A stretch of DNA of 41,179 nt from a virus: positions 1 to 41,179 of the IMG/VR virus record IMGVR_UViG_3300018411_000007; one strand, 5' to 3'. Below are positions 1-41,179 of this stretch, piece after piece (positions within the stretch are counted from its first letter, which is position 1; each line of letters opens with the position of its first letter). Position numbers and translations under genes: made by a program. The notes below the pieces were generated by a model. The model was not told the origin of the DNA. It did no database searches and was given only the letters and a program-made list of their open reading frames with translations.

Positions 1-123
1 TCAGGCCCTGGCTGGATGAAATTTCCATCTGGTATAATTATTCAATATGGGAATAAGATATCCAGTGATAGCGGTTCAGTTGCTGTTAGCTTCCCTATCC
101 CTTTCCCGACACAATGCTTCGGA
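1..123. repeat. Terminal direct repeat, left copy
   Basis: These 123 bases are identical to 41057-41179. The tail-fibre reading frame is continuous across the join (start 40724, stop 279), so the copies represent one locus of a circular or circularly permuted genome. An assembly overlap is the simplest explanation; a physical terminal repeat inside a coding gene would be unusual. Confidence 0.95.
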
Positions 124-279
124 GTAACAGGGGCTGGTACAGATGTCAATTTCGCAAATATTGCAGGTTGCCAGGTCATCGATAATGCGGTGTTTTATCT
201 TTCAGCGTGGGTCGTGAATGCCGGTCCTGCATTTTACAGAACTGCGACAAATATTTCGTGGATAGCGGTAGGGATTTAA
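1..279 (+). CDS. Tail fibre protein, C-terminal part (gene starts at 40724)
   Basis: This is the 3' part of a gene that starts at 40724 and crosses the window junction. Joined, it encodes about 203 residues. The visible C-terminal part resembles the gp53-like C-terminal domain of phage tail fibres, with the QCFGVTGAG-type strand and an ending in SWIAVGI. Such domains trimerise and contact the host surface. The protein is short for a receptor-binding fibre, so it is probably a side fibre or adaptor. The next gene starts 3 bases after the stop and is the matching assembly chaperone. Family assignment is from residue pattern only. Confidence 0.8.
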   Translation, partial: SGPGWMKFPSGIIIQYGNKISSDSGSVAVSFPIPFPTQCFGVTGAGTDVNFANIAGCQVIDNAVFYLSAWVVNAGPAFYRTATNISWIAVGI

Positions 280-281
280 TA

Positions 282-716
282 ATGAAATATGTATATAGTG
301 CCGTCAGTAATGCTTTTTATCCCCTGGATCTGAAGAGTTCTTATGAGGATGCGGGGAGCTGGCCTGCTGATGGGGTGGAGGTTGATGAGGATGTATTTGC
401 AACATACACCGGAACACCCCCAACAGGAAAGATGAGAGGGAGCGACGAAAACGGATATCCTGCCTGGGTTTCAACGCCACCACTCACTCGTGAGCAGCAG
501 ATTGCAGTTGCTGAAAATGAAAAAGCATCACGCATCGATGAAGCAAACAGCTTCATGAACAGTAAACAATGGCCAGGGAAAGCAGCTATTGGTCGGCTGA
601 AAGTGGATGAATTAGCGCAATACAATTTGTGGCTAGATTATCTTGATGAGCTTGAGGTGGTTGATACCACCAGCGCACCAGATATCGAATGGCCCAGACC
701 TCCGGTGCATGAGTAG
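282..716 (+). CDS. tfa: Tail fibre assembly protein (Tfa-like chaperone)
   Basis: The product is 144 residues. It has an N-terminal MKYVYSAVSNAFYPLDLKSS segment, a GYPAWVSTPPLT linker, a basic helical stretch and a C-terminal WLDYLDELEVVDTT...IEWPRPP motif, all typical of the Caudo_TAP/Tfa family. These chaperones help fold or trimerise the C-terminus of the adjacent fibre. The open frame extends upstream to 207, but the ATG at 282, three bases after the fibre stop, gives the usual family length and N-terminus. It is the last gene of the rightward late unit and ends before a bidirectional terminator. Confidence 0.9.
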   Translation: MKYVYSAVSNAFYPLDLKSSYEDAGSWPADGVEVDEDVFATYTGTPPTGKMRGSDENGYPAWVSTPPLTREQQIAVAENEKASRIDEANSFMNSKQWPGKAAIGRLKVDELAQYNLWLDYLDELEVVDTTSAPDIEWPRPPVHE

Positions 717-797
717 CGACTTATGAATTTACAATTCGCTAATCTCATGAAATTATTTTCAATCACTCAAACTTCATGACTGATTGAACACAAATAA

Positions 798-821
798 TTA
801 AGGGGCCGACCGGCCCCTTTC
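798..821. terminator. Bidirectional terminator between convergent units
   Basis: GGGGCC (802-807) pairs with GGCCCC (812-817) around a 4-base loop, extended by AA/TT pairs on the outside, giving T-runs on both strands. It lies between the stop of the tail fibre assembly gene (716, plus) and the stop of the exonuclease gene (822, minus), so it can end both transcripts. Confidence 0.85.
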
Positions 822-1505
822 TCATGCTTTGAATTGCTCGCCGAACTTGAATCCAAGTCTTTCCAGTTTGGCATCCATCTCCATGATGAATTGCGGGATA
901 GCGTCGTCGAATTTCTTCATGAACAGGTCTGAGCGTTCGACTGTCGTCATGAAGAAGTTATGCTTCAACATGCGCGGGTCGAATGAAACAAAGTCTACCG
1001 ATTCCGTGCCGCATACCCACATCTGAAACTGAACCTGCTCCTGGTACTCTTTCTTGATTCGACCATCCACAATGGCCTCGATGTGATATCGGGTATTCCA
1101 CGGAGCCTTGCACTCAATTGTTTTCTTTTCTGTTACGCCGTCTGGTGAGCATCCGCATCGCATGGTGTCATCACGGTAAACGAAAGGTATCTGGTTCACG
1201 ATTTCACCGGTCGCAAAGGAGTATGACTCTATTGCGACCGGCTCGTTATCAATGCCATGCTGCAATGCCTTCGCGCTTACTGGTTCCGCTGGCGCACCGG
1301 TGGCAATCTCTGCGATTAACTCAGCCATTATTCCATCACGGGCAGCGCTTCCTGTCTTTGCCAGTACGCCAGATATGCTGGATGCGGTGATAACCCCCAG
1401 GCGGCACTTAAACCACATGTAGTCACGCTGAGCCACGGTAAGCATGTCGTGAGAGAAAACGTCATTGAATGCCGACAGGCGTGTGCGTAGTTGTTCGATT
1501 AACAT
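822..1505 (-). CDS. YqaJ/lambda-type recombination exonuclease
   Basis: The product is 227 residues with the motifs of the YqaJ/lambda Exo fold: WFKCRLGVITAS near the N-terminus, GIDNEPVAIESY, then CSPDG and IECKAP with the D...ExK metal-binding residues, followed by EYQEQVQFQMWV. It should digest one strand 5' to 3' at duplex ends, exposing ssDNA for the annealing protein encoded immediately upstream. Its ATG overlaps the recT stop (TAATG at 1505), indicating translational coupling. It is the last gene of the leftward early unit. Function is from family knowledge; the catalytic motifs are visible. Confidence 0.92.
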   Translation of the reverse strand: MLIEQLRTRLSAFNDVFSHDMLTVAQRDYMWFKCRLGVITASSISGVLAKTGSAARDGIMAELIAEIATGAPAEPVSAKALQHGIDNEPVAIESYSFATGEIVNQIPFVYRDDTMRCGCSPDGVTEKKTIECKAPWNTRYHIEAIVDGRIKKEYQEQVQFQMWVCGTESVDFVSFDPRMLKHNFFMTTVERSDLFMKKFDDAIPQFIMEMDAKLERLGFKFGEQFKA

Positions 1506-2455
1506 TAGAATACCTCTCTATTTGATTGCTTCTCTGCCTGCTTATCCATGATGCTCTGGATGGTGCTGATGGCCTTGATTGCCTCTTCCTCAGTCAATTC
1601 CTCAATGGACTCGATAACGCGCTTGGCGATGCTGCCAGAGAAGTATTTAAGGAAGGCATCTTCCGGGCGGCTGATAAACTCCAGGCCTTCACGGATCGCT
1701 TTCACCTGCTCCTCGGTTGCCGGGCTGATTGCCTTTTCACGCATAGGCGAACGCTCACGAGAAAAATCTATTCCCTCTCCTTGCCTATTGAGCATGTCGA
1801 TAGCGGCGTCAAGACGAGCCTTTTTTGGCCACGATTTACTTGCCCGTTTGATTACGGTCTTGCGAATCATCTCGCCTTCGTCCGTTTTCCACGGCGACAT
1901 GTTGCCTTTTGTGAATGACTCTGAGCGCCCACGAATGCGGTGTATCTCTTCAATACTCATCTCTTCGGTCAGGAATGAGCCGTCATGAACTTTCGCCACG
2001 CAGTAGCAACCGACGATATCGCCACGTTTGCCGAATGCAGAATACTGATGCTCTGGTGCGGTATTGATTCCGGTATTCACGTAGGTGTCGTTGGCATACA
2101 CCAGCTTAGTCTGCACCCACAGGACTGAGCCTGATTCAATGGCCAGATGCTCAAGGCCAAGGTATCCGATATCGAGACAGACCGTGCCTTTCCGTGGCAC
2201 CAGGTACGCCAGTTTTGCAGCCGGGTTAAGGCTGATTCCGATAGCTGCGACGTTGATGATAGCGTTGCGAAATGACTCCTGATTCTTCATCGCCACCTGG
2301 CGGGTGAAATCATTATTACTCAGGTGCTGCAATGCAAACTGGCATTCTTTCGCAAAGTTAATGCGTTCATCTGAAAGCACGGCCTGGAATTGCTGCTCCT
2401 GTGCCATCAGGAATTGCTGCGCCGGTACGAGTGCCGGGAGTAGTGTTGTTGTCAT
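1505..2455 (-). CDS. recT: RecT-family single-strand annealing protein
   Basis: The product is 316 residues and matches the RecT pattern: an N-terminal NFAKECQFALQHLSNN segment, IINVAAIGISLNPAAKLAYL, then LDIGYLGLEHLAIESGSV, the VGCYCVAKV strand and the WKTDEGEMIRKTVIKRASKSWP block. RecT proteins coat ssDNA and anneal complementary strands, working with the partner exonuclease encoded just downstream. The start overlaps the stop of the preceding 69-codon gene (TAATG at 2455) and its stop overlaps the exonuclease start. The Ser/Glu-rich C-terminal tail is variable in the family. Confidence 0.95.
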   Translation of the reverse strand: MTTTLLPALVPAQQFLMAQEQQFQAVLSDERINFAKECQFALQHLSNNDFTRQVAMKNQESFRNAIINVAAIGISLNPAAKLAYLVPRKGTVCLDIGYLGLEHLAIESGSVLWVQTKLVYANDTYVNTGINTAPEHQYSAFGKRGDIVGCYCVAKVHDGSFLTEEMSIEEIHRIRGRSESFTKGNMSPWKTDEGEMIRKTVIKRASKSWPKKARLDAAIDMLNRQGEGIDFSRERSPMREKAISPATEEQVKAIREGLEFISRPEDAFLKYFSGSIAKRVIESIEELTEEEAIKAISTIQSIMDKQAEKQSNREVF

Positions 2456-2664
2456 TACCTTACCCTCTGTGATGATTGAAACCGTCTTGCTGCATCCCGA
2501 CCTTTCTTTAGACAGAAATCGAACGCCTTTCCTTTCGGGAAATCGGTTTTCCGTAAGTGCAAATCAAGCGCCGCATCAGCGCCAACTTCTGCTGCCTCTC
2601 GGCTGAAACCTTCACTGATTAAAATCTTCTTAATGTTGTTCTGGATAAATTCTTCACGGTTCAT
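2455..2664 (-). CDS. Hypothetical protein, 69 residues
   Basis: A small, mostly helical, charged protein with no recognised domain. It begins MNREEFIQNNIKKILISEG and has a basic C-terminus. It overlaps its upstream neighbour by 4 bases (ATGA at 2661-2664) and shares TAATG with recT, so it is translated in the recombination cascade. A role near RecT or the exonuclease is suggested by position only. Confidence 0.7.
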   Translation of the reverse strand: MNREEFIQNNIKKILISEGFSREAAEVGADAALDLHLRKTDFPKGKAFDFCLKKGRDAARRFQSSQRVR

Positions 2665-2891
2665 TTTTTATTACTCATGAATGCTAGGAATTGTCTTGTA
2701 CATGAAAGGCATAGCCATTTTTTATCATTAATATTAATACCTCCGCAATCCCCGTTATAGGAAGATGATCCGACGCTTCCGTTATATTGGATATTCAATT
2801 GCCCTGACTCATGATTGACCCACTCAGATGGGTCTGTGGTCTGATATCCGCATCTGTCGCATGTGTACTGGTTTAACGATTTAATTCCCAT
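2661..2891 (-). CDS. Small zinc-finger-like protein, 76 residues
   Basis: The protein has two CxxC pairs, CDRCG near the N-terminus and CLSC near the C-terminus, separated by a Ser/Gly/Asn-rich loop, suggesting one zinc-ribbon site. A longer frame opens at 2921, but ATG 2891 has a perfect GGAGG four bases upstream and follows the promoter at 2917-2944, so 2891 is preferred. It is the first gene of the recT-exonuclease transcript. The specific function is unknown. Confidence 0.75.
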   Translation of the reverse strand: MGIKSLNQYTCDRCGYQTTDPSEWVNHESGQLNIQYNGSVGSSSYNGDCGGININDKKWLCLSCTRQFLAFMSNKK

Positions 2892-2916
2892 AACGCCTCC
2901 GATTTTTGATGTAGTA

Positions 2917-2944
2917 ATCATACCTCATCAGAATATAGTGTCAA
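2917..2944 (-). promoter_or_regulatory. Sigma70-like promoter for the recT/exonuclease unit
   Basis: On the minus strand TTGACA (2944-2939) is followed after 16 bases by TATGAT (2922-2917). The -35 lies in the recurrent GGTTGACA motif and starts 4 bases past the stop of the VRR-NUC gene. It would drive the genes from 2891 to 822. Confidence 0.75.
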
Positions 2945-2947
2945 CCA

Positions 2948-3367
2948 TCATTCACCGATTGATTTAAGATAGTCAACCCATGCCTGCTCAAAAGCTGCCG
3001 CGCCGTAGCACAATGCGGAAAACTTCCCTTGCTCATGGGAAAGCCTCATAAAATCGCGCTGCTCCTTGCTGACAGATGACTTAGACCTGATGGCCCGCTT
3101 CATCTCAAATGCTGCGCCAGGACCCCACAGCGTGATGATGTCGCTCACGCCTGATGTTACACCTTGCTGCTGGAGTGACGCCCTGTGTTGCGGCTTAGAG
3201 TCGCTCTCGTTCGGTACATGGAAAGTCAGCTTTCTGGCATCAGGATAGAACTCCTTCAGCCATGCCATTGCGTCAATCTGCTCTGACACCTCAAGGCGGC
3301 AATCTCCCTTTGCCTCATCATCCCAGTAAATCCAGTAACCGTCTGCGTGCTGCTTTTTGACTATCAT
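2948..3367 (-). CDS. VRR-NUC domain nuclease
   Basis: The product is 139 residues. The central and C-terminal part matches VRR-NUC nucleases: HRASLQQQGVTSGVSDIITL, then GPGAAFEMKRA with the E-x-K catalytic pair, then SKEQRDFM. VRR-NUC proteins are PD-(D/E)XK nucleases acting on branched or flapped DNA. The first 45 residues form an uncharacterised extension (WIYWDDEAKGDCRL). It overlaps the helicase gene by 4 bases (ATGA at 3364-3367). Pairing with an SF2 helicase is common in phages and points to replication or recombination intermediates. Confidence 0.88.
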   Translation of the reverse strand: MIVKKQHADGYWIYWDDEAKGDCRLEVSEQIDAMAWLKEFYPDARKLTFHVPNESDSKPQHRASLQQQGVTSGVSDIITLWGPGAAFEMKRAIRSKSSVSKEQRDFMRLSHEQGKFSALCYGAAAFEQAWVDYLKSIGE

Positions 3368-5112
3368 GAGAATTTCCTGCGACCAACGACATACTTGTTA
3401 TTGCCGTTGATTCGGTACGCGATAGCCTTCGGGGTCATGAATGCCCCAGCCATCTTCACAATCTGCTCAGCGGTGCTCATGGATGCGACCCGCCCACGCC
3501 ATCCTGGCTGAACGTAGACATCGACAAATTCCTTTTTCAGAATGCGCCTCGACAACTCGCCACCCATCGGGAATATCAGGTACGGCTGACGCTCGTCACC
3601 ATAGAGGGTGAAGCGCACCATCAGAGCCCCTACTTTCGTGTTCAGCACGTCCATCTTCTTAACGCCCACCATTTCCTCATCTGAATACGGATGATGCAGC
3701 AGCGCCTTGTTTGAGTCCCTTAACTCGCGCCTGCATGACGGATTCCGGCATTCATTAGCTGCAATATCGTTTTCAGTCTGGCAGTCTGGGCAAATCTGTG
3801 ACGTCCAGAAGAAGCCACAGCGTTTATCAGGCTCAGACTCATCCTTTGCCCGGCAGCGACGAGCGGCCTTGCTGTTCATCTCCTGGCATCGCTGGCATGG
3901 CTTATCTTCACCGCGAGACTTATCACGCTGCGCCAGCGCCTCGCCGGTAGTCGGGTCGTCCAGCAAATGCCCAAGCCGGTCGAATACCCCGGCATAGTCC
4001 AGCACCAGATAGTTCTCTTTGTGGAAACCGGCCTCTTCCATCCACTCCTCCAGCAGGCGAGCGCCACGCCCCATTGACTGAATCAGTAACACCAGTGAAC
4101 CAATCGGGCGCAGGTAAACCACCACGTCAATCATGGGCGAGTTAAAGCCAGTGGTCAGCACCGACACGTTAATCAGCCAGTCTAGCTTTCCTTCCTTCGA
4201 CAGCTTGATAACCCGGTCTTTCTCCGCATCGCTGGAATCGTCTGTGACCAGGCCAATCTTTGACTTGTCGATGCCCAGGGCAATCAGGATGCGGCGAATC
4301 TCCCTGGCGTGTCGCTTTGTCGATGCAAAGACTATCCGCTGGTTTCGGTCTTTCGTCTTCTCAATGACCTGCATCAGAATGTTAACCAGCTTCTTCTTGC
4401 CAGCGTCTGACATGGCGATTTCGTCCAGTTCTTTCTCACTGAACTCCCATGAGCCGCTGCGAGTTTCTACGCCTGAGAAGTCGATAGCATCGTCATCAGC
4501 ATCCGGGAACCCATAGACCGGAACAGACAGGAACCCCATCTCGGTAAGTCGGTCGACGCCGATGTCGTAAACAACTTCATGCCAGAAGTCGAACGTGGTC
4601 AGGTGGGCAGTGCCTCTGAATGGCGACCCTGTAACGCCAACGATATGCAGCAGGCGACCGGATTTTTTCGCCACATCTGATAAGTGCGCGATGATGCGCA
4701 TGAATTGCGTGTCTTCATTTTCAATGTCTACCTGGTGGCTTTCATCGATTAATAGTAAATCAACTGGCTTGTTGAAGTCGGCAAGGCCATTAACAATCGT
4801 TCCCTCTGTGCCTACTGTAACCTGATACACTTGGCGCTTATTGAACTTGGCGGCGTACATCCCAGCCGGGACGCCAAAGTCATAGAACTCACGATAGGTC
4901 TGCTCAGCAAGAATGGGCTGGCGGGCAATCTGCATCACGCGACCACCACGCTCATGTACGTGCTGCGCGATGATTGCCATCATGATGGTTTTCCCCGCGC
5001 CTGCTGCTGCATCAATCAGAATGCGACTGGCGACACACTTCTTCGAGTTTTCCCGGATGCGGTGTATCACCGCCTCCTTTGCTTCAGTCTGGTAAAATCG
5101 TGGTTGTTTCAT
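3364..5112 (-). CDS. SF2 DNA helicase with Cys-rich insertion
   Basis: The product is 582 residues. Motif I (DAAAGAGKTIM) is at about 34-44, motif II is DESH at 123-126, motif III (GVTGSPFRG) is near 158, and helicase C-terminal motifs include IVFASTKRHAREI and QSMGRGAR. It is a RecG/RadD-like SF2 ATPase expected to translocate on DNA. At about residues 410-470 lies a Cys-rich stretch with paired CxxC (CQRCQ, CPDCQ) and CRNPSCR, probably one or two zinc ribbons. It starts the unit behind the promoter at 5143-5170 and overlaps the nuclease gene. Its exact substrate is not determinable. Confidence 0.92.
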   Translation of the reverse strand: MKQPRFYQTEAKEAVIHRIRENSKKCVASRILIDAAAGAGKTIMMAIIAQHVHERGGRVMQIARQPILAEQTYREFYDFGVPAGMYAAKFNKRQVYQVTVGTEGTIVNGLADFNKPVDLLLIDESHQVDIENEDTQFMRIIAHLSDVAKKSGRLLHIVGVTGSPFRGTAHLTTFDFWHEVVYDIGVDRLTEMGFLSVPVYGFPDADDDAIDFSGVETRSGSWEFSEKELDEIAMSDAGKKKLVNILMQVIEKTKDRNQRIVFASTKRHAREIRRILIALGIDKSKIGLVTDDSSDAEKDRVIKLSKEGKLDWLINVSVLTTGFNSPMIDVVVYLRPIGSLVLLIQSMGRGARLLEEWMEEAGFHKENYLVLDYAGVFDRLGHLLDDPTTGEALAQRDKSRGEDKPCQRCQEMNSKAARRCRAKDESEPDKRCGFFWTSQICPDCQTENDIAANECRNPSCRRELRDSNKALLHHPYSDEEMVGVKKMDVLNTKVGALMVRFTLYGDERQPYLIFPMGGELSRRILKKEFVDVYVQPGWRGRVASMSTAEQIVKMAGAFMTPKAIAYRINGNNKYVVGRRKFS

Positions 5113-5142
5113 TTTTTTTGCTCCCGCTAAAATTCAATGCAA

Positions 5143-5170
5143 ACCTTATCACTTCACTGAATAATGTCAA
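5143..5170 (-). promoter_or_regulatory. Promoter for the helicase/VRR-NUC unit
   Basis: On the minus strand TTGACA (5170-5165) precedes TAAGGT (5148-5143) with a 16-base spacer, and TG one base before the -10 gives an extended -10. The -35 is again part of GGTTGACA, just after the stop of the upstream replication gene. Confidence 0.65.
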
Positions 5171-5176
5171 CCACCA

Positions 5177-6781
5177 TCACCAGGTAAAATCATCATTCTC
5201 GCGCTCAGTCACCAGCAACACTTTTCGATTGAACATGGTTCCTTCTTCCAGGATGCCATCGTTAAGCATCTCGCCGATGATATCCTTGGCCTTGCCGTAG
5301 TTAGGGCATAGCTCCTTGCCCGGACCTTCGATAAACGCGTTAATGAATTCGCTGGTGCTTATCTGTCGGGAGTTGCTTCTGATACATTCAATGATGAGCG
5401 ATTTAACGCGCGTCGTATCAACATGGAAGCGCTTGGCGATAGCGCCATTCACAATGGTCTCTGGTGGGTCAATAGTCAGCATGTCGCCAGCGTCACTTCG
5501 CTTGAGCCATACCGGGCCATCCCATCCTTTAAAGTTGTTATGCTTCGGCATCGTCAGGCGAATCACATCATCATCCCCCGGCTCTGCCTTCTCGCCTTTG
5601 AGCTGAGACATGGTTGCCAGCGCCAGATGACAACGAGCACCATCCACCAGCGCAGAAGCCCCGCGCGAGCCTCCTGGGTCTGTTTTTGATGAGTGGTGCA
5701 CCATCAGCACTGCCGAGCCGGATAAATCAACCACGCGCCGCACAGCGTTGATAAACACGTTTGCCTCGTTGTTGCTGTTTTCCTCCCCGCTGGCGAATTT
5801 GTTCATCGGGTCAAGGATGGCAAGGCGGCAGTTACACGCCTTCAGTGATGCGGCAAGATTGCGGATAACTCCGGTCTGTTCCAGGTCTCCACCGCGCTCG
5901 CGCTTAATCAGGCGGATATCCTTATCGCGAAGTGGAACGAACAGGATGGACGAAAGAATCTGCGCCTTCTCATCACGGCTCATGCCAGCCGCCTTAATCA
6001 GCTTGTCCAGGCGATGCCGATAATCATCAATGCTGTCCTCACCAATCAGGAAGACAACTACCCCCTGCTCCACGGGAGAGAGGAAATTGTATTTCCCGCC
6101 AAATGCGGGACGCCCGAGCGCGACAGAAATTCCAAGCTTGATGGTGAGCCAGGATTTACCCGTACCGCCAGCGCCAGTAAGCAGAGTAATGTCTTTGTGC
6201 TTAATACATTCATCGAAAATCTTCTCGATAAGGGAATAGTCTTCATCAATGGTATCCAGTTGTGAGGCGATAACATCTGTGGGATTAAACAGCATACGAC
6301 CTGATGATATCTGGTCAATGCCTGCGGTAACGTCACTTGCTTCTGCCAGACGGATAGCCAGCGAACGACCATCCTCTTTGGTGAGGATTTCACGGGCGGC
6401 ATTCATCCGGCGCAGGACTTCACGCGCATTTGAGCGCTCGACCACGATGTCGGCATAGGCGTTGATGTTTGCGGCGCTTGGAGTTCCTTTGGCTATTTCT
6501 GACAGGTATGCGAACCCACCTATCTTTTCACCCATACCCTTGCTTTCGATAATGTCGAACAGGGTAATAACATCCACCGACTTTGCCTTGTCGGTCATCG
6601 CGCAGATTTCACGCCATATAATGCGGTGTGATGCGGCATAGAAATCTGATTCGCGCACATTCTGGAAAACGTAATCGGTACGCTCACGAAAGTCGGCATC
6701 GAATCCGAGTATCAGGACTCCGCCGATAAGTGACTGCTCAGCCGCCAGGTTAACGAGGCTGTTTGTTTGTTCTTCTGCCAT
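5177..6781 (-). CDS. Replicative helicase-like ATPase: DnaB N-terminal domain plus RepA/KaiC-type AAA_25
   Basis: The product is 534 residues. Residues about 8-115 match the DnaB N-terminal domain (AAEQSLIGGVL, YAASHRIIWREI, AYLSEIAKGTPSAANI). Residues about 190-400 form a RecA-fold ATPase of the RepA/AAA_25 kind, with Walker A GAGGTGKS (203-210), Walker B LAILDP (320-325) and VHHSSK (361-366). The rest looks like a winged-helix tail. This differs from canonical DnaB, whose C-terminal domain has different motifs. A replicative helicase role is inferred from domains and from neighbouring SF2 helicase and recombination genes. Confidence 0.85.
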   Translation of the reverse strand: MAEEQTNSLVNLAAEQSLIGGVLILGFDADFRERTDYVFQNVRESDFYAASHRIIWREICAMTDKAKSVDVITLFDIIESKGMGEKIGGFAYLSEIAKGTPSAANINAYADIVVERSNAREVLRRMNAAREILTKEDGRSLAIRLAEASDVTAGIDQISSGRMLFNPTDVIASQLDTIDEDYSLIEKIFDECIKHKDITLLTGAGGTGKSWLTIKLGISVALGRPAFGGKYNFLSPVEQGVVVFLIGEDSIDDYRHRLDKLIKAAGMSRDEKAQILSSILFVPLRDKDIRLIKRERGGDLEQTGVIRNLAASLKACNCRLAILDPMNKFASGEENSNNEANVFINAVRRVVDLSGSAVLMVHHSSKTDPGGSRGASALVDGARCHLALATMSQLKGEKAEPGDDDVIRLTMPKHNNFKGWDGPVWLKRSDAGDMLTIDPPETIVNGAIAKRFHVDTTRVKSLIIECIRSNSRQISTSEFINAFIEGPGKELCPNYGKAKDIIGEMLNDGILEEGTMFNRKVLLVTERENDDFTW

Positions 6782-6809
6782 GCTGATTTATTCCAGGTGA
6801 GGGGCAGAT

Positions 6810-6838
6810 ATCATCCCGCCCCATTAGCGATGGGTCAA
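6810..6838 (-). promoter_or_regulatory. Putative promoter for the replicative ATPase gene
   Basis: On the minus strand TTGACC (6838-6833) is separated by 17 bases from GATGAT (6815-6810). It is a one-base variant of the GGTTGACA box and follows the stop of the preceding gene (6841). Confidence 0.5.
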
Positions 6839-6840
6839 CC

Positions 6841-7074
6841 CTAGACGCTTGCGACAACGCCCATAATCTGAGCTACTGCATTGAATGCAATTCTCCACGC
6901 CTCATATTCACCAAAGCGATGACCGGTCATATGAGCCTTGCAATAGCGGCGGTTCAGGTACTGCCCATCCCAATTCCAGATAATGATAATGGAGTCATGC
7001 CCTCCACTGCGGATAGTGACATCTGCCTTTGGGTTGGCGGCCTGCGCCATATTGAACAGGGAGAAGATATTCAT
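6841..7074 (-). CDS. Hypothetical protein, 77 residues
   Basis: No family recognised. The start at 7074 is chosen over 7095 because it has AAAGGTG five bases upstream and overlaps the previous stop as ATGA (7071-7074). The protein has an amphipathic N-terminus (MNIFSLFNMAQAAN) and an aromatic-rich centre (IIIIWNWDGQYLNRRYCKAH). It is the last gene of the small-gene cascade that starts at 7959. Confidence 0.65.
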   Translation of the reverse strand: MNIFSLFNMAQAANPKADVTIRSGGHDSIIIIWNWDGQYLNRRYCKAHMTGHRFGEYEAWRIAFNAVAQIMGVVASV

Positions 7075-7307
7075 GATTTCACCTTTAGTCCGCAATTCGC
7101 CAGCGATTCATGAACCATGTCACAGTCATAAACTTCACAGAAGAAATTTGCCGGGTCTTCCTTTGATGGCAATTCAATCTCAATCGCCGCGCGACTGGCC
7201 TGCCATGCTGTAAATAGCATGTCTTCAAAAATCCTGGCCATGTTTTCAGGCAGGCCATCAATCATCGCAGGAACCCACTCTTCAAACTGCTCTCTGCTGC
7301 TTTTCAT
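7071..7307 (-). CDS. Hypothetical acidic protein, 78 residues
   Basis: Begins MKSSREQFEEWVPAMIDGLP. ATG 7307 overlaps the preceding stop (ATGA at 7304-7307) and has GAGGG upstream, so it is preferred to 7334. The FTAWQASRAAIEIELP segment resembles a motif frequent in small enterophage early proteins. No enzymatic motif is visible. Confidence 0.7.
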   Translation of the reverse strand: MKSSREQFEEWVPAMIDGLPENMARIFEDMLFTAWQASRAAIEIELPSKEDPANFFCEVYDCDMVHESLANCGLKVKS

Positions 7308-7486
7308 TTGCACACCCTCATAATCTTTTTGCACCTGAACCTGTGCTCACTTTCTTGCGGGACCGGCATCATTCCTGCAGGCGTCATTTCGCATCTGATA
7401 CACTGCCTGACCCAATACTTTTGCCCCGGATTGAAACGATACCAGTCTTTCGATTCTCCGCATCTATAGCACTGATACAGCCTCAT
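7304..7486 (-). CDS. Small zinc-ribbon protein, 60 residues
   Basis: Two CxxC knuckles (CYRCG and CIRCE) about 20 residues apart predict a single zinc ribbon, followed by a short basic tail. AGGAGGTG precedes ATG 7486. It sits in the leftward small-gene cascade. Binding of nucleic acid or a host protein is plausible but unproven. Confidence 0.75.
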   Translation of the reverse strand: MRLYQCYRCGESKDWYRFNPGQKYWVRQCIRCEMTPAGMMPVPQESEHRFRCKKIMRVCK

Positions 7487-7498
7487 AACTTCACCTCC

Positions 7499-7747
7499 TC
7501 AAATATCCCGCGCTGCATCATCCTGGAACTCCTTCATGCTCTCCTGCATCACACGAATGCCATTCATCGTGCCTTCATAATAAGAAAGGCTGATGAGGCT
7601 GCGAACTGCCGAGCGAGCCATTGTTTCTTCAAAACCAGACATGCCAGCCCAGTCAATCCACGGTGAGATATTGTTAATGAACTCATCCATAAGGCGCTGC
7701 TGCATTTCGTCGTACTCGTTAATTGATTCTTTAGTTAATTCGGTCAT
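7499..7747 (-). CDS. Hypothetical helical protein, 82 residues
   Basis: Acidic, predicted all-helical protein of unknown family. ATG 7747 is preferred to an in-frame GTG at 7753 because GAGGAG is well spaced and the start forms ATGA with the upstream stop (7744-7747). Confidence 0.7.
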   Translation of the reverse strand: MTELTKESINEYDEMQQRLMDEFINNISPWIDWAGMSGFEETMARSAVRSLISLSYYEGTMNGIRVMQESMKEFQDDAARDI

Positions 7748-7959
7748 TTCCACTCCTCATTGATATTGTTCATTGTCAGTGGCTTCCATCCGTCAGACAT
7801 CGCAATCTCAATTGCTTCAGCAAGTGTTGCGGCTTCAATCGGATCGCCCACATCATCTCCATCAAATGTTCGTTGAATCTGGTATCCAGAAACAACATAC
7901 ATAATCTCAACTGCACCATGCAGAGTGTGCATACTTTCAAGCCATTCAATTTTATCCAT
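7744..7959 (-). CDS. Hypothetical protein, 71 residues
   Basis: Unknown family. Two consecutive ATG codons occur (7962 and 7959); the second has the better spacing to AGGAGG. It is the first gene after the divergent control region, behind the promoter at 7985-8013. Confidence 0.7.
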   Translation of the reverse strand: MDKIEWLESMHTLHGAVEIMYVVSGYQIQRTFDGDDVGDPIEAATLAEAIEIAMSDGWKPLTMNNINEEWK

Positions 7960-7984
7960 CATCGACCTCCTGTTGTTTCCAACA

Positions 7985-8013
7985 AATCTACCCGCCTGGT
8001 GTGATTATGTCAA
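7985..8013 (-). promoter_or_regulatory. Leftward promoter of the small-gene cascade
   Basis: On the minus strand TTGACA (8013-8008) and TAGATT (7990-7985) have a 17-base spacer. It faces away from the rightward promoter at 8174-8202, so this region is a divergent switch. Confidence 0.7.
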
Positions 8014-8076
8014 ACACTAATTTTATACTTTGTCTTTGCATTTCATCTGTTGACTTTATAAAAATAATATGATAAC

Positions 8077-8156
8077 CTCACACCCTGTTAAGGTGAAGGG
8101 GGTGCGGGAGTGTCAACGGTAGTCACCAGCCACCCTATCATCCTACAGGGAGTGAG
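8077..8156. repeat. Long-range inverted repeat in the divergent control region
   Basis: CTCAC-A-CCCTGT (8077-8088) pairs with ACAGGG-A-GTGAG (8145-8156), 11 of 12 positions complementary with one central A/A mismatch. Between the arms is a G-rich block. An AT-rich stretch with TTGACT (8050-8055) lies just before it. It could be a leader structure, operator pair or origin element; nothing decides between these. No gene is visible in 7960-8235. Confidence 0.55.
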
Positions 8157-8173
8157 AATCAATCATAATAATA

Positions 8174-8202
8174 TTGACAAACACCATCTCCACCATTAAA
8201 TT
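8174..8202 (+). promoter_or_regulatory. Rightward promoter
   Basis: TTGACA (8174-8179), 17-base spacer, TAAATT (8197-8202). The -10 is identical to that of the lysis promoter at 18768-18796. It drives the 8236 gene and probably the terminase genes. Confidence 0.7.
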
Positions 8203-8235
8203 CCCCTCAAGGTTGACACAACAGGAGGAATCAAA

Positions 8236-8721
8236 ATGAAACGCAAACCATCCCCGCATTACGCAAGCCTTGCTGCACAAGTGGAAAAGCTCATTGCCGA
8301 AGTGAAAGAGCTGAAGGCTGAGGTTAAGGCGTTAAAGTCAGGTAGTAAGCCAACGCCCAACGACGCGGCGCCAGCTATCGACATGGCCCCATTCATTGCC
8401 AGAGCCCATGAAATTGACCCGGAGCTAATACCTGTCACCGACCTTATGAAGAAGTATGGATTCAAGAGCTGGGCAACGGTGGTGAACATCCTGCGCAACG
8501 TGCAGATGACGTCAGAGATTGAAGTGGATGGGCATATCCGCACCTTCACCCATAAAGTCAATGGCGATTTCTGGCTGCGTGATGTGGTGAATAACTCAGA
8601 GTATCGCCCTTCCGATGGTAAGCTCATGTGCAAAGAGGCATCCGAATCCGGCAAGAAGATGGGAACCTTTGCCATCCCGCGCAACTGGGTGCGTAGTGAA
8701 ATCAAATCGTACCGAGGTTGA
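8236..8721 (+). CDS. Hypothetical protein with N-terminal coiled coil, 161 residues
   Basis: Residues about 10-35 form a heptad pattern (LAAQVEKLIAEVKELKAEVK) followed by a low-complexity linker and a globular part with MKKYGFKSWATVVNILRN, which resembles a helix-turn-helix, and later RTFTHKVNGDFWLRD. AGGAGG is spaced eight bases from the ATG. It may be a DNA-binding protein that dimerises through its coiled coil; this is inference from shape. First rightward gene after the control region and upstream of the terminase genes. Confidence 0.7.
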   Translation: MKRKPSPHYASLAAQVEKLIAEVKELKAEVKALKSGSKPTPNDAAPAIDMAPFIARAHEIDPELIPVTDLMKKYGFKSWATVVNILRNVQMTSEIEVDGHIRTFTHKVNGDFWLRDVVNNSEYRPSDGKLMCKEASESGKKMGTFAIPRNWVRSEIKSYRG

Positions 8722-8746
8722 CACTGTTTCATCGCGGGGCGATAAT
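8718..8746 (+). promoter_or_regulatory. Rightward promoter before the terminase unit
   Basis: TTGACA (8718-8723), 17 bases, GATAAT (8741-8746). The TGA stop of the preceding gene (8719-8721) is inside the -35 box, the same arrangement as at 20130. Confidence 0.7.
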
Positions 8747-8769
8747 ATGGGAAACAACGGAAAGGATGA

Positions 8770-8970
8770 ATGATGAAACAATTTACCCCGCGCGACTTTA
8801 TCCGCAACGGCATGAAAGAAGCGATGGATGCTGCGGCTAATGGCGAGGATGTATTCATTACTCCAGGACGCAGTAAAAGTTTTAACACACCAAACCCGCG
8901 CGCTATCCATAACTACGGCGAGAAAGTCGCTCGCTCACGGTTTAAGCTGGTGCTGGTGAAGGAGGATTAA
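8770..8970 (+). CDS. Hypothetical protein, 66 residues
   Basis: Starts with two Met codons after AAGGA. It has a helical N-terminal half (FIRNGMKEAMDAAANGEDV) and a basic C-terminus. No family recognised. Its stop overlaps the next start (TAATG at 8970). Confidence 0.65.
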   Translation: MMKQFTPRDFIRNGMKEAMDAAANGEDVFITPGRSKSFNTPNPRAIHNYGEKVARSRFKLVLVKED

Positions 8971-9182
8971 TGATTGAATTTAAACGTTCTGGCGACGTGA
9001 TGGTTTTTGAGTGCCCTGCGTTCAAGGTTGAAGTTGTTGCCGATGCTGAGCGCATCACAATCAATGAGGCGGCAGCAAGTGGCCCTCGTGCCAAAGAGGT
9101 TATTACTGACGCATTCAAAGTCCTCGACATGATGATTGAGCATAAGATGCGTCATTATCCTGAAAAGCTAGAGGGGATTTGA
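8970..9182 (+). CDS. Hypothetical protein, 70 residues
   Basis: Small alpha/beta-looking protein (MIEFKRSGDVMVFECPAFKV then a helical second half). It is coupled by TAATG to the gene before and lies one base before the terminase small subunit. Function unknown. Confidence 0.65.
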   Translation: MIEFKRSGDVMVFECPAFKVEVVADAERITINEAAASGPRAKEVITDAFKVLDMMIEHKMRHYPEKLEGI

Positions 9183-9183
9183 T

Positions 9184-9609
9184 ATGGCGCTCACACCCAA
9201 ACAGGCCGAGTTCTGCCGGGTGTATATGGAGACCGGCAACGCGTCAGAGGCATACCGTCAGGCCTATGATGTCTCCAACATGTCCTATGAGGCAATAAAG
9301 GTTGAGGCCTCAAGGCTTCTGCGCAACCCTCCCATCACCCTTACCATACAAGAATGCAATAACGAGACTTTAATGAAAGGCATGCTGACCCGCGAAGACC
9401 TGATTGCAGAGCTTGAGGAGGCAAGAATTGCAGCACTAACTGCAGAGACTCCACAGGCATCGGCTGCTACCCAGGCCACCATGGGCAAAGCCAAACTACT
9501 AGGTATGGACAAAGTTATTATTGACCATCAATCATCAGACGGATCCATGTCCCCGCAAGGCTCAGACATAACCGAGGCACTCAGAAGGAAGTATGGCTCA
9601 AGCGATTAA
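9184..9609 (+). CDS. terS: Terminase small subunit
   Basis: The product is 141 residues with the Terminase_2 signature: LTPKQAEFCRVYMETGNAS, EAYRQAYD and VEASRLLRNPP form the DNA-binding helical N-terminus, followed by the LTREDLIAELEEAR oligomerisation segment. It recognises the packaging site and regulates the large subunit, whose gene overlaps its 3' end by 17 bases. Confidence 0.93.
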   Translation: MALTPKQAEFCRVYMETGNASEAYRQAYDVSNMSYEAIKVEASRLLRNPPITLTIQECNNETLMKGMLTREDLIAELEEARIAALTAETPQASAATQATMGKAKLLGMDKVIIDHQSSDGSMSPQGSDITEALRRKYGSSD

Positions 9610-10993
9610 ACTTTCCGCCGAAGACATCGCCACCCTGCGATGCGACCTCCTGGAGTTTTCCAAATACATGTTCAAGGCCCGAAAGGGCTTTGACTTTGTG
9701 GAGAACTGGCACCATGCGAAAATATGCGAGGCACTGGAGCGCTGCTTCATAGGCCAGTACAAGCGCCTGATTATCAACATTCCCCCTCGATACTCCAAGA
9801 CTGAGCTTGCCGTGGTCAACTTCATGGCATGGGCTATCGGGAACTATCCTGATTGCGAATTCATCCACGCCAGTTACTCCAAGCGCCTTGCTGCCAATAA
9901 CACCTACCAGGCTCGAGCCATCGCCATGTCGGAAGAGTACCGGGCTGTGTTTGGTGATATAGGCATGATGGCAGATGCTAAAGCGAAGGATGAATGGCGA
10001 ACAAAAACAGGCGGCTGCGTCTATGCCACTGGCTCAGAAGGGACCATTACCGGGTACGGCGCAGGGAGATTGCGTGAAGGCTTCGGCGGCGCCATCATAA
10101 TTGATGATCCGCATAAGGCAAGCGAGGCCAATTCTGACACCATGCGCCAGAATGTCATCGACTGGTTCCAGACCACGATGGAATCCCGCCTGAACAGCCC
10201 CGACACGCCAATCATCGTCATTATGCAGCGACTTCACGAGGAAGACCTAGCGGGCTGGCTACAGGCTGGCGGCAATGGAGAGGAGTGGCATGTAATTAAC
10301 ATACCTGCTGTAAACCCTGACAACACCGCTCTGTGGCCCTTTAAGCACTCGCGTGAGAAACTGGCAGAGATGGAAGCCAGCAACCCTTACGTATTCGCCG
10401 GTCAGTACATGCAGCGCCCTGCACCGAAAGGCGGCGGCCTGTTCAAAGATAGCTGGTGGCAATGGTACGACAACAGCTTTGTGCACCCGGAGTGGGAGTA
10501 TCGCGTAATTTACGCTGACACCGCACTCAAGACAAAAGAACATAACGACTGGTCTGTATTCCAGTGCTGGGGATTCAAGGGTGGCCATGCTTACCTGCTC
10601 GACCAGATTCGCGGCAAGTGGGAGGCCCCAGACCTTATAAAGCAGGCTCGCGCATTCTGGGAATTGCACAAGTCGCCGATAAACCGTGGATTCGTGCGCG
10701 GCATGAAGATTGAGGACAAGGCCAGCGGAACCGGCCTGATTCAGACCTTAAAAATGGAAGGTGTGCCCGTCATACCGATTCAGCGCTCGGTCGATAAATT
10801 CACCCGCGCTCTGGATGTGCTACCACAAATTGAGGCTGGACTGGTTCATTTGCCGAAGGATGTTCCGTGGATGCCTGGATACATCGGTGAGTTCTCCGTC
10901 TTCCCCAACGGCAAGCACGATGACCAGATTGACCCCACTCTTGACGCCATATCAGACAACCTCGTGACAGGCTACAACCTTTCCGCCTGGTAA
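9593..10993 (+). CDS. terL: Terminase large subunit
   Basis: The product is 466 residues. The N-terminal ATPase has the packaging-type Walker A NIPPRYSKTE and Walker B GAIIIDDPHK, with the coupling motif around VIIMQRLHEEDLAGWL. The C-terminal RNase H-like nuclease shows VIYADTALKTKEHNDWS and the last acidic motif KHDDQIDPTLDAI. It pumps DNA into proheads and cuts it. AAGGAAGT precedes the ATG. The portal gene is 10 kb away because the lysis and leftward accessory modules lie between. Confidence 0.96.
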   Translation: MAQAIKLSAEDIATLRCDLLEFSKYMFKARKGFDFVENWHHAKICEALERCFIGQYKRLIINIPPRYSKTELAVVNFMAWAIGNYPDCEFIHASYSKRLAANNTYQARAIAMSEEYRAVFGDIGMMADAKAKDEWRTKTGGCVYATGSEGTITGYGAGRLREGFGGAIIIDDPHKASEANSDTMRQNVIDWFQTTMESRLNSPDTPIIVIMQRLHEEDLAGWLQAGGNGEEWHVINIPAVNPDNTALWPFKHSREKLAEMEASNPYVFAGQYMQRPAPKGGGLFKDSWWQWYDNSFVHPEWEYRVIYADTALKTKEHNDWSVFQCWGFKGGHAYLLDQIRGKWEAPDLIKQARAFWELHKSPINRGFVRGMKIEDKASGTGLIQTLKMEGVPVIPIQRSVDKFTRALDVLPQIEAGLVHLPKDVPWMPGYIGEFSVFPNGKHDDQIDPTLDAISDNLVTGYNLSAW

Positions 10994-10998
10994 AAGAA

Positions 10999-11016
10999 AA
11001 GCCCCGAAAGGGGCTT
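10999..11016 (-). terminator. Hairpin terminator, strongest on the minus strand
   Basis: AAGCCCC / GGGGCTT with a GAAA (minus: TTTC) loop at 10999-11016. On the minus strand it is followed by TTTTCTTTTA, a good intrinsic terminator. On the plus strand the tail is poorer, but it may also end the terL transcript. Confidence 0.8.
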
Positions 11017-11020
11017 AACC

Positions 11021-11149
11021 TCAGGATAACATCTCCGGTGAGATGGTTATCCGTCCTACCTCCCCAAAATCTGCACTGTAGGTGATTACGTTGGCGCTTC
11101 GTTTACTCATCCACCCGCCGAGAGACGCGTAGGTTACTGTGTAACACAT
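11021..11149 (-). CDS. Candidate small ORF between two terminators, up to 42 residues
   Basis: A minus-strand frame runs from ATG 11149 to TGA 11021. The first ATG lies directly after the T-run of the upstream terminator and has no ribosome site; an internal ATG at 11110 gives 29 residues beginning MSKRSANVITYSADFGEVG, preceded by a poorly spaced GGGTGG. The sequence looks protein-like and the stop lies just before a terminator. It also contains an imperfect inverted repeat at 11024-11052. It could be a small gene or a remnant. Confidence 0.35.
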   Translation of the reverse strand: MCYTVTYASLGGWMSKRSANVITYSADFGEVGRITISPEMLS

Positions 11150-11173
11150 AAAAAAAGCCCTCAACATGAGGGC
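11150..11173 (-). terminator. Intrinsic terminator after the HTH regulator gene
   Basis: On the minus strand GCCCTCA (11173-11167), a 3-base loop, TGAGGGC (11163-11157), then seven T residues (11156-11150). It ends the transcript that carries the small HTH gene. Confidence 0.9.
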
Positions 11174-11206
11174 GGACGTGCACAGATAAATATTTATTTT
11201 TATATG

Positions 11207-11401
11207 TCAATCCACCTTCCCGGCAACAAGCCAGCGAATTGCCGTCGCGCCGATTGCTGGCAGCTCACGCCTGCCTCGCTCCCATTGGCTGTACGTCTCT
11301 CGATGAACGCAGAGTTTGTCAGCCATCTGCTGTATTGACAGGCCCAACGATTCTCGAGCCTGTTTTATTTCGGATGCTTTATTTTTCACTTGCTTCAACA
11401 A
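11207..11401 (-). CDS. Small XRE-type helix-turn-helix regulator (Cro-like size)
   Basis: About 60-64 residues with a clear HTH_XRE core: IKQARESLGLSIQQMADKL, then HRETYSQWERGRRELP. There is no C-terminal dimerisation or cleavage domain, so its size is Cro-like. The start is uncertain: TTG at 11401 opens the frame and GTG at 11389 is an alternative; both lie within the end of the upstream gene. The transcript comes from the promoter at 11591-11619, which contains a perfect palindrome, so autoregulation is likely. It is the only recognisable DNA-binding repressor-type gene in the window. Confidence 0.85.
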   Translation of the reverse strand: MLKQVKNKASEIKQARESLGLSIQQMADKLCVHRETYSQWERGRRELPAIGATAIRWLVAGKVD

Positions 11402-11543
11402 TCATTGCGCTTTTCCATTTTTCATTTGCATAGATTGCGTCAGCGACATCTTGCAGGCATTCAGCCTTCATTCTTACAACGATTGGCTTGGTCTTGAGTT
11501 CGCGGATTTTTGCTGTAGTGAATTTGATTGTGAAAGTTTTCAT
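11379..11543 (-). CDS. Hypothetical protein, 54 residues
   Basis: Begins MKTFTIKFTTAKIRELKTKP. A longer frame reaches 11603, but that ATG lies upstream of the predicted -10 and inside the palindrome, whereas ATG 11543 has GGAG eight bases upstream and follows the predicted transcription start. It overlaps the HTH gene that follows. No family recognised. Confidence 0.65.
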   Translation of the reverse strand: MKTFTIKFTTAKIRELKTKPIVVRMKAECLQDVADAIYANEKWKSAMIVEASEK

Positions 11544-11590
11544 TTTATTATCTCCGTTTGGCTTGGCGTCTCGCCTCACCTCTTGAGATA

Positions 11591-11619
11591 AATATACAGT
11601 CATTGACTGTATAGCGCAA
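11591..11619 (-). promoter_or_regulatory. Promoter of the HTH regulator unit
   Basis: On the minus strand TTGCGC (11619-11614), 17 bases, TATATT (11596-11591). The spacer and half of the -10 are occupied by the palindrome at 11593-11613. Confidence 0.6.
11593..11613. promoter_or_regulatory. Perfect palindromic operator
   Basis: Arms TATACAGTCA and TGACTGTATA flank a single central T, giving 10 perfect base pairs of symmetry. Its placement between -35 and -10 means bound protein would block RNA polymerase. The most economical ligand is the HTH protein encoded at 11207-11401. Confidence 0.8.
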
Positions 11620-11640
11620 TATATTTATTCCACATTATTT

Positions 11641-12039
11641 TTACTGCAACTCGCCACGCCCATAAAACCACAGTACGCGCTTCATAGCCTCGCTATGCTT
11701 GCAGGACTCAAAGACAGTGTTGTCCTCGCGCTTCAACTTCTTGGGTTTCAGTTTAACCTCTGTCAGGCCGAGATACTCAATCATTGCGTTGGTAACGCGG
11801 AACGAGTCCAGTAACTTCTTAGTTGGATAGTAGGCATTACACTTGAATCCATGGCGACCTTTGTTCTCGATCTTCCTTGTCGTGAATAACCCCTGTTCGG
11901 CAATCCCGTGCATCGCGGTCGCCATAGTTGACCTTGCTGTCTTAGCCCATATCATCAGATGAGCCTCTGCCAGCGTAGTGCCAGGCTTAAGAATAACGAT
12001 AGCCTTGATGATGTCGCGCAGTGTGATTTCTTCGTTCAT
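11641..12039 (-). CDS. Putative winged-helix regulatory protein, 132 residues
   Basis: The N-terminal half (ITLRDIIKAIVILKPGTTLA, WAKTARSTMATAMHGIAEQG, then LFTTRKIENKGRHGFKCNAY) reads like a winged helix: two helices, a recognition helix and a basic wing. The C-terminal half is basic with no known motif. Regulation or DNA binding is inferred from this pattern. It starts one base after the 58-codon gene and is the last gene of the unit before the palindrome-bearing promoter. Confidence 0.6.
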   Translation of the reverse strand: MNEEITLRDIIKAIVILKPGTTLAEAHLMIWAKTARSTMATAMHGIAEQGLFTTRKIENKGRHGFKCNAYYPTKKLLDSFRVTNAMIEYLGLTEVKLKPKKLKREDNTVFESCKHSEAMKRVLWFYGRGELQ

Positions 12040-12040
12040 G

Positions 12041-12217
12041 TTATGCCCTCTGCCATTTTAAAGCCGCTTCAAGTTCGGCCTGTGAAAGCCTATTCATCAT
12101 TGCTTTGTCTTGCTGGCTTGCATTTGCTGCGCCCATGAATCGAATTCCTGATGGAGTGCGAACAGTGGCAATGCCTTTTGTGCGCAGCATATTGATAATG
12201 GTTAGGGTGTTATTCAT
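12041..12217 (-). CDS. Small hypothetical protein, 58 residues
   Basis: Frame MNNTLTIINMLRTKGIATVR ... AALKWQRA. It has AGGAGGTG seven bases before ATG 12217, shares TGATG with the stop of the gene upstream, and its TAA is one base before the next ATG. Tight coupling on both sides makes it a convincing gene despite its size. It contains a TPSGIRFMGAAN loop and a helical C-terminus; function unknown. Confidence 0.75.
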   Translation of the reverse strand: MNNTLTIINMLRTKGIATVRTPSGIRFMGAANASQQDKAMMNRLSQAELEAALKWQRA

Positions 12218-12969
12218 CACTTCACCTCCTGCTGCGGTGCTGCTGGCAGAGGCATCCAGTGTGTGACATGCTCTACCAACAGATTATCGCAATAGAAATT
12301 CCAGTACCTGTCATACGCACCAGACCAAACTTCTCCATACTCATTGAATGCCAGGATGGCCTTAAACTGCTCCGGCATCCGCTCACTGCAAGCCACCCAA
12401 CCATCCGGAATTACCGGAGAGTTGCCAGCGGCTAACTTCCTGTTCAGCTCCAGCGCCACCATAGCGATGGTCGATGTTGTCGGTGAGTGCATGTGTGGGT
12501 TGCTTGCTACAGCTTCCAACCAAACGAGGTCGTTAAATCGATCGAAGTCGAAACTCTCGGGCAGCCTGTATTCCTTCTCTACAGGCTTGGAACCCTGAAG
12601 CATTGCTGCGCGATAGGCGTTCCAGCCTACAGCTTTTCCGTGTTCAAACGCGCTGTCAAAGTCATCATCCATTTCCATCGCAGCGGGCACAGATACCGGC
12701 GCTGGCGGGGCGGAGTAAAAATACTCGTCCTCAATTCCCTCAACGGGTTTTGAGAAGCCGATAAAATTACCGTAATGCCAAGGATAAGGGCCGTATGGCT
12801 CAACGGTCACACGACGACAGCGGTGAATCGCAGGCTCCGCTTCGAGCGATGCCAGCGCGATACGCGCCAGCTCTTTGACAACATCACAGTTTTTATTTCC
12901 TTCGCAATCATCCATCAAAAGCCAATCGTCATTGATTATTTCTTTAATCTTATCCCGTGAAAGTTCCAT
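12217..12969 (-). CDS. DUF551-containing phage protein, 250 residues
   Basis: The C-terminus (GWVACSERMPEQFKAILAFN ... HVTHWMPLPAAP) is the DUF551 domain common in enterobacterial phages and prophages. The N-terminal half is acidic with a helical first 45 residues (MELSRDKIKEIINDDWLL, KELARIALASLEAEP). Its role is unknown. A second DUF551 gene lies on the opposite strand at 31143-31373. Start shares TAATG with the upstream stop. Confidence 0.8.
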   Translation of the reverse strand: MELSRDKIKEIINDDWLLMDDCEGNKNCDVVKELARIALASLEAEPAIHRCRRVTVEPYGPYPWHYGNFIGFSKPVEGIEDEYFYSAPPAPVSVPAAMEMDDDFDSAFEHGKAVGWNAYRAAMLQGSKPVEKEYRLPESFDFDRFNDLVWLEAVASNPHMHSPTTSTIAMVALELNRKLAAGNSPVIPDGWVACSERMPEQFKAILAFNEYGEVWSGAYDRYWNFYCDNLLVEHVTHWMPLPAAPQQEVK

Positions 12970-13169
12970 TATTTCACCGCCTTAGCTTTTCGTTCTGCTT
13001 CACTAAAATCCCAGTCAACACGATGCGATATTTCAATTGCCGCCCTAACGGAATGCTCAATCATGATGTCGAGCTTTTGAAGTGTCATGGCCATATTTGG
13101 ATTTCGAGCCAATATTTCTGCGCGAAGAATTTGCCAGTCATTGCATGTTTCAAGTAATGAATTAGCCAT
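12969..13169 (-). CDS. Hypothetical protein, 66 residues
   Basis: Begins MANSLLETCNDWQILRAEIL and is mostly helical. ATG 13169 overlaps the upstream gene by 8 bases; the longer frame to 13262 would overlap it by 100 bases and is not favoured. No family recognised. Confidence 0.65.
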   Translation of the reverse strand: MANSLLETCNDWQILRAEILARNPNMAMTLQKLDIMIEHSVRAAIEISHRVDWDFSEAERKAKAVK

Positions 13170-13548
13170 TATCTTTACCCCGCGCTCCATATGCAGATAA
13201 GCACTCTTCAAATCCAGCCTGATTATCCGTTTGACCAAAACTGAAGCCATGCTGGAGGCCATGACGAAACGCGCTATCCTGCAATTTGTCTGCGGATTCT
13301 AGTTTCAACTCCAGTTCAGCAATCCGCTTCTCTGCGGCTTCCGCTCTGGACAGCAGCTTATTGACACGCTCAATGCTCATGTCGATAACCTTGTCTTTGT
13401 CCTGGCGCAGAGTGTCGATTAGCTTATCTGCGTCTTCCAGCTCATCCAGCAGCGCCAGCACGGTCTCGGAGTGAATATCCATATTGAATACGCCATGCTC
13501 TTGGGCTTTCTCTGCTGTTTGGCGCAGCGCATGTTTGTTGATGGTCAT
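13162..13548 (-). CDS. Ead/Ea22-like coiled-coil protein, 128 residues
   Basis: Residues about 1-90 are strongly helical with a heptad pattern (LDELEDADKLIDTLRQDKDK, RAEAAEKRIAELELKLES) typical of the Ead/Ea22-like family of lambdoid accessory regions. The C-terminus (FRHGLQHGFSFGQTDNQAGF) is the polar tail. No enzymatic motif. It overlaps the next coiled-coil gene by 4 bases (13545-13548). Confidence 0.7.
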   Translation of the reverse strand: MTINKHALRQTAEKAQEHGVFNMDIHSETVLALLDELEDADKLIDTLRQDKDKVIDMSIERVNKLLSRAEAAEKRIAELELKLESADKLQDSAFRHGLQHGFSFGQTDNQAGFEECLSAYGARGKDNG

Positions 13549-14042
13549 TTGGCTGCCTCCCGGCGAAGTTGGGCGGCGATCTCCTGCAGTTCGTCGTGTA
13601 TACCGTCCAAGTACGGATTGACGATCGCCTCTTCATACTGTCGGTTTTCAGCAAGTCCACCAGCACAGATGTTGTTTGAGCAGTCATTGACGACTGTAAT
13701 CGCCATCTCCAAACCCTGCGCCCGCACTTCAGCCAGGAAGGCGTCGGTGGATGGGGTTTTGATGCGTTTTGCGGCAGATTCAATCGCCTCGCGCGTGCTG
13801 CTACCGATTTCACTGGTCCCCAGCTTGCCAACAAAACCAATAATCTGTTCGGGGAACCGCTTCAGAGCCGCATTCTCCGCAGCCAGCGCCGCGCACTTGC
13901 TCTCAGCGGTATCTAGCTGTGACTCCATTTCTGCGAGCTTCAGTTCAAGATTGTTAATGGTCGCGTCTGCTGCGCGGAACTCGCGACGGGATTCGGATAG
14001 TTGCTGCTCAAGCTCTTCTAGACTATATGTAGTTTTTGCCAT
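13545..14042 (-). CDS. Ead/Ea22-like coiled-coil protein, 165 residues
   Basis: Residues about 5-65 form a continuous coiled coil (YSLEELEQQLSESRREF, NLELKLAEMESQLDTAESK). The middle part ST...AFLAEVRAQGLEMAI and the ending EIAAQLRREAAK match Ead/Ea22-like proteins of enterobacterial phages. Precise function unknown. It follows a 26-codon ORF and precedes the second coiled-coil gene with ATGA coupling. Confidence 0.75.
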   Translation of the reverse strand: MAKTTYSLEELEQQLSESRREFRAADATINNLELKLAEMESQLDTAESKCAALAAENAALKRFPEQIIGFVGKLGTSEIGSSTREAIESAAKRIKTPSTDAFLAEVRAQGLEMAITVVNDCSNNICAGGLAENRQYEEAIVNPYLDGIHDELQEIAAQLRREAAK

Positions 14043-14045
14043 TTC

Positions 14046-14126
14046 TTAAGCCTCATAAGAGTTAATGATTGCCTTGATGCGCCGACGATACCACTGCATG
14101 ATGTGTTCGTTATGCCAGTTGCTCAT
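14046..14126 (-). CDS. Very small ORF, 26 residues
   Basis: MSNWHNEHIMQWYRRRIKAI followed by six residues. GGAG is eight bases upstream of ATG 14126, the start overlaps the previous stop as ATGA (14123-14126), and the stop lies 3 bases before the next ATG. The coupling supports translation; the peptide is basic and may bind nucleic acid or only serve to couple translation. Confidence 0.55.
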   Translation of the reverse strand: MSNWHNEHIMQWYRRRIKAIINSYEA

Positions 14127-14284
14127 TTCTTCTGCTCCGCTAAAAACTTATCAATGTGACGATTCTGGTCTGGGCCTGGGAAACTATTGCGGGCAATTAC
14201 CTGCTCGCGAGTTTCTGGTTTTGCTGGTCGGTTGCGTTTCCCGCCGACAGCCACCGATGTGTAAACTGCAAATTCACCAGCCAT
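14123..14284 (-). CDS. Small hypothetical protein, 53 residues
   Basis: MAGEFAVYTSVAVGGKRNRP ... FLAEQKK. GAGGAG sits seven bases before ATG 14284. It overlaps the previous gene by 11 bases and the next by 4. Basic central segment; no family recognised. Confidence 0.7.
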   Translation of the reverse strand: MAGEFAVYTSVAVGGKRNRPAKPETREQVIARNSFPGPDQNRHIDKFLAEQKK

Positions 14285-14414
14285 TGTACATCTCCTCTAA
14301 ATCTGCCTGTGCTTCGATGATTGAGCGCTGGCGCTCGATGTCATCCTCTGTCGGTTCATCCTGCCAGTTGTCTGCGTGGATGCGCTCGTCTCTGTCTACT
14401 ACATCAAAGGCCAT
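14274..14414 (-). CDS. Small acidic protein, 46 residues
   Basis: MAFDVVDRDERIHADNWQDE ... EEMYNGW. It is strongly acidic and helical in the second half. GAGG precedes ATG 14414 by seven bases and the gene overlaps both neighbours by 11 bases. Function unknown. Confidence 0.65.
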   Translation of the reverse strand: MAFDVVDRDERIHADNWQDEPTEDDIERQRSIIEAQADLEEMYNGW

Positions 14415-14529
14415 ATGCTTTCCTCAATCTCATCATAGCTGCCTGCCACGACACTTCACACTTGTAGCATCTTGCTGCCTCAGCCCAAACTTGGGCGTTT
14501 GTAAATGCGTACTTATCTTTGATATTCAT
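14404..14529 (-). CDS. Small hypothetical protein, 41 residues
   Basis: MNIKDKYAFTNAQVWAEAAR ... MMRLRKAYGL. GGGAGG is well placed before ATG 14529; a longer frame to 14586 runs across the promoter and is rejected. First gene of the small-gene train behind the promoter at 14555-14582. Confidence 0.7.
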   Translation of the reverse strand: MNIKDKYAFTNAQVWAEAARCYKCEVSWQAAMMRLRKAYGL

Positions 14530-14542
14530 ACTGCCTCCCGTG

Positions 14543-14571
14543 TTGATATGAGTAAGATTACCATGTATTAT
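14543..14571 (+). promoter_or_regulatory. Rightward promoter for two tiny genes
   Basis: TTGATA (14543-14548), 17-base spacer, TATTAT (14566-14571); 5 of 6 consensus bases in each box. It overlaps a minus-strand promoter, so the two would compete or collide. Confidence 0.7.
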
Positions 14572-14582
14572 GTTTATGTCAA
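14555..14582 (-). promoter_or_regulatory. Leftward promoter of the small-gene train
   Basis: On the minus strand TTGACA (14582-14577), 16 bases, TAATCT (14560-14555), with TG one base before the -10 (extended -10). It contains the GGTTGACA motif. Confidence 0.7.
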
Positions 14583-14628
14583 CCACAACATGAGGACTTG
14601 AGATGAAAGATTATGAAGGAGAGCGAAA

Positions 14629-14760
14629 ATGATTAAGTGGATGCCGATGCTTTTCCTGGTGCTGTCGGCAATATTCTCGGCAGCTATCAACCGCGACATC
14701 TCTGCGGCTATGTACCTTAGTGCGGCCGGAATCTGCTTCTATCTCGGGAGGCTGAAATGA
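14629..14760 (+). CDS. Small membrane protein, 43 residues
   Basis: MIKWMPMLFLVLSAIFSAAI then NRDISAAMYLSAAGICFYLG: two hydrophobic segments joined by a short polar loop suggest a hairpin inner-membrane protein. AAGGAG lies seven bases before the ATG. It runs against the surrounding leftward genes. Its stop overlaps the next start. Role unknown; superinfection exclusion or an auxiliary holin role are only possibilities. Confidence 0.65.
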   Translation: MIKWMPMLFLVLSAIFSAAINRDISAAMYLSAAGICFYLGRLK

Positions 14761-14924
14761 GATGGTGGCTGATTGAGCGCTGGGGGTTTGGAGATGGACT
14801 TCGGCGGAGAGGGGTTAACTTTGCTCGCTACTACTTCGCCCGCGCGCGTCACAGAACCATGCGCGACATGGACATAATCCGCATCAGTGAAAGAAGTCTT
14901 TCATGCGAGAGAAGTTCACGATAA
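14757..14924 (+). CDS. Small basic protein, 55 residues
   Basis: MRWWLIERWGFGDGLRRRGV then NFARYYFARARHRTM. Arg- and Trp-rich, starting on the ATGA overlap of the preceding membrane-protein gene and ending 41 bases inside the convergent gene at 14884. Translation is plausible because of the coupling; function unknown. Confidence 0.5.
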   Translation: MRWWLIERWGFGDGLRRRGVNFARYYFARARHRTMRDMDIIRISERSLSCERSSR

Positions 14925-15201
14925 TGAACGTGGCTGCGGCGGTAACTCCACCCAGCCACCACACCTTACCTTTCAGCTTATCCACTTCCTCACCCATTTC
15001 GTCAACATCACGGCGCAACTCGACTATCTGCTGAATACTAGCGTTCTGGCGCTCAATGCTTATCTGGATGGCGTGGATGGACTCAGAAACCCGGTTTAAA
15101 GCCTGGCTCACATCCCTCTGTGCATCCGCAAGGTTCGCTAGATTCGTCTCAACTTTCGTTAGCCGCTCTTCGACTGTAGACATGTTTATCCTGTTAGGCA
15201 T
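14884..15201 (-). CDS. XhlA-like membrane-anchored coiled-coil protein
   Basis: About 105 residues from ATG 15201 (an internal ATG at 15183 with AGGA is an equally possible start, giving 99). The order is a coiled coil (VEERLTKVETNLANLADAQR ... VELRRDVDEMGEEVDKLKGK) and a C-terminal membrane segment (VWWLGGVTAAATFIIVNF), the architecture of hemolysin XhlA family proteins. XhlA works with holins in some Gram-positive systems; here it lies in an early leftward unit far from the lysis genes, so a lysis role is not assured. Confidence 0.65.
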   Translation of the reverse strand: MPNRINMSTVEERLTKVETNLANLADAQRDVSQALNRVSESIHAIQISIERQNASIQQIVELRRDVDEMGEEVDKLKGKVWWLGGVTAAATFIIVNFSRMKDFFH

Positions 15202-15291
15202 AGGCACCCCCTTTATCATAGGGTACGTGCTCGTCTTTAAATGAATATACTGGAATAGTCTTGGAATTGTAACAGAGGGCGATCGAGATGG

Positions 15292-15310
15292 AAAACCCGC
15301 CGAAGCGGGT
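15292..15310 (-). terminator. Intrinsic terminator after the methyltransferase gene
   Basis: CCCGC/GCGGG with a CGAA (minus: TTCG) loop at 15296-15309, followed on the minus strand by TTTTC. Confidence 0.75.
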
Positions 15311-15350
15311 AGTTGGTCAGAATGGGCAATCTTCAGTCATTGGTGGCGGG

Positions 15351-16091
15351 TTATTTTGCTGCTGCTGTTGACGCTTCCATGATTCGCCCCTGTGCCACCT
15401 GGAAATAACCAGCGTCCATTTCAATGCCTATGAACCTCCGCCCGGTATTCATGCAGGCAACGCCGGTGGTGCCGCTGCCCATGCAATTATCTAAAACGGT
15501 TTCGCCTTCGTTGGTATAAGTGCGTATAAGGTATTCCATGAGGGCGACAGGCTTCTGCGTTGGGTGAACGGTCTTTTGAGCGTTAGCAAACTTTAGCACT
15601 GACGATGGCATTGACTTGTCAGGCGGGCACTTGAACACGTCAAGCCCATGTGCGCCGTAATTGCTGGTTGTTTTTGTTCTGCCGGTTTGCGGGCGAATAT
15701 TCTCTTTTGGCTTGTCCGTTATTTGCGGGTTGTAGGTCGGCTGCTTCCGATAGAACACGCAGACATCTTCGTGCTTCCGCATAGGTTGCTTCCATGCATT
15801 TAGGTGTCCGACAGCCTGCGTCTTTTCCCAAACCCATTGGTACTTGAATGCGACAGGTTGTGACATCACAAGCGCTGCAGTGAAGGGCTGCGCAGAAGTT
15901 AGAACCACTACACCGTTCTGCTTGAGCGCTCGCCAGTAGTGCGCCCATAGTGCGTCGAATGGGATGACGGAATCCCATTTGTTCTGCGTCGTCCCATAGG
16001 GCAAATCACACAAAATCAAATCAACGCTACCGTCTGGAATGGACTTCATAACTTCCAGGCAATCACCTAAATGCAATTCGTATTTGTTCAC
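15351..16091 (-). CDS. Orphan DNA methyltransferase (N4-C/N6-A type)
   Basis: About 246 residues from GTG 16091. Catalytic motif IV is DLPYG (29-33), a DPPY variant, and the AdoMet-binding motif I near the C-terminus is DNCMGSGTTG; this order is that of beta-class methyltransferases. A longer frame opens at 16187 but crosses an intrinsic terminator, and GTG 16091 follows GGGG and precedes the family start NKYELHLGDCLEVM. No restriction gene is adjacent, so it is probably a solitary enzyme protecting phage DNA from host restriction. Its target sequence cannot be read from the protein. Confidence 0.9.
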   Translation of the reverse strand: MNKYELHLGDCLEVMKSIPDGSVDLILCDLPYGTTQNKWDSVIPFDALWAHYWRALKQNGVVVLTSAQPFTAALVMSQPVAFKYQWVWEKTQAVGHLNAWKQPMRKHEDVCVFYRKQPTYNPQITDKPKENIRPQTGRTKTTSNYGAHGLDVFKCPPDKSMPSSVLKFANAQKTVHPTQKPVALMEYLIRTYTNEGETVLDNCMGSGTTGVACMNTGRRFIGIEMDAGYFQVAQGRIMEASTAAAK

Positions 16092-16151
16092 AATTAAACC
16101 CCATTGATGTTTTGTGCTGCTTTCTACGGATAACCGGCTTTTACTATTGAT

Positions 16152-16172
16152 AAAAACCCGCCGTCTGGCGGG
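16152..16172 (-). terminator. Intrinsic terminator after ssb
   Basis: On the minus strand CCCGCC (16172-16167), 4-base loop, GGCGGG (16162-16157), then TTTTTA. It separates ssb from the methyltransferase and argues for the downstream start of the latter. Confidence 0.85.
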
Positions 16173-16183
16173 GTTGGTGTTGG

Positions 16184-16660
16184 TCAAAACGGGATTGAAT
16201 CATCGAAGTCAGTTGGGGGCTCATGCTGCCCGGATGATGCTGGCTTGCACTGCTGTTGCGGCTTTTGTTGCTGAGACTGGCCACACCCGCCTTGCTGAGG
16301 CTTGCTTTCCTGCTTCCCTCCCAGCATCTGCATTACGCCGTTCATGCCAACGACAATCTCGGTGGTGTATTTCTCCTGTCCGGATTGGTCAGTCCACTTG
16401 CGCGTGCGTAGCTGGCCCTCGATATAGACTTGTGACCCTTTGCGGAGGTATTCACCTGCAACCTCTGCTAGCTTGCCGAAGAGTACGACTCGATGCCATT
16501 CGGTATTCTCCTTCTTCTCACCTGTCGCCTTGTCATTCCATGATTCCGACGTTGCCACCGTCAGGTTTGCGATTGCGCTGCCTGATGCGGTGTATTTAAC
16601 CTCCGGGTCATTGCCGAGGTTGCCGACTAAAATTACGCGATTCACGCCACGACCTGCCAT
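16184..16660 (-). CDS. ssb: Single-stranded DNA-binding protein
   Basis: The product is 158 residues: an N-terminal OB fold ([53 protein letters not shown]), a Gln-rich linker and the acidic tip DFDDSIPF that recruits partner proteins. It protects replication and recombination intermediates and can cooperate with the RecT/exonuclease pair. It shares one base with the gene upstream (16660). Confidence 0.95.
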
Positions 16661-17472
16661 TATTTGGACTCCTTGCTGTAAACTTTAATTTCTCCAGATG
16701 ATATGGCGTCGTAAATCCTCTCCGCATCCTCGAAAAATGTTCCCCGGCCAATCATGCTGGCTATTTCATGGCATGCAGACTCCCGCACATTTTCCGCTTC
16801 GGTGCGGAGTGGGCGGAAATTATGCGTGTTTGATTGCAGAGCTACCGGTGTGTTATTGCTCCAGCCAAAAACAGCTTTACCATCAACGGCGATGCACTCA
16901 AATCTACACCACTCGCTTCCGTGAACCTTGTATTGGTATTCGCACTCACATCCAGCAGATGGCAACCATCTCCCATTCCATAACGTCGCTGGCGCCTGGC
17001 CAATGCAGTCATTGAGGTCTTCTTCGCTCGCATCTTGCTGCTCCTCCTGCTGAGGCTTGTGCAGGCGGTAGGCGATGATATTTGTAACGTCATCGTCGTG
17101 CTGCCAGATAAATGCAGATGCAGGTACGTCGCTCTTCTCGCTGCCATCTTCAAGTTTGATGTCGACATTAGCACTTTCATGAACCGGACACTCACCACCA
17201 CCCCACTCAATCCATCCATCATTTTTGGCGAGGGCGGATTCGTATTGGGTGCGGGTGACTTTTAATCCGAAGGCCCATTTGTTGAAAGTATCATCTCCAT
17301 TATCCCCATCCTCATGAGGCTCAATCACAATGTTTGTATTTGATTCTGCGCAGGAGTCATCTTCATTATTGAAGCAAAGCTCCCCATGTTTATACTGCGT
17401 GATGTTATCAACACCCTCAGGCCATCCGCCGCTTTTAGGCAGCTCTTTAACCAGTAAGTCGATAAGTTTCAT
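16660..17472 (-). CDS. Hypothetical acidic protein, 270 residues
   Basis: The N-terminus [20 protein letters not shown] is similar in style to that of the 69-residue gene upstream (MKLSDHLAEY). The centre contains [20 protein letters not shown], repeated in many enterophage accessory proteins, and Trp-rich [17 protein letters not shown]. The C-terminus is helical. No catalytic motif seen. It sits between ssb and smaller accessory genes; function unknown. Confidence 0.7.
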
Positions 17473-17678
17473 TGTTTTTCTCCCATTGAGGTTAGGTAAT
17501 CTTCATGCCTGCAAATGCCCATCGCTCCCGTTATTTCTGTTTTCTCAATTTTTGTTACGTAATGCCCGTTCATGTGCCAAATCCTTCCATCCGTAAAGAC
17601 TCGCAATGCCGTGCAATTAGGTGGCCATATCCACCCATCACTCATGGTGTATTCAGCAAGGTGGTCAGATAGCTTCAT
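17469..17678 (-). CDS. Hypothetical protein, 69 residues
   Basis: MKLSDHLAEYTMSDGWIWPP followed by a beta-rich middle (ALRVFTDGRIWHMNGHYVTK). It overlaps both neighbours by 4 bases. It may share origin with the N-terminus of the larger downstream product. Confidence 0.65.
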   Translation of the reverse strand: MKLSDHLAEYTMSDGWIWPPNCTALRVFTDGRIWHMNGHYVTKIEKTEITGAMGICRHEDYLTSMGEKQ

Positions 17679-17980
17679 TGATTTTCTCCCAGTGCTTTTT
17701 TGATTGCAGCCTGTGCTGATTGAATCTCTTCTGGATATGCATCATTCCAGTTTTGCTTACATGCTTTGCTGACCATTTTCTGCAATGCCTCCAGCAACTC
17801 AGGTGCTGCGGCGATGAGGTTAGCGTTCGCCTGTTGGTATCTCTGGTCGCCGTCGAACTCAACCCATGCGACAGGCAATATCATTCCATAAGACTGGTCG
17901 TCATCCCGAGAAACCGGGCCGATACTTCTTTCAGTAGTGGATGCAACCCACGGACCAGGCGTACCTTTAAACTCTTTCAT
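17675..17980 (-). CDS. Conserved phage protein of the TPGPW/ANANLIAAAPELL family
   Basis: The product is 101 residues. The pattern KGTPGPWVAS, then ANANLIAAAPELLEALQ and a C-terminal helix AQAAIKKALGE is widespread in enterobacterial phages and prophages as a small accessory protein of unknown function. Confidence 0.75.
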   Translation of the reverse strand: MKEFKGTPGPWVASTTERSIGPVSRDDDQSYGMILPVAWVEFDGDQRYQQANANLIAAAPELLEALQKMVSKACKQNWNDAYPEEIQSAQAAIKKALGENQ

Positions 17981-18017
17981 CTTCTTACCCTCTGTAGTTA
18001 CCCGCTAAAATGCCGCG

Positions 18018-18632
18018 TTAAGCGACCTGTTTCACTGATCGAATTGTTGTCCACGACACCGAATGTTCTGCCGTCAGCTTGAAGTGGCGCTCACACTCAT
18101 AGCATTTATGCTCTTCCTGGCAGGCGTCGTATGATTCATCGGTGGATATTTCAGCTTTACACCACGGGCAGCGAGCTTCGTCTTCATGCCAAAAATCCAT
18201 CTCATCGTATTCATCATCAGGCACGATCCGGGCCTCAGCTTCTGCGAGACGCTGTCTGTTAATCTTTTCCTGGCAGTCATTGCAACGCCACCCACCACTG
18301 CAGCCCCATGCTGTTGTGGTGCTCTTTCTGTCGCCGCCACAATCAACGCATACATCATGCTTTTGGCAACGGGAATATGCCCATTCTTTAGGCTCACCAT
18401 TGCAATGGTCGCAGCCTTCAACCCAGTGCCAAACCCCATCAATTTCCTTTGAATACCAGCTCTTCTCTGGAGGAGTGATTTCAAAATCGCATTCCTGGAT
18501 GCATTTACCACCCTGAACGATCCGCTTTCCGAACATCTGAGTACTGCCGCTTCTTACCCGTTCAATCCCAGGGAAGAGGCGAGGGTCGTTAATGACTCCC
18601 CGGATAATCTCCCCATCAATTCGTTTGCACAT
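18018..18632 (-). CDS. Cysteine-rich multi-zinc-ribbon protein, 204 residues
   Basis: The protein carries many CxxC-type knuckles: CDHC, CVDC, CNDC, CPWC and CYEC, with further Cys and His between them. The last pair resembles the Lar/restriction-alleviation-type zinc ribbon (ARCPWCKAEIS, HKCYECERHF). Start 18632 (ATG) is preferred to GTG 18656 because AGGGGTGA is correctly spaced. It is the first gene of the leftward unit behind the promoter at 18693-18720. Binding of nucleic acid or inhibition of a host enzyme are possibilities. Confidence 0.7.
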   Translation of the reverse strand: MCKRIDGEIIRGVINDPRLFPGIERVRSGSTQMFGKRIVQGGKCIQECDFEITPPEKSWYSKEIDGVWHWVEGCDHCNGEPKEWAYSRCQKHDVCVDCGGDRKSTTTAWGCSGGWRCNDCQEKINRQRLAEAEARIVPDDEYDEMDFWHEDEARCPWCKAEISTDESYDACQEEHKCYECERHFKLTAEHSVSWTTIRSVKQVA

Positions 18633-18692
18633 ACCCTCACCCCTTTGTTTATTCACCGCAGGACACTCGACCCGCTCGTTATTGATGGCTAA

Positions 18693-18720
18693 ATCTTAAC
18701 TCATCCACACCTTATGTCAA
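18693..18720 (-). promoter_or_regulatory. Leftward promoter of the ssb/accessory unit
   Basis: On the minus strand TTGACA (18720-18715), 16-base spacer, TAAGAT (18698-18693). Contains GGTTGACA. Confidence 0.7.
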
Positions 18721-18767
18721 CCACTATATCAATCTATTTTCACTGATATCATTTCGTGCTCTCTCTT

Positions 18768-18796
18768 TTGACTTTGTATTTTTTATATGTTAAATT
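18768..18796 (+). promoter_or_regulatory. Rightward promoter of the lysis genes
   Basis: TTGACT (18768-18773), 17-base spacer, TAAATT (18791-18796). It is divergent from the promoter at 18693-18720. The leader between it and the muramidase gene (18797-18899) shows no gene. Confidence 0.7.
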
Positions 18797-18899
18797 GGCT
18801 ACGCTTCCAAGGGTTGCAGCGTGGCATCGCCGACAGGCAAGTATGCCGCGTCGCGCCCACTGGTTGCGAATCGAGCCAAAACATAACAATGAGGTTTTT

Positions 18900-19448
18900 A
18901 TGACCCCGGTTATCCAATCAATTATCGACGACATCATCAAAGCAGAGGGCGGTTACTCCAATAACCCAAATGACTCTGGCGGCGAAACGATGTACGGCAT
19001 TACCAAATCAGTAGCTGTGGCAAATGGCTACTCCGGCGCAATGAAAGACCTGCCAATCTCCCTGGCTGAAAACATCTATTACACTCAGTACGTATCCAAG
19101 CCAAAGTTTGACCTTCTGCTTCCGGTGTCCAAATCCATCGCAGAAGAGGTGATTGATACCGGCGTCAATATGGGGCCAGCAGTGGCGGGAAAGTTCCTTC
19201 AGCGCTGCCTGAATGCTTTTAACAACCAGGGCAAGCTGTACGCTGATATCGCCGTCGATGGGAAGGTTGGCCCAGCTACAGTCGCTGCTCTGAAAAGCTA
19301 TCTGGGGACGCGCGGCAGCCAGGGTGAAATCGTGATGCTGAAGGCGCTGAACTGCCTTCAGGGTGCGCGGTATATTGAGCTAGCTGAAGCCAATCAGAAG
19401 AATGAGGCTTTCGTATATGGCTGGATTGCCAATCGAATTTCTCTCTGA
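18900..19448 (+). CDS. Endolysin: GH108 N-acetylmuramidase with peptidoglycan-binding C-terminus
   Basis: The product is 182 residues. The N-terminal domain has IIKAEGGYSNNPNDSGGETM with the catalytic Glu at position 16 and MYGIT, the GH108 signature; the C-terminal part DIAVDGKVGPATVAAL is the PG_binding_3 repeat. It cleaves glycan strands of the cell wall. No signal peptide or anchor is seen, so export depends on a holin. ATG 18900 follows GAGG; the open frame upstream lacks support. Confidence 0.93.
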   Translation: MTPVIQSIIDDIIKAEGGYSNNPNDSGGETMYGITKSVAVANGYSGAMKDLPISLAENIYYTQYVSKPKFDLLLPVSKSIAEEVIDTGVNMGPAVAGKFLQRCLNAFNNQGKLYADIAVDGKVGPATVAALKSYLGTRGSQGEIVMLKALNCLQGARYIELAEANQKNEAFVYGWIANRISL

Positions 19449-19524
19449 TTATTTGGTCGAGGCCTGCATGGGTGCTACAGTAGCAGTTATCCTACTTGCG
19501 CTATTCTGGAAAACCGATGATTAA
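19417..19524 (+). CDS. Candidate 35-residue membrane peptide overlapping endolysin and holin genes
   Basis: In the +1 frame relative to the endolysin, MAGLPIEFLSDYLVEACMGA continues into TVAVILLALFW and KTDD: one membrane segment with a short charged tail. ATG 19417 has GAGG nine bases upstream. It overlaps the endolysin end by 32 bases and the holin start by 8, bridging a gap that would otherwise break the lysis cascade. It could be a holin partner or antiholin; unproven. Confidence 0.5.
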   Translation: MAGLPIEFLSDYLVEACMGATVAVILLALFWKTDD

Positions 19525-19738
19525 AGACCTCCTAACCTCGCCCGTCGGCGATTTCTCACTGTCAAAAACATGCCAGTTTACCGGCGTCGTGATTTCGTCA
19601 GGTGTCATCGTCTGGCAGGCATATCAGAACACGCTGACAACCGAGATGTTCGGCATCTATCTTGCCGTCGTCGTGGCTGGCAACTCTGTGAATAAGCTGA
19701 TTGCTGTGAAGGATAAAAAAGATGCTGACCCTCAGTAG
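19517..19738 (+). CDS. Putative holin, 73 residues
   Basis: Two hydrophobic segments (FTGVVISSGVIVWQAY and FGIYLAVVVAGNSVNKLI), a charged C-terminus (KDKKDADPQ) and a position between endolysin and spanin genes fit a class II-like holin that opens the inner membrane. ATG 19517 is chosen over TTG 19496. Confidence 0.75.
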   Translation: MIKDLLTSPVGDFSLSKTCQFTGVVISSGVIVWQAYQNTLTTEMFGIYLAVVVAGNSVNKLIAVKDKKDADPQ

Positions 19739-19985
19739 TATCATCGGCGCAATCACAGCGCTAATCCTCGGCGCTATCGGGCTCTGGTTCGGCGGAAAGT
19801 CTCGCGGAAAGTCCGAGCAGAAAGCAAAGTCCGAAATGCAGCAGGCCCAGCAATCCGTGGCGCAAGAGAAAGCCCGCACAGAATCCGTTAAGGTGGCAAG
19901 CGATGTTAAAGATGAAGTTATGCGCAGTAATCCTGATTCTGTCCGCGACAAGTTGCGCGACGAATGGACCCGTCCAGGTAATTGA
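19722..19985 (+). CDS. Rz-like inner-membrane spanin
   Basis: The product is 87 residues with an N-terminal membrane anchor (LSSIIGAITALILGAIGLWF) and a long periplasmic coiled coil (KSEQKAKSEMQQAQQSVAQE). AAGGA is eight bases upstream of the ATG, which lies inside the end of the holin gene. Together with the overlapping lipoprotein gene it forms a two-component spanin that fuses inner and outer membranes at lysis. Confidence 0.85.
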   Translation: MLTLSSIIGAITALILGAIGLWFGGKSRGKSEQKAKSEMQQAQQSVAQEKARTESVKVASDVKDEVMRSNPDSVRDKLRDEWTRPGN

Positions 19986-20133
19986 TTCAAGCTGCGACTG
20001 GGTTCAGCCAATATGGATGGATGCCGGGGAAATCGACCACATGACCGATGGCACCCTGCGCCAGATTCTTACCCACAATGAGACATGGAAGAAAAAGTGT
20101 AATGGGGATAAAATGCCAGCCAGTAAAGGTTGA
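19903..20133 (+). CDS. Rz1-like outer-membrane lipoprotein spanin
   Basis: The product is 76 residues and begins in another frame inside the Rz-like gene, the classic Rz/Rz1 nesting. It has a lipoprotein-type signal (KLCAVILILSATSC) with Cys18 as the probable lipidated residue; the -3 residue is Ala instead of the usual Leu. AAGGTGG precedes ATG 19903. It is longer than lambda Rz1 and less Pro-rich. Confidence 0.8.
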   Translation: MLKMKLCAVILILSATSCATNGPVQVIDSSCDWVQPIWMDAGEIDHMTDGTLRQILTHNETWKKKCNGDKMPASKG

Positions 20134-20158
20134 CATGATAACCCGATTGAGCAATACT
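20130..20158 (+). promoter_or_regulatory. Putative promoter reading into the structured non-coding region
   Basis: TTGACA (20130-20135) in the GGTTGACA context, overlapping the TGA of the Rz1-like gene. Seventeen bases later AATACT (20153-20158) or, with a 19-base spacer, TACTAA (20155-20160). The -10 is weak. Confidence 0.45.
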
Positions 20159-20163
20159 AATAT

Positions 20164-20184
20164 CACAACGTTGCTCCCGTTGTG
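20164..20184. repeat. Hairpin CACAACG/CGTTGTG
   Basis: Perfect 7-bp inverted repeat with loop TTGCTCC. An alternative pairing GAGCAA (20149-20154) with TTGCTC (20171-20176) would exclude this hairpin, so two mutually exclusive folds are possible. Confidence 0.6.
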
Positions 20185-20264
20185 GTTGTGAAGGTATTTC
20201 GTGTTCCTTAATGCACGATGACGCGGGAAAAGAACCGTGACAGGAGGGAAGTAGACCCCGCGAA

Positions 20265-20344
20265 CACAACAGGTAAGGGCATTGACTACACCAGATAAAT
20301 CTTCGGATGCAATGGTAAAACCATGCAGTGCCCTTATCGTTGTG
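20265..20344. repeat. Long-stem inverted repeat, unit A
   Basis: CACAAC (20265-20270) pairs with GTTGTG (20339-20344); after one bulged A, GGTAAGGGCA (20272-20281) pairs with TGCCCTTATC (20329-20338) with one G-U. Inside, ATGGT (20312-20316) pairs with ACCAT (20320-20324), extended by TGC/GCA. Confidence 0.75.
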
Positions 20345-20442
20345 ACCAGCAAGACCATTCTCGGGGCGTGATTATCTTAACGGTAGCGTTTCGTGCTGGG
20401 CTGGCAAGTCGTTAAGCTTGAAGGTGTAACTGGTGCGGACAC

Positions 20443-20564
20443 CCACAACGCAACGATAAGAATATTGACCACGGAAAATCTCCGATGACCGTGACGTAAT
20501 ATGATGGGAATGCGAACCGTAAAAGATGTAGCATGGAGTCCATCCAGTATTCTTATCGTTGTGG
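20443..20564. repeat. Long-stem inverted repeat, unit B
   Basis: CAACGATAAGAATA (20451-20464) pairs perfectly with TATTCTTATCGTTG (20548-20561). An alternative outer pairing CCACAACG (20443-20450) with CGTTGTGG (20557-20564) is possible because CAACG is duplicated on the left. Internal stems: CACGG/CCGTG (20470-20474, 20489-20493) and GATGG/CCATC (20503-20507, 20540-20544), giving a multi-branched fold. Confidence 0.75.
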
Positions 20565-20705
20565 TGCAGGTTGCAGCAACTCTTGGCGATAGCAACCATA
20601 TTACGCTAAGGGTGAGAGCCACAGCAAATCGGTCAACTTAGTTGACACCGGACGCGTAACCGGCAATTACCAGATAAGAGCATTAACATCATAGCGCGCG
20701 CAGCT

Positions 20706-20732
20706 TGCAGTACCTTTTTATTGGTAACTGCA
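20706..20732. repeat. Hairpin in the leader of the Tad2-like gene
   Basis: TGCAGTACC (20706-20714) pairs with GGTAACTGCA (20723-20732) with one bulged A and an 8-base U-rich loop. It ends 12 bases before the start codon and abuts the ribosome site (GAGGG), so it could affect translation. Confidence 0.65.
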
Positions 20733-20744
20733 GAGGGTAATGGT

Positions 20745-20999
20745 ATGGATATGAATTTTGGTAATGCTGTTAATGCCATGGAAGTAGGGAAAAAGGTAGC
20801 TAGAAAAGGATGGAACGGCAAAGGAATGTTTCTTTTCATCGTCGCTGGTGATGCGTGGGGATTAGAAAGCGATATTGAAGGAATTGATGGCCTCTGCGGA
20901 GCGCCATTTATTTGCATGAAGACAGCTGATAACAAACTTATACCATGGCTGGCTAGTCAATCTGATGTTTTGGCTGAAGATTGGCAGGAAGTTAATTAA
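20745..20999 (+). CDS. Tad2/DUF2829 family protein (candidate anti-Thoeris)
   Basis: The product is 84 residues with the DUF2829 pattern: MNFGNAVNAMEVGKKVARKG, WNGKGMFLFIV, then FICMKTADNKLIPWLASQSD and LAEDWQEV. DUF2829 includes Tad2, a phage protein that binds and sequesters the cyclic nucleotide signal of the Thoeris defence system. The homology is clear by pattern; ligand binding here is inference. ATG 20745 has GAGGG eight bases upstream (the frame is open from 20721; ATG 20751 is an alternative). It ends on an intrinsic terminator and forms its own unit with the structured region before it. Confidence 0.88.
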   Translation: MDMNFGNAVNAMEVGKKVARKGWNGKGMFLFIVAGDAWGLESDIEGIDGLCGAPFICMKTADNKLIPWLASQSDVLAEDWQEVN

Positions 21000-21020
21000 C
21001 CCGCTCCGGCGGGTTTTTTC
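20998..21020 (+). terminator. Intrinsic terminator after the Tad2-like gene
   Basis: AACCCGC/GCGGGTT around a TCCG loop, followed by TTTTTTC. It insulates the accessory region from the portal gene. Confidence 0.92.
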
Positions 21021-21035
21021 TTATCCACATCCTCG

Positions 21036-21044
21036 TGATATACT
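21036..21044 (+). promoter_or_regulatory. Extended -10 promoter before the portal gene
   Basis: TG-A-TATACT with no good -35 at 17 bases. It lies between a terminator and the portal gene, where a new late transcript must start. Confidence 0.55.
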
Positions 21045-21070
21045 GACGTTAATTTTCATGAGGAATCAAA

Positions 21071-22456
21071 ATGGCTAAGAAGCCCCACCTCAAGCTACAC
21101 AATGACGGCAGCATGTCATATCGCGTGGATGCGTGGGCTAACCCCATCTCCGGGCAGGGCATGCCGGGCATCGACAAAAGCCTCGGGCAAATGCTGTCGC
21201 CTGCATTTTCTCATTTGCTGCATAACAACCAGCAGGTGCTGACCAACATCTACCTTTCGGACTGGCTGGCTCGTAAAATCTGCGACCTTCCGGCTGAGGA
21301 TGCCACCCGCAAGTTTATCGAAATAACCGGGCTGGATAGCGAGGATAAAAAGCGCGTAGAAACCATGCTTGATGACATGGGTCTTCGTGCATCTGTGCGC
21401 AAGGGCATCGCCTGGTCCCGCCTGTTCGGTGGTGCTGGCGTCCTGAAGGTTTACGATGACTCACGGCCGCCAGAATCACCGCCATCAGAAACAGCGGCTA
21501 TCATCGACCTCATCACGCTCGACCGCTGGTCATTGAGTGTTGATGAAATCGACCTAGACCCTGAGTCTCCGCATTATGGGCGCGCGCTGAATTATGTAGC
21601 CCGCAACGGCGTTAAATATCACCGCGGCCGAATTGCGCCTTTCTATGGCTGCTCAGTGCCATACGATACCCAGATTGAATTGCAGGGCTGGGGTGGCTCA
21701 TACGTCGCAATGGCATGGTCTGCGATTGCCGCATATAACGAGACTTTGCAGGATGCCTCATTCCTGCTGAAAGAGTCTGGCGTCGGCATCCTTTCAGTGC
21801 CAAACCTGACAGCGGCGCAATCAATGGGCATGACGGCATCTCAGGCCGTAATGAACCGTGCAAACGCCTTCAATCAGGGCAAGTCTATTTACCGCGCCGC
21901 CGTGGTGGACTCCGCTGAGAAATTCGAATTCGTTAACCGCTCACTCCAGGGCATCCCCGACTTCGTTGACCGATTCGCTACTGCGGTGGCTGGCGCGACG
22001 GGACTGTCTGAAATGATGCTGTTCGGCAAGTCTCCGGCAGGGCTGAATGCCAGTCAGGAAGAAATCCTGTCGGTTTACTACGACAAGATTGCCGCGATTC
22101 AGGAAGGCGATCCGTCTGCGCTGGTGAAGTCATGTATTGATAACGTGAAGATGCAGACAGGACTGGACTTCGACTGGAAGTGGGCAGAGCTTAGCGCGAT
22201 GTCGCCTGACAAGAAAGCAACGTCGATGGCATCGGTTGCGACGGCAATTTCAACGCTTGAGCAATCTGCTGCGCTCACGCCTAACGAGGTGCGCAACCTG
22301 GCTAACGATACCGGCCTGTTCTCTCTGGAAGAATTGCCAGAGGATGACAATTCGAATGATGACCCGTTAGGACTTAACTCACTCGGTGGCGAAAATGGCG
22401 CAAACGGAATTCCAGAAGCAACTGGAAGCACTGAAGCCGGACAAGAGGAAGCGTAG
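21071..22456 (+). CDS. Portal protein (DUF1073-type)
   Basis: The product is 461 residues. ARKICDLPAEDATRKFIEIT, the ASVRKGIAWSRLFGGAGVL segment, YNETLQDASFLLKESGVGIL and ATAVAGATGLSEMMLFGKSP followed by GLNASQEEILSVYYDKIA are typical of DUF1073 portals. Portals form the dodecameric vertex for DNA passage and terminase docking. The C-terminal 40 residues are acidic and low-complexity. It overlaps the next gene. Confidence 0.9.
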   Translation: MAKKPHLKLHNDGSMSYRVDAWANPISGQGMPGIDKSLGQMLSPAFSHLLHNNQQVLTNIYLSDWLARKICDLPAEDATRKFIEITGLDSEDKKRVETMLDDMGLRASVRKGIAWSRLFGGAGVLKVYDDSRPPESPPSETAAIIDLITLDRWSLSVDEIDLDPESPHYGRALNYVARNGVKYHRGRIAPFYGCSVPYDTQIELQGWGGSYVAMAWSAIAAYNETLQDASFLLKESGVGILSVPNLTAAQSMGMTASQAVMNRANAFNQGKSIYRAAVVDSAEKFEFVNRSLQGIPDFVDRFATAVAGATGLSEMMLFGKSPAGLNASQEEILSVYYDKIAAIQEGDPSALVKSCIDNVKMQTGLDFDWKWAELSAMSPDKKATSMASVATAISTLEQSAALTPNEVRNLANDTGLFSLEELPEDDNSNDDPLGLNSLGGENGANGIPEATGSTEAGQEEA

Positions 22457-23231
22457 GGTTCTGCTTTCAGCCCGTCACCCTGTGCGGATTGAACAGCAGT
22501 ACGCGAAGATTTTGCGAGGCGTGGTAGATGGCATTAATGCCGAACTGAAAACCCGCATTGCTGATGAATTAAAAGCAGAGATTGCGGCGCGGGAGGATGG
22601 TTATCGTGCTGATGACCTGTCTGCTGTTCTGCGAGCCATTCGCTCACTGGCGACGGGTAATATTCCAGGACTGTCATTCGTGCGCAATATTGGCGATTCC
22701 ATTCGTTCAGCAATTGACGGCAACTGGCAGAAAGCAATCAACCAGGCCATTGGCGTCAACGTGGCACTGCCAGGGACCGACATGAGCGCCAACATTGACG
22801 CATGGGCTGAGGAAAACACGGCGTTGATTACCAATCTGACGCAAAGTTATTTGAGCAAGATTACAACTGCCGTTAACTCCGGCTTCCGAGACGGCCTGTC
22901 ATGGCGTGACATCAGCAAAAACATTCGGGAAGAAACCGGGGATGCGAAACGACGCGCCGACCTGATTGCCCGCGACCAGGTTGCCACCATGAATATGCAG
23001 GTCACGAAGCAACGCGCGGCAGACCTGGAAATTAAACAATTCGTCTGGCGCACGATGGAAGACCAGCGAGTGCGAGGCAATCCATCTGGTCGCTACCCGA
23101 AGGCTAATCCGTCGCATTATGCGCGCAACGGCAAGACGTATAACTGGTCAGATGGCGCTGGTGCTCGTGATACTTTTCCTGGTCAGGCAATAAATTGTCG
23201 CTGCTTTGCCGCTAACGTAATTGAGTTCTGA
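22395..23231 (+). CDS. Mu F-like minor head (head morphogenesis) protein
   Basis: About 278 residues from ATG 22395 (GTG 22386 is an alternative). The C-terminal domain AELIARDQVATMNMQVTK-like segment (visible as RRADLIARDQVATMNMQVTK), FVWRTMEDQRVRGNPSGRYP and the ending PGQAINCRCFA are the Phage_Mu_F/SPP1 gp7 signature. It overlaps the portal gene by about 62 bases. Such proteins attach near the portal and are probably injected or assist maturation. Confidence 0.9.
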   Translation: MAQTEFQKQLEALKPDKRKRRVLLSARHPVRIEQQYAKILRGVVDGINAELKTRIADELKAEIAAREDGYRADDLSAVLRAIRSLATGNIPGLSFVRNIGDSIRSAIDGNWQKAINQAIGVNVALPGTDMSANIDAWAEENTALITNLTQSYLSKITTAVNSGFRDGLSWRDISKNIREETGDAKRRADLIARDQVATMNMQVTKQRAADLEIKQFVWRTMEDQRVRGNPSGRYPKANPSHYARNGKTYNWSDGAGARDTFPGQAINCRCFAANVIEF

Positions 23232-23238
23232 GGACAAA

Positions 23239-24498
23239 ATGAAAAAAGATTATCGCATCGACAAAGGCGGCCGCATCACCTCAAAGGTTGACGACAACGG
23301 ATACCTGCGCATTGATGGCGTGGTGGCGCATGTCGGCATCCTGGAATATATGGATGAAGACGGAACCATTATCCGGGAGTTCGTGCCGGAAGAAACGCTG
23401 TTCGAGCCTGCGTCGCTTGAATCACTGGCTGGCGCTCCGGTAACTTTACAGCATCCGCCGGTAATGGTTACACCATCAAACTACAAGGAGTATTCTCAGG
23501 GAAGCGTTAACGGCATGCCTAAGCGTGATGGTGATAATCTTGTTGCGTCAATGCTGGTAATTGGCAACGAAGCTTTACATGCTGTAGAATACGATGGTGT
23601 AAGTGAGCTTTCTCCGGGTTATTCCGTTGACCTTGATGAAACGCCGGGCGAATGGCAGGGCCAGAAGTATGACCGTGTTCAGCGCAATCGACGTTACAAC
23701 CATCAGGCCATCGTGGATGCCGCGCGAGGTGGCTCAGTCTGTTCACTGCGTTTTGATGGCGCAAACGTGCCGAATAACGAGGATAAATCAATGACTCAAA
23801 TCAAACTGCCCGGCGGCGGCACTGTTGAAGTTGCAGATGCAGCTACGGCAGCGACCATCAACGCGGCTATTGCGAAACAGGGCAAGCGCCTTGATTCCAC
23901 TAAAGGTCAGCTTAAAAAGCTGGTCAAAGCCATCGCTCCCAAACTGAAACTCGATGCTGATACGGTGATGACCGAATCCGACGACGAGAATCAAGACGAA
24001 GCCGTTGCCGTTGACGTTCCAGCGGTAGAGGAAGCAGTAACTTCCGTTGCTTCTGCAATCGACAATCTCCAGGCTCAACTTGACGAACTGGCCGCAGCAG
24101 CTGGAGCTACCGAATCGCAGACAACGGAAGAAGGAATGGACAGCGACCAGGAAAAAAACAGCGAAGTGAAAGCCGATGCTATCAGCAAAATGCTGACCAT
24201 CATCGAAAACGCTAAAAAGCTGAAACCCGGCATCAGCCACCTCGATGGCGCGCGCGTGAAAACCGCCCGTGAAATCCAGGTTGAAGCACTAATGTCTGCC
24301 CGCGCTGGCTTTAATGCTGACGGGAAATCTGATGAGTATATCGGTGCGCGTTTTGATGCCGCAGTAGATGGCCTGAAGAATCGCACCGACAGCCTGCGCA
24401 ATCAGCGACAGGGTCTGAATCTTGATGGCATGGTCAACTCTCGCGAAGAGTCAGGCCAGGCTGCATACAACGCTAAATTCTACGCGGGGAAAGCATAA
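23239..24498 (+). CDS. DUF2213 head maturation protease with scaffold-like C-terminus
   Basis: The product is 419 residues. The N-terminal about 170 residues match DUF2213 (YLRIDGVVAHVGILEYMDED, LAGAPVTLQHPPVMVTPSNY, SELSPGYSVDLDETPG), probably a prohead protease with His in QHPP and Ser in ELSPGYS. The remainder is acidic and coiled-coil-like, as in scaffolds. ATG 23239 has GAGGAC six bases upstream. An internal start at 23791 probably yields the scaffold alone. Confidence 0.82.
   Translation: MKKDYRIDKGGRITSKVDDNGYLRIDGVVAHVGILEYMDEDGTIIREFVPEETLFEPASLESLAGAPVTLQHPPVMVTPSNYKEYSQGSVNGMPKRDGDNLVASMLVIGNEALHAVEYDGVSELSPGYSVDLDETPGEWQGQKYDRVQRNRRYNHQAIVDAARGGSVCSLRFDGANVPNNEDKSMTQIKLPGGGTVEVADAATAATINAAIAKQGKRLDSTKGQLKKLVKAIAPKLKLDADTVMTESDDENQDEAVAVDVPAVEEAVTSVASAIDNLQAQLDELAAAAGATESQTTEEGMDSDQEKNSEVKADAISKMLTIIENAKKLKPGISHLDGARVKTAREIQVEALMSARAGFNADGKSDEYIGARFDAAVDGLKNRTDSLRNQRQGLNLDGMVNSREESGQAAYNAKFYAGKA
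23791..24498 (+). CDS. Nested in-frame scaffold protein
   Basis: In frame with the protease gene, ATG 23791 is preceded by GAGG at a spacing of eight and begins MTQIKLPGGGTVEVADAATA. The product (235 residues) would be the acidic, coiled-coil scaffold part, as in lambda C/Nu3. The ribosome site and domain boundary support an internal start; expression is not proven. Confidence 0.6.
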   Translation: MTQIKLPGGGTVEVADAATAATINAAIAKQGKRLDSTKGQLKKLVKAIAPKLKLDADTVMTESDDENQDEAVAVDVPAVEEAVTSVASAIDNLQAQLDELAAAAGATESQTTEEGMDSDQEKNSEVKADAISKMLTIIENAKKLKPGISHLDGARVKTAREIQVEALMSARAGFNADGKSDEYIGARFDAAVDGLKNRTDSLRNQRQGLNLDGMVNSREESGQAAYNAKFYAGKA

Positions 24499-24971
24499 TG
24501 GCGCTTAACAACACCTATTCCTTATCTCCTCAGCCATATGCCCCTGGCATGGTTGCGGACGCCCGATTAACACAGACCGTCAGCCGCATCGCATCTGCTG
24601 CTATTAACGCAGGTCAGGCCGCTGTTCGTGATGCAAACGACCACAAAGTTAAGCCAGTATCCGCTGCTGGCGACGTCGTTATCGGCGTGGTTCGCTGGGA
24701 AGCTACGTGGATGGTTGCTGATGGAGCAACTCAACAGGTTCACGCGATTAACAAAGATGTTTCTGTCGTGACTGATGGCCCGGTGTGGGTAACTGTTCCG
24801 GTTGCCGTGACACAGGGTCAACTGGCCTACGCCCTCACCGATGGCACCGGCTTCACCAACGTTGCAACCTCGGCAGCAACACGCCCGGTCGGCATCTTCG
24901 ACACCTCCACCACTGGTGCAGGCGTTGCGATTGTCAACCTGAAACCTGCCACCACCGCACCAGCCGCCTAA
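24498..24971 (+). CDS. Capsid decoration/stabilisation protein
   Basis: The product is 157 residues, beta-rich and Ala/Thr/Val-rich (SAAGDVVIGVVRWEATWMVA, GPVWVTVPVAVTQGQLAYAL, RPVGIFDTSTTGAGVAIVNL), a profile like DUF2190/gp24-type head cement proteins. It is coupled by TAATG to the protease/scaffold gene and precedes the capsid gene, the standard location. Confidence 0.75.
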   Translation: MALNNTYSLSPQPYAPGMVADARLTQTVSRIASAAINAGQAAVRDANDHKVKPVSAAGDVVIGVVRWEATWMVADGATQQVHAINKDVSVVTDGPVWVTVPVAVTQGQLAYALTDGTGFTNVATSAATRPVGIFDTSTTGAGVAIVNLKPATTAPAA

Positions 24972-24984
24972 CAGGGGATAATAA

Positions 24985-26013
24985 ATGAATATCAATTTAC
25001 GACTGGATCACATTAAGTCCATTAAGCTGGATGCGGGTTGGGAGTTCCTGCCAACAGCCATTGCACAGCAGGTGGCGCGATCACTTGATGTGCAACAACG
25101 TGGATTCCACGCCGATGCTGCAACTGGACTTGTATTTGCACAGCAGTTACAGGCGATGTCAAACCGTATTATTGAGCGACCATATCCGCAATGGAAAGGA
25201 AAAAACCTGCTACCAATGCAGAACGAAGCGCCTTTCGGTGCGAGAGAGTTTGCATATCGCGTATCTGATCGCGTTGGGATGCTTGAGCATATTACTAACT
25301 ATGCTGACGACCTGCCAAATATTGAAGTTACCGGCGAAAAAGTTATCGTTGATATCCACGAGTTTGGCGGCTCATTCTACTACAACCTCCTTGAGGTGGC
25401 AGAAGCAAGCCTTGCTGGCACGAATGTCAGTGATCGCAAGATGCAGGTAATTCGCGATGCTGCAGAGCAGAAGCTTGACCAGATTATCTGGGTTGGCGAT
25501 GCGGAAACGGGAATGAAAGGACTCTATAACGCGGCAAACGTAACCACCCGCACTGCACCAAATGGCGCGGCTGGTACATCTACATGGGCGACTAAAACCG
25601 CAGCGGAAATTTATGCCGACCTTGTTTATCCTGTTACCCAGCAAGCTACAGACACAATGGGTGCAGAACGTCCTGACACAATCGTCATGACATCTGCAAG
25701 TTATGAGCGTGCCCGCACCACATTCTTCACCGACAACACCGGTGAGAATGCCCTGCAACGCTTCATGACTTCCTACCCGGAAATCAAGATTGAAACTGTT
25801 GAGTGGCTGGGGCCTCAGGGTACTGGCCTGGCTAACAGCTCGATGATCCACTATCGCAACGACTCATCAAAAATTGGCGTTGAGGTTCCTAAGCCATTTA
25901 ATACCTTGCCGCCTGAGCCTCGTAACCTTGCAATTTACGTGGCTGGGTTCCTGTCAACCGCTGGCGTTGTGGTATACTTCCCACTGTCTGTAACTGTAAC
26001 CAACGGTATTTAA
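24985..26013 (+). CDS. Major capsid protein (DUF2184-type)
   Basis: The product is 342 residues. IIERPYPQWKGKNLLPMQNE, AREFAYRVSDRVGMLEHITN and IWVGDAETGMKGLYNAANVT are features of DUF2184 capsid proteins with the HK97 fold. The position after protease/scaffold and decoration genes fits. AGGGGATAATAA precedes the ATG, a good ribosome site as expected for an abundant product. Confidence 0.9.
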   Translation: MNINLRLDHIKSIKLDAGWEFLPTAIAQQVARSLDVQQRGFHADAATGLVFAQQLQAMSNRIIERPYPQWKGKNLLPMQNEAPFGAREFAYRVSDRVGMLEHITNYADDLPNIEVTGEKVIVDIHEFGGSFYYNLLEVAEASLAGTNVSDRKMQVIRDAAEQKLDQIIWVGDAETGMKGLYNAANVTTRTAPNGAAGTSTWATKTAAEIYADLVYPVTQQATDTMGAERPDTIVMTSASYERARTTFFTDNTGENALQRFMTSYPEIKIETVEWLGPQGTGLANSSMIHYRNDSSKIGVEVPKPFNTLPPEPRNLAIYVAGFLSTAGVVVYFPLSVTVTNGI

Positions 26014-26015
26014 TC

Positions 26016-26198
26016 ATGGCTGAAGCTAAAGAAACCAAGAAAGTAACAGTGGTAAATCAGCGCCCGAACCTGCACTACTCCGGCGACCTGAAACTGCTGC
26101 CGGGCGTTGAAACCGAGGTAAGCGCAGAGCAACTGGCGTTCATCGAAAGCAACGAAAAGCATCTCGTTGATGCCGGTCACATCGTGATTAAGAAATAA
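26016..26198 (+). CDS. Small head-region protein, 60 residues
   Basis: A basic N-terminus (MAEAKETKKVTVVNQRPNLH) and a short beta/alpha domain (LLPGVETEVSAEQLAFIESN). A small protein of this type often follows the capsid gene in related phages; role unknown. Starts 2 bases after the capsid stop. Confidence 0.7.
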   Translation: MAEAKETKKVTVVNQRPNLHYSGDLKLLPGVETEVSAEQLAFIESNEKHLVDAGHIVIKK

Positions 26199-26208
26199 TC
26201 CGGTGACG

Positions 26209-26217
26209 TGTTAAAAT
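26209..26217 (+). promoter_or_regulatory. Extended -10-like box just before a terminator
   Basis: TG-T-TAAAAT, in a 15-base context (GACGTGTTAAAATAA) nearly identical to the box at 31410-31418. The terminator at 26218-26244 follows directly, so its activity as a promoter is doubtful. Confidence 0.35.
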
Positions 26218-26244
26218 AAAGGGATGCTACGGCGTCCCTTTTTT
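26218..26244 (+). terminator. Intrinsic terminator after the capsid cluster
   Basis: GGGATGC/GCGTCCC (one G-T pair) around TACG, followed by six T residues. It would reduce transcription from capsid into connector genes. Confidence 0.85.
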
Positions 26245-26255
26245 ACAGGTGAAAT

Positions 26256-26648
26256 ATGGCACTAACACTTGCGCAGTTTCGGGCTTCATACCCGGAGTTT
26301 GTTAACGTACCGGATGCAGTGATTCAGCGATACCTTACTGAGTTCACGGTTTTATATACCGGCTGCTATGGAGAGTATTACGACGTGCTACAGGGATACT
26401 ATGTGGCGCACATGCTTGCGACAAATTATAACCTTGCAACTGGTCAGCCTGGTGGGGGTTCGGTTACGGTGGTCACTACCGGGCGATCGGTTGGTGACGT
26501 CAGCGTATCCGGGCAGGCAATCGGCATCGGCTCAGATGGCTCAATGTGGGATGGGACGACTTACGGTCAGATGTTCAAAAACCTGATTGCCTTGTTCGGG
26601 GCTGGTCCTTACCTCACTCAATCGGCGCATCTCTATGGCTTCCCGTAA
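26256..26648 (+). CDS. Head-tail connector (DUF4054-type)
   Basis: The product is 130 residues. FRASYPEFVNVPDAVIQRYL, the aromatic DVLQGYYVAHMLATNYNLAT block and GTTYGQMFKNLIALFGAG match DUF4054 adaptor proteins. AGGTGA precedes the ATG. These proteins bridge the portal and the neck. Confidence 0.85.
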   Translation: MALTLAQFRASYPEFVNVPDAVIQRYLTEFTVLYTGCYGEYYDVLQGYYVAHMLATNYNLATGQPGGGSVTVVTTGRSVGDVSVSGQAIGIGSDGSMWDGTTYGQMFKNLIALFGAGPYLTQSAHLYGFP

Positions 26649-27117
26649 TAAGCTGGTTATACGCAATCCGAATGCCATCCGAGATATGCAGAGGCGCATC
26701 GGTGCGCACGCTGTAGCTGTTGGCGTCCATGGTGACGCTGGAGCACATAAGGATGAGCAGGGGCACGCCACGGGGACAACGGTTGCAGAGGTGTACTGGT
26801 GGAACGAATTCGGCACATCGCGCATTCCTGAGCGCCCGACATTGCGACCGACCTTTGCCAAAGAGAAAGTGAAGTATATCCAGATTCTCGGAAAGATTAC
26901 CGCTCGCGTGATGAATGAAGAGAATTATAATCTGCGTCAGGCAATGGGCAGGATTGGCGAGGTTGCGCAACAGGATGTTCAGCGGGCAATAGTGCAACTG
27001 AAGTCACCGCCAAACGCGCAAAGCACCATTGATAAGAAGAAATCAGATAACCCGCTGATTGACACCGGGCAACTGGTAAGCTCAATCAGATGGGCATACG
27101 TCAAGCCGGAGGAATAA
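26635..27117 (+). CDS. HK97 gp10-like neck/tail completion protein
   Basis: The product is 160 residues from ATG 26635 (the frame is open from 26587). It has a basic N-terminus and the pattern VAEVYWWNEFGTSRIPERPT followed by LRPTF, then IDTGQLVSSIRWAYV, common to HK97 gp10/Mu gpG-like proteins. Overlaps the preceding gene by 14 bases. Confidence 0.78.
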   Translation: MASRNKLVIRNPNAIRDMQRRIGAHAVAVGVHGDAGAHKDEQGHATGTTVAEVYWWNEFGTSRIPERPTLRPTFAKEKVKYIQILGKITARVMNEENYNLRQAMGRIGEVAQQDVQRAIVQLKSPPNAQSTIDKKKSDNPLIDTGQLVSSIRWAYVKPEE

Positions 27118-27482
27118 TGTTATTTGATTTTAATCAGGTGTGGGGCGATCAGTTTATTGATTACACCATAATCCGATATTCTGCCGGGGCTGATAATGCC
27201 GAAGGGGTTTACGTTCCCGGCTCATCGACCACGCAAAAAATCCAGGGAATGCCGCCGCAGCCACTGAATGAAAAGGAACTGATGCAGTTCACGGACGGGC
27301 AGAAGATTCAGGACATCCAGAAGATTTATACATCATTCCCGGTTCGCGTCAGGACTGATGAGGTTAATGCCGACCGCTTCCAGTTTGAGGGTCAGGAATA
27401 CGAGGTTATCAAGGTGGAAACCCGCGACATCCTCGGCAACTACTACAAAGCCACCGTGCGAAAAATCCAGGGGGACGTGTGA
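27117..27482 (+). CDS. Neck/head-tail joining protein, 121 residues
   Basis: MLFDFNQVWGDQFIDYTIIR ... EGQEYEVIKVETRDILGNYY. The pattern of a small beta barrel ending in QFEGQEYEVIKV is like head-closure proteins in the same gene position. ATG 27117 shares TAATG with the previous stop, and the frame upstream is discarded. Confidence 0.7.
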   Translation: MLFDFNQVWGDQFIDYTIIRYSAGADNAEGVYVPGSSTTQKIQGMPPQPLNEKELMQFTDGQKIQDIQKIYTSFPVRVRTDEVNADRFQFEGQEYEVIKVETRDILGNYYKATVRKIQGDV

Positions 27483-28006
27483 GCATTGAAACAGCATTAA
27501 CCGCATTGCTTAAGCGCCTGACTCCTGTGGTTAAGCAAGCGCCATATAACGGGAAGCGTCCAACTGGCGTCTACATGACGTTTCAGCCGATGGCGATCAT
27601 CCCGCAGCGCAGCCCGATGAAGAAGAGGGTATTGCAGTCAGATAACGAGACATTCACGGAAAGCAACTGGTTCCACTCCGAGCTAACCGTGAGCGTCAAC
27701 GCTTATGGTCCGGGCGGATACTCCATGCTGATGGGGCTGCATGGTCTGAAGCAGTATTATGAGGCAAGAGGTGCGCTTGCTGCAGAAGGCATGGCATTAA
27801 TTACCATCGGGCAGGCTCGCAATCTTTCAGAGTTAGGCGATGAGGCATACCGCACCCGCTGGCAGTCAGATGTTGTTTTCCATATCTCGCCGATGACGCA
27901 ATTCGACGACTACCGACTGCGCCAGTTTTACGTGTCGGGCCAGTGGATTTCGCCTGACGATACAATAACCATTGATACGATAGCGCCTGTTTCACCTGCG
28001 CCATAA
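27479..28006 (+). CDS. Tail terminator/neck protein (LIC_12616/gp12-like)
   Basis: The product is 175 residues, starting with GTG overlapping the preceding stop. GVYMTFQPMAIIPQRSP, WFHSELTVSVNAYGPGGYSM and DDYRLRQFYVSGQWI fit the LIC_12616-type neck terminator family that caps the tail tube. Position directly before the sheath gene agrees. Confidence 0.75.
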   Translation: MSIETALTALLKRLTPVVKQAPYNGKRPTGVYMTFQPMAIIPQRSPMKKRVLQSDNETFTESNWFHSELTVSVNAYGPGGYSMLMGLHGLKQYYEARGALAAEGMALITIGQARNLSELGDEAYRTRWQSDVVFHISPMTQFDDYRLRQFYVSGQWISPDDTITIDTIAPVSPAP

Positions 28007-28011
28007 TCGTG

Positions 28012-28020
28012 TGGTATTAT
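28012..28020 (+). promoter_or_regulatory. Extended -10 promoter before the sheath gene
   Basis: TG-G-TATTAT directly after the neck gene stop, with no clear -35. It would boost sheath and tube transcription. Confidence 0.5.
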
Positions 28021-28059
28021 TAACATGCAATTGCATCCATAACTGAGGGATCCCCACAC

Positions 28060-29529
28060 ATGTCTACGCCGATTAAAAGACGGTTCTCCGTCAATACGCT
28101 TTTGGCAGACAAGACCGCCACGGTTGACGTACTTAACCGGGCTGGGCTTATCACCACAAACAACATTTTTTCCGGTGAGCGATATCGCTTACTGACACCA
28201 GACTCCTATGCCGACGAAGTGAGCCAGTCAACATGGCCGCTAGAATTCCGCTGGTTGCAAGACCATTTCTCACAGGATGGCGGCGCACCTGCTGACGTTG
28301 CAGTTATTTACTGGAACAAGACCGGCACAACCACTCCGGCTACGGCTGGTAAACTCACCGGCGGCGTGCTTTCCTCTGGCGAGCAGGCGCTGGCAAACTT
28401 CACATCCATTACCGCTGGCGCACTGACGCTAAGCATCGACGGGGTTAGTAAAGTCGTTACTGCCGTTGACCTCAGCGCTGCAACAAGCATGGATGACGTT
28501 GCCACCGCGCTCCAGGAGAAACTGACCCCCGATGCCACTGTGTCATGGGCTGCTGGTACTGGTCAGTTCATCATCACATCTGCAACCACTGGTACGACAT
28601 CAACCGTCACCGCCCCGGCGGCTACCGAGCTGTCATCCGCGATGAAATTGACGACTGTTGCTGGCGCTGTCCAGACTGCTGGAGCTGCTGCTGTAACTGG
28701 CGAAGCATTCCATGATGCCATGAGTGATTTCTATGCTCGCGGTGGCAATGCTTATCTGTATGAATTCGTTGGCAGCGATGCGGCAGCAATCCCTGACCAG
28801 CTGACGATTGCCGCGTGGGTTCAGTCCACGCCGGAAAACAAATGCCAGGCGCTATTCCTGACAACCGATCCGAATGCGAAATCCAACACCGCTACCAGTG
28901 ACCTGGGCTATCAACTGCGCAATACCGGCATGGAACGCAGCTCGGTTATCCATCATCCAACCGGCACTGTGGTAGGCGTAAACCTGACGGGTCAGCGCCC
29001 GGATGCGGCAGTGGCAGGCCGGGTGCTGTGGACTGATGCTGGCGCTCAGCAGTGGGACTATAAGCAGCTCACCACGCTCAGTGATTCTGGCTTCACTCCA
29101 ACCGAGCAAGGCAACCTCCGTGCGAAGGGCTACAACTTCATTGAGACTTTCACCAACACCACGTTCACGCATATGTATCCAGGGCGTACCGTGACCGACC
29201 GTGAAATCCGCATTCAGTGGGGTGCTGACTGGTTCGACAACAACCTTCAGGCGAGCCTGGCTAACTACGCATTCCGCACTCCGCTGATGGCATTCGATGA
29301 AGAGACATTCACCGATGTTGAAGCGCTGATTCGGGAATGGCTGGAGCGGGCAGTTGACCGCCGGGTTATCCTGGATGATTACACCGTGTCACTACCAGAC
29401 CCTGACAGCATTCCGGCATCTGTGCGTAAATCCGGCATTGCAACATTCAACGACGTATATCAGGCAACGCTTAATTCGGCCATCGATGGCTGGACGATTC
29501 GCGGCACCTGGTCAATTGGGGGTATCTAA
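28060..29529 (+). CDS. Tail sheath protein (DUF3383)
   Basis: The product is 489 residues. The N-terminal IKRRFSVNTLLADKTATVDV and RYRLLTPDSYADEV segments, the AVSGRVLWTDAGAQQ-type core (here AVAGRVLWTDAGAQQWDYKQ) and the C-terminal FRTPLMAFDEETFTDVEALI and VSLPDPDSIPASVR are typical of DUF3383. A Thr/Ala-rich beta insertion lies at about residues 85-220. A sheath makes this a contractile tail. Confidence 0.88.
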   Translation: MSTPIKRRFSVNTLLADKTATVDVLNRAGLITTNNIFSGERYRLLTPDSYADEVSQSTWPLEFRWLQDHFSQDGGAPADVAVIYWNKTGTTTPATAGKLTGGVLSSGEQALANFTSITAGALTLSIDGVSKVVTAVDLSAATSMDDVATALQEKLTPDATVSWAAGTGQFIITSATTGTTSTVTAPAATELSSAMKLTTVAGAVQTAGAAAVTGEAFHDAMSDFYARGGNAYLYEFVGSDAAAIPDQLTIAAWVQSTPENKCQALFLTTDPNAKSNTATSDLGYQLRNTGMERSSVIHHPTGTVVGVNLTGQRPDAAVAGRVLWTDAGAQQWDYKQLTTLSDSGFTPTEQGNLRAKGYNFIETFTNTTFTHMYPGRTVTDREIRIQWGADWFDNNLQASLANYAFRTPLMAFDEETFTDVEALIREWLERAVDRRVILDDYTVSLPDPDSIPASVRKSGIATFNDVYQATLNSAIDGWTIRGTWSIGGI

Positions 29530-29531
29530 TC

Positions 29532-29945
29532 GTGGCGATTTACGATCCGAACAAAGTTACCCTTTCCTGGGGTGGGGTTGCAGCTCGCGCTGTTGCCAAC
29601 GGAGAAATGTTCAACTTCACATTTAACAATGACGTTTGGAATACTTATCCTTCCATTAAGTCTGGCGGCGCGTTCATTCGCTCGCTGGATGAGTCTGGTA
29701 CATGTGTCGTTTCTCTGCAAGACGTCAGTCCAACCAAAGCAGCATGGCAGGCATTGTACGCAGCGGGGACTCCATTGCCATTGCTTTTGCTGGACAGGAA
29801 CAGCACCGGAGAAGTGGCGGGGGCAAAGGAGGCAATCCTTGCCAGACCTCCAGCGATGGTTAAAGCCCAAGAGCTGACGATTGTCCAGTACACCTTTAAG
29901 TTCGTTAAGGGTTACATTATTCATACCGGGCAAGCTCTTGATTGA
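29532..29945 (+). CDS. Tail tube protein (DUF3277-type)
   Basis: The product is 137 residues, GTG start two bases after the sheath stop. YDPNKVTLSWGGVAARAVAN, ESGTCVVSLQDVSPTKAAWQ and the C-terminal IVQYTFKFVKGYIIHTGQAL fit DUF3277 tube subunits, which stack as hexameric rings inside the sheath. Followed by a terminator. Confidence 0.87.
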   Translation: MAIYDPNKVTLSWGGVAARAVANGEMFNFTFNNDVWNTYPSIKSGGAFIRSLDESGTCVVSLQDVSPTKAAWQALYAAGTPLPLLLLDRNSTGEVAGAKEAILARPPAMVKAQELTIVQYTFKFVKGYIIHTGQALD

Positions 29946-29951
29946 TTAATA

Positions 29952-29975
29952 GGGCCATTAGTGGCCCTTTTCTTT
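29952..29975 (+). terminator. Intrinsic terminator after the tube gene
   Basis: GGGCCA/TGGCCC around TTAG, followed by TTTTCTTT. Confidence 0.9.
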
Positions 29976-30002
29976 GCGGCAAAAGGCGGCGTGGTTTATA
30001 AT
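29974..30002 (+). promoter_or_regulatory. Promoter before the HNH gene
   Basis: TTGCGG (29974-29979), 17 bases, perfect TATAAT (29997-30002). It sits directly after the tube terminator. Confidence 0.6.
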
Positions 30003-30032
30003 TAAATAACAAAACACACCTCCGAGGTAAAA

Positions 30033-30575
30033 ATGCCAAAGTTAAAGCCATTCACATTCACGGTTGATTTTGTTAACAGCCTCCTGTCTTATGACGAAAG
30101 CACTGGAGAATTTAAGTGGAAAGAAACGGGGCCAGGAAGGAAAAGCGAAGTGGCAGGAACTTACCATCCATGTGGATACAGGACACTTCGAATTGGCGGA
30201 AGGCAATGCCTTGCCCATAGAGTCGCATGGTACATCATCACAGGCGAGCAGCCAGAAGAAATAGACCACATCAATGGGGTTCGTGATGACAACAGGTTTT
30301 CAAATCTCAGGGCTGCAAGCAGAAGTGAAAATCAATTCAATGTCCCGTCACTAAAGAACAATACATCAGGTGTTAAGGGGGTTTCATGGAACAAAGCGAA
30401 GAAAGCATGGGATGTGGAGGTATGGGCCTATAAAAAGAAATACCGAGGTGGAAGATTCCGTGATTTTTCGCAGGCTGTTAGCGCTGTAATCTCTCTAAGG
30501 GAAAGGCTTCATCGTGAATTTTGCAATCACGGTGATATAAAAAATAGGGCTTCGGCCCCATTTTTACGCATGTGA
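30033..30575 (+). CDS. Free-standing HNH-AP2 homing-type endonuclease
   Basis: The product is 180 residues. An N-terminal NUMOD-like segment (LLSYDESTGEFKWK) is followed by the HNH core (AHRVAWYIITGEQPEEIDHI then NGVRDDNRFSNLR) and a C-terminal AP2 DNA-binding region (TSGVKGVSWNKAKKAWDVEV). Such genes are mobile and cut related phage DNA. It lies between tube and chaperone genes with its own promoter. The last codons run through an intrinsic-terminator-like hairpin, so the original stop was probably earlier and the tail RASAPFLRM is an extension. Confidence 0.9.
   Translation: MPKLKPFTFTVDFVNSLLSYDESTGEFKWKETGPGRKSEVAGTYHPCGYRTLRIGGRQCLAHRVAWYIITGEQPEEIDHINGVRDDNRFSNLRAASRSENQFNVPSLKNNTSGVKGVSWNKAKKAWDVEVWAYKKKYRGGRFRDFSQAVSAVISLRERLHREFCNHGDIKNRASAPFLRM
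30547..30565 (+). terminator. Short terminator-like hairpin inside the 3' end of the HNH gene
   Basis: GGGC-TTCG-GCCC (30547-30558) then CA and TTTTT; an upstream A-run can pair with the T-run. Confidence 0.6.
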
Positions 30576-30578
30576 TGG

Positions 30579-30606
30579 TTGACACAATAAAAATGGAGTG
30601 TATGCT
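30579..30606 (+). promoter_or_regulatory. Promoter of the TM2/DUF551 cassette
   Basis: TTGACA (30579-30584) in GGTTGACA, 16 bases, TATGCT (30601-30606). It is the only member of the early-type motif inside the structural region, marking the cassette as a separate unit. Confidence 0.65.
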
Positions 30607-30634
30607 TAGTTCATCAACCACAAGGAGCCATAAC

Positions 30635-30934
30635 ATGAGCAACATCTACTGCCGCGCTTGCGGCTCATCAGTGCACGAATCAGCGACCGATTGCCCGTCA
30701 TGCGGCGCGAAGCAAAACAACAGCAAGTTAAGCAAAACAGCGGCACTGTTATTCTGCTGGTTCCTCGGCCCGTTCGGTGGTCACAAGTATTACCTCGGGC
30801 GCCCGCTGGCAGGGACTATCTATCTGCTGTTCTTTTGGACTTTAATTCCTGCGATTTTTGCACTCGTTGATTTGATTGTTCTCGCCTGCAAAAGCGAAGA
30901 TGAGATTAACCGCAAGTATGGGGTGAAGAAATGA
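30635..30934 (+). CDS. TM2-domain membrane protein with N-terminal zinc ribbon
   Basis: The product is 99 residues. Residues about 5-26 form a zinc ribbon (CRACG...CPSCG). The rest is a TM2 domain: LLFCWFLGPFGGHKYYLGRP then LAGTIYLLFFWTLIPAIFAL, with a charged C-terminus. TM2 proteins are inner-membrane proteins of mostly unknown function; this one is an accessory gene. ATG 30635 follows AAGGAG. Its end overlaps the next start. Confidence 0.88.
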   Translation: MSNIYCRACGSSVHESATDCPSCGAKQNNSKLSKTAALLFCWFLGPFGGHKYYLGRPLAGTIYLLFFWTLIPAIFALVDLIVLACKSEDEINRKYGVKK

Positions 30935-31146
30935 GCCAATATATCGTAGTTAACATCGGATGCATTGAGTGCGGAGTTTCGTCAAACATCGTTGGCGTTT
31001 TCGATGACGACATCAAGGCGAATGAGATTGCAGCCAAACTCAATGACACTCACGAATGGCGCGAAGGCGGGCAAAACTCATACGAAGTTTTCCCAATGCC
31101 AGAGCTTAACGTTATCAATGAAGAATATTTGCGCGAGGTAGAATGA
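30931..31146 (+). CDS. Hypothetical protein, 71 residues
   Basis: MSQYIVVNIGCIECGVSSNI then VGVFDDDIKANEIAAKLND. It has one CxxC. Similar small proteins with a C-terminal EVFPMPELN segment occur in enterophage accessory regions. Coupled by ATGA to both neighbours. Confidence 0.7.
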   Translation: MSQYIVVNIGCIECGVSSNIVGVFDDDIKANEIAAKLNDTHEWREGGQNSYEVFPMPELNVINEEYLREVE

Positions 31147-31373
31147 TGGGGTGGATTAAGTGCAGCGAGCGGATGCCGGATGCTGGGCAGGTGGTTATAG
31201 GTCTGGACTGGTGCGGCGACGTGGCGGCGTATTGTTTTTCAATCAGTAGACTAGCAACGACGGATAAAGGTAAAAAACCTAAATTCTTCAGGGTATCAGG
31301 AGATGCGAGGCTTCATAGTCAATGTAACGCTGTCACCCACTGGCAACCACTCCCTCTACCACCTAAAGACTAA
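31143..31373 (+). CDS. DUF551 protein, 76 residues
   Basis: WIKCSERMPDAGQVVIGLDW ... VTHWQPLPLPP is the full DUF551 pattern. It starts with two Met codons overlapping the preceding stop. It is a short relative of the C-terminal domain of the leftward 250-residue protein at 12217-12969. Function unknown. Confidence 0.82.
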   Translation: MMGWIKCSERMPDAGQVVIGLDWCGDVAAYCFSISRLATTDKGKKPKFFRVSGDARLHSQCNAVTHWQPLPLPPKD

Positions 31374-31391
31374 CCCGCTTCGGCGGGTTTT
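31372..31391 (+). terminator. Intrinsic terminator after the cargo cassette
   Basis: AACCCGC/GCGGGTT around TTCG, followed by TTTTC. Confidence 0.88.
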
Positions 31392-31409
31392 CTCATTCCA
31401 TACCCGACG

Positions 31410-31418
31410 TGTTATAAT
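31410..31418 (+). promoter_or_regulatory. Extended -10 promoter before the tail chaperone
   Basis: TG-T-TATAAT, a perfect extended -10, in the context GACGTGTTATAATTA; no clear -35. It restarts late transcription after the cargo terminator. Confidence 0.7.
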
Positions 31419-31445
31419 TATGTCAACCAAACACGGAGACCCACC

Positions 31446-31790
31446 ATGCAACTCAAAGACATCAAAGCAGGCGAACACACTTTCAGCGTAGTCATGCCAA
31501 CCACCCGCGAAGGCTTCCGCATTCAGGCCAAGCTGATGAACATCGCGGCGCTCACCTATCAGGGTAAGCTGCAAGGCGACGAGCAATACGACCTGCTGTC
31601 TTCCATGCTGAACGGCGCAGAAGTCGATAACCAGCCTCTTGAATTCGACAAATTCTTTGAAGGCCAGATTGACCTGGCTGACACCCTCTTCTTTGCCTAC
31701 GTGAAGGAGATGTACCCGAGTTTTTTGGGGAAGGCGACCGCTATGTTTCAACGCAAGATGGCGGAGAACTCCGGGTCGGCGGAAAGCTGA
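31446..31790 (+). CDS. Tail assembly chaperone, short (G-like) form
   Basis: The product is 114 residues: MQLKDIKAGEHTFSVVMPTT, EGFRIQAKLMNIAALTYQGK and the LADTLFFAYVKEMYPSFLGK segment. The location just before the tape measure gene, the size and the overlapping second frame identify it as the tail assembly chaperone. Translation past the slippery site in frame 0 ends at 31790. Confidence 0.85.
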   Translation: MQLKDIKAGEHTFSVVMPTTREGFRIQAKLMNIAALTYQGKLQGDEQYDLLSSMLNGAEVDNQPLEFDKFFEGQIDLADTLFFAYVKEMYPSFLGKATAMFQRKMAENSGSAES

Positions 31791-31987
31791 TTTACACGCG
31801 TGACATCCAGCCGTCATACTCTGATGAGATGGCGGCAGTAATGCGCGTAGCAAAAGCATATTACTCAAGCCCGGATGACGTACTGAACAAATGGACGTAC
31901 CATATGTTCCTGGACTGCTGCGAATCCCTTCACGTCGAAGCTGAGATTAATCGCAGAATCAACGAATCACTTTACGAGGCCGACTGA
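31446..31987 (+). CDS. Tail assembly chaperone, -1 frameshift (GT-like) form
   Basis: At codon 93-94 the heptamer T TTT TTG (31721-31727) lies in the zero frame. After a -1 slip the ribosome reads GGG GAA GGC GAC, giving GEGDRYVSTQDGGELRVGGK, then IYTRDIQPSYSDEMAAVMRV and so on to a TGA at 31985-31987. The fused product is about 180 residues (94 plus 86). The -1 frame from 31727 has no stop for 86 codons, reads like protein and ends on the tape-measure start (TGATG). A weak CGACC/GGTCG stem (31735-31739, 31774-31778) starts 7 bases downstream. Confidence 0.82.
31721..31727 (+). promoter_or_regulatory. Programmed -1 frameshift slippery heptamer
   Basis: T TTT TTG in the correct X XXY YYZ phase relative to the start at 31446. 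It is followed by GGG. Confidence 0.8.
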
Positions 31988-33555
31988 TGGCGTTTGTCAC
32001 TGAGCTTTTGGGTTATATCGGCCTTGATGTTGATGACGCCTCATTTAATGAGGCTGAGCAGTCCGTTAAGGGCGTTACTAAGGTCATGGCTGGCCTTGTC
32101 ACCATTGCGGCATCAGTGGCTACAGCGGTCACTGGCGCGGCTTATGCAATGGTGAATGACTTCGCCAATACTGCAACAGAGCTTGACCAGTTAACAAAGC
32201 GCCTTAACGTCAACGCAGAAGCATTCCAGGCTACGGCATACGCAGCAAAATCATACGGTATTGAGCAGGACCAGTTAGCAGACGGCATGAAAGAGCTGTC
32301 TATGCGTGCTGGTGAATTTGCGCTTACCGGTGAGGGTTCATTCAAGGATGTTGCATCCCAGCTCGGACTGACCCGCAAACAGGTAAAATCCTACGGAAAC
32401 GATGTTAACGGCCTGTTTGACCTGGTGCGCGATAAGCTGGCTGGGATTCAGAATCAGGGTCAGCGGCAATTCCTTGCTGATGCCCTGTTCGGTGGCGGTC
32501 TGGCTGATGTTGGCGGTGAGTTTTTCTCGCAGACCTCCGCAAGCATCGCGGAACTTCAGAAGCAGGCGCGAGAATCCGGGCTGGTAATTAGCCAGGATAC
32601 GCTTGATATGTCCCGCGAATATACGCGAGAAATGGACGCGCTACAGGCTAGGATTAAAGGCTTGTGGAATATCGTCGCATCAAATCTTCTGCCGGTATTC
32701 ACGCGCATCACCAGACAGGCAAAGGAGTTTTTCGACCTACATGGTGAGGATATCGTAGACGGCCTGACCGCTGCGATTAACGGACTCATTACCGCCATCA
32801 AATACCTGGGCGTAGCCGCAGCCATTGCCATGCCTTACCTGATTGGTTCAGCCGCTATCGCGTCATGGGTCAAACTCATCGCGCTGACTAATGCGCTAAC
32901 GACGGCATTTGCCACACTGCGAGTTGCCGCTCTGCTGGCATGGGCTTCCGCTGCCCTTTTCCCTGTGCTTATCGGCCTGGCTATCGGCGCTGCAATAATT
33001 GCCATTCAGGATTTATACGGCTACTTCAACGGCAGCGACTCGATTACCGGGCGCATCATTGAAAGTTTCAAAGGAATGGATTTAAGCGTCAGGAAGATAT
33101 GGGACGGCCTTGTTGATTACATCATTAAGGCCATAGGCAAGATAGATACAGCCCTTTACAACGCCATGCCTGAATGGGCGCAGAAACTTATGACGTTCAT
33201 GTCTGGCGGGTCGTACAACCCAAACAGGAATTATAAAACACAAAGCAACCTACAGCCTGAAATTCCTGGCCATGAGCGCATTCCTGGGTACGTGGAAATA
33301 GTAAAAGGCGCAAACAGGCAGTTAGACATACCTAACGATAATGTTATTGCCCCGCCAACAATGGCGCAAGGGATGGCGCAGGCTAATGCTGGTCGAGGAA
33401 ATGTCATTACCACTAACAGCGGGAATACAACAGTTGGCGAGATTATTGTCAATGGCGCTGAGAATCCGGCTGCAACAGCTCAGGCTATACGGCAGGAGCT
33501 ACGCAGAGACAACGCATCCAGAACGAAAGGAAGCGATACGGGGGTTAGATACTGA
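31987..33555 (+). CDS. Tail tape measure protein
   Basis: The product is 522 residues. The N-terminus FVTELLGYIGLDVDDASFNE and the GLVTIAASVATAVTGAAYAM segment, LDQLTKRLNVNAEAFQATAY and strongly hydrophobic helices at about 260-350 (GVAAAIAMPYLIGSAAIASW, ALFPVLIGLAIGAAIIAIQD) are usual for tape measures. The short length implies a short tail. TGATG overlap with the frameshift product. Confidence 0.9.
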   Translation: MAFVTELLGYIGLDVDDASFNEAEQSVKGVTKVMAGLVTIAASVATAVTGAAYAMVNDFANTATELDQLTKRLNVNAEAFQATAYAAKSYGIEQDQLADGMKELSMRAGEFALTGEGSFKDVASQLGLTRKQVKSYGNDVNGLFDLVRDKLAGIQNQGQRQFLADALFGGGLADVGGEFFSQTSASIAELQKQARESGLVISQDTLDMSREYTREMDALQARIKGLWNIVASNLLPVFTRITRQAKEFFDLHGEDIVDGLTAAINGLITAIKYLGVAAAIAMPYLIGSAAIASWVKLIALTNALTTAFATLRVAALLAWASAALFPVLIGLAIGAAIIAIQDLYGYFNGSDSITGRIIESFKGMDLSVRKIWDGLVDYIIKAIGKIDTALYNAMPEWAQKLMTFMSGGSYNPNRNYKTQSNLQPEIPGHERIPGYVEIVKGANRQLDIPNDNVIAPPTMAQGMAQANAGRGNVITTNSGNTTVGEIIVNGAENPAATAQAIRQELRRDNASRTKGSDTGVRY

Positions 33556-34223
33556 TGCTTATCTTCGAACCCGGAAAGCTGAGAAAGCTGTTTGGCAGCG
33601 ACTACAACCAGATTTCAGTCATTCCGATTGATGTGACTCAGGTTGAGACGCATACGTTTAACCACACCATCACCCGCAAGCCAGTGCAGGACGGGGCGAC
33701 AATCTCAGATAACATCCTGATTGAGCCAGACAGTGTGACCATTCAGGGAATCTTCACTGACCAGTCACTACTGAATAAGGGGATTGAACTTGTTCAGTCA
33801 GCACTGGATGACGGATTTACCCCGTCCACAATGAGCACGTGGGAAGACAAGCTCGCCAAGCTGCATGAGATTCGCAAGATGCGCGAGCCGTTTACGCTGG
33901 TGACGTCACTTGGCACCTACAAAAACATGTTCTTTGATGGGCCTATTACCGTCAATCGTGACCTGACGACCAGCGACGCGCTTTTCTTCACAGCCACGCT
34001 GACTGGCATTAACATAATCTCAGCACGAACCACGCAGGTTCCTGCCAGTGCAATGAGCGACAACAAAAATGGCGGGTCGAAGAAGATGGCCCCGAAAAAG
34101 GATGTTGGCAAGAAATCGAATACCGCTGGTCAGACTAACGCCGCGGGACAGAAGGTTAGCACCGCCACCCAGGATCGCTCAAAAACATGGGCAGTTAGCA
34201 TTAAAGACTGGTTAACTAAATAG
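33555..34223 (+). CDS. Dit-like baseplate/tail protein, 222 residues
   Basis: MLIFEPGKLRKLFGSDYNQI, IPIDVTQVETHTFNHTITRK and the beta-rich PFTLVTSLGTYKNMFFDGPI segment resemble Dit-like/DNA-circularisation-type proteins that start the baseplate. The C-terminal 60 residues are basic and low-complexity. It overlaps the tape-measure stop by one base. Confidence 0.72.
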   Translation: MLIFEPGKLRKLFGSDYNQISVIPIDVTQVETHTFNHTITRKPVQDGATISDNILIEPDSVTIQGIFTDQSLLNKGIELVQSALDDGFTPSTMSTWEDKLAKLHEIRKMREPFTLVTSLGTYKNMFFDGPITVNRDLTTSDALFFTATLTGINIISARTTQVPASAMSDNKNGGSKKMAPKKDVGKKSNTAGQTNAAGQKVSTATQDRSKTWAVSIKDWLTK

Positions 34224-34232
34224 GGTTAGCAA

Positions 34233-34622
34233 ATGGACAATATCCTTATACCAATTGAGCAGTACCCAGACCAGACTATGCGTATGGACCTGGACGGAAA
34301 GCCAACAACCATTCGCCTGTATTGGTCTGATTTCGATGAAAGCCTTTCAGTTCTCGCCGCTGATGATGGGTGGGTTCCGGAAGGATGCTGGAATATGGAC
34401 ATCTCAAACGATGAATTTGAGGCTTATGGCATCGTCATTACTGGCGGGTGCGACATTCTTGAGCCTCACGCTCAGGCATCGCTTGGTGGCATGTTTCTCG
34501 TCACGGTAACGCCAGAGCAAAAAGAGTTAACGTTTGAGTCGTTCGGCGTTGACCATCTGCTGCTGTACGTGCCAAAAGTTAATTACGATGAGTTTGTTGC
34601 TGACATAGGTTACGCGCGATGA
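34233..34622 (+). CDS. Baseplate plug/small hub protein, 129 residues
   Basis: MDNILIPIEQYPDQTMRMDL, TIRLYWSDFDESLSVLAADD, then YGIVITGGCDILEPHAQASL. Fits the Pam3 gp18-like baseplate plug family and the usual place between Dit-like and hub genes. Overlaps the hub gene by 4 bases. Confidence 0.72.
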   Translation: MDNILIPIEQYPDQTMRMDLDGKPTTIRLYWSDFDESLSVLAADDGWVPEGCWNMDISNDEFEAYGIVITGGCDILEPHAQASLGGMFLVTVTPEQKELTFESFGVDHLLLYVPKVNYDEFVADIGYAR

Positions 34623-35569
34623 GGTATTTCAAGGGCGAGGCTTATCTCGAGGTTATCTACGAAAAAGAGGCCATCGTTTACGACCAGAAGAATGACGCCG
34701 GGCGCATGTTACAGGTTGATTTCGATATCAAGATGAGCCGCAGCAAGACGCCAAATCAGGGCGTCATTGCGATTTATAACCTGGCAGAAACAGACCGCAG
34801 GCGCATTGAGCGTGATGCCAAATCCGTTCGGCTGTACGCGGGTTACGATGGTGATAATAAACTCATCTTCGTTGGTGATGTCGTATTCGTTTCGACGGCG
34901 AAAGAGGATGTTGACTGGAAAACCGAGATTAAAGCCGGGGATGGATTCCGCTCGTTCAGCCAGTCTATTACCAGCAGGAATTACGCAGCAGGAACGCCGA
35001 TCAGGACTATCATTGAGCAGACAGCAAAGGATATGGGCATTGCCATGAAGGAATCAGCCAACATCCTCAAGGGCTCACTTGATGGCTCCATTACCCTGCA
35101 TGGCAAGAGTCAGCTCGCACTTGATCAGGTTGTGCGCAACGCTGGCGGGCAGTGGTCTATTCAGGACAACGAATTACAGGTCACACCAATAACCAAGCCG
35201 ATTGATGGCGAGGCTATCGTACTGGATTCATCATCCGGCCTGCTGGAAGCACCATCGGTATCAGAGAAAGGTGTAAATATTCGTTGCCAGCTTCACCCCG
35301 ATTTGAGACCGGGCAAGGTGGTGAAACTTGAATCTTCATCGTGGACGGTAGACTCTGGCGGCACTGGCGTGATGGATGGCTCGCAGACGACAAAGAGCAG
35401 CAATGGCGGCTCTGATTCCAGTGCGCAAAAGGAAAAGACCTACCCTGTCGAGCGCGGCAAAGATTATAATGGATTCTATATCTGCCAGTCAGTGCAGTTC
35501 GTTGGCAATAACGCTGGCGGACCATTTGAATGCAGGCTTGAAACGATAGAGTTACCGAATGCAACTTGA
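34619..35569 (+). CDS. Baseplate hub protein (gpD/gp27-like)
   Basis: The product is 316 residues. LQVDFDIKMSRSKTPNQGVI, YNLAETDRRRIERDAKSVRL and YAGYDGDNKLIFVGDVVFVS are the common hub-domain elements; later LHGKSQLALDQVVRNAGGQW, SIQDNELQVTP and GLLEAPSVSEKGVNIRCQLH follow. It forms the trimeric platform between tube and spike. Confidence 0.83.
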   Translation: MRYFKGEAYLEVIYEKEAIVYDQKNDAGRMLQVDFDIKMSRSKTPNQGVIAIYNLAETDRRRIERDAKSVRLYAGYDGDNKLIFVGDVVFVSTAKEDVDWKTEIKAGDGFRSFSQSITSRNYAAGTPIRTIIEQTAKDMGIAMKESANILKGSLDGSITLHGKSQLALDQVVRNAGGQWSIQDNELQVTPITKPIDGEAIVLDSSSGLLEAPSVSEKGVNIRCQLHPDLRPGKVVKLESSSWTVDSGGTGVMDGSQTTKSSNGGSDSSAQKEKTYPVERGKDYNGFYICQSVQFVGNNAGGPFECRLETIELPNAT

Positions 35570-36257
35570 TACCTCAATGCACGAGATGGAGAGCGATGAA
35601 TCTCTCCTGTACTCAATAGACCAGTTCTCGCTATCCATGCGGACAATGATGCTGGCAGAATGCGTATCATTTGATGCTGGGCGAAACTGCGTAACTGTCC
35701 AGCCACTTTTGCAGACCAACATTGACGGGAATGTCATCAACATCCCGCCGATAAAAGATGTGCCTGTTGGATTCTATCAGGCTGGCGGTTTCGTCATAAC
35801 CCACAAGCCTGCCGCTGGTGATGTCTGTATGCTGCTGATAAGCGACCGCAACATCTCTAAATGGAAGCTAACAGGCGGCATCGTTGACCCGGCAAGTCCT
35901 CAGCACCATAACATTAATGATGCCGTGGCCTACTTCGGTCTGAATGCGTTTCCTGACGCTGTGGGCGGGGTGCGGGATGGTATTGACGTGCGCTCGCTTG
36001 ATGGCTCCGTTAGCCTCCATGTAAATGCATCATCTATCACGGCAAAGGTTGGTGATTCTACTCACACCCTGTCGGCATCTAATTACTCGCTGTCGGTTGG
36101 CGGGGCCAACACCATGACAGCAACGGATTCAGGTGTAAACTTCGGCGTCCCAGTCACCATGCCAAATGGCGCGACGATTAACGGCATTTCGTTCAATACC
36201 CATAGGCACACCGGAGTAGATACAGGTAGCGGAACATCAGGAGAACCGACTTCATGA
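35559..36257 (+). CDS. Baseplate spike protein (Gp138 N-terminal/gpV-like)
   Basis: The product is 232 residues. An OB-like N-terminal domain (ECVSFDAGRNCVTVQPLLQT, KDVPVGFYQAGGFVITHKPA, GDVCMLLISDRNI) is followed by a beta-helix (LDGSVSLHVNASSITAKVGD) and the tip motif FNTHRHTGVDTGSGTSGEPT with an HxH metal-binding site. It pierces the outer membrane. Overlaps the hub gene by 11 bases. Confidence 0.88.
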   Translation: MQLDTSMHEMESDESLLYSIDQFSLSMRTMMLAECVSFDAGRNCVTVQPLLQTNIDGNVINIPPIKDVPVGFYQAGGFVITHKPAAGDVCMLLISDRNISKWKLTGGIVDPASPQHHNINDAVAYFGLNAFPDAVGGVRDGIDVRSLDGSVSLHVNASSITAKVGDSTHTLSASNYSLSVGGANTMTATDSGVNFGVPVTMPNGATINGISFNTHRHTGVDTGSGTSGEPTS

Positions 36258-36682
36258 GAAGCGATTTATCACTTGATAGCGATGGTTGGGATTTGGTCAT
36301 TACCGATGATATCGGCATCGTTGAAAATGCCTCCATGACATCACAGGACAGCAAATTTTCACTCCAGCTCATCCAGGGCGAAGTGTTCGACGATAACCGC
36401 ATCGGGATGCCGTGGCTGACCGATATGGTTAACCCGCAGGTCAGCATCGCCGCGAAGAAACAAATCATTCGTGATATCATTATGACTACGCCTGGTGCTA
36501 TCGAGATAACACGACTTGAGGTGGTTGTTGATAATGAGTCAGGCATTGCGTCTTCGGTATTCGAAGGCATCACCGATAATGGAGAGGTTTTCGGTTCATC
36601 CATCGGGAGCATTGAGTCTAAGCCACCAGTCACAAACAAAAACGTTGCAGCACTTAACGACTACCTCATCATTTTACAATAG
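36254..36682 (+). CDS. Baseplate wedge protein (gpW/gp25-like)
   Basis: The product is 142 residues. LSLDSDGWDLVITDDIGIVE, then KFSLQLIQGEVFDDNRIGMP with W, and PGAIEITRLEVVVDNESGIA, as in short gpW/gp25-like lysozyme-fold wedge proteins. It overlaps the spike gene by 4 bases. It is normally followed directly by gpJ; here a tailspike gene intervenes. Confidence 0.8.
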   Translation: MRSDLSLDSDGWDLVITDDIGIVENASMTSQDSKFSLQLIQGEVFDDNRIGMPWLTDMVNPQVSIAAKKQIIRDIIMTTPGAIEITRLEVVVDNESGIASSVFEGITDNGEVFGSSIGSIESKPPVTNKNVAALNDYLIILQ

Positions 36683-36690
36683 GTGATAAA

Positions 36691-38643
36691 TTGGAACTCA
36701 AAACATACTTCGCGCAAGATGCTGCTGGAAACATAATTTCATCAGCTATCGTCAACGTGTTCCTGCAAGGCACAACCACACTTGCTACCGGCTTGACTCG
36801 CGCTGATGGAACTCCACTTGAAAACCCATTCGCGGCGGATGGTGCTGGCCGTATCCAGTTTCGTGCCCCTGATGGATATTACGATATTCAGGTAAGTGCT
36901 GGATCAGGAATAATCCAGACATTGACGATCCAGTGCGTTGACTACTCTGAAGCAAAAAGCTCAGCAGAACAGGCGCAGAATTCCTTAAACAGCATTACCG
37001 GAATCAACACTAATTTTGAACAAAACTCACGCGAGCAGTGGCGTCGCAGTCTTGCTGAGGCAGGCTTAACACTTGTTGATGGTAGCTTTGAAGAAGGTGC
37101 CACCGTAAATAGCAAAACGGATGCGGTTTGGTATATCGCCGGAGGGCGGTGTTATACGTGGGATGCAGGTGGAGCTAAAACCGTACCTACTAAATCAACT
37201 CCTTCATCAACTGGCGGCGTTGGGTTGGGGGCGTGGGTTGATAAGAGTGGTAGTGCTACTGCATTCATTCAAGAGGGTACCGGTGCAGTCCCACGGACGG
37301 CTCAGGACAAAATGCGCGAGGAATACCCCAGTATTGCTGATTATGGCGCAGTAGGAGATGGCACGGATGATACCGCTGCATTTATACTCGCCCAAAATGC
37401 TCACCCTTTTATTGAAGTGCCAGCAGGATTCACCTGCAAAGTCCAAGCGGGGCTGCAATACTGGAAATTCTTCGGCAGAGGCTCTGTTTCGGAGCCAGGA
37501 CGAACTTGGTCATTAACAGCTCACCCGCAGACAACCCAACAAAATAAACACTATGTGGAAACTTTTGGCACCTATGAAGGCGCGGCTGGTCAGTCTATAT
37601 CTATCAACTCAGGTCTAGGGCAGGAAAAGGGCAACACGCCAATACTGGGGACCGACTCTCAGGGGTTGGCCCAAGTATATTCAGGCCGGGATCATGTCGG
37701 CCAGATAATATATGCGAAAGGTTTTATCCCTGACGTGCTTGATGCCACGACCGCGTATACGCTTAACACCTTGGGAAACGTAGCGGTATCCGGCCTTTAC
37801 GCATCAGGCAAGATTAAACCTGGAATGATCATAGATACGCAACACACCAATCCATGTACTGGGATAATCAAGTCGGTTGGTGGAAATACAATTGAGGTGG
37901 ATGCGTGGTGGCCCAAAGTAGGTGCCTCGCCAATAACTCCAGCCAATGGTGTTGGCGCAATCATTAATCCAAACAACAAGATTTTCGGCCAAAACGTGGT
38001 AGTGCAAACCACAGGTAATGGCGGCACCACTGGTGCCAAGAATTCTGTCGGTATTGAGGTCAACATTATCACCCCGGCGTCTGCCACGCCTATATCGGGG
38101 ACATATGGCTATGATCTTTCCGTGCTGAATGGAGGGTATCTTGACGTTGGGTATCAAATCTACGGCAAGCGAAACATCAGCTTTTACAGTAACAATGCGA
38201 CTGGCGGCGGTGGATACGGGTTCCGCTCAGTAGGCGACATTCGAGGGCTTTCCGTAGAAGATGCGATTACATCCCCAATAGATGTGATTCAAGCAGGGGT
38301 ATCGAAATTTTCTGTCAGTCCGCTTGGTTTGATTTCTTCTGCAGCTGGGGTTGATCTAAGCGCTGTGAAGTTTAGAAGCATCGGACCAAATAAAGTTGAC
38401 ATAAACCCTGTAAATGTAGGAACTGAACCAGCTAACGGGAGTTTTATATGGATTACGGGGTTCAACATCTCTGGCGGAGCGGAGGCATCTTTTGTCCTAG
38501 TTGTTAGGGATGGGGTGATCGACACGATCCTTAGCTCAGACGGAAGCGGACTTGGAATTACGTTTTCTGTTGTTAGAAGGCAGCTAAAAATTAAAACAAC
38601 GTCAGGCGTCTATCAATTCACTGGTATGCAATTCCTAACATAA
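36691..38643 (+). CDS. Tailspike with pectate-lyase-type beta-helix
   Basis: The product is 650 residues and starts with TTG after AGGTGA. Residues 1-82 (MELKTYFAQDAAGNIISSAI ... IRFRAPDGYYD-like) form a conserved N-terminal attachment domain found in podovirus and other spikes. Then comes a helical linker and at 211-231 EEYPSIADYGAVGDGTDDTA, the start of a right-handed beta-helix. Such proteins bind and often cleave capsule or O-antigen. It is inserted between the wedge and gpJ-like genes, in an unusual place, and the downstream 255 bases lack genes. The receptor cannot be deduced. Confidence 0.85.
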   Translation: MELKTYFAQDAAGNIISSAIVNVFLQGTTTLATGLTRADGTPLENPFAADGAGRIQFRAPDGYYDIQVSAGSGIIQTLTIQCVDYSEAKSSAEQAQNSLNSITGINTNFEQNSREQWRRSLAEAGLTLVDGSFEEGATVNSKTDAVWYIAGGRCYTWDAGGAKTVPTKSTPSSTGGVGLGAWVDKSGSATAFIQEGTGAVPRTAQDKMREEYPSIADYGAVGDGTDDTAAFILAQNAHPFIEVPAGFTCKVQAGLQYWKFFGRGSVSEPGRTWSLTAHPQTTQQNKHYVETFGTYEGAAGQSISINSGLGQEKGNTPILGTDSQGLAQVYSGRDHVGQIIYAKGFIPDVLDATTAYTLNTLGNVAVSGLYASGKIKPGMIIDTQHTNPCTGIIKSVGGNTIEVDAWWPKVGASPITPANGVGAIINPNNKIFGQNVVVQTTGNGGTTGAKNSVGIEVNIITPASATPISGTYGYDLSVLNGGYLDVGYQIYGKRNISFYSNNATGGGGYGFRSVGDIRGLSVEDAITSPIDVIQAGVSKFSVSPLGLISSAAGVDLSAVKFRSIGPNKVDINPVNVGTEPANGSFIWITGFNISGGAEASFVLVVRDGVIDTILSSDGSGLGITFSVVRRQLKIKTTSGVYQFTGMQFLT

Positions 38644-38898
38644 ACAGCGGAGATAGAATTACGACATACCACTGCCGCGCCTTGCCAACCCACTTCAGTT
38701 CGATGTGGGTTGGCCATAAATGCCCTTAACCAGAGCACCAACCCGATGTTGCAGCCCTGCTTCGGGGGGGGAAATGAATGCTTACTTATTGATGACAAGA
38801 GGCCAAAAATGGCATTCAGCACAATCCACATAAACTATGGACTGCAAGCGCATGTCATCGCCATGTGATAAAATGATGAAAACATTATCGGGGGTGGA
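38644..38898. other. Gene-free gap after the tailspike
   Basis: No gene is seen in these 255 bases. GCCAACCCAC (38684-38693) pairs with GTGGGTTGGC (38705-38714), a perfect 10-bp stem with an 11-base loop and no T-run. A later CCCTGCTTCGGGGGGGG run resembles a decayed terminator. It may be the scar of the tailspike insertion. Confidence 0.6.
38866..38874 (+). promoter_or_regulatory. Extended -10 promoter before the gpJ-like gene
   Basis: TG-A-TAAAAT, 24 bases before the ATG. No obvious -35. Confidence 0.5.
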
Positions 38899-40065
38899 AT
38901 GGGTACGACAATCGATGAAACAGGTTTCCATCGCGACAGGTATCAGGATGTTCGCGAGGAGAATGCGCAGAGGTGGAATGATTCGTTTCCAGATATGGAC
39001 ACCAGCACACCTCGCGTGGCCGGTCGAATCATCTCTATCCAGTCAGCAATACATGACAACCTGAACGCAAAGGCTGAGTATGTCCTTAACTCATTCAGCC
39101 CGTTCACTGCTATAGGTGCGCAGTTATCAAACCTTGCACCATTGATGAACAAGCGTCGTCTGCCGCGCATCTTCAGCCAGGTGACACTGCAATTTAATGC
39201 TGGTAACAGCGGTGCTACTGTTCCTGATGGGACTATCGTTTCTTCATCACTGGATAAAACAAAAAAATTCGCCACTACTCAGGATTTGGTTATTGCTCCA
39301 AATGGAAATGGCGTAGTGCTTGCTGAGGCCATTGAGGCCAGCAATTTCAAGCCAGCAGCAGGGACAATGACGGTTCTTGAGTCTGGCGTATATGGCATTT
39401 CATCGGTAACAAATCCTAATGATGGGACTCTGGGGCGTGCGCGAGAAACCGACGCACAGTTGCGTTTCCGTATGCTGCAAACATCATCTGCGGCAAGCGG
39501 CACACCTGAAGGGATTTACACTGCGGTAAGTCAGGTTGATGGCGTAACTTATGCGTCATTACTTGAAAACTTCACCGATACAACTAACACCGCTGGGATG
39601 CCTCCCCACTCAATCATGCCCGTTGTCGATGGTGGTGATGATAATGAGGTGGCACTTGCCATTCTTGAGACCCGCGCCGCTGGCATCCAGTTCACTACTT
39701 CTGCAAACATCCCAGCGGCAACATGGGAAAGTGTTTCTGTAATCAACCCTGCTAACGGGCAATCAGTCATGGTCTGGTTTGTAAGGCCAACAAACACCAC
39801 AGCAGACATCGCCATTGATATAAGCACTGACGCAAACTTCCCCGCCGATGGGCAGCAGCTTATCAAGGATGAGGTGGTCAACTTCGTTAATGCCTGGCCG
39901 ATTGGCAAGGTGCTTTATGCCAGCAGGCTTTATACGCCTGTTAACCTGGTGCCTGGTGTTGACATAAACTCGGTGACGATTAACGGAACTGACCGCGTGA
40001 TCCTGACAGCATATCAACGCCTGAATATTACTGATGCAAACATCAGTATCACGGTGACGCCATGA
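38899..40065 (+). CDS. Baseplate wedge protein (gpJ-like)
   Basis: The product is 388 residues. The N-terminus has TPRVAGRIISIQSAIHDNLN; the core TDAQLRFRMLQTSSAASGTP, EGIYTAVSQVDGVTYASLLE and HSIMPVVDGGDDNEVALAIL match Baseplate_J/gp47. The protein forms the baseplate periphery carrying fibres. It overlaps the next gene by 4 bases. Confidence 0.9.
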   Translation: MGTTIDETGFHRDRYQDVREENAQRWNDSFPDMDTSTPRVAGRIISIQSAIHDNLNAKAEYVLNSFSPFTAIGAQLSNLAPLMNKRRLPRIFSQVTLQFNAGNSGATVPDGTIVSSSLDKTKKFATTQDLVIAPNGNGVVLAEAIEASNFKPAAGTMTVLESGVYGISSVTNPNDGTLGRARETDAQLRFRMLQTSSAASGTPEGIYTAVSQVDGVTYASLLENFTDTTNTAGMPPHSIMPVVDGGDDNEVALAILETRAAGIQFTTSANIPAATWESVSVINPANGQSVMVWFVRPTNTTADIAIDISTDANFPADGQQLIKDEVVNFVNAWPIGKVLYASRLYTPVNLVPGVDINSVTINGTDRVILTAYQRLNITDANISITVTP

Positions 40066-40712
40066 GCACGTTTTATCAGAAATATTCCCACGAGCTGATT
40101 GTTAACCAGTTGAGGGATTCGCCAAACTATATAGAAGTGATTCGGTTGCTTGCCGAGGATTTCGACGCAGTCAGCGACATATACGACTACATAGCGCAAA
40201 ACATCAACATCATGAATGCCGGAGGTGTATGGCTTGATTTGATTGGCGATATAGTCGGTGTCAGTCGTGTTTTTGATAAAGAGACTCAGCCTACATTTTT
40301 TGGATTCTCAGACCAGGCAAACGTTACAGGATTTGGTCAGGCCAGATTCAGGGAGCCAAATGATAAAACAACGGCATCATCAATCCTTAACGATGATGAT
40401 TACCGCGTGGTTATCATTGGGCAGATAGCCAGAAACTATGGTGATGTATCAGAGGTTGGTGTAGCAACATCAGTATTGAATATGACTCAGGCAGACCAGG
40501 TTCTGGTTTATCAGGGAAGTCCAGCAGAGTTCAATATCTACATCATCGGGCTGGTTAGTGATAACATTAAGTCTATACTGAACGGGTCGGACATCATACC
40601 AAGAGCTGCTGGCGTGAAGGTGAATTTGTTCTTTAGTGGTGACGGCAACATCTTCGGATTTGCTGACCAGCCAGGAATGAAAGGCTTTGGTGTTGGGCAT
40701 TTTATTAACTAA
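40062..40712 (+). CDS. DUF2612 baseplate protein (gpI-like position)
   Basis: The product is 216 residues. YIAQNINIMNAGGVWLDLIG then DIVGVSRVF, and LNDDDYRVVIIGQIARNYGD, match DUF2612, a baseplate family in place of gpI between gpJ and the fibre gene. FGFSDQANVTGFGQARF and FGFADQPGMKGFGVGHF are internal repeats of one motif, a fibre-attachment-like feature. Confidence 0.85.
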   Translation: MSTFYQKYSHELIVNQLRDSPNYIEVIRLLAEDFDAVSDIYDYIAQNINIMNAGGVWLDLIGDIVGVSRVFDKETQPTFFGFSDQANVTGFGQARFREPNDKTTASSILNDDDYRVVIIGQIARNYGDVSEVGVATSVLNMTQADQVLVYQGSPAEFNIYIIGLVSDNIKSILNGSDIIPRAAGVKVNLFFSGDGNIFGFADQPGMKGFGVGHFIN

Positions 40713-40723
40713 GAGGTGATCGC

Positions 40724-41179
40724 ATGGCTCTGCCAGCAGATTTCAGTAAAATTTTCGGCTCTACCGCCACTGGCGGATTAACGCCAATCGGTGATGTTAA
40801 CTATGCAAAGGGTTGGGAGTTTGTGGGGTCAAACCCACCAACGAAAAATGACTTCAGCTATCTGCAAAATTTATCAGACCTGAAATCTCAATGGCTATAT
40901 TCAAATAAGCTACAAAGAACAGACCCATTCGGAGATATCAAGTCGGATGGTGCGTCGGCAATATCGGCGGCTCTCTCAAACCTTGGTCTGAAATCTGCTT
41001 CCCAGCGTGATGTTGGAACGGGAACTAATCAAATCCCAGACATGAACTCATTTACTTCAGGCCCTGGCTGGATGAAATTTCCATCTGGTATAATTATTCA
41101 ATATGGGAATAAGATATCCAGTGATAGCGGTTCAGTTGCTGTTAGCTTCCCTATCCCTTTCCCGACACAATGCTTCGGA
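40724..41179 (+). CDS. Tail fibre protein, N-terminal part (continues at 1-279)
   Basis: ATG 40724 follows GAGGTGATCGC. This part encodes MALPADFSKIFGSTATGGLT, PIGDVNYAKGWEFVGSNPPT then KNDFSYLQNLSDLKSQWLYS, a common N-terminal baseplate-attachment segment of short enterophage fibres. The frame runs off the window end and continues at the window start; 116 codons precede the methionine at position 16 of the window. Confidence 0.85.
   Translation, partial: MALPADFSKIFGSTATGGLTPIGDVNYAKGWEFVGSNPPTKNDFSYLQNLSDLKSQWLYSNKLQRTDPFGDIKSDGASAISAALSNLGLKSASQRDVGTGTNQIPDMNSFTSGPGWMKFPSGIIIQYGNKISSDSGSVAVSFPIPFPTQCFG
41057..41179. repeat. Terminal direct repeat, right copy
   Basis: Identical to 1-123. 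Removing one copy gives a circular map of about 41,056 bp. Confidence 0.95.

Follow-up and report, generated by a model that had tools for sequence, protein, structure and literature searches.

Phages carry several kinds of small or structured RNA to which the locus described here can be compared. T4 RNA C and RNA D (species 1 and 2) are small stable RNAs of unassigned function that lie inside a phage tRNA cluster, the prophage small RNAs STnc100/PasD, AgvB, AsxR and IsrJ occupy the Q/PR' late-leader site, and the large ornate RNAs of the GOLLD/ROOL type are long structured RNAs found in phages near tRNAs. Our locus is an array of units, here called cassettes, in which a constant closing stem (the frame) surrounds a variable core. 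T4 RNA C/D are its nearest counterparts by context and STnc100, PasD, AgvB and IsrJ its nearest counterparts by niche, whereas the constant-stem, variable-core design is absent from all of them. The array lies in a stretch of 41,179 bases from a single virus record (hereafter the window), which carries a 123-base direct repeat at its ends and therefore probably represents a complete circular genome.

A previous, sequence-only reading of the locus had known of no matching RNA class, in agreement with our searches. No Rfam 15 family matched the window at gathering scores, including those of the GOLLD/ROOL type, which the array resembles as a long structured phage RNA near tRNAs; a permissive scan of 20000-20800 yielded a 14-bit chance match at best; and neither Rfam 15 nor the open-access PMC literature searched describes a family of constant stem and variable cores. 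The array family thus belongs to no named RNA family and appears to be new, although an account of it may exist outside the open-access PMC literature. Comparison of T4 RNA C/D with the frame and with the two cores of the window, A and B, gave only short chance-level stretches outside phage Moon (E >= 0.027), and homology to the frame was rejected because no sequence match was found; in Moon, an RNA C homologue shares the tRNA cluster with core B. The prophage small RNAs are unlike the cassettes in sequence and structure and have no Rfam match in the window. STnc100 and IsrJ nevertheless adjoin cassettes at two loci (L103 and L076): the STnc100/PasD model (RF02076), which finds nothing in the window, matches the L103 neighbours, where two strong STnc100 copies and a weak third (4011-4186) stand in tandem at 3782-4460, downstream of the cassette.

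Some cores and linkers contain a tRNA-like T-arm, which in several linker elements (for example L110, L185, L173) is canonical and sits flush on an acceptor-like helix of 7-8 bp; unlike tRNAs, these units have no anticodon arm or CCA. A tRNA or tmRNA in the window itself was considered and rejected, as ARAGORN detected no tRNA and Rfam neither. The permuted tmRNA (RF04321) offers a further likeness, since tmRNA-like pieces, possibly representing phage permuted tmRNA, are found next to cassettes in EC1-UPM, ZBSTP8 and other phages. They score 25-34 bits, below the gathering score of 47, contain the tag frames ANDDVVLMAA* or ANEEMYLAVA*, lie beside or within cassettes (L004 about 2800-2970, L005 3054-3223, L013 2736-2844, L016 3152-3202, and L080) and are absent from the window array.

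The gene-poor stretch and its elements

A stretch of about 590 bases in which no gene can be recognised, close to the 600 previously noted, separates an Rz-like spanin gene (PHROG_1275), which ends at 20133, from the neighbouring plus-strand gene for a Tad2-like (Thoeris anti-defence 2-like) protein at 20721-20999 (PF11195, E = 5.6e-26). Minus-strand open reading frames overlap the array, none of them with a Pfam or PHROG match, and a protein-coding reading was rejected because the frames lack a family match and are not kept in related arrays. A sigma70-like promoter (TTGACA-17-AATACT, plus strand) is located at 20130-20158; it agrees with the consensus at 10 of 12 positions, a count not above chance by itself, is the sole promoter-like site in 19950-21080, and is retained at the same place, as TTGACA-17-GATACT, in the sister phage BUCT618. 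An intrinsic terminator on the same strand (20998-21015) follows the Tad2-like gene. Behind this promoter, the nearest relative BUCT618 has cassette A, then tRNA-Ile and finally the terminator seen in the window, where the Tad2-like gene occupies the place of this tRNA. The Tad2-like gene is possibly part of the same transcript as the array.

The evidence, drawn from sequence comparison and predicted folds, favours the interpretation of 20130-20720 as a plus-strand array of structured RNA units. Both large inverted-repeat units of the sequence-only reading are present, as is their common end, CTTATCGTTGTG; they share one conserved closing stem of about 18 bp, whose paired arms surround unrelated cores. 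Cassette A (20264-20344, plus strand) consists of frame arms at 20264-20284 and 20326-20344 and core A at 20285-20325. Cassette B (20451-20561, plus strand) has a 17-bp frame stem (20451-20467 with 20545-20561), composed of 14 Watson-Crick pairs followed by U.G and two more, around a core with a pseudoknot between CUCC (20480-20483) and GGAG (20535-20538). Relative to shuffled sequences, a control that had been proposed from the outset, the two cassettes fold with z = -5.5 and -4.7, and the region 20240-20580 with z = -3.3 on the plus strand and -0.95 on the minus strand. Three GATAAG-like starts, at about 20273, 20455 and 20674, are likewise real. The third belongs to a plus-strand element at 20641-20690 that comprises a leading hairpin and a 5' arm only and has a fold that does not exceed chance level (z = +1.0); since it lacks a 3' arm and matches the 5' parts of cassettes in ZBSTP8, BUCT618 and KP13-27, it is a probable remnant of a truncated cassette.

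Several further elements had escaped the sequence-only reading, namely the promoter, a pseudoknotted linker and the helices of type GTTGTGN/N'CACAAC that close the linkers. A short leading hairpin (CACAAC...GTTGTG, 20164-20184, plus strand), read directly from the sequence and conserved in BUCT618, overlaps a first plus-strand linker-type element closed by GTTGTG/CACAAC (20179-20270, z = -2.5), the 3' part of which also stands upstream of a cassette in L045. Linker element 2 (20339-20449, plus strand) contains, as derived from a 12-sequence alignment, a closing helix (20339-20344 with 20444-20449), an inner helix, a long hairpin, a pseudoknot (20377-20382 with 20410-20415) and a terminal hairpin (20423-20443). 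Linker-type element 3 (20558-20625, plus strand, z = -2.1) is again a direct reading; its closing helix, GTTGTGG/CCACAGC, includes a G.U pair.

One frame and its many cores

When used as a blastn query, 20130-20720 matched as a whole block only in close relatives, whereas separate pieces recurred in unrelated phages, including T4-like, N4-like, T7-like, jumbo and siphovirus phages as well as lambdoid prophages. Core A was found in the T7-like phage phiKDA1, the N4-like EC1-UPM and the Jedunavirus SBP, linker sequences in Bas81, Geezett and CU10EC, and core B in the T4-like Moon, the jumbo phage GAP32 and the N4-like Pylas; Salmonella phage PSH-1 was 95% identical across linker and B. At these loci, the cores differ and the frame is constant (5' CACAACAGGTAAGAGCATTG ... 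CAGTGCTCTTTCCGTTGTG 3'). A scan of public viral contigs with the 5' arm returned at least 120 matches, many of those listed being contigs derived from bacterial genomes. Many of the phages concerned infect gut bacteria. Scanning the fetched loci for both arms identified 236 cassettes, distributed over 218 loci, whereas the reversed-sequence control yielded none. These contain 153 distinct cores of 27-211 nt, which single linkage groups into about 71 families, so that the earlier impression of conserved long stems with differing sequence between them holds well beyond the window. The tRNA T-loop motif is present in 15 cores, compared with 0.3 expected.

A single widespread core is present in 336 of the 5,426 E. 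coli genomes, and all E. coli cassettes that we looked at are in prophages. With one genome per species, the exact frame pattern was detected in 6 of 246 genomes in a family and in 2 of 274, the centre among them, in the class to which this family belongs; such low counts would be expected of a prophage element that varies between strains. Six non-enteric assemblies (L241, L250, L253, L255, L258 and L262) contain a cassette with the exact frame and core length of lambda, in some cases on contigs of roughly 1x coverage, and probably reflect contamination with an E. coli lambda lysogen. A hammerhead-type catalytic core lies within the cassette core in L161 (384-430; Hammerhead_1, 28.7 bits, below the gathering score of 34), in L102 (about 10476-10515) and in L080. 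Long-stem units of the N4 type (for example L281, 2703-2795 and 2937-3042) have other closing sequences in a similar layout, which suggests further frame classes.

It is conceivable that the cassettes merely shape transcripts, serving as processing or stabilising stems (RNase III or RNase P sites, 5' or 3' protection) of late transcripts and tRNA precursors, with the cores as neutral filler. The conserved frame with its differing cores speaks for such a role. In addition, the Q-dependent late leader of lambda and many prophages has a cassette as its first unit behind tR', and in lambda RNase III processing sites have reportedly been described in this leader (Daniels et al. 1988, Virology), which we treat as a lead only. 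The cores, however, do not behave as neutral filler. Core A is about 92-96% identical in BUCT618, ZBSTP8 and phiKDA1, even though phages as different as phiKDA1 and BUCT618 are involved (about 82-85% in EC1-UPM and SBP), and the pseudoknotted fold of core B is kept across unrelated phages, even where the frame is missing. We therefore regard a purely architectural role as rather unlikely.

Covariation, strand and the linkers

The sequence-only reading had suspected selection on structure, a view against which a lack of covarying pairs in homologues would have spoken; such pairs are present in the frame, the linker and core B. Among 105 distinct frames, 17 of the 18 pairs are present in over 90% of the sequences, and the remaining one reaches 90%. 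Double changes occupy 53 cells in 14 columns, compared with 7.8 cells in 4.2 columns when the arms are re-paired randomly, and are thus visible even though the sample, found by sequence patterns, leans towards the consensus. G.U cells outnumber A.C cells by 159 to 30, which, together with the stronger plus-strand fold, favours plus-strand RNA as the selected product of the cassette family. The base sequence of the frame is conserved beyond the needs of pairing alone, so that a sequence-specific binder or recombination possibly also acts on it.

In an alignment of nine core B sequences, including those of GAP32 and another jumbo-size contig, 14 pairs have changed on both sides, and the pseudoknot varies between CUCC/GGAG and CGCC/GGCG. 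Moon and GAP32 lack the frame sequence and retain the closing pairs and the core B fold. The 12-sequence alignment of linker element 2 comprises 32 pairs with 96.6% of cells paired; both sides have changed in 13 pairs, pseudoknot included (UUAACG/CGUUAA in the window, UUAACU/AGUUAA in L006, UUAACC/GGUUAA elsewhere), a result equalled by none of 500 shuffles. A model of this linker, run against 277 kb, matched only its source sequences or near-identical copies.

The motif CCACAAC follows the GTTGTG of a cassette within about 200 nt in 79 of 229 cases, compared with 2-3 for permuted words. The pair next to GTTGTG/CACAAC covaries among distinct elements (G-C 46, A-U 8, C-G 6, G.U 6), with the pseudoknot linker class showing an unpaired A/C (11) at this position. 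Because GTTGTG is often followed by a downstream CACAAC, it has two possible partners, this motif and the 5' arm of its own cassette, and two competing helices use the GTTGTG strand in most loci.

The conservation of the frame sequence also bears on the proposal that the units are selfish or recombinational DNA, palindromes spread by recombination at a shared frame and devoid of an RNA role. The frame does provide 19+19 bp of shared homology, and the same cores occur in unrelated phages. Yet the bias of G.U over A.C and the covariation of the pseudoknots require RNA, and units near tRNAs are co-oriented with them. Moreover, REP/BIME palindromic repeats are scattered over the host chromosome, whereas a search of 5,426 E. 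coli genomes and 72,556 plasmids gave no match to the window array. A purely DNA-level explanation hence appears improbable. The earlier alternative between several RNAs and mobile units was right in part on either side, as the units behave as RNAs and the cassettes move between unrelated phages. At the level of sequence, selection on structure, modularity, exchange from phage to phage and co-location with tRNAs can be regarded as established, and a plus-strand product is favoured.

Genomic context and possible function

In BUCT618, Bas81, ECO111 5-P, Moon, Pylas, GAP32 and the prophages L094 and L105, units adjoin co-oriented tRNAs. The RefSeq tRNA annotations of Citrobacter phage Moon (L007) are opposite in strand to the ARAGORN calls, by which their strand labels are wrong. 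In N4 (L281), an unannotated 1.5-kb gap (32113-33632) upstream of the Tad2-like gene gp49 contains four tRNA genes (Rfam, 50-78 bits) and long-stem units; the RefSeq record shows no tRNA there. The position of the array directly upstream of the Tad2-like gene in the window, and of a similarly structured gap in N4, could point to a riboregulator of this gene, as the sequence-only reading had proposed along with a packaging RNA. However, a Tad2-like protein is encoded in only three of the 18 array phages checked (the window, N4 and CU10EC), a distribution that led us to reject a Tad2 partnership, and the units occupy varying positions, before holin genes, between tail genes and in tRNA clusters, which argues against a packaging RNA or site as well. 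Both roles are very improbable.

In lambdoid prophages, gene Q is followed by a poly-T terminator, a cassette and the holin gene. In lambda itself (L284, NC_001416.1), a cassette (44787-44862) immediately follows tR' (44763-44783) in the Q-dependent late leader and is accompanied by a linker element (44857-44941); the annotation of this stretch shows only the final part of orf-64 and a non-coding gap before S. BL21(DE3) carries this cassette through its lambda prophage. In the minimum-energy fold of lambda, GTTGTG pairs downstream and leaves CACAACA single-stranded. The frame could act as an sRNA sponge, with the CACAACA of its 5' arm, freed by this pairing, binding the GU-rich R1 seed of the host RNA GcvB. 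The phage RNA AgvB, which comes from the PR' moron site, targets GcvB via the same motif (PMC4104026), and GcvB contains GTTGTG repeats. By contrast, some frames replace CACAAC/GTTGTG with CTATC/GATAG or AAATCTGG/CCAGTTTT with pairing kept, the window array contains a single CACAACA, and a crude duplex test of lambda against GcvB, not informative in itself, showed nothing. A sponge function therefore seems improbable.

Most probably, the units are processed small RNAs that belong to a pool of cassettes exchanged horizontally and that would interfere with the RNA or translation of the host or with defences directed at RNA, a proposal suggested by their constant ends, fast-changing cores, spread among unrelated phages, tRNA mimicry and tRNA/moron niche. 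Specifically, the array may be made as a single plus-strand precursor, probably bounded by the promoter at 20130 and the terminator at 21015, and may have this terminator in common with the Tad2-like gene. In this precursor, cassettes would alternate with linkers closed by GTTGTGN...N'CACAAC. RNase III could cut the frame stem of 18 bp, which includes a U.U mismatch and whose length and double-strandedness suit this enzyme, and tRNA-processing enzymes may trim the linkers, some of which are tRNA-like, with a T-arm on an 'acceptor' of 7-8 bp, thereby releasing small stable RNAs. The cores, in the least certain step, would form a rapidly exchanged arsenal that binds or diverts host RNA-handling proteins, translation proteins or tRNA-targeting defence proteins, which would explain why constant ends are combined with dozens of unrelated cores. 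For the array as a whole, we see about an even chance that it is a plus-strand precursor of processed small RNAs with exchanged cores acting as decoys. A wider and somewhat less likely reading is that the RNA-only gene cassettes, a constant processing stem joined to one of more than 70 independent cores (tRNA-like, pseudoknotted or resembling a hammerhead ribozyme), represent a swappable counter-defence or host-takeover arsenal that enterobacterial phages, lambda included, exchange horizontally.

If this proposal is correct, a large class of structured phage RNAs has been overlooked, one of them in the late leader of lambda, which has been studied more than any other temperate phage. Many gaps left unannotated beside phage tRNA clusters and lysis genes would then be accounted for, and laboratory lambda and N4 would become systems in which to test what 'mystery' phage RNAs do. 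Moreover, the RNA cores would form a list that could at once be screened against defences that target tRNA or other RNA.

Follow-up and report, generated by a model that had tools for sequence, protein, structure and literature searches.

The window, a complete IMG/VR virus record of 41,179 bp, carries an RNA array and a tad2 gene in what is probably a single counter-defense unit, made up of a promoter, the array, tad2, and a terminator, with the array as a separate set of RNAs and not a leader of tad2. The tad2 gene adds a new member to a known family. The constant frame of the RNA modules is a new RNA family, absent from Rfam and unannotated in the phage records examined. The array and tad2 occur independently of each other and are separate cassettes.

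Layout of the locus and the Tad2 protein

The DNA between the end of the lysis region at 19985 and tad2 is non-coding, and tad2 is followed by a terminator and a portal gene starting at 21071 (Table 1). The order of genes around the site is identical in Escherichia phage BUCT618, which has a tRNA-Ile gene where the window has tad2; both flanks, the terminator, and an equivalent promoter-like site in the same place are common to the two phages. The promoter and the terminator are each the sole site of their kind in 19980-21080, where about 1.5 and about one, respectively, are expected by chance; each kind is about as frequent as in shuffled sequence. The original prediction placed tad2 between a structured region and a terminator, and both are present, with a fold z of -4.9 for 20120-20745 and a terminator hit at 20998-21015. 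Elsewhere in the window, an N6/N4 DNA methyltransferase gene (PF01555; 15351-16187, minus strand) adjoins a gene for a single-stranded DNA-binding protein and is possibly another anti-restriction function of this phage.

Table 1. Features in and around the tad2 locus, in window positions
Feature	Position	Strand	Basis or remark
Endolysin (GH108)	about 18.8-19.4 kb		5' side of the tad2 region
DUF2644-like and DUF2681 genes, lysis region	last ends 19985
Sigma-70-like promoter, TTGACA-17-AATACT	20130-20158	+	consensus scan
First array element: short CACAAC..GTTGTG hairpin (20164-20184) and type B element (20179-20270)	20164-20270	+	sequence; weak on its own
Type A module 1, complete: constant frame CACAACAGGTAAGGGCATTG...CAGTGCCCTTATCGTTGTG and insert	20265-20344	+	fold z -5.3; family frame covariation
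Type B element 1, GTTGTG...CACAAC	20339-20449	+	common to nine module loci; fold z -1.1
Type A module 2, compensated frame (AGAATAT pairs with GTATTCT)	20449-20563	+	fold z -4.4
Type B element 2, GTTGTGG...CCACAGC	20558-20625	+	sequence and fold, z -1.7
Type A module 3 remnant	20665-20714	+	aligned to tad2 locus L252 and to intact modules of L043 and L007
Ribosome site of tad2, GAGGG	20733-20737	+	sequence; inside block common to window and L252
tad2, 84 aa, Tad2-like (PF11195)	20745-20999	+
Intrinsic terminator, AACCCGCTCCGGCGGGTTTTTT	20998-21021	+	same type in BUCT618 and L252

The 84-residue product of tad2 had been assigned to Tad2/DUF2829 from its WNGKGMFLF and KTADNKLIPWLASQ blocks. Both blocks are present as described, and the assignment was borne out by sequence, profile, predicted fold, and the motifs that are kept. 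A Pfam HMM search, proposed earlier as a check, matched PF11195 (Tad2-like) over the whole profile (positions 1-73 of 73) at E 4e-26, with 91.7 bits against a cut-off of 25. With phmmer, solved Tad2 chains in the PDB were matched at E 7.5e-20 to 3e-14, among them, at E 7.5e-20 to 3e-15, ModTad2 (8v3e, 9eib), SPO1 Tad2 (8sme), SptTad2 (8wjd), and AcrIIA7/HgmTad2 (8kbi); identity to the solved structures is 34-48%. An AlphaFold2 monomer model built from 34 sequences had a pLDDT of 92.5 and a pTM of 0.81. When this model was compared with known structures by Foldseek, 24 Tad2/AcrIIA7 chains were matched at E < 1e-6 (TM 0.73-0.82 by query length), including complexes with 1''-3' gcADPR, 1''-2' gcADPR, His-ADPR, and cGG, and beyond these chains there was no match below E 0.8. 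PADLOC and NCBIfam gave no match for the 84-aa protein. Like the known Tad2 proteins (SPO1 gp34.65, ModTad2, SptTad2, and HgmTad2/AcrIIA7; PF11195), the window protein combines the full-length profile match with the predicted fold, and it keeps the motif blocks WNGKGM and KTADN..WLASQSD. Homologs are common, with matches in 299 phage records.

According to a review (PMC12043709), the gcADPR pocket of Tad2 lies in the β1-β2, β3-β4, and β4-α3 loops, strand β4, and helix α3. Sixteen positions are invariant among 34 relatives, and the window protein keeps them; they include R20, G22-M28, T60, W68, D74, D79, and W80, which by that published description lie in or near the pocket loops. Cyclic-dinucleotide binding, in turn, has been assigned to a long insertion between β2 and β5 (PMC12043709). 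The window protein has no such long insertion: 15 residues lie between the matched blocks, compared with 29 in SptTad2, and its middle region is thus shorter than that of SptTad2 where the cyclic-dinucleotide site is placed. Because this region is short and the short-form SPO1 Tad2 did not bind 3'3'-cGAMP (PMC11722364), a ligand of the ADP-ribose type is likely and cyclic dinucleotides are not predicted. The same two observations argue against a Tad2-fold sponge for a nucleotide signal outside Thoeris, such as the cyclic dinucleotides of CBASS. We consider such a sponge improbable, even though the relatives HgmTad2 and SptTad2 do bind cyclic dinucleotides (PMC12043709) and have structures among the Foldseek matches. 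An anti-Thoeris sponge is the likely activity of the window protein, and we are fairly confident that it sequesters a Thoeris messenger. The protein would most likely act as a tetramer that binds and withholds a messenger of the gcADPR or His-ADPR type, thereby keeping the Thoeris effector off.

The RNA array and its frame family

The structured region upstream of tad2 (about 20164-20714) is an array of RNA modules, in which those of type A consist of a constant 19-bp frame, CACAACAGGTAAGAGCATTG on the 5' side and CAGTGCTCTTTCCGTTGTG on the 3' side, around a hypervariable insert. This frame is present in module 1 and, in compensated form, in module 2. Between the modules lie type B elements, each running from the frame's GTTGTG to a CACAAC or a variant; closure by CACAAC within 190 nt was found in 17 of 36 downstream clusters, compared with 1.6 in shuffles. 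At the start of the array, 20170-20275 folds with a z of -1.5. ARAGORN predicted no gene in the window and Rfam gave no tRNA match, and tRNA genes there were rejected for that reason. Nothing in the window reached the Rfam gathering level, and neither AgvB (RF02702) nor AsxR (RF02703) was matched; in 19980-20760, the sole hit up to E 5 was a snoRNA at E 3.7, a chance match.

Parts of 20264-20590 were matched in the mostly unannotated non-coding DNA of many phages of gut bacteria, including the Schitoviridae EC1-UPM, PGN829.1, CU10EC, and Pylas, the Skatevirus ZBSTP8, the Jedunavirus Geezett, the Koutsourovirus phiKDA1, BUCT618, Bas81, ZX4, and others. Side-by-side reading of the matching records revealed that the inserts differ between phages. 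A search that did not require pairing recovered at least 168 modules with at least 71 unrelated insert clusters from phages of several families. IMG/VR scans with each half of the frame gave at least 120 matches apiece, and the module counts are lower bounds.

Covariation in the frame was analyzed in an alignment of 58 distinct frame-half sequences in which a 4-nt spacer replaced the insert. The helix was paired in 92.6% of cells, and both sides had changed in 14 of its 19 pairs; column 7 (A) is nearly invariant and unpaired. Doubly changed cells numbered 49, compared with 13.9 in shuffles (none of 500 reached 49) and 3-9 in slid controls, where the shuffle result is not a probability because the sequences were picked by frame similarity and are partly related. 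The slid controls support a real frame helix. Open-licence papers on phage tRNA-like arrays, decoys, and tmRNA yielded no description of the frame family.

Lambdoid prophages also carry the module. At five loci (L024, L042, L066, L136, and L163) it lies between Q-like and lysis genes, named here from their sequences, and directly follows a terminator-like hairpin. This position is near a known location of accessory DNA and sRNAs (PMC4104026). A distant blastn search of complete E. coli genomes with the window array returned no match, and many IMG/VR contigs hold other inserts. A strict exact pattern was found in 3 of 295 genomes for the Enterobacter seed family and in 1 of 298 for the Pseudomonas seed family, counts that include the seeds and are uninformative. 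One identical module occurs in assemblies of seven unrelated genera, Pseudomonas, Oceanobacillus, Leeuwenhoekiella, Neobacillus, Shewanella, Chromatium, and Streptomyces (L214, L228, L233, L234, L236, L239, and L240), and was set aside, being probably contamination of those assemblies with phage or E. coli DNA. Other genome matches outside the Enterobacterales lacked the 5' frame, consistent with chance 17-mer matches.

tRNA-like and tmRNA-like elements in related arrays

Some type B elements contain D-arm and T-arm sequences. A T-arm motif is also present in 17 inserts from 10 clusters among the modules listed, compared with 0.1 in mononucleotide shuffles. None of the window's own inserts has this motif, and since they lack a canonical T-arm, the case for calling them tRNA-like comes from the family. 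In the related loci scanned, tRNA was the only model to reach its Rfam gathering score, and most type A modules and type B elements are neither tRNA nor tmRNA by Rfam score.

Individual loci have further tRNA-like features. In L018 (7031-7183), a module frame and a true tRNA-Arg(UCU) share sequence, since the opening bases of the tRNA are also part of the 3' frame strand; a full frame helix and a full acceptor stem are therefore mutually exclusive. The inserts of L175 and L201, about 93-98 nt long, have two T-arm motifs each, and those of L064 and L059 begin with a T-arm, the arrangement of a permuted tRNA. In Schitoviridae, a gap of 2-2.5 kb precedes tad2 and the virion RNA polymerase gene, and it is filled by degenerate tRNA-like sequences (L003:4400-5500 and L010:3630-4600) that have T-arms and CCA ends and no annotation; one of them, at 5097-5169 of L003, has a tRNA score of 36.7 bits yet is unannotated. 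The arrays resemble phage tRNA arrays in consisting of small RNAs in tandem within accessory non-coding DNA, and some related loci mix true tRNAs with the modules. They differ from phage tRNA arrays in that neither ARAGORN nor Rfam recognizes most modules as tRNAs, and the constant 19-bp frame with its hypervariable insert belongs to the modules and not to tRNA genes.

Related arrays also contain a tmRNA-like element. The tag that E. coli tmRNA encodes is ANDENYALAA. In the arrays of enterobacterial phages, we found a frame of 10 codons and a stop that begins with AN[DE] and ends with L[AM][AV]A, in 31 distinct sequences encoding 11 tags (for example, ANDDVVLMAA, ANDEQFLAVA, ANEEVYLAVA, and ANDNQYLAVA), with synonymous changes at tag codons 7 and 10. 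The sites are L010:3294, L012:3617, L004:2722, L025 (minus strand) 5028, L179:545, and 26 more; five of the elements are in tad2 loci (L266, L271, L282, L322, and L323). The array of the window has no such element. Rfam tmRNA models matched at E 0.0003-0.4 (the permuted, beta, and alpha models at E 0.002 to 0.4), all below their gathering scores, and the tag frame is still conserved; no tRNA-like domain was identified on the same element as the tag. As of 2014, mycobacteriophages and Bacillus phage G were the only phages with a tmRNA on record (PMC4131195). Like the tmRNA genes of those phages (Bxz1, for example, among the mycobacteriophages), the related arrays carry a tag frame, but their elements score below threshold and are found in enterobacterial phages.

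Relation of the array to tad2 and possible roles

The original prediction gave tad2 a regulatory leader of its own. On that reading, the structured region would act in cis and hairpins near the ribosome site would control translation of Tad2. The region does lie directly upstream of tad2, on the same strand, and is structured. A hairpin can also be drawn beside the ribosome site, as had been proposed, by pairing GCAGTACC (20707-20714) with GGTAACTGC, but its z of 0.01 is that of shuffled sequence and it is absent from L252. L252 contains the closest tad2 found, encoding a protein 93% identical to that of the window. The two loci have in common the ribosome-site block GGTAACTRCAGAGGGTAA, the coding sequence, and the type of terminator; upstream of tad2, L252 has a different gene and no array, and at the ribosome site a different fold, equally non-significant, replaces the hairpin. 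Because this homolog is free of the array and the hairpin is not significant, we reject the leader reading, to which we assign a very small probability.

The junction between the array and tad2 argues in the same direction. Compared with L043, L007, and L252, module 3 retains the 5' frame and the insert and is missing the 3' frame strand where the tad2 block begins. Since the module remnant ends at the tad2 block, the hairpin at the ribosome site joins the one to the other; on this alignment it is a product of the recombination junction and not a conserved element. The modules, moreover, are mostly found without tad2. Among the 197 array loci listed (L016-L212), which were fetched by DNA pattern, a Tad2 match was present only in L103, L189, and, weakly, L095. 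Conversely, the frame was found within about 4 kb in 1 of 80 tad2 loci (L323 only).

With the array taken as a separate RNA set, 20130-21021 would make up a single accessory unit of transcription, placed in an enterobacterial tailed phage between its lysis genes and its portal gene. Transcription would start at the sigma-70-like promoter, run through the tandem structured modules and tad2, and stop at the intrinsic terminator. The array would supply RNAs of its own, type A modules with exchangeable inserts alternating with type B elements, which are tRNA-like in related loci, and on balance we expect that it has a promoter of its own and that its transcript is processed. The favored role of these RNAs, though tentative and the least certain step of this reading, would be to mimic tRNA or tmRNA and serve as replacements or decoys against translation-directed defense. 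A viral tRNA-Lys, that of T5, is known to escape PARIS (PMC11455837), and an RNA with little beyond the tRNA-like domain of tmRNA inhibits tmRNA (PMC4131195); by analogy, these are precedents for parts of the mimicry reading and not tests of it. The broader proposal, that enterobacterial phages have an undescribed system of exchangeable RNA-mimic cassettes against translation-directed defense, comprising the framed modules, tRNA-like elements and, in related arrays, the tagged tmRNA-like element, and paired here with Tad2 in one unit, is speculative, and we think it unlikely in this full form.

The frames might instead be hairpins that serve a phage tRNA array as spacers or in processing, guiding cleavage of the transcript so that tRNA-like neighbors are freed, with inserts that have no function. 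Frames do adjoin tRNA-like elements or true tRNAs, a long perfect stem beside a tRNA would suit RNase cleavage, and the inserts are highly variable. On the other hand, at many loci the module has no recognizable tRNA, the frame is conserved far beyond the needs of a spacer, and the inserts are themselves structured and recur in unrelated phages, and we find this explanation rather doubtful. A regulatory role would also fit, because in the lambdoid prophages named above the module comes shortly after the late promoter and terminator, with Q on one side and the lysis genes on the other. An array acting in cis on late transcription, by put-like antitermination or RNA polymerase pausing, is nevertheless quite improbable, given that it is located elsewhere in the window and in the Schitoviridae, Jedunavirus, and Koutsourovirus records and that an RNA that binds polymerase would hardly be expected to have exchangeable inserts.

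The array could also be imagined as an AgvB-like sponge for the host sRNA GcvB, since CACAACA is the consensus of GcvB targets that prophage AgvB exploits (PMC4104026), and the frame conserves it strongly. This possibility is weakened because the motif of the window (20265-20270) is buried in the frame helix, with an unpaired probability of about 0. In addition, the best duplex with GcvB R1 was reached by 5 of 100 shuffles, and we consider a GcvB sponge highly improbable. The modules do resemble AgvB, AsxR, and the Pas sRNAs as small structured RNAs in lambdoid prophages, and AgvB and AsxR too have variable and constant parts and occupy the same moron site (PMC4104026, PMC13192938). They are unlike them in that AgvB and AsxR are Hfq-binding RNAs of 51-60 nt and the Pas sRNAs end in terminators.

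By itself, the tad2 gene is one further homolog of a known family, and the RNA upstream of it matters more. What stands out is a constant, covarying frame around dozens of unrelated inserts, found in several phage families and in lambdoid prophages, with tRNA-like and tmRNA-like neighbors. The tmRNA-like tags of the related arrays are open to direct testing. Should the inserts act as decoys or as replacement RNAs, the array would be the RNA equivalent of a protein sponge, and every insert would indicate a host system worth looking for.
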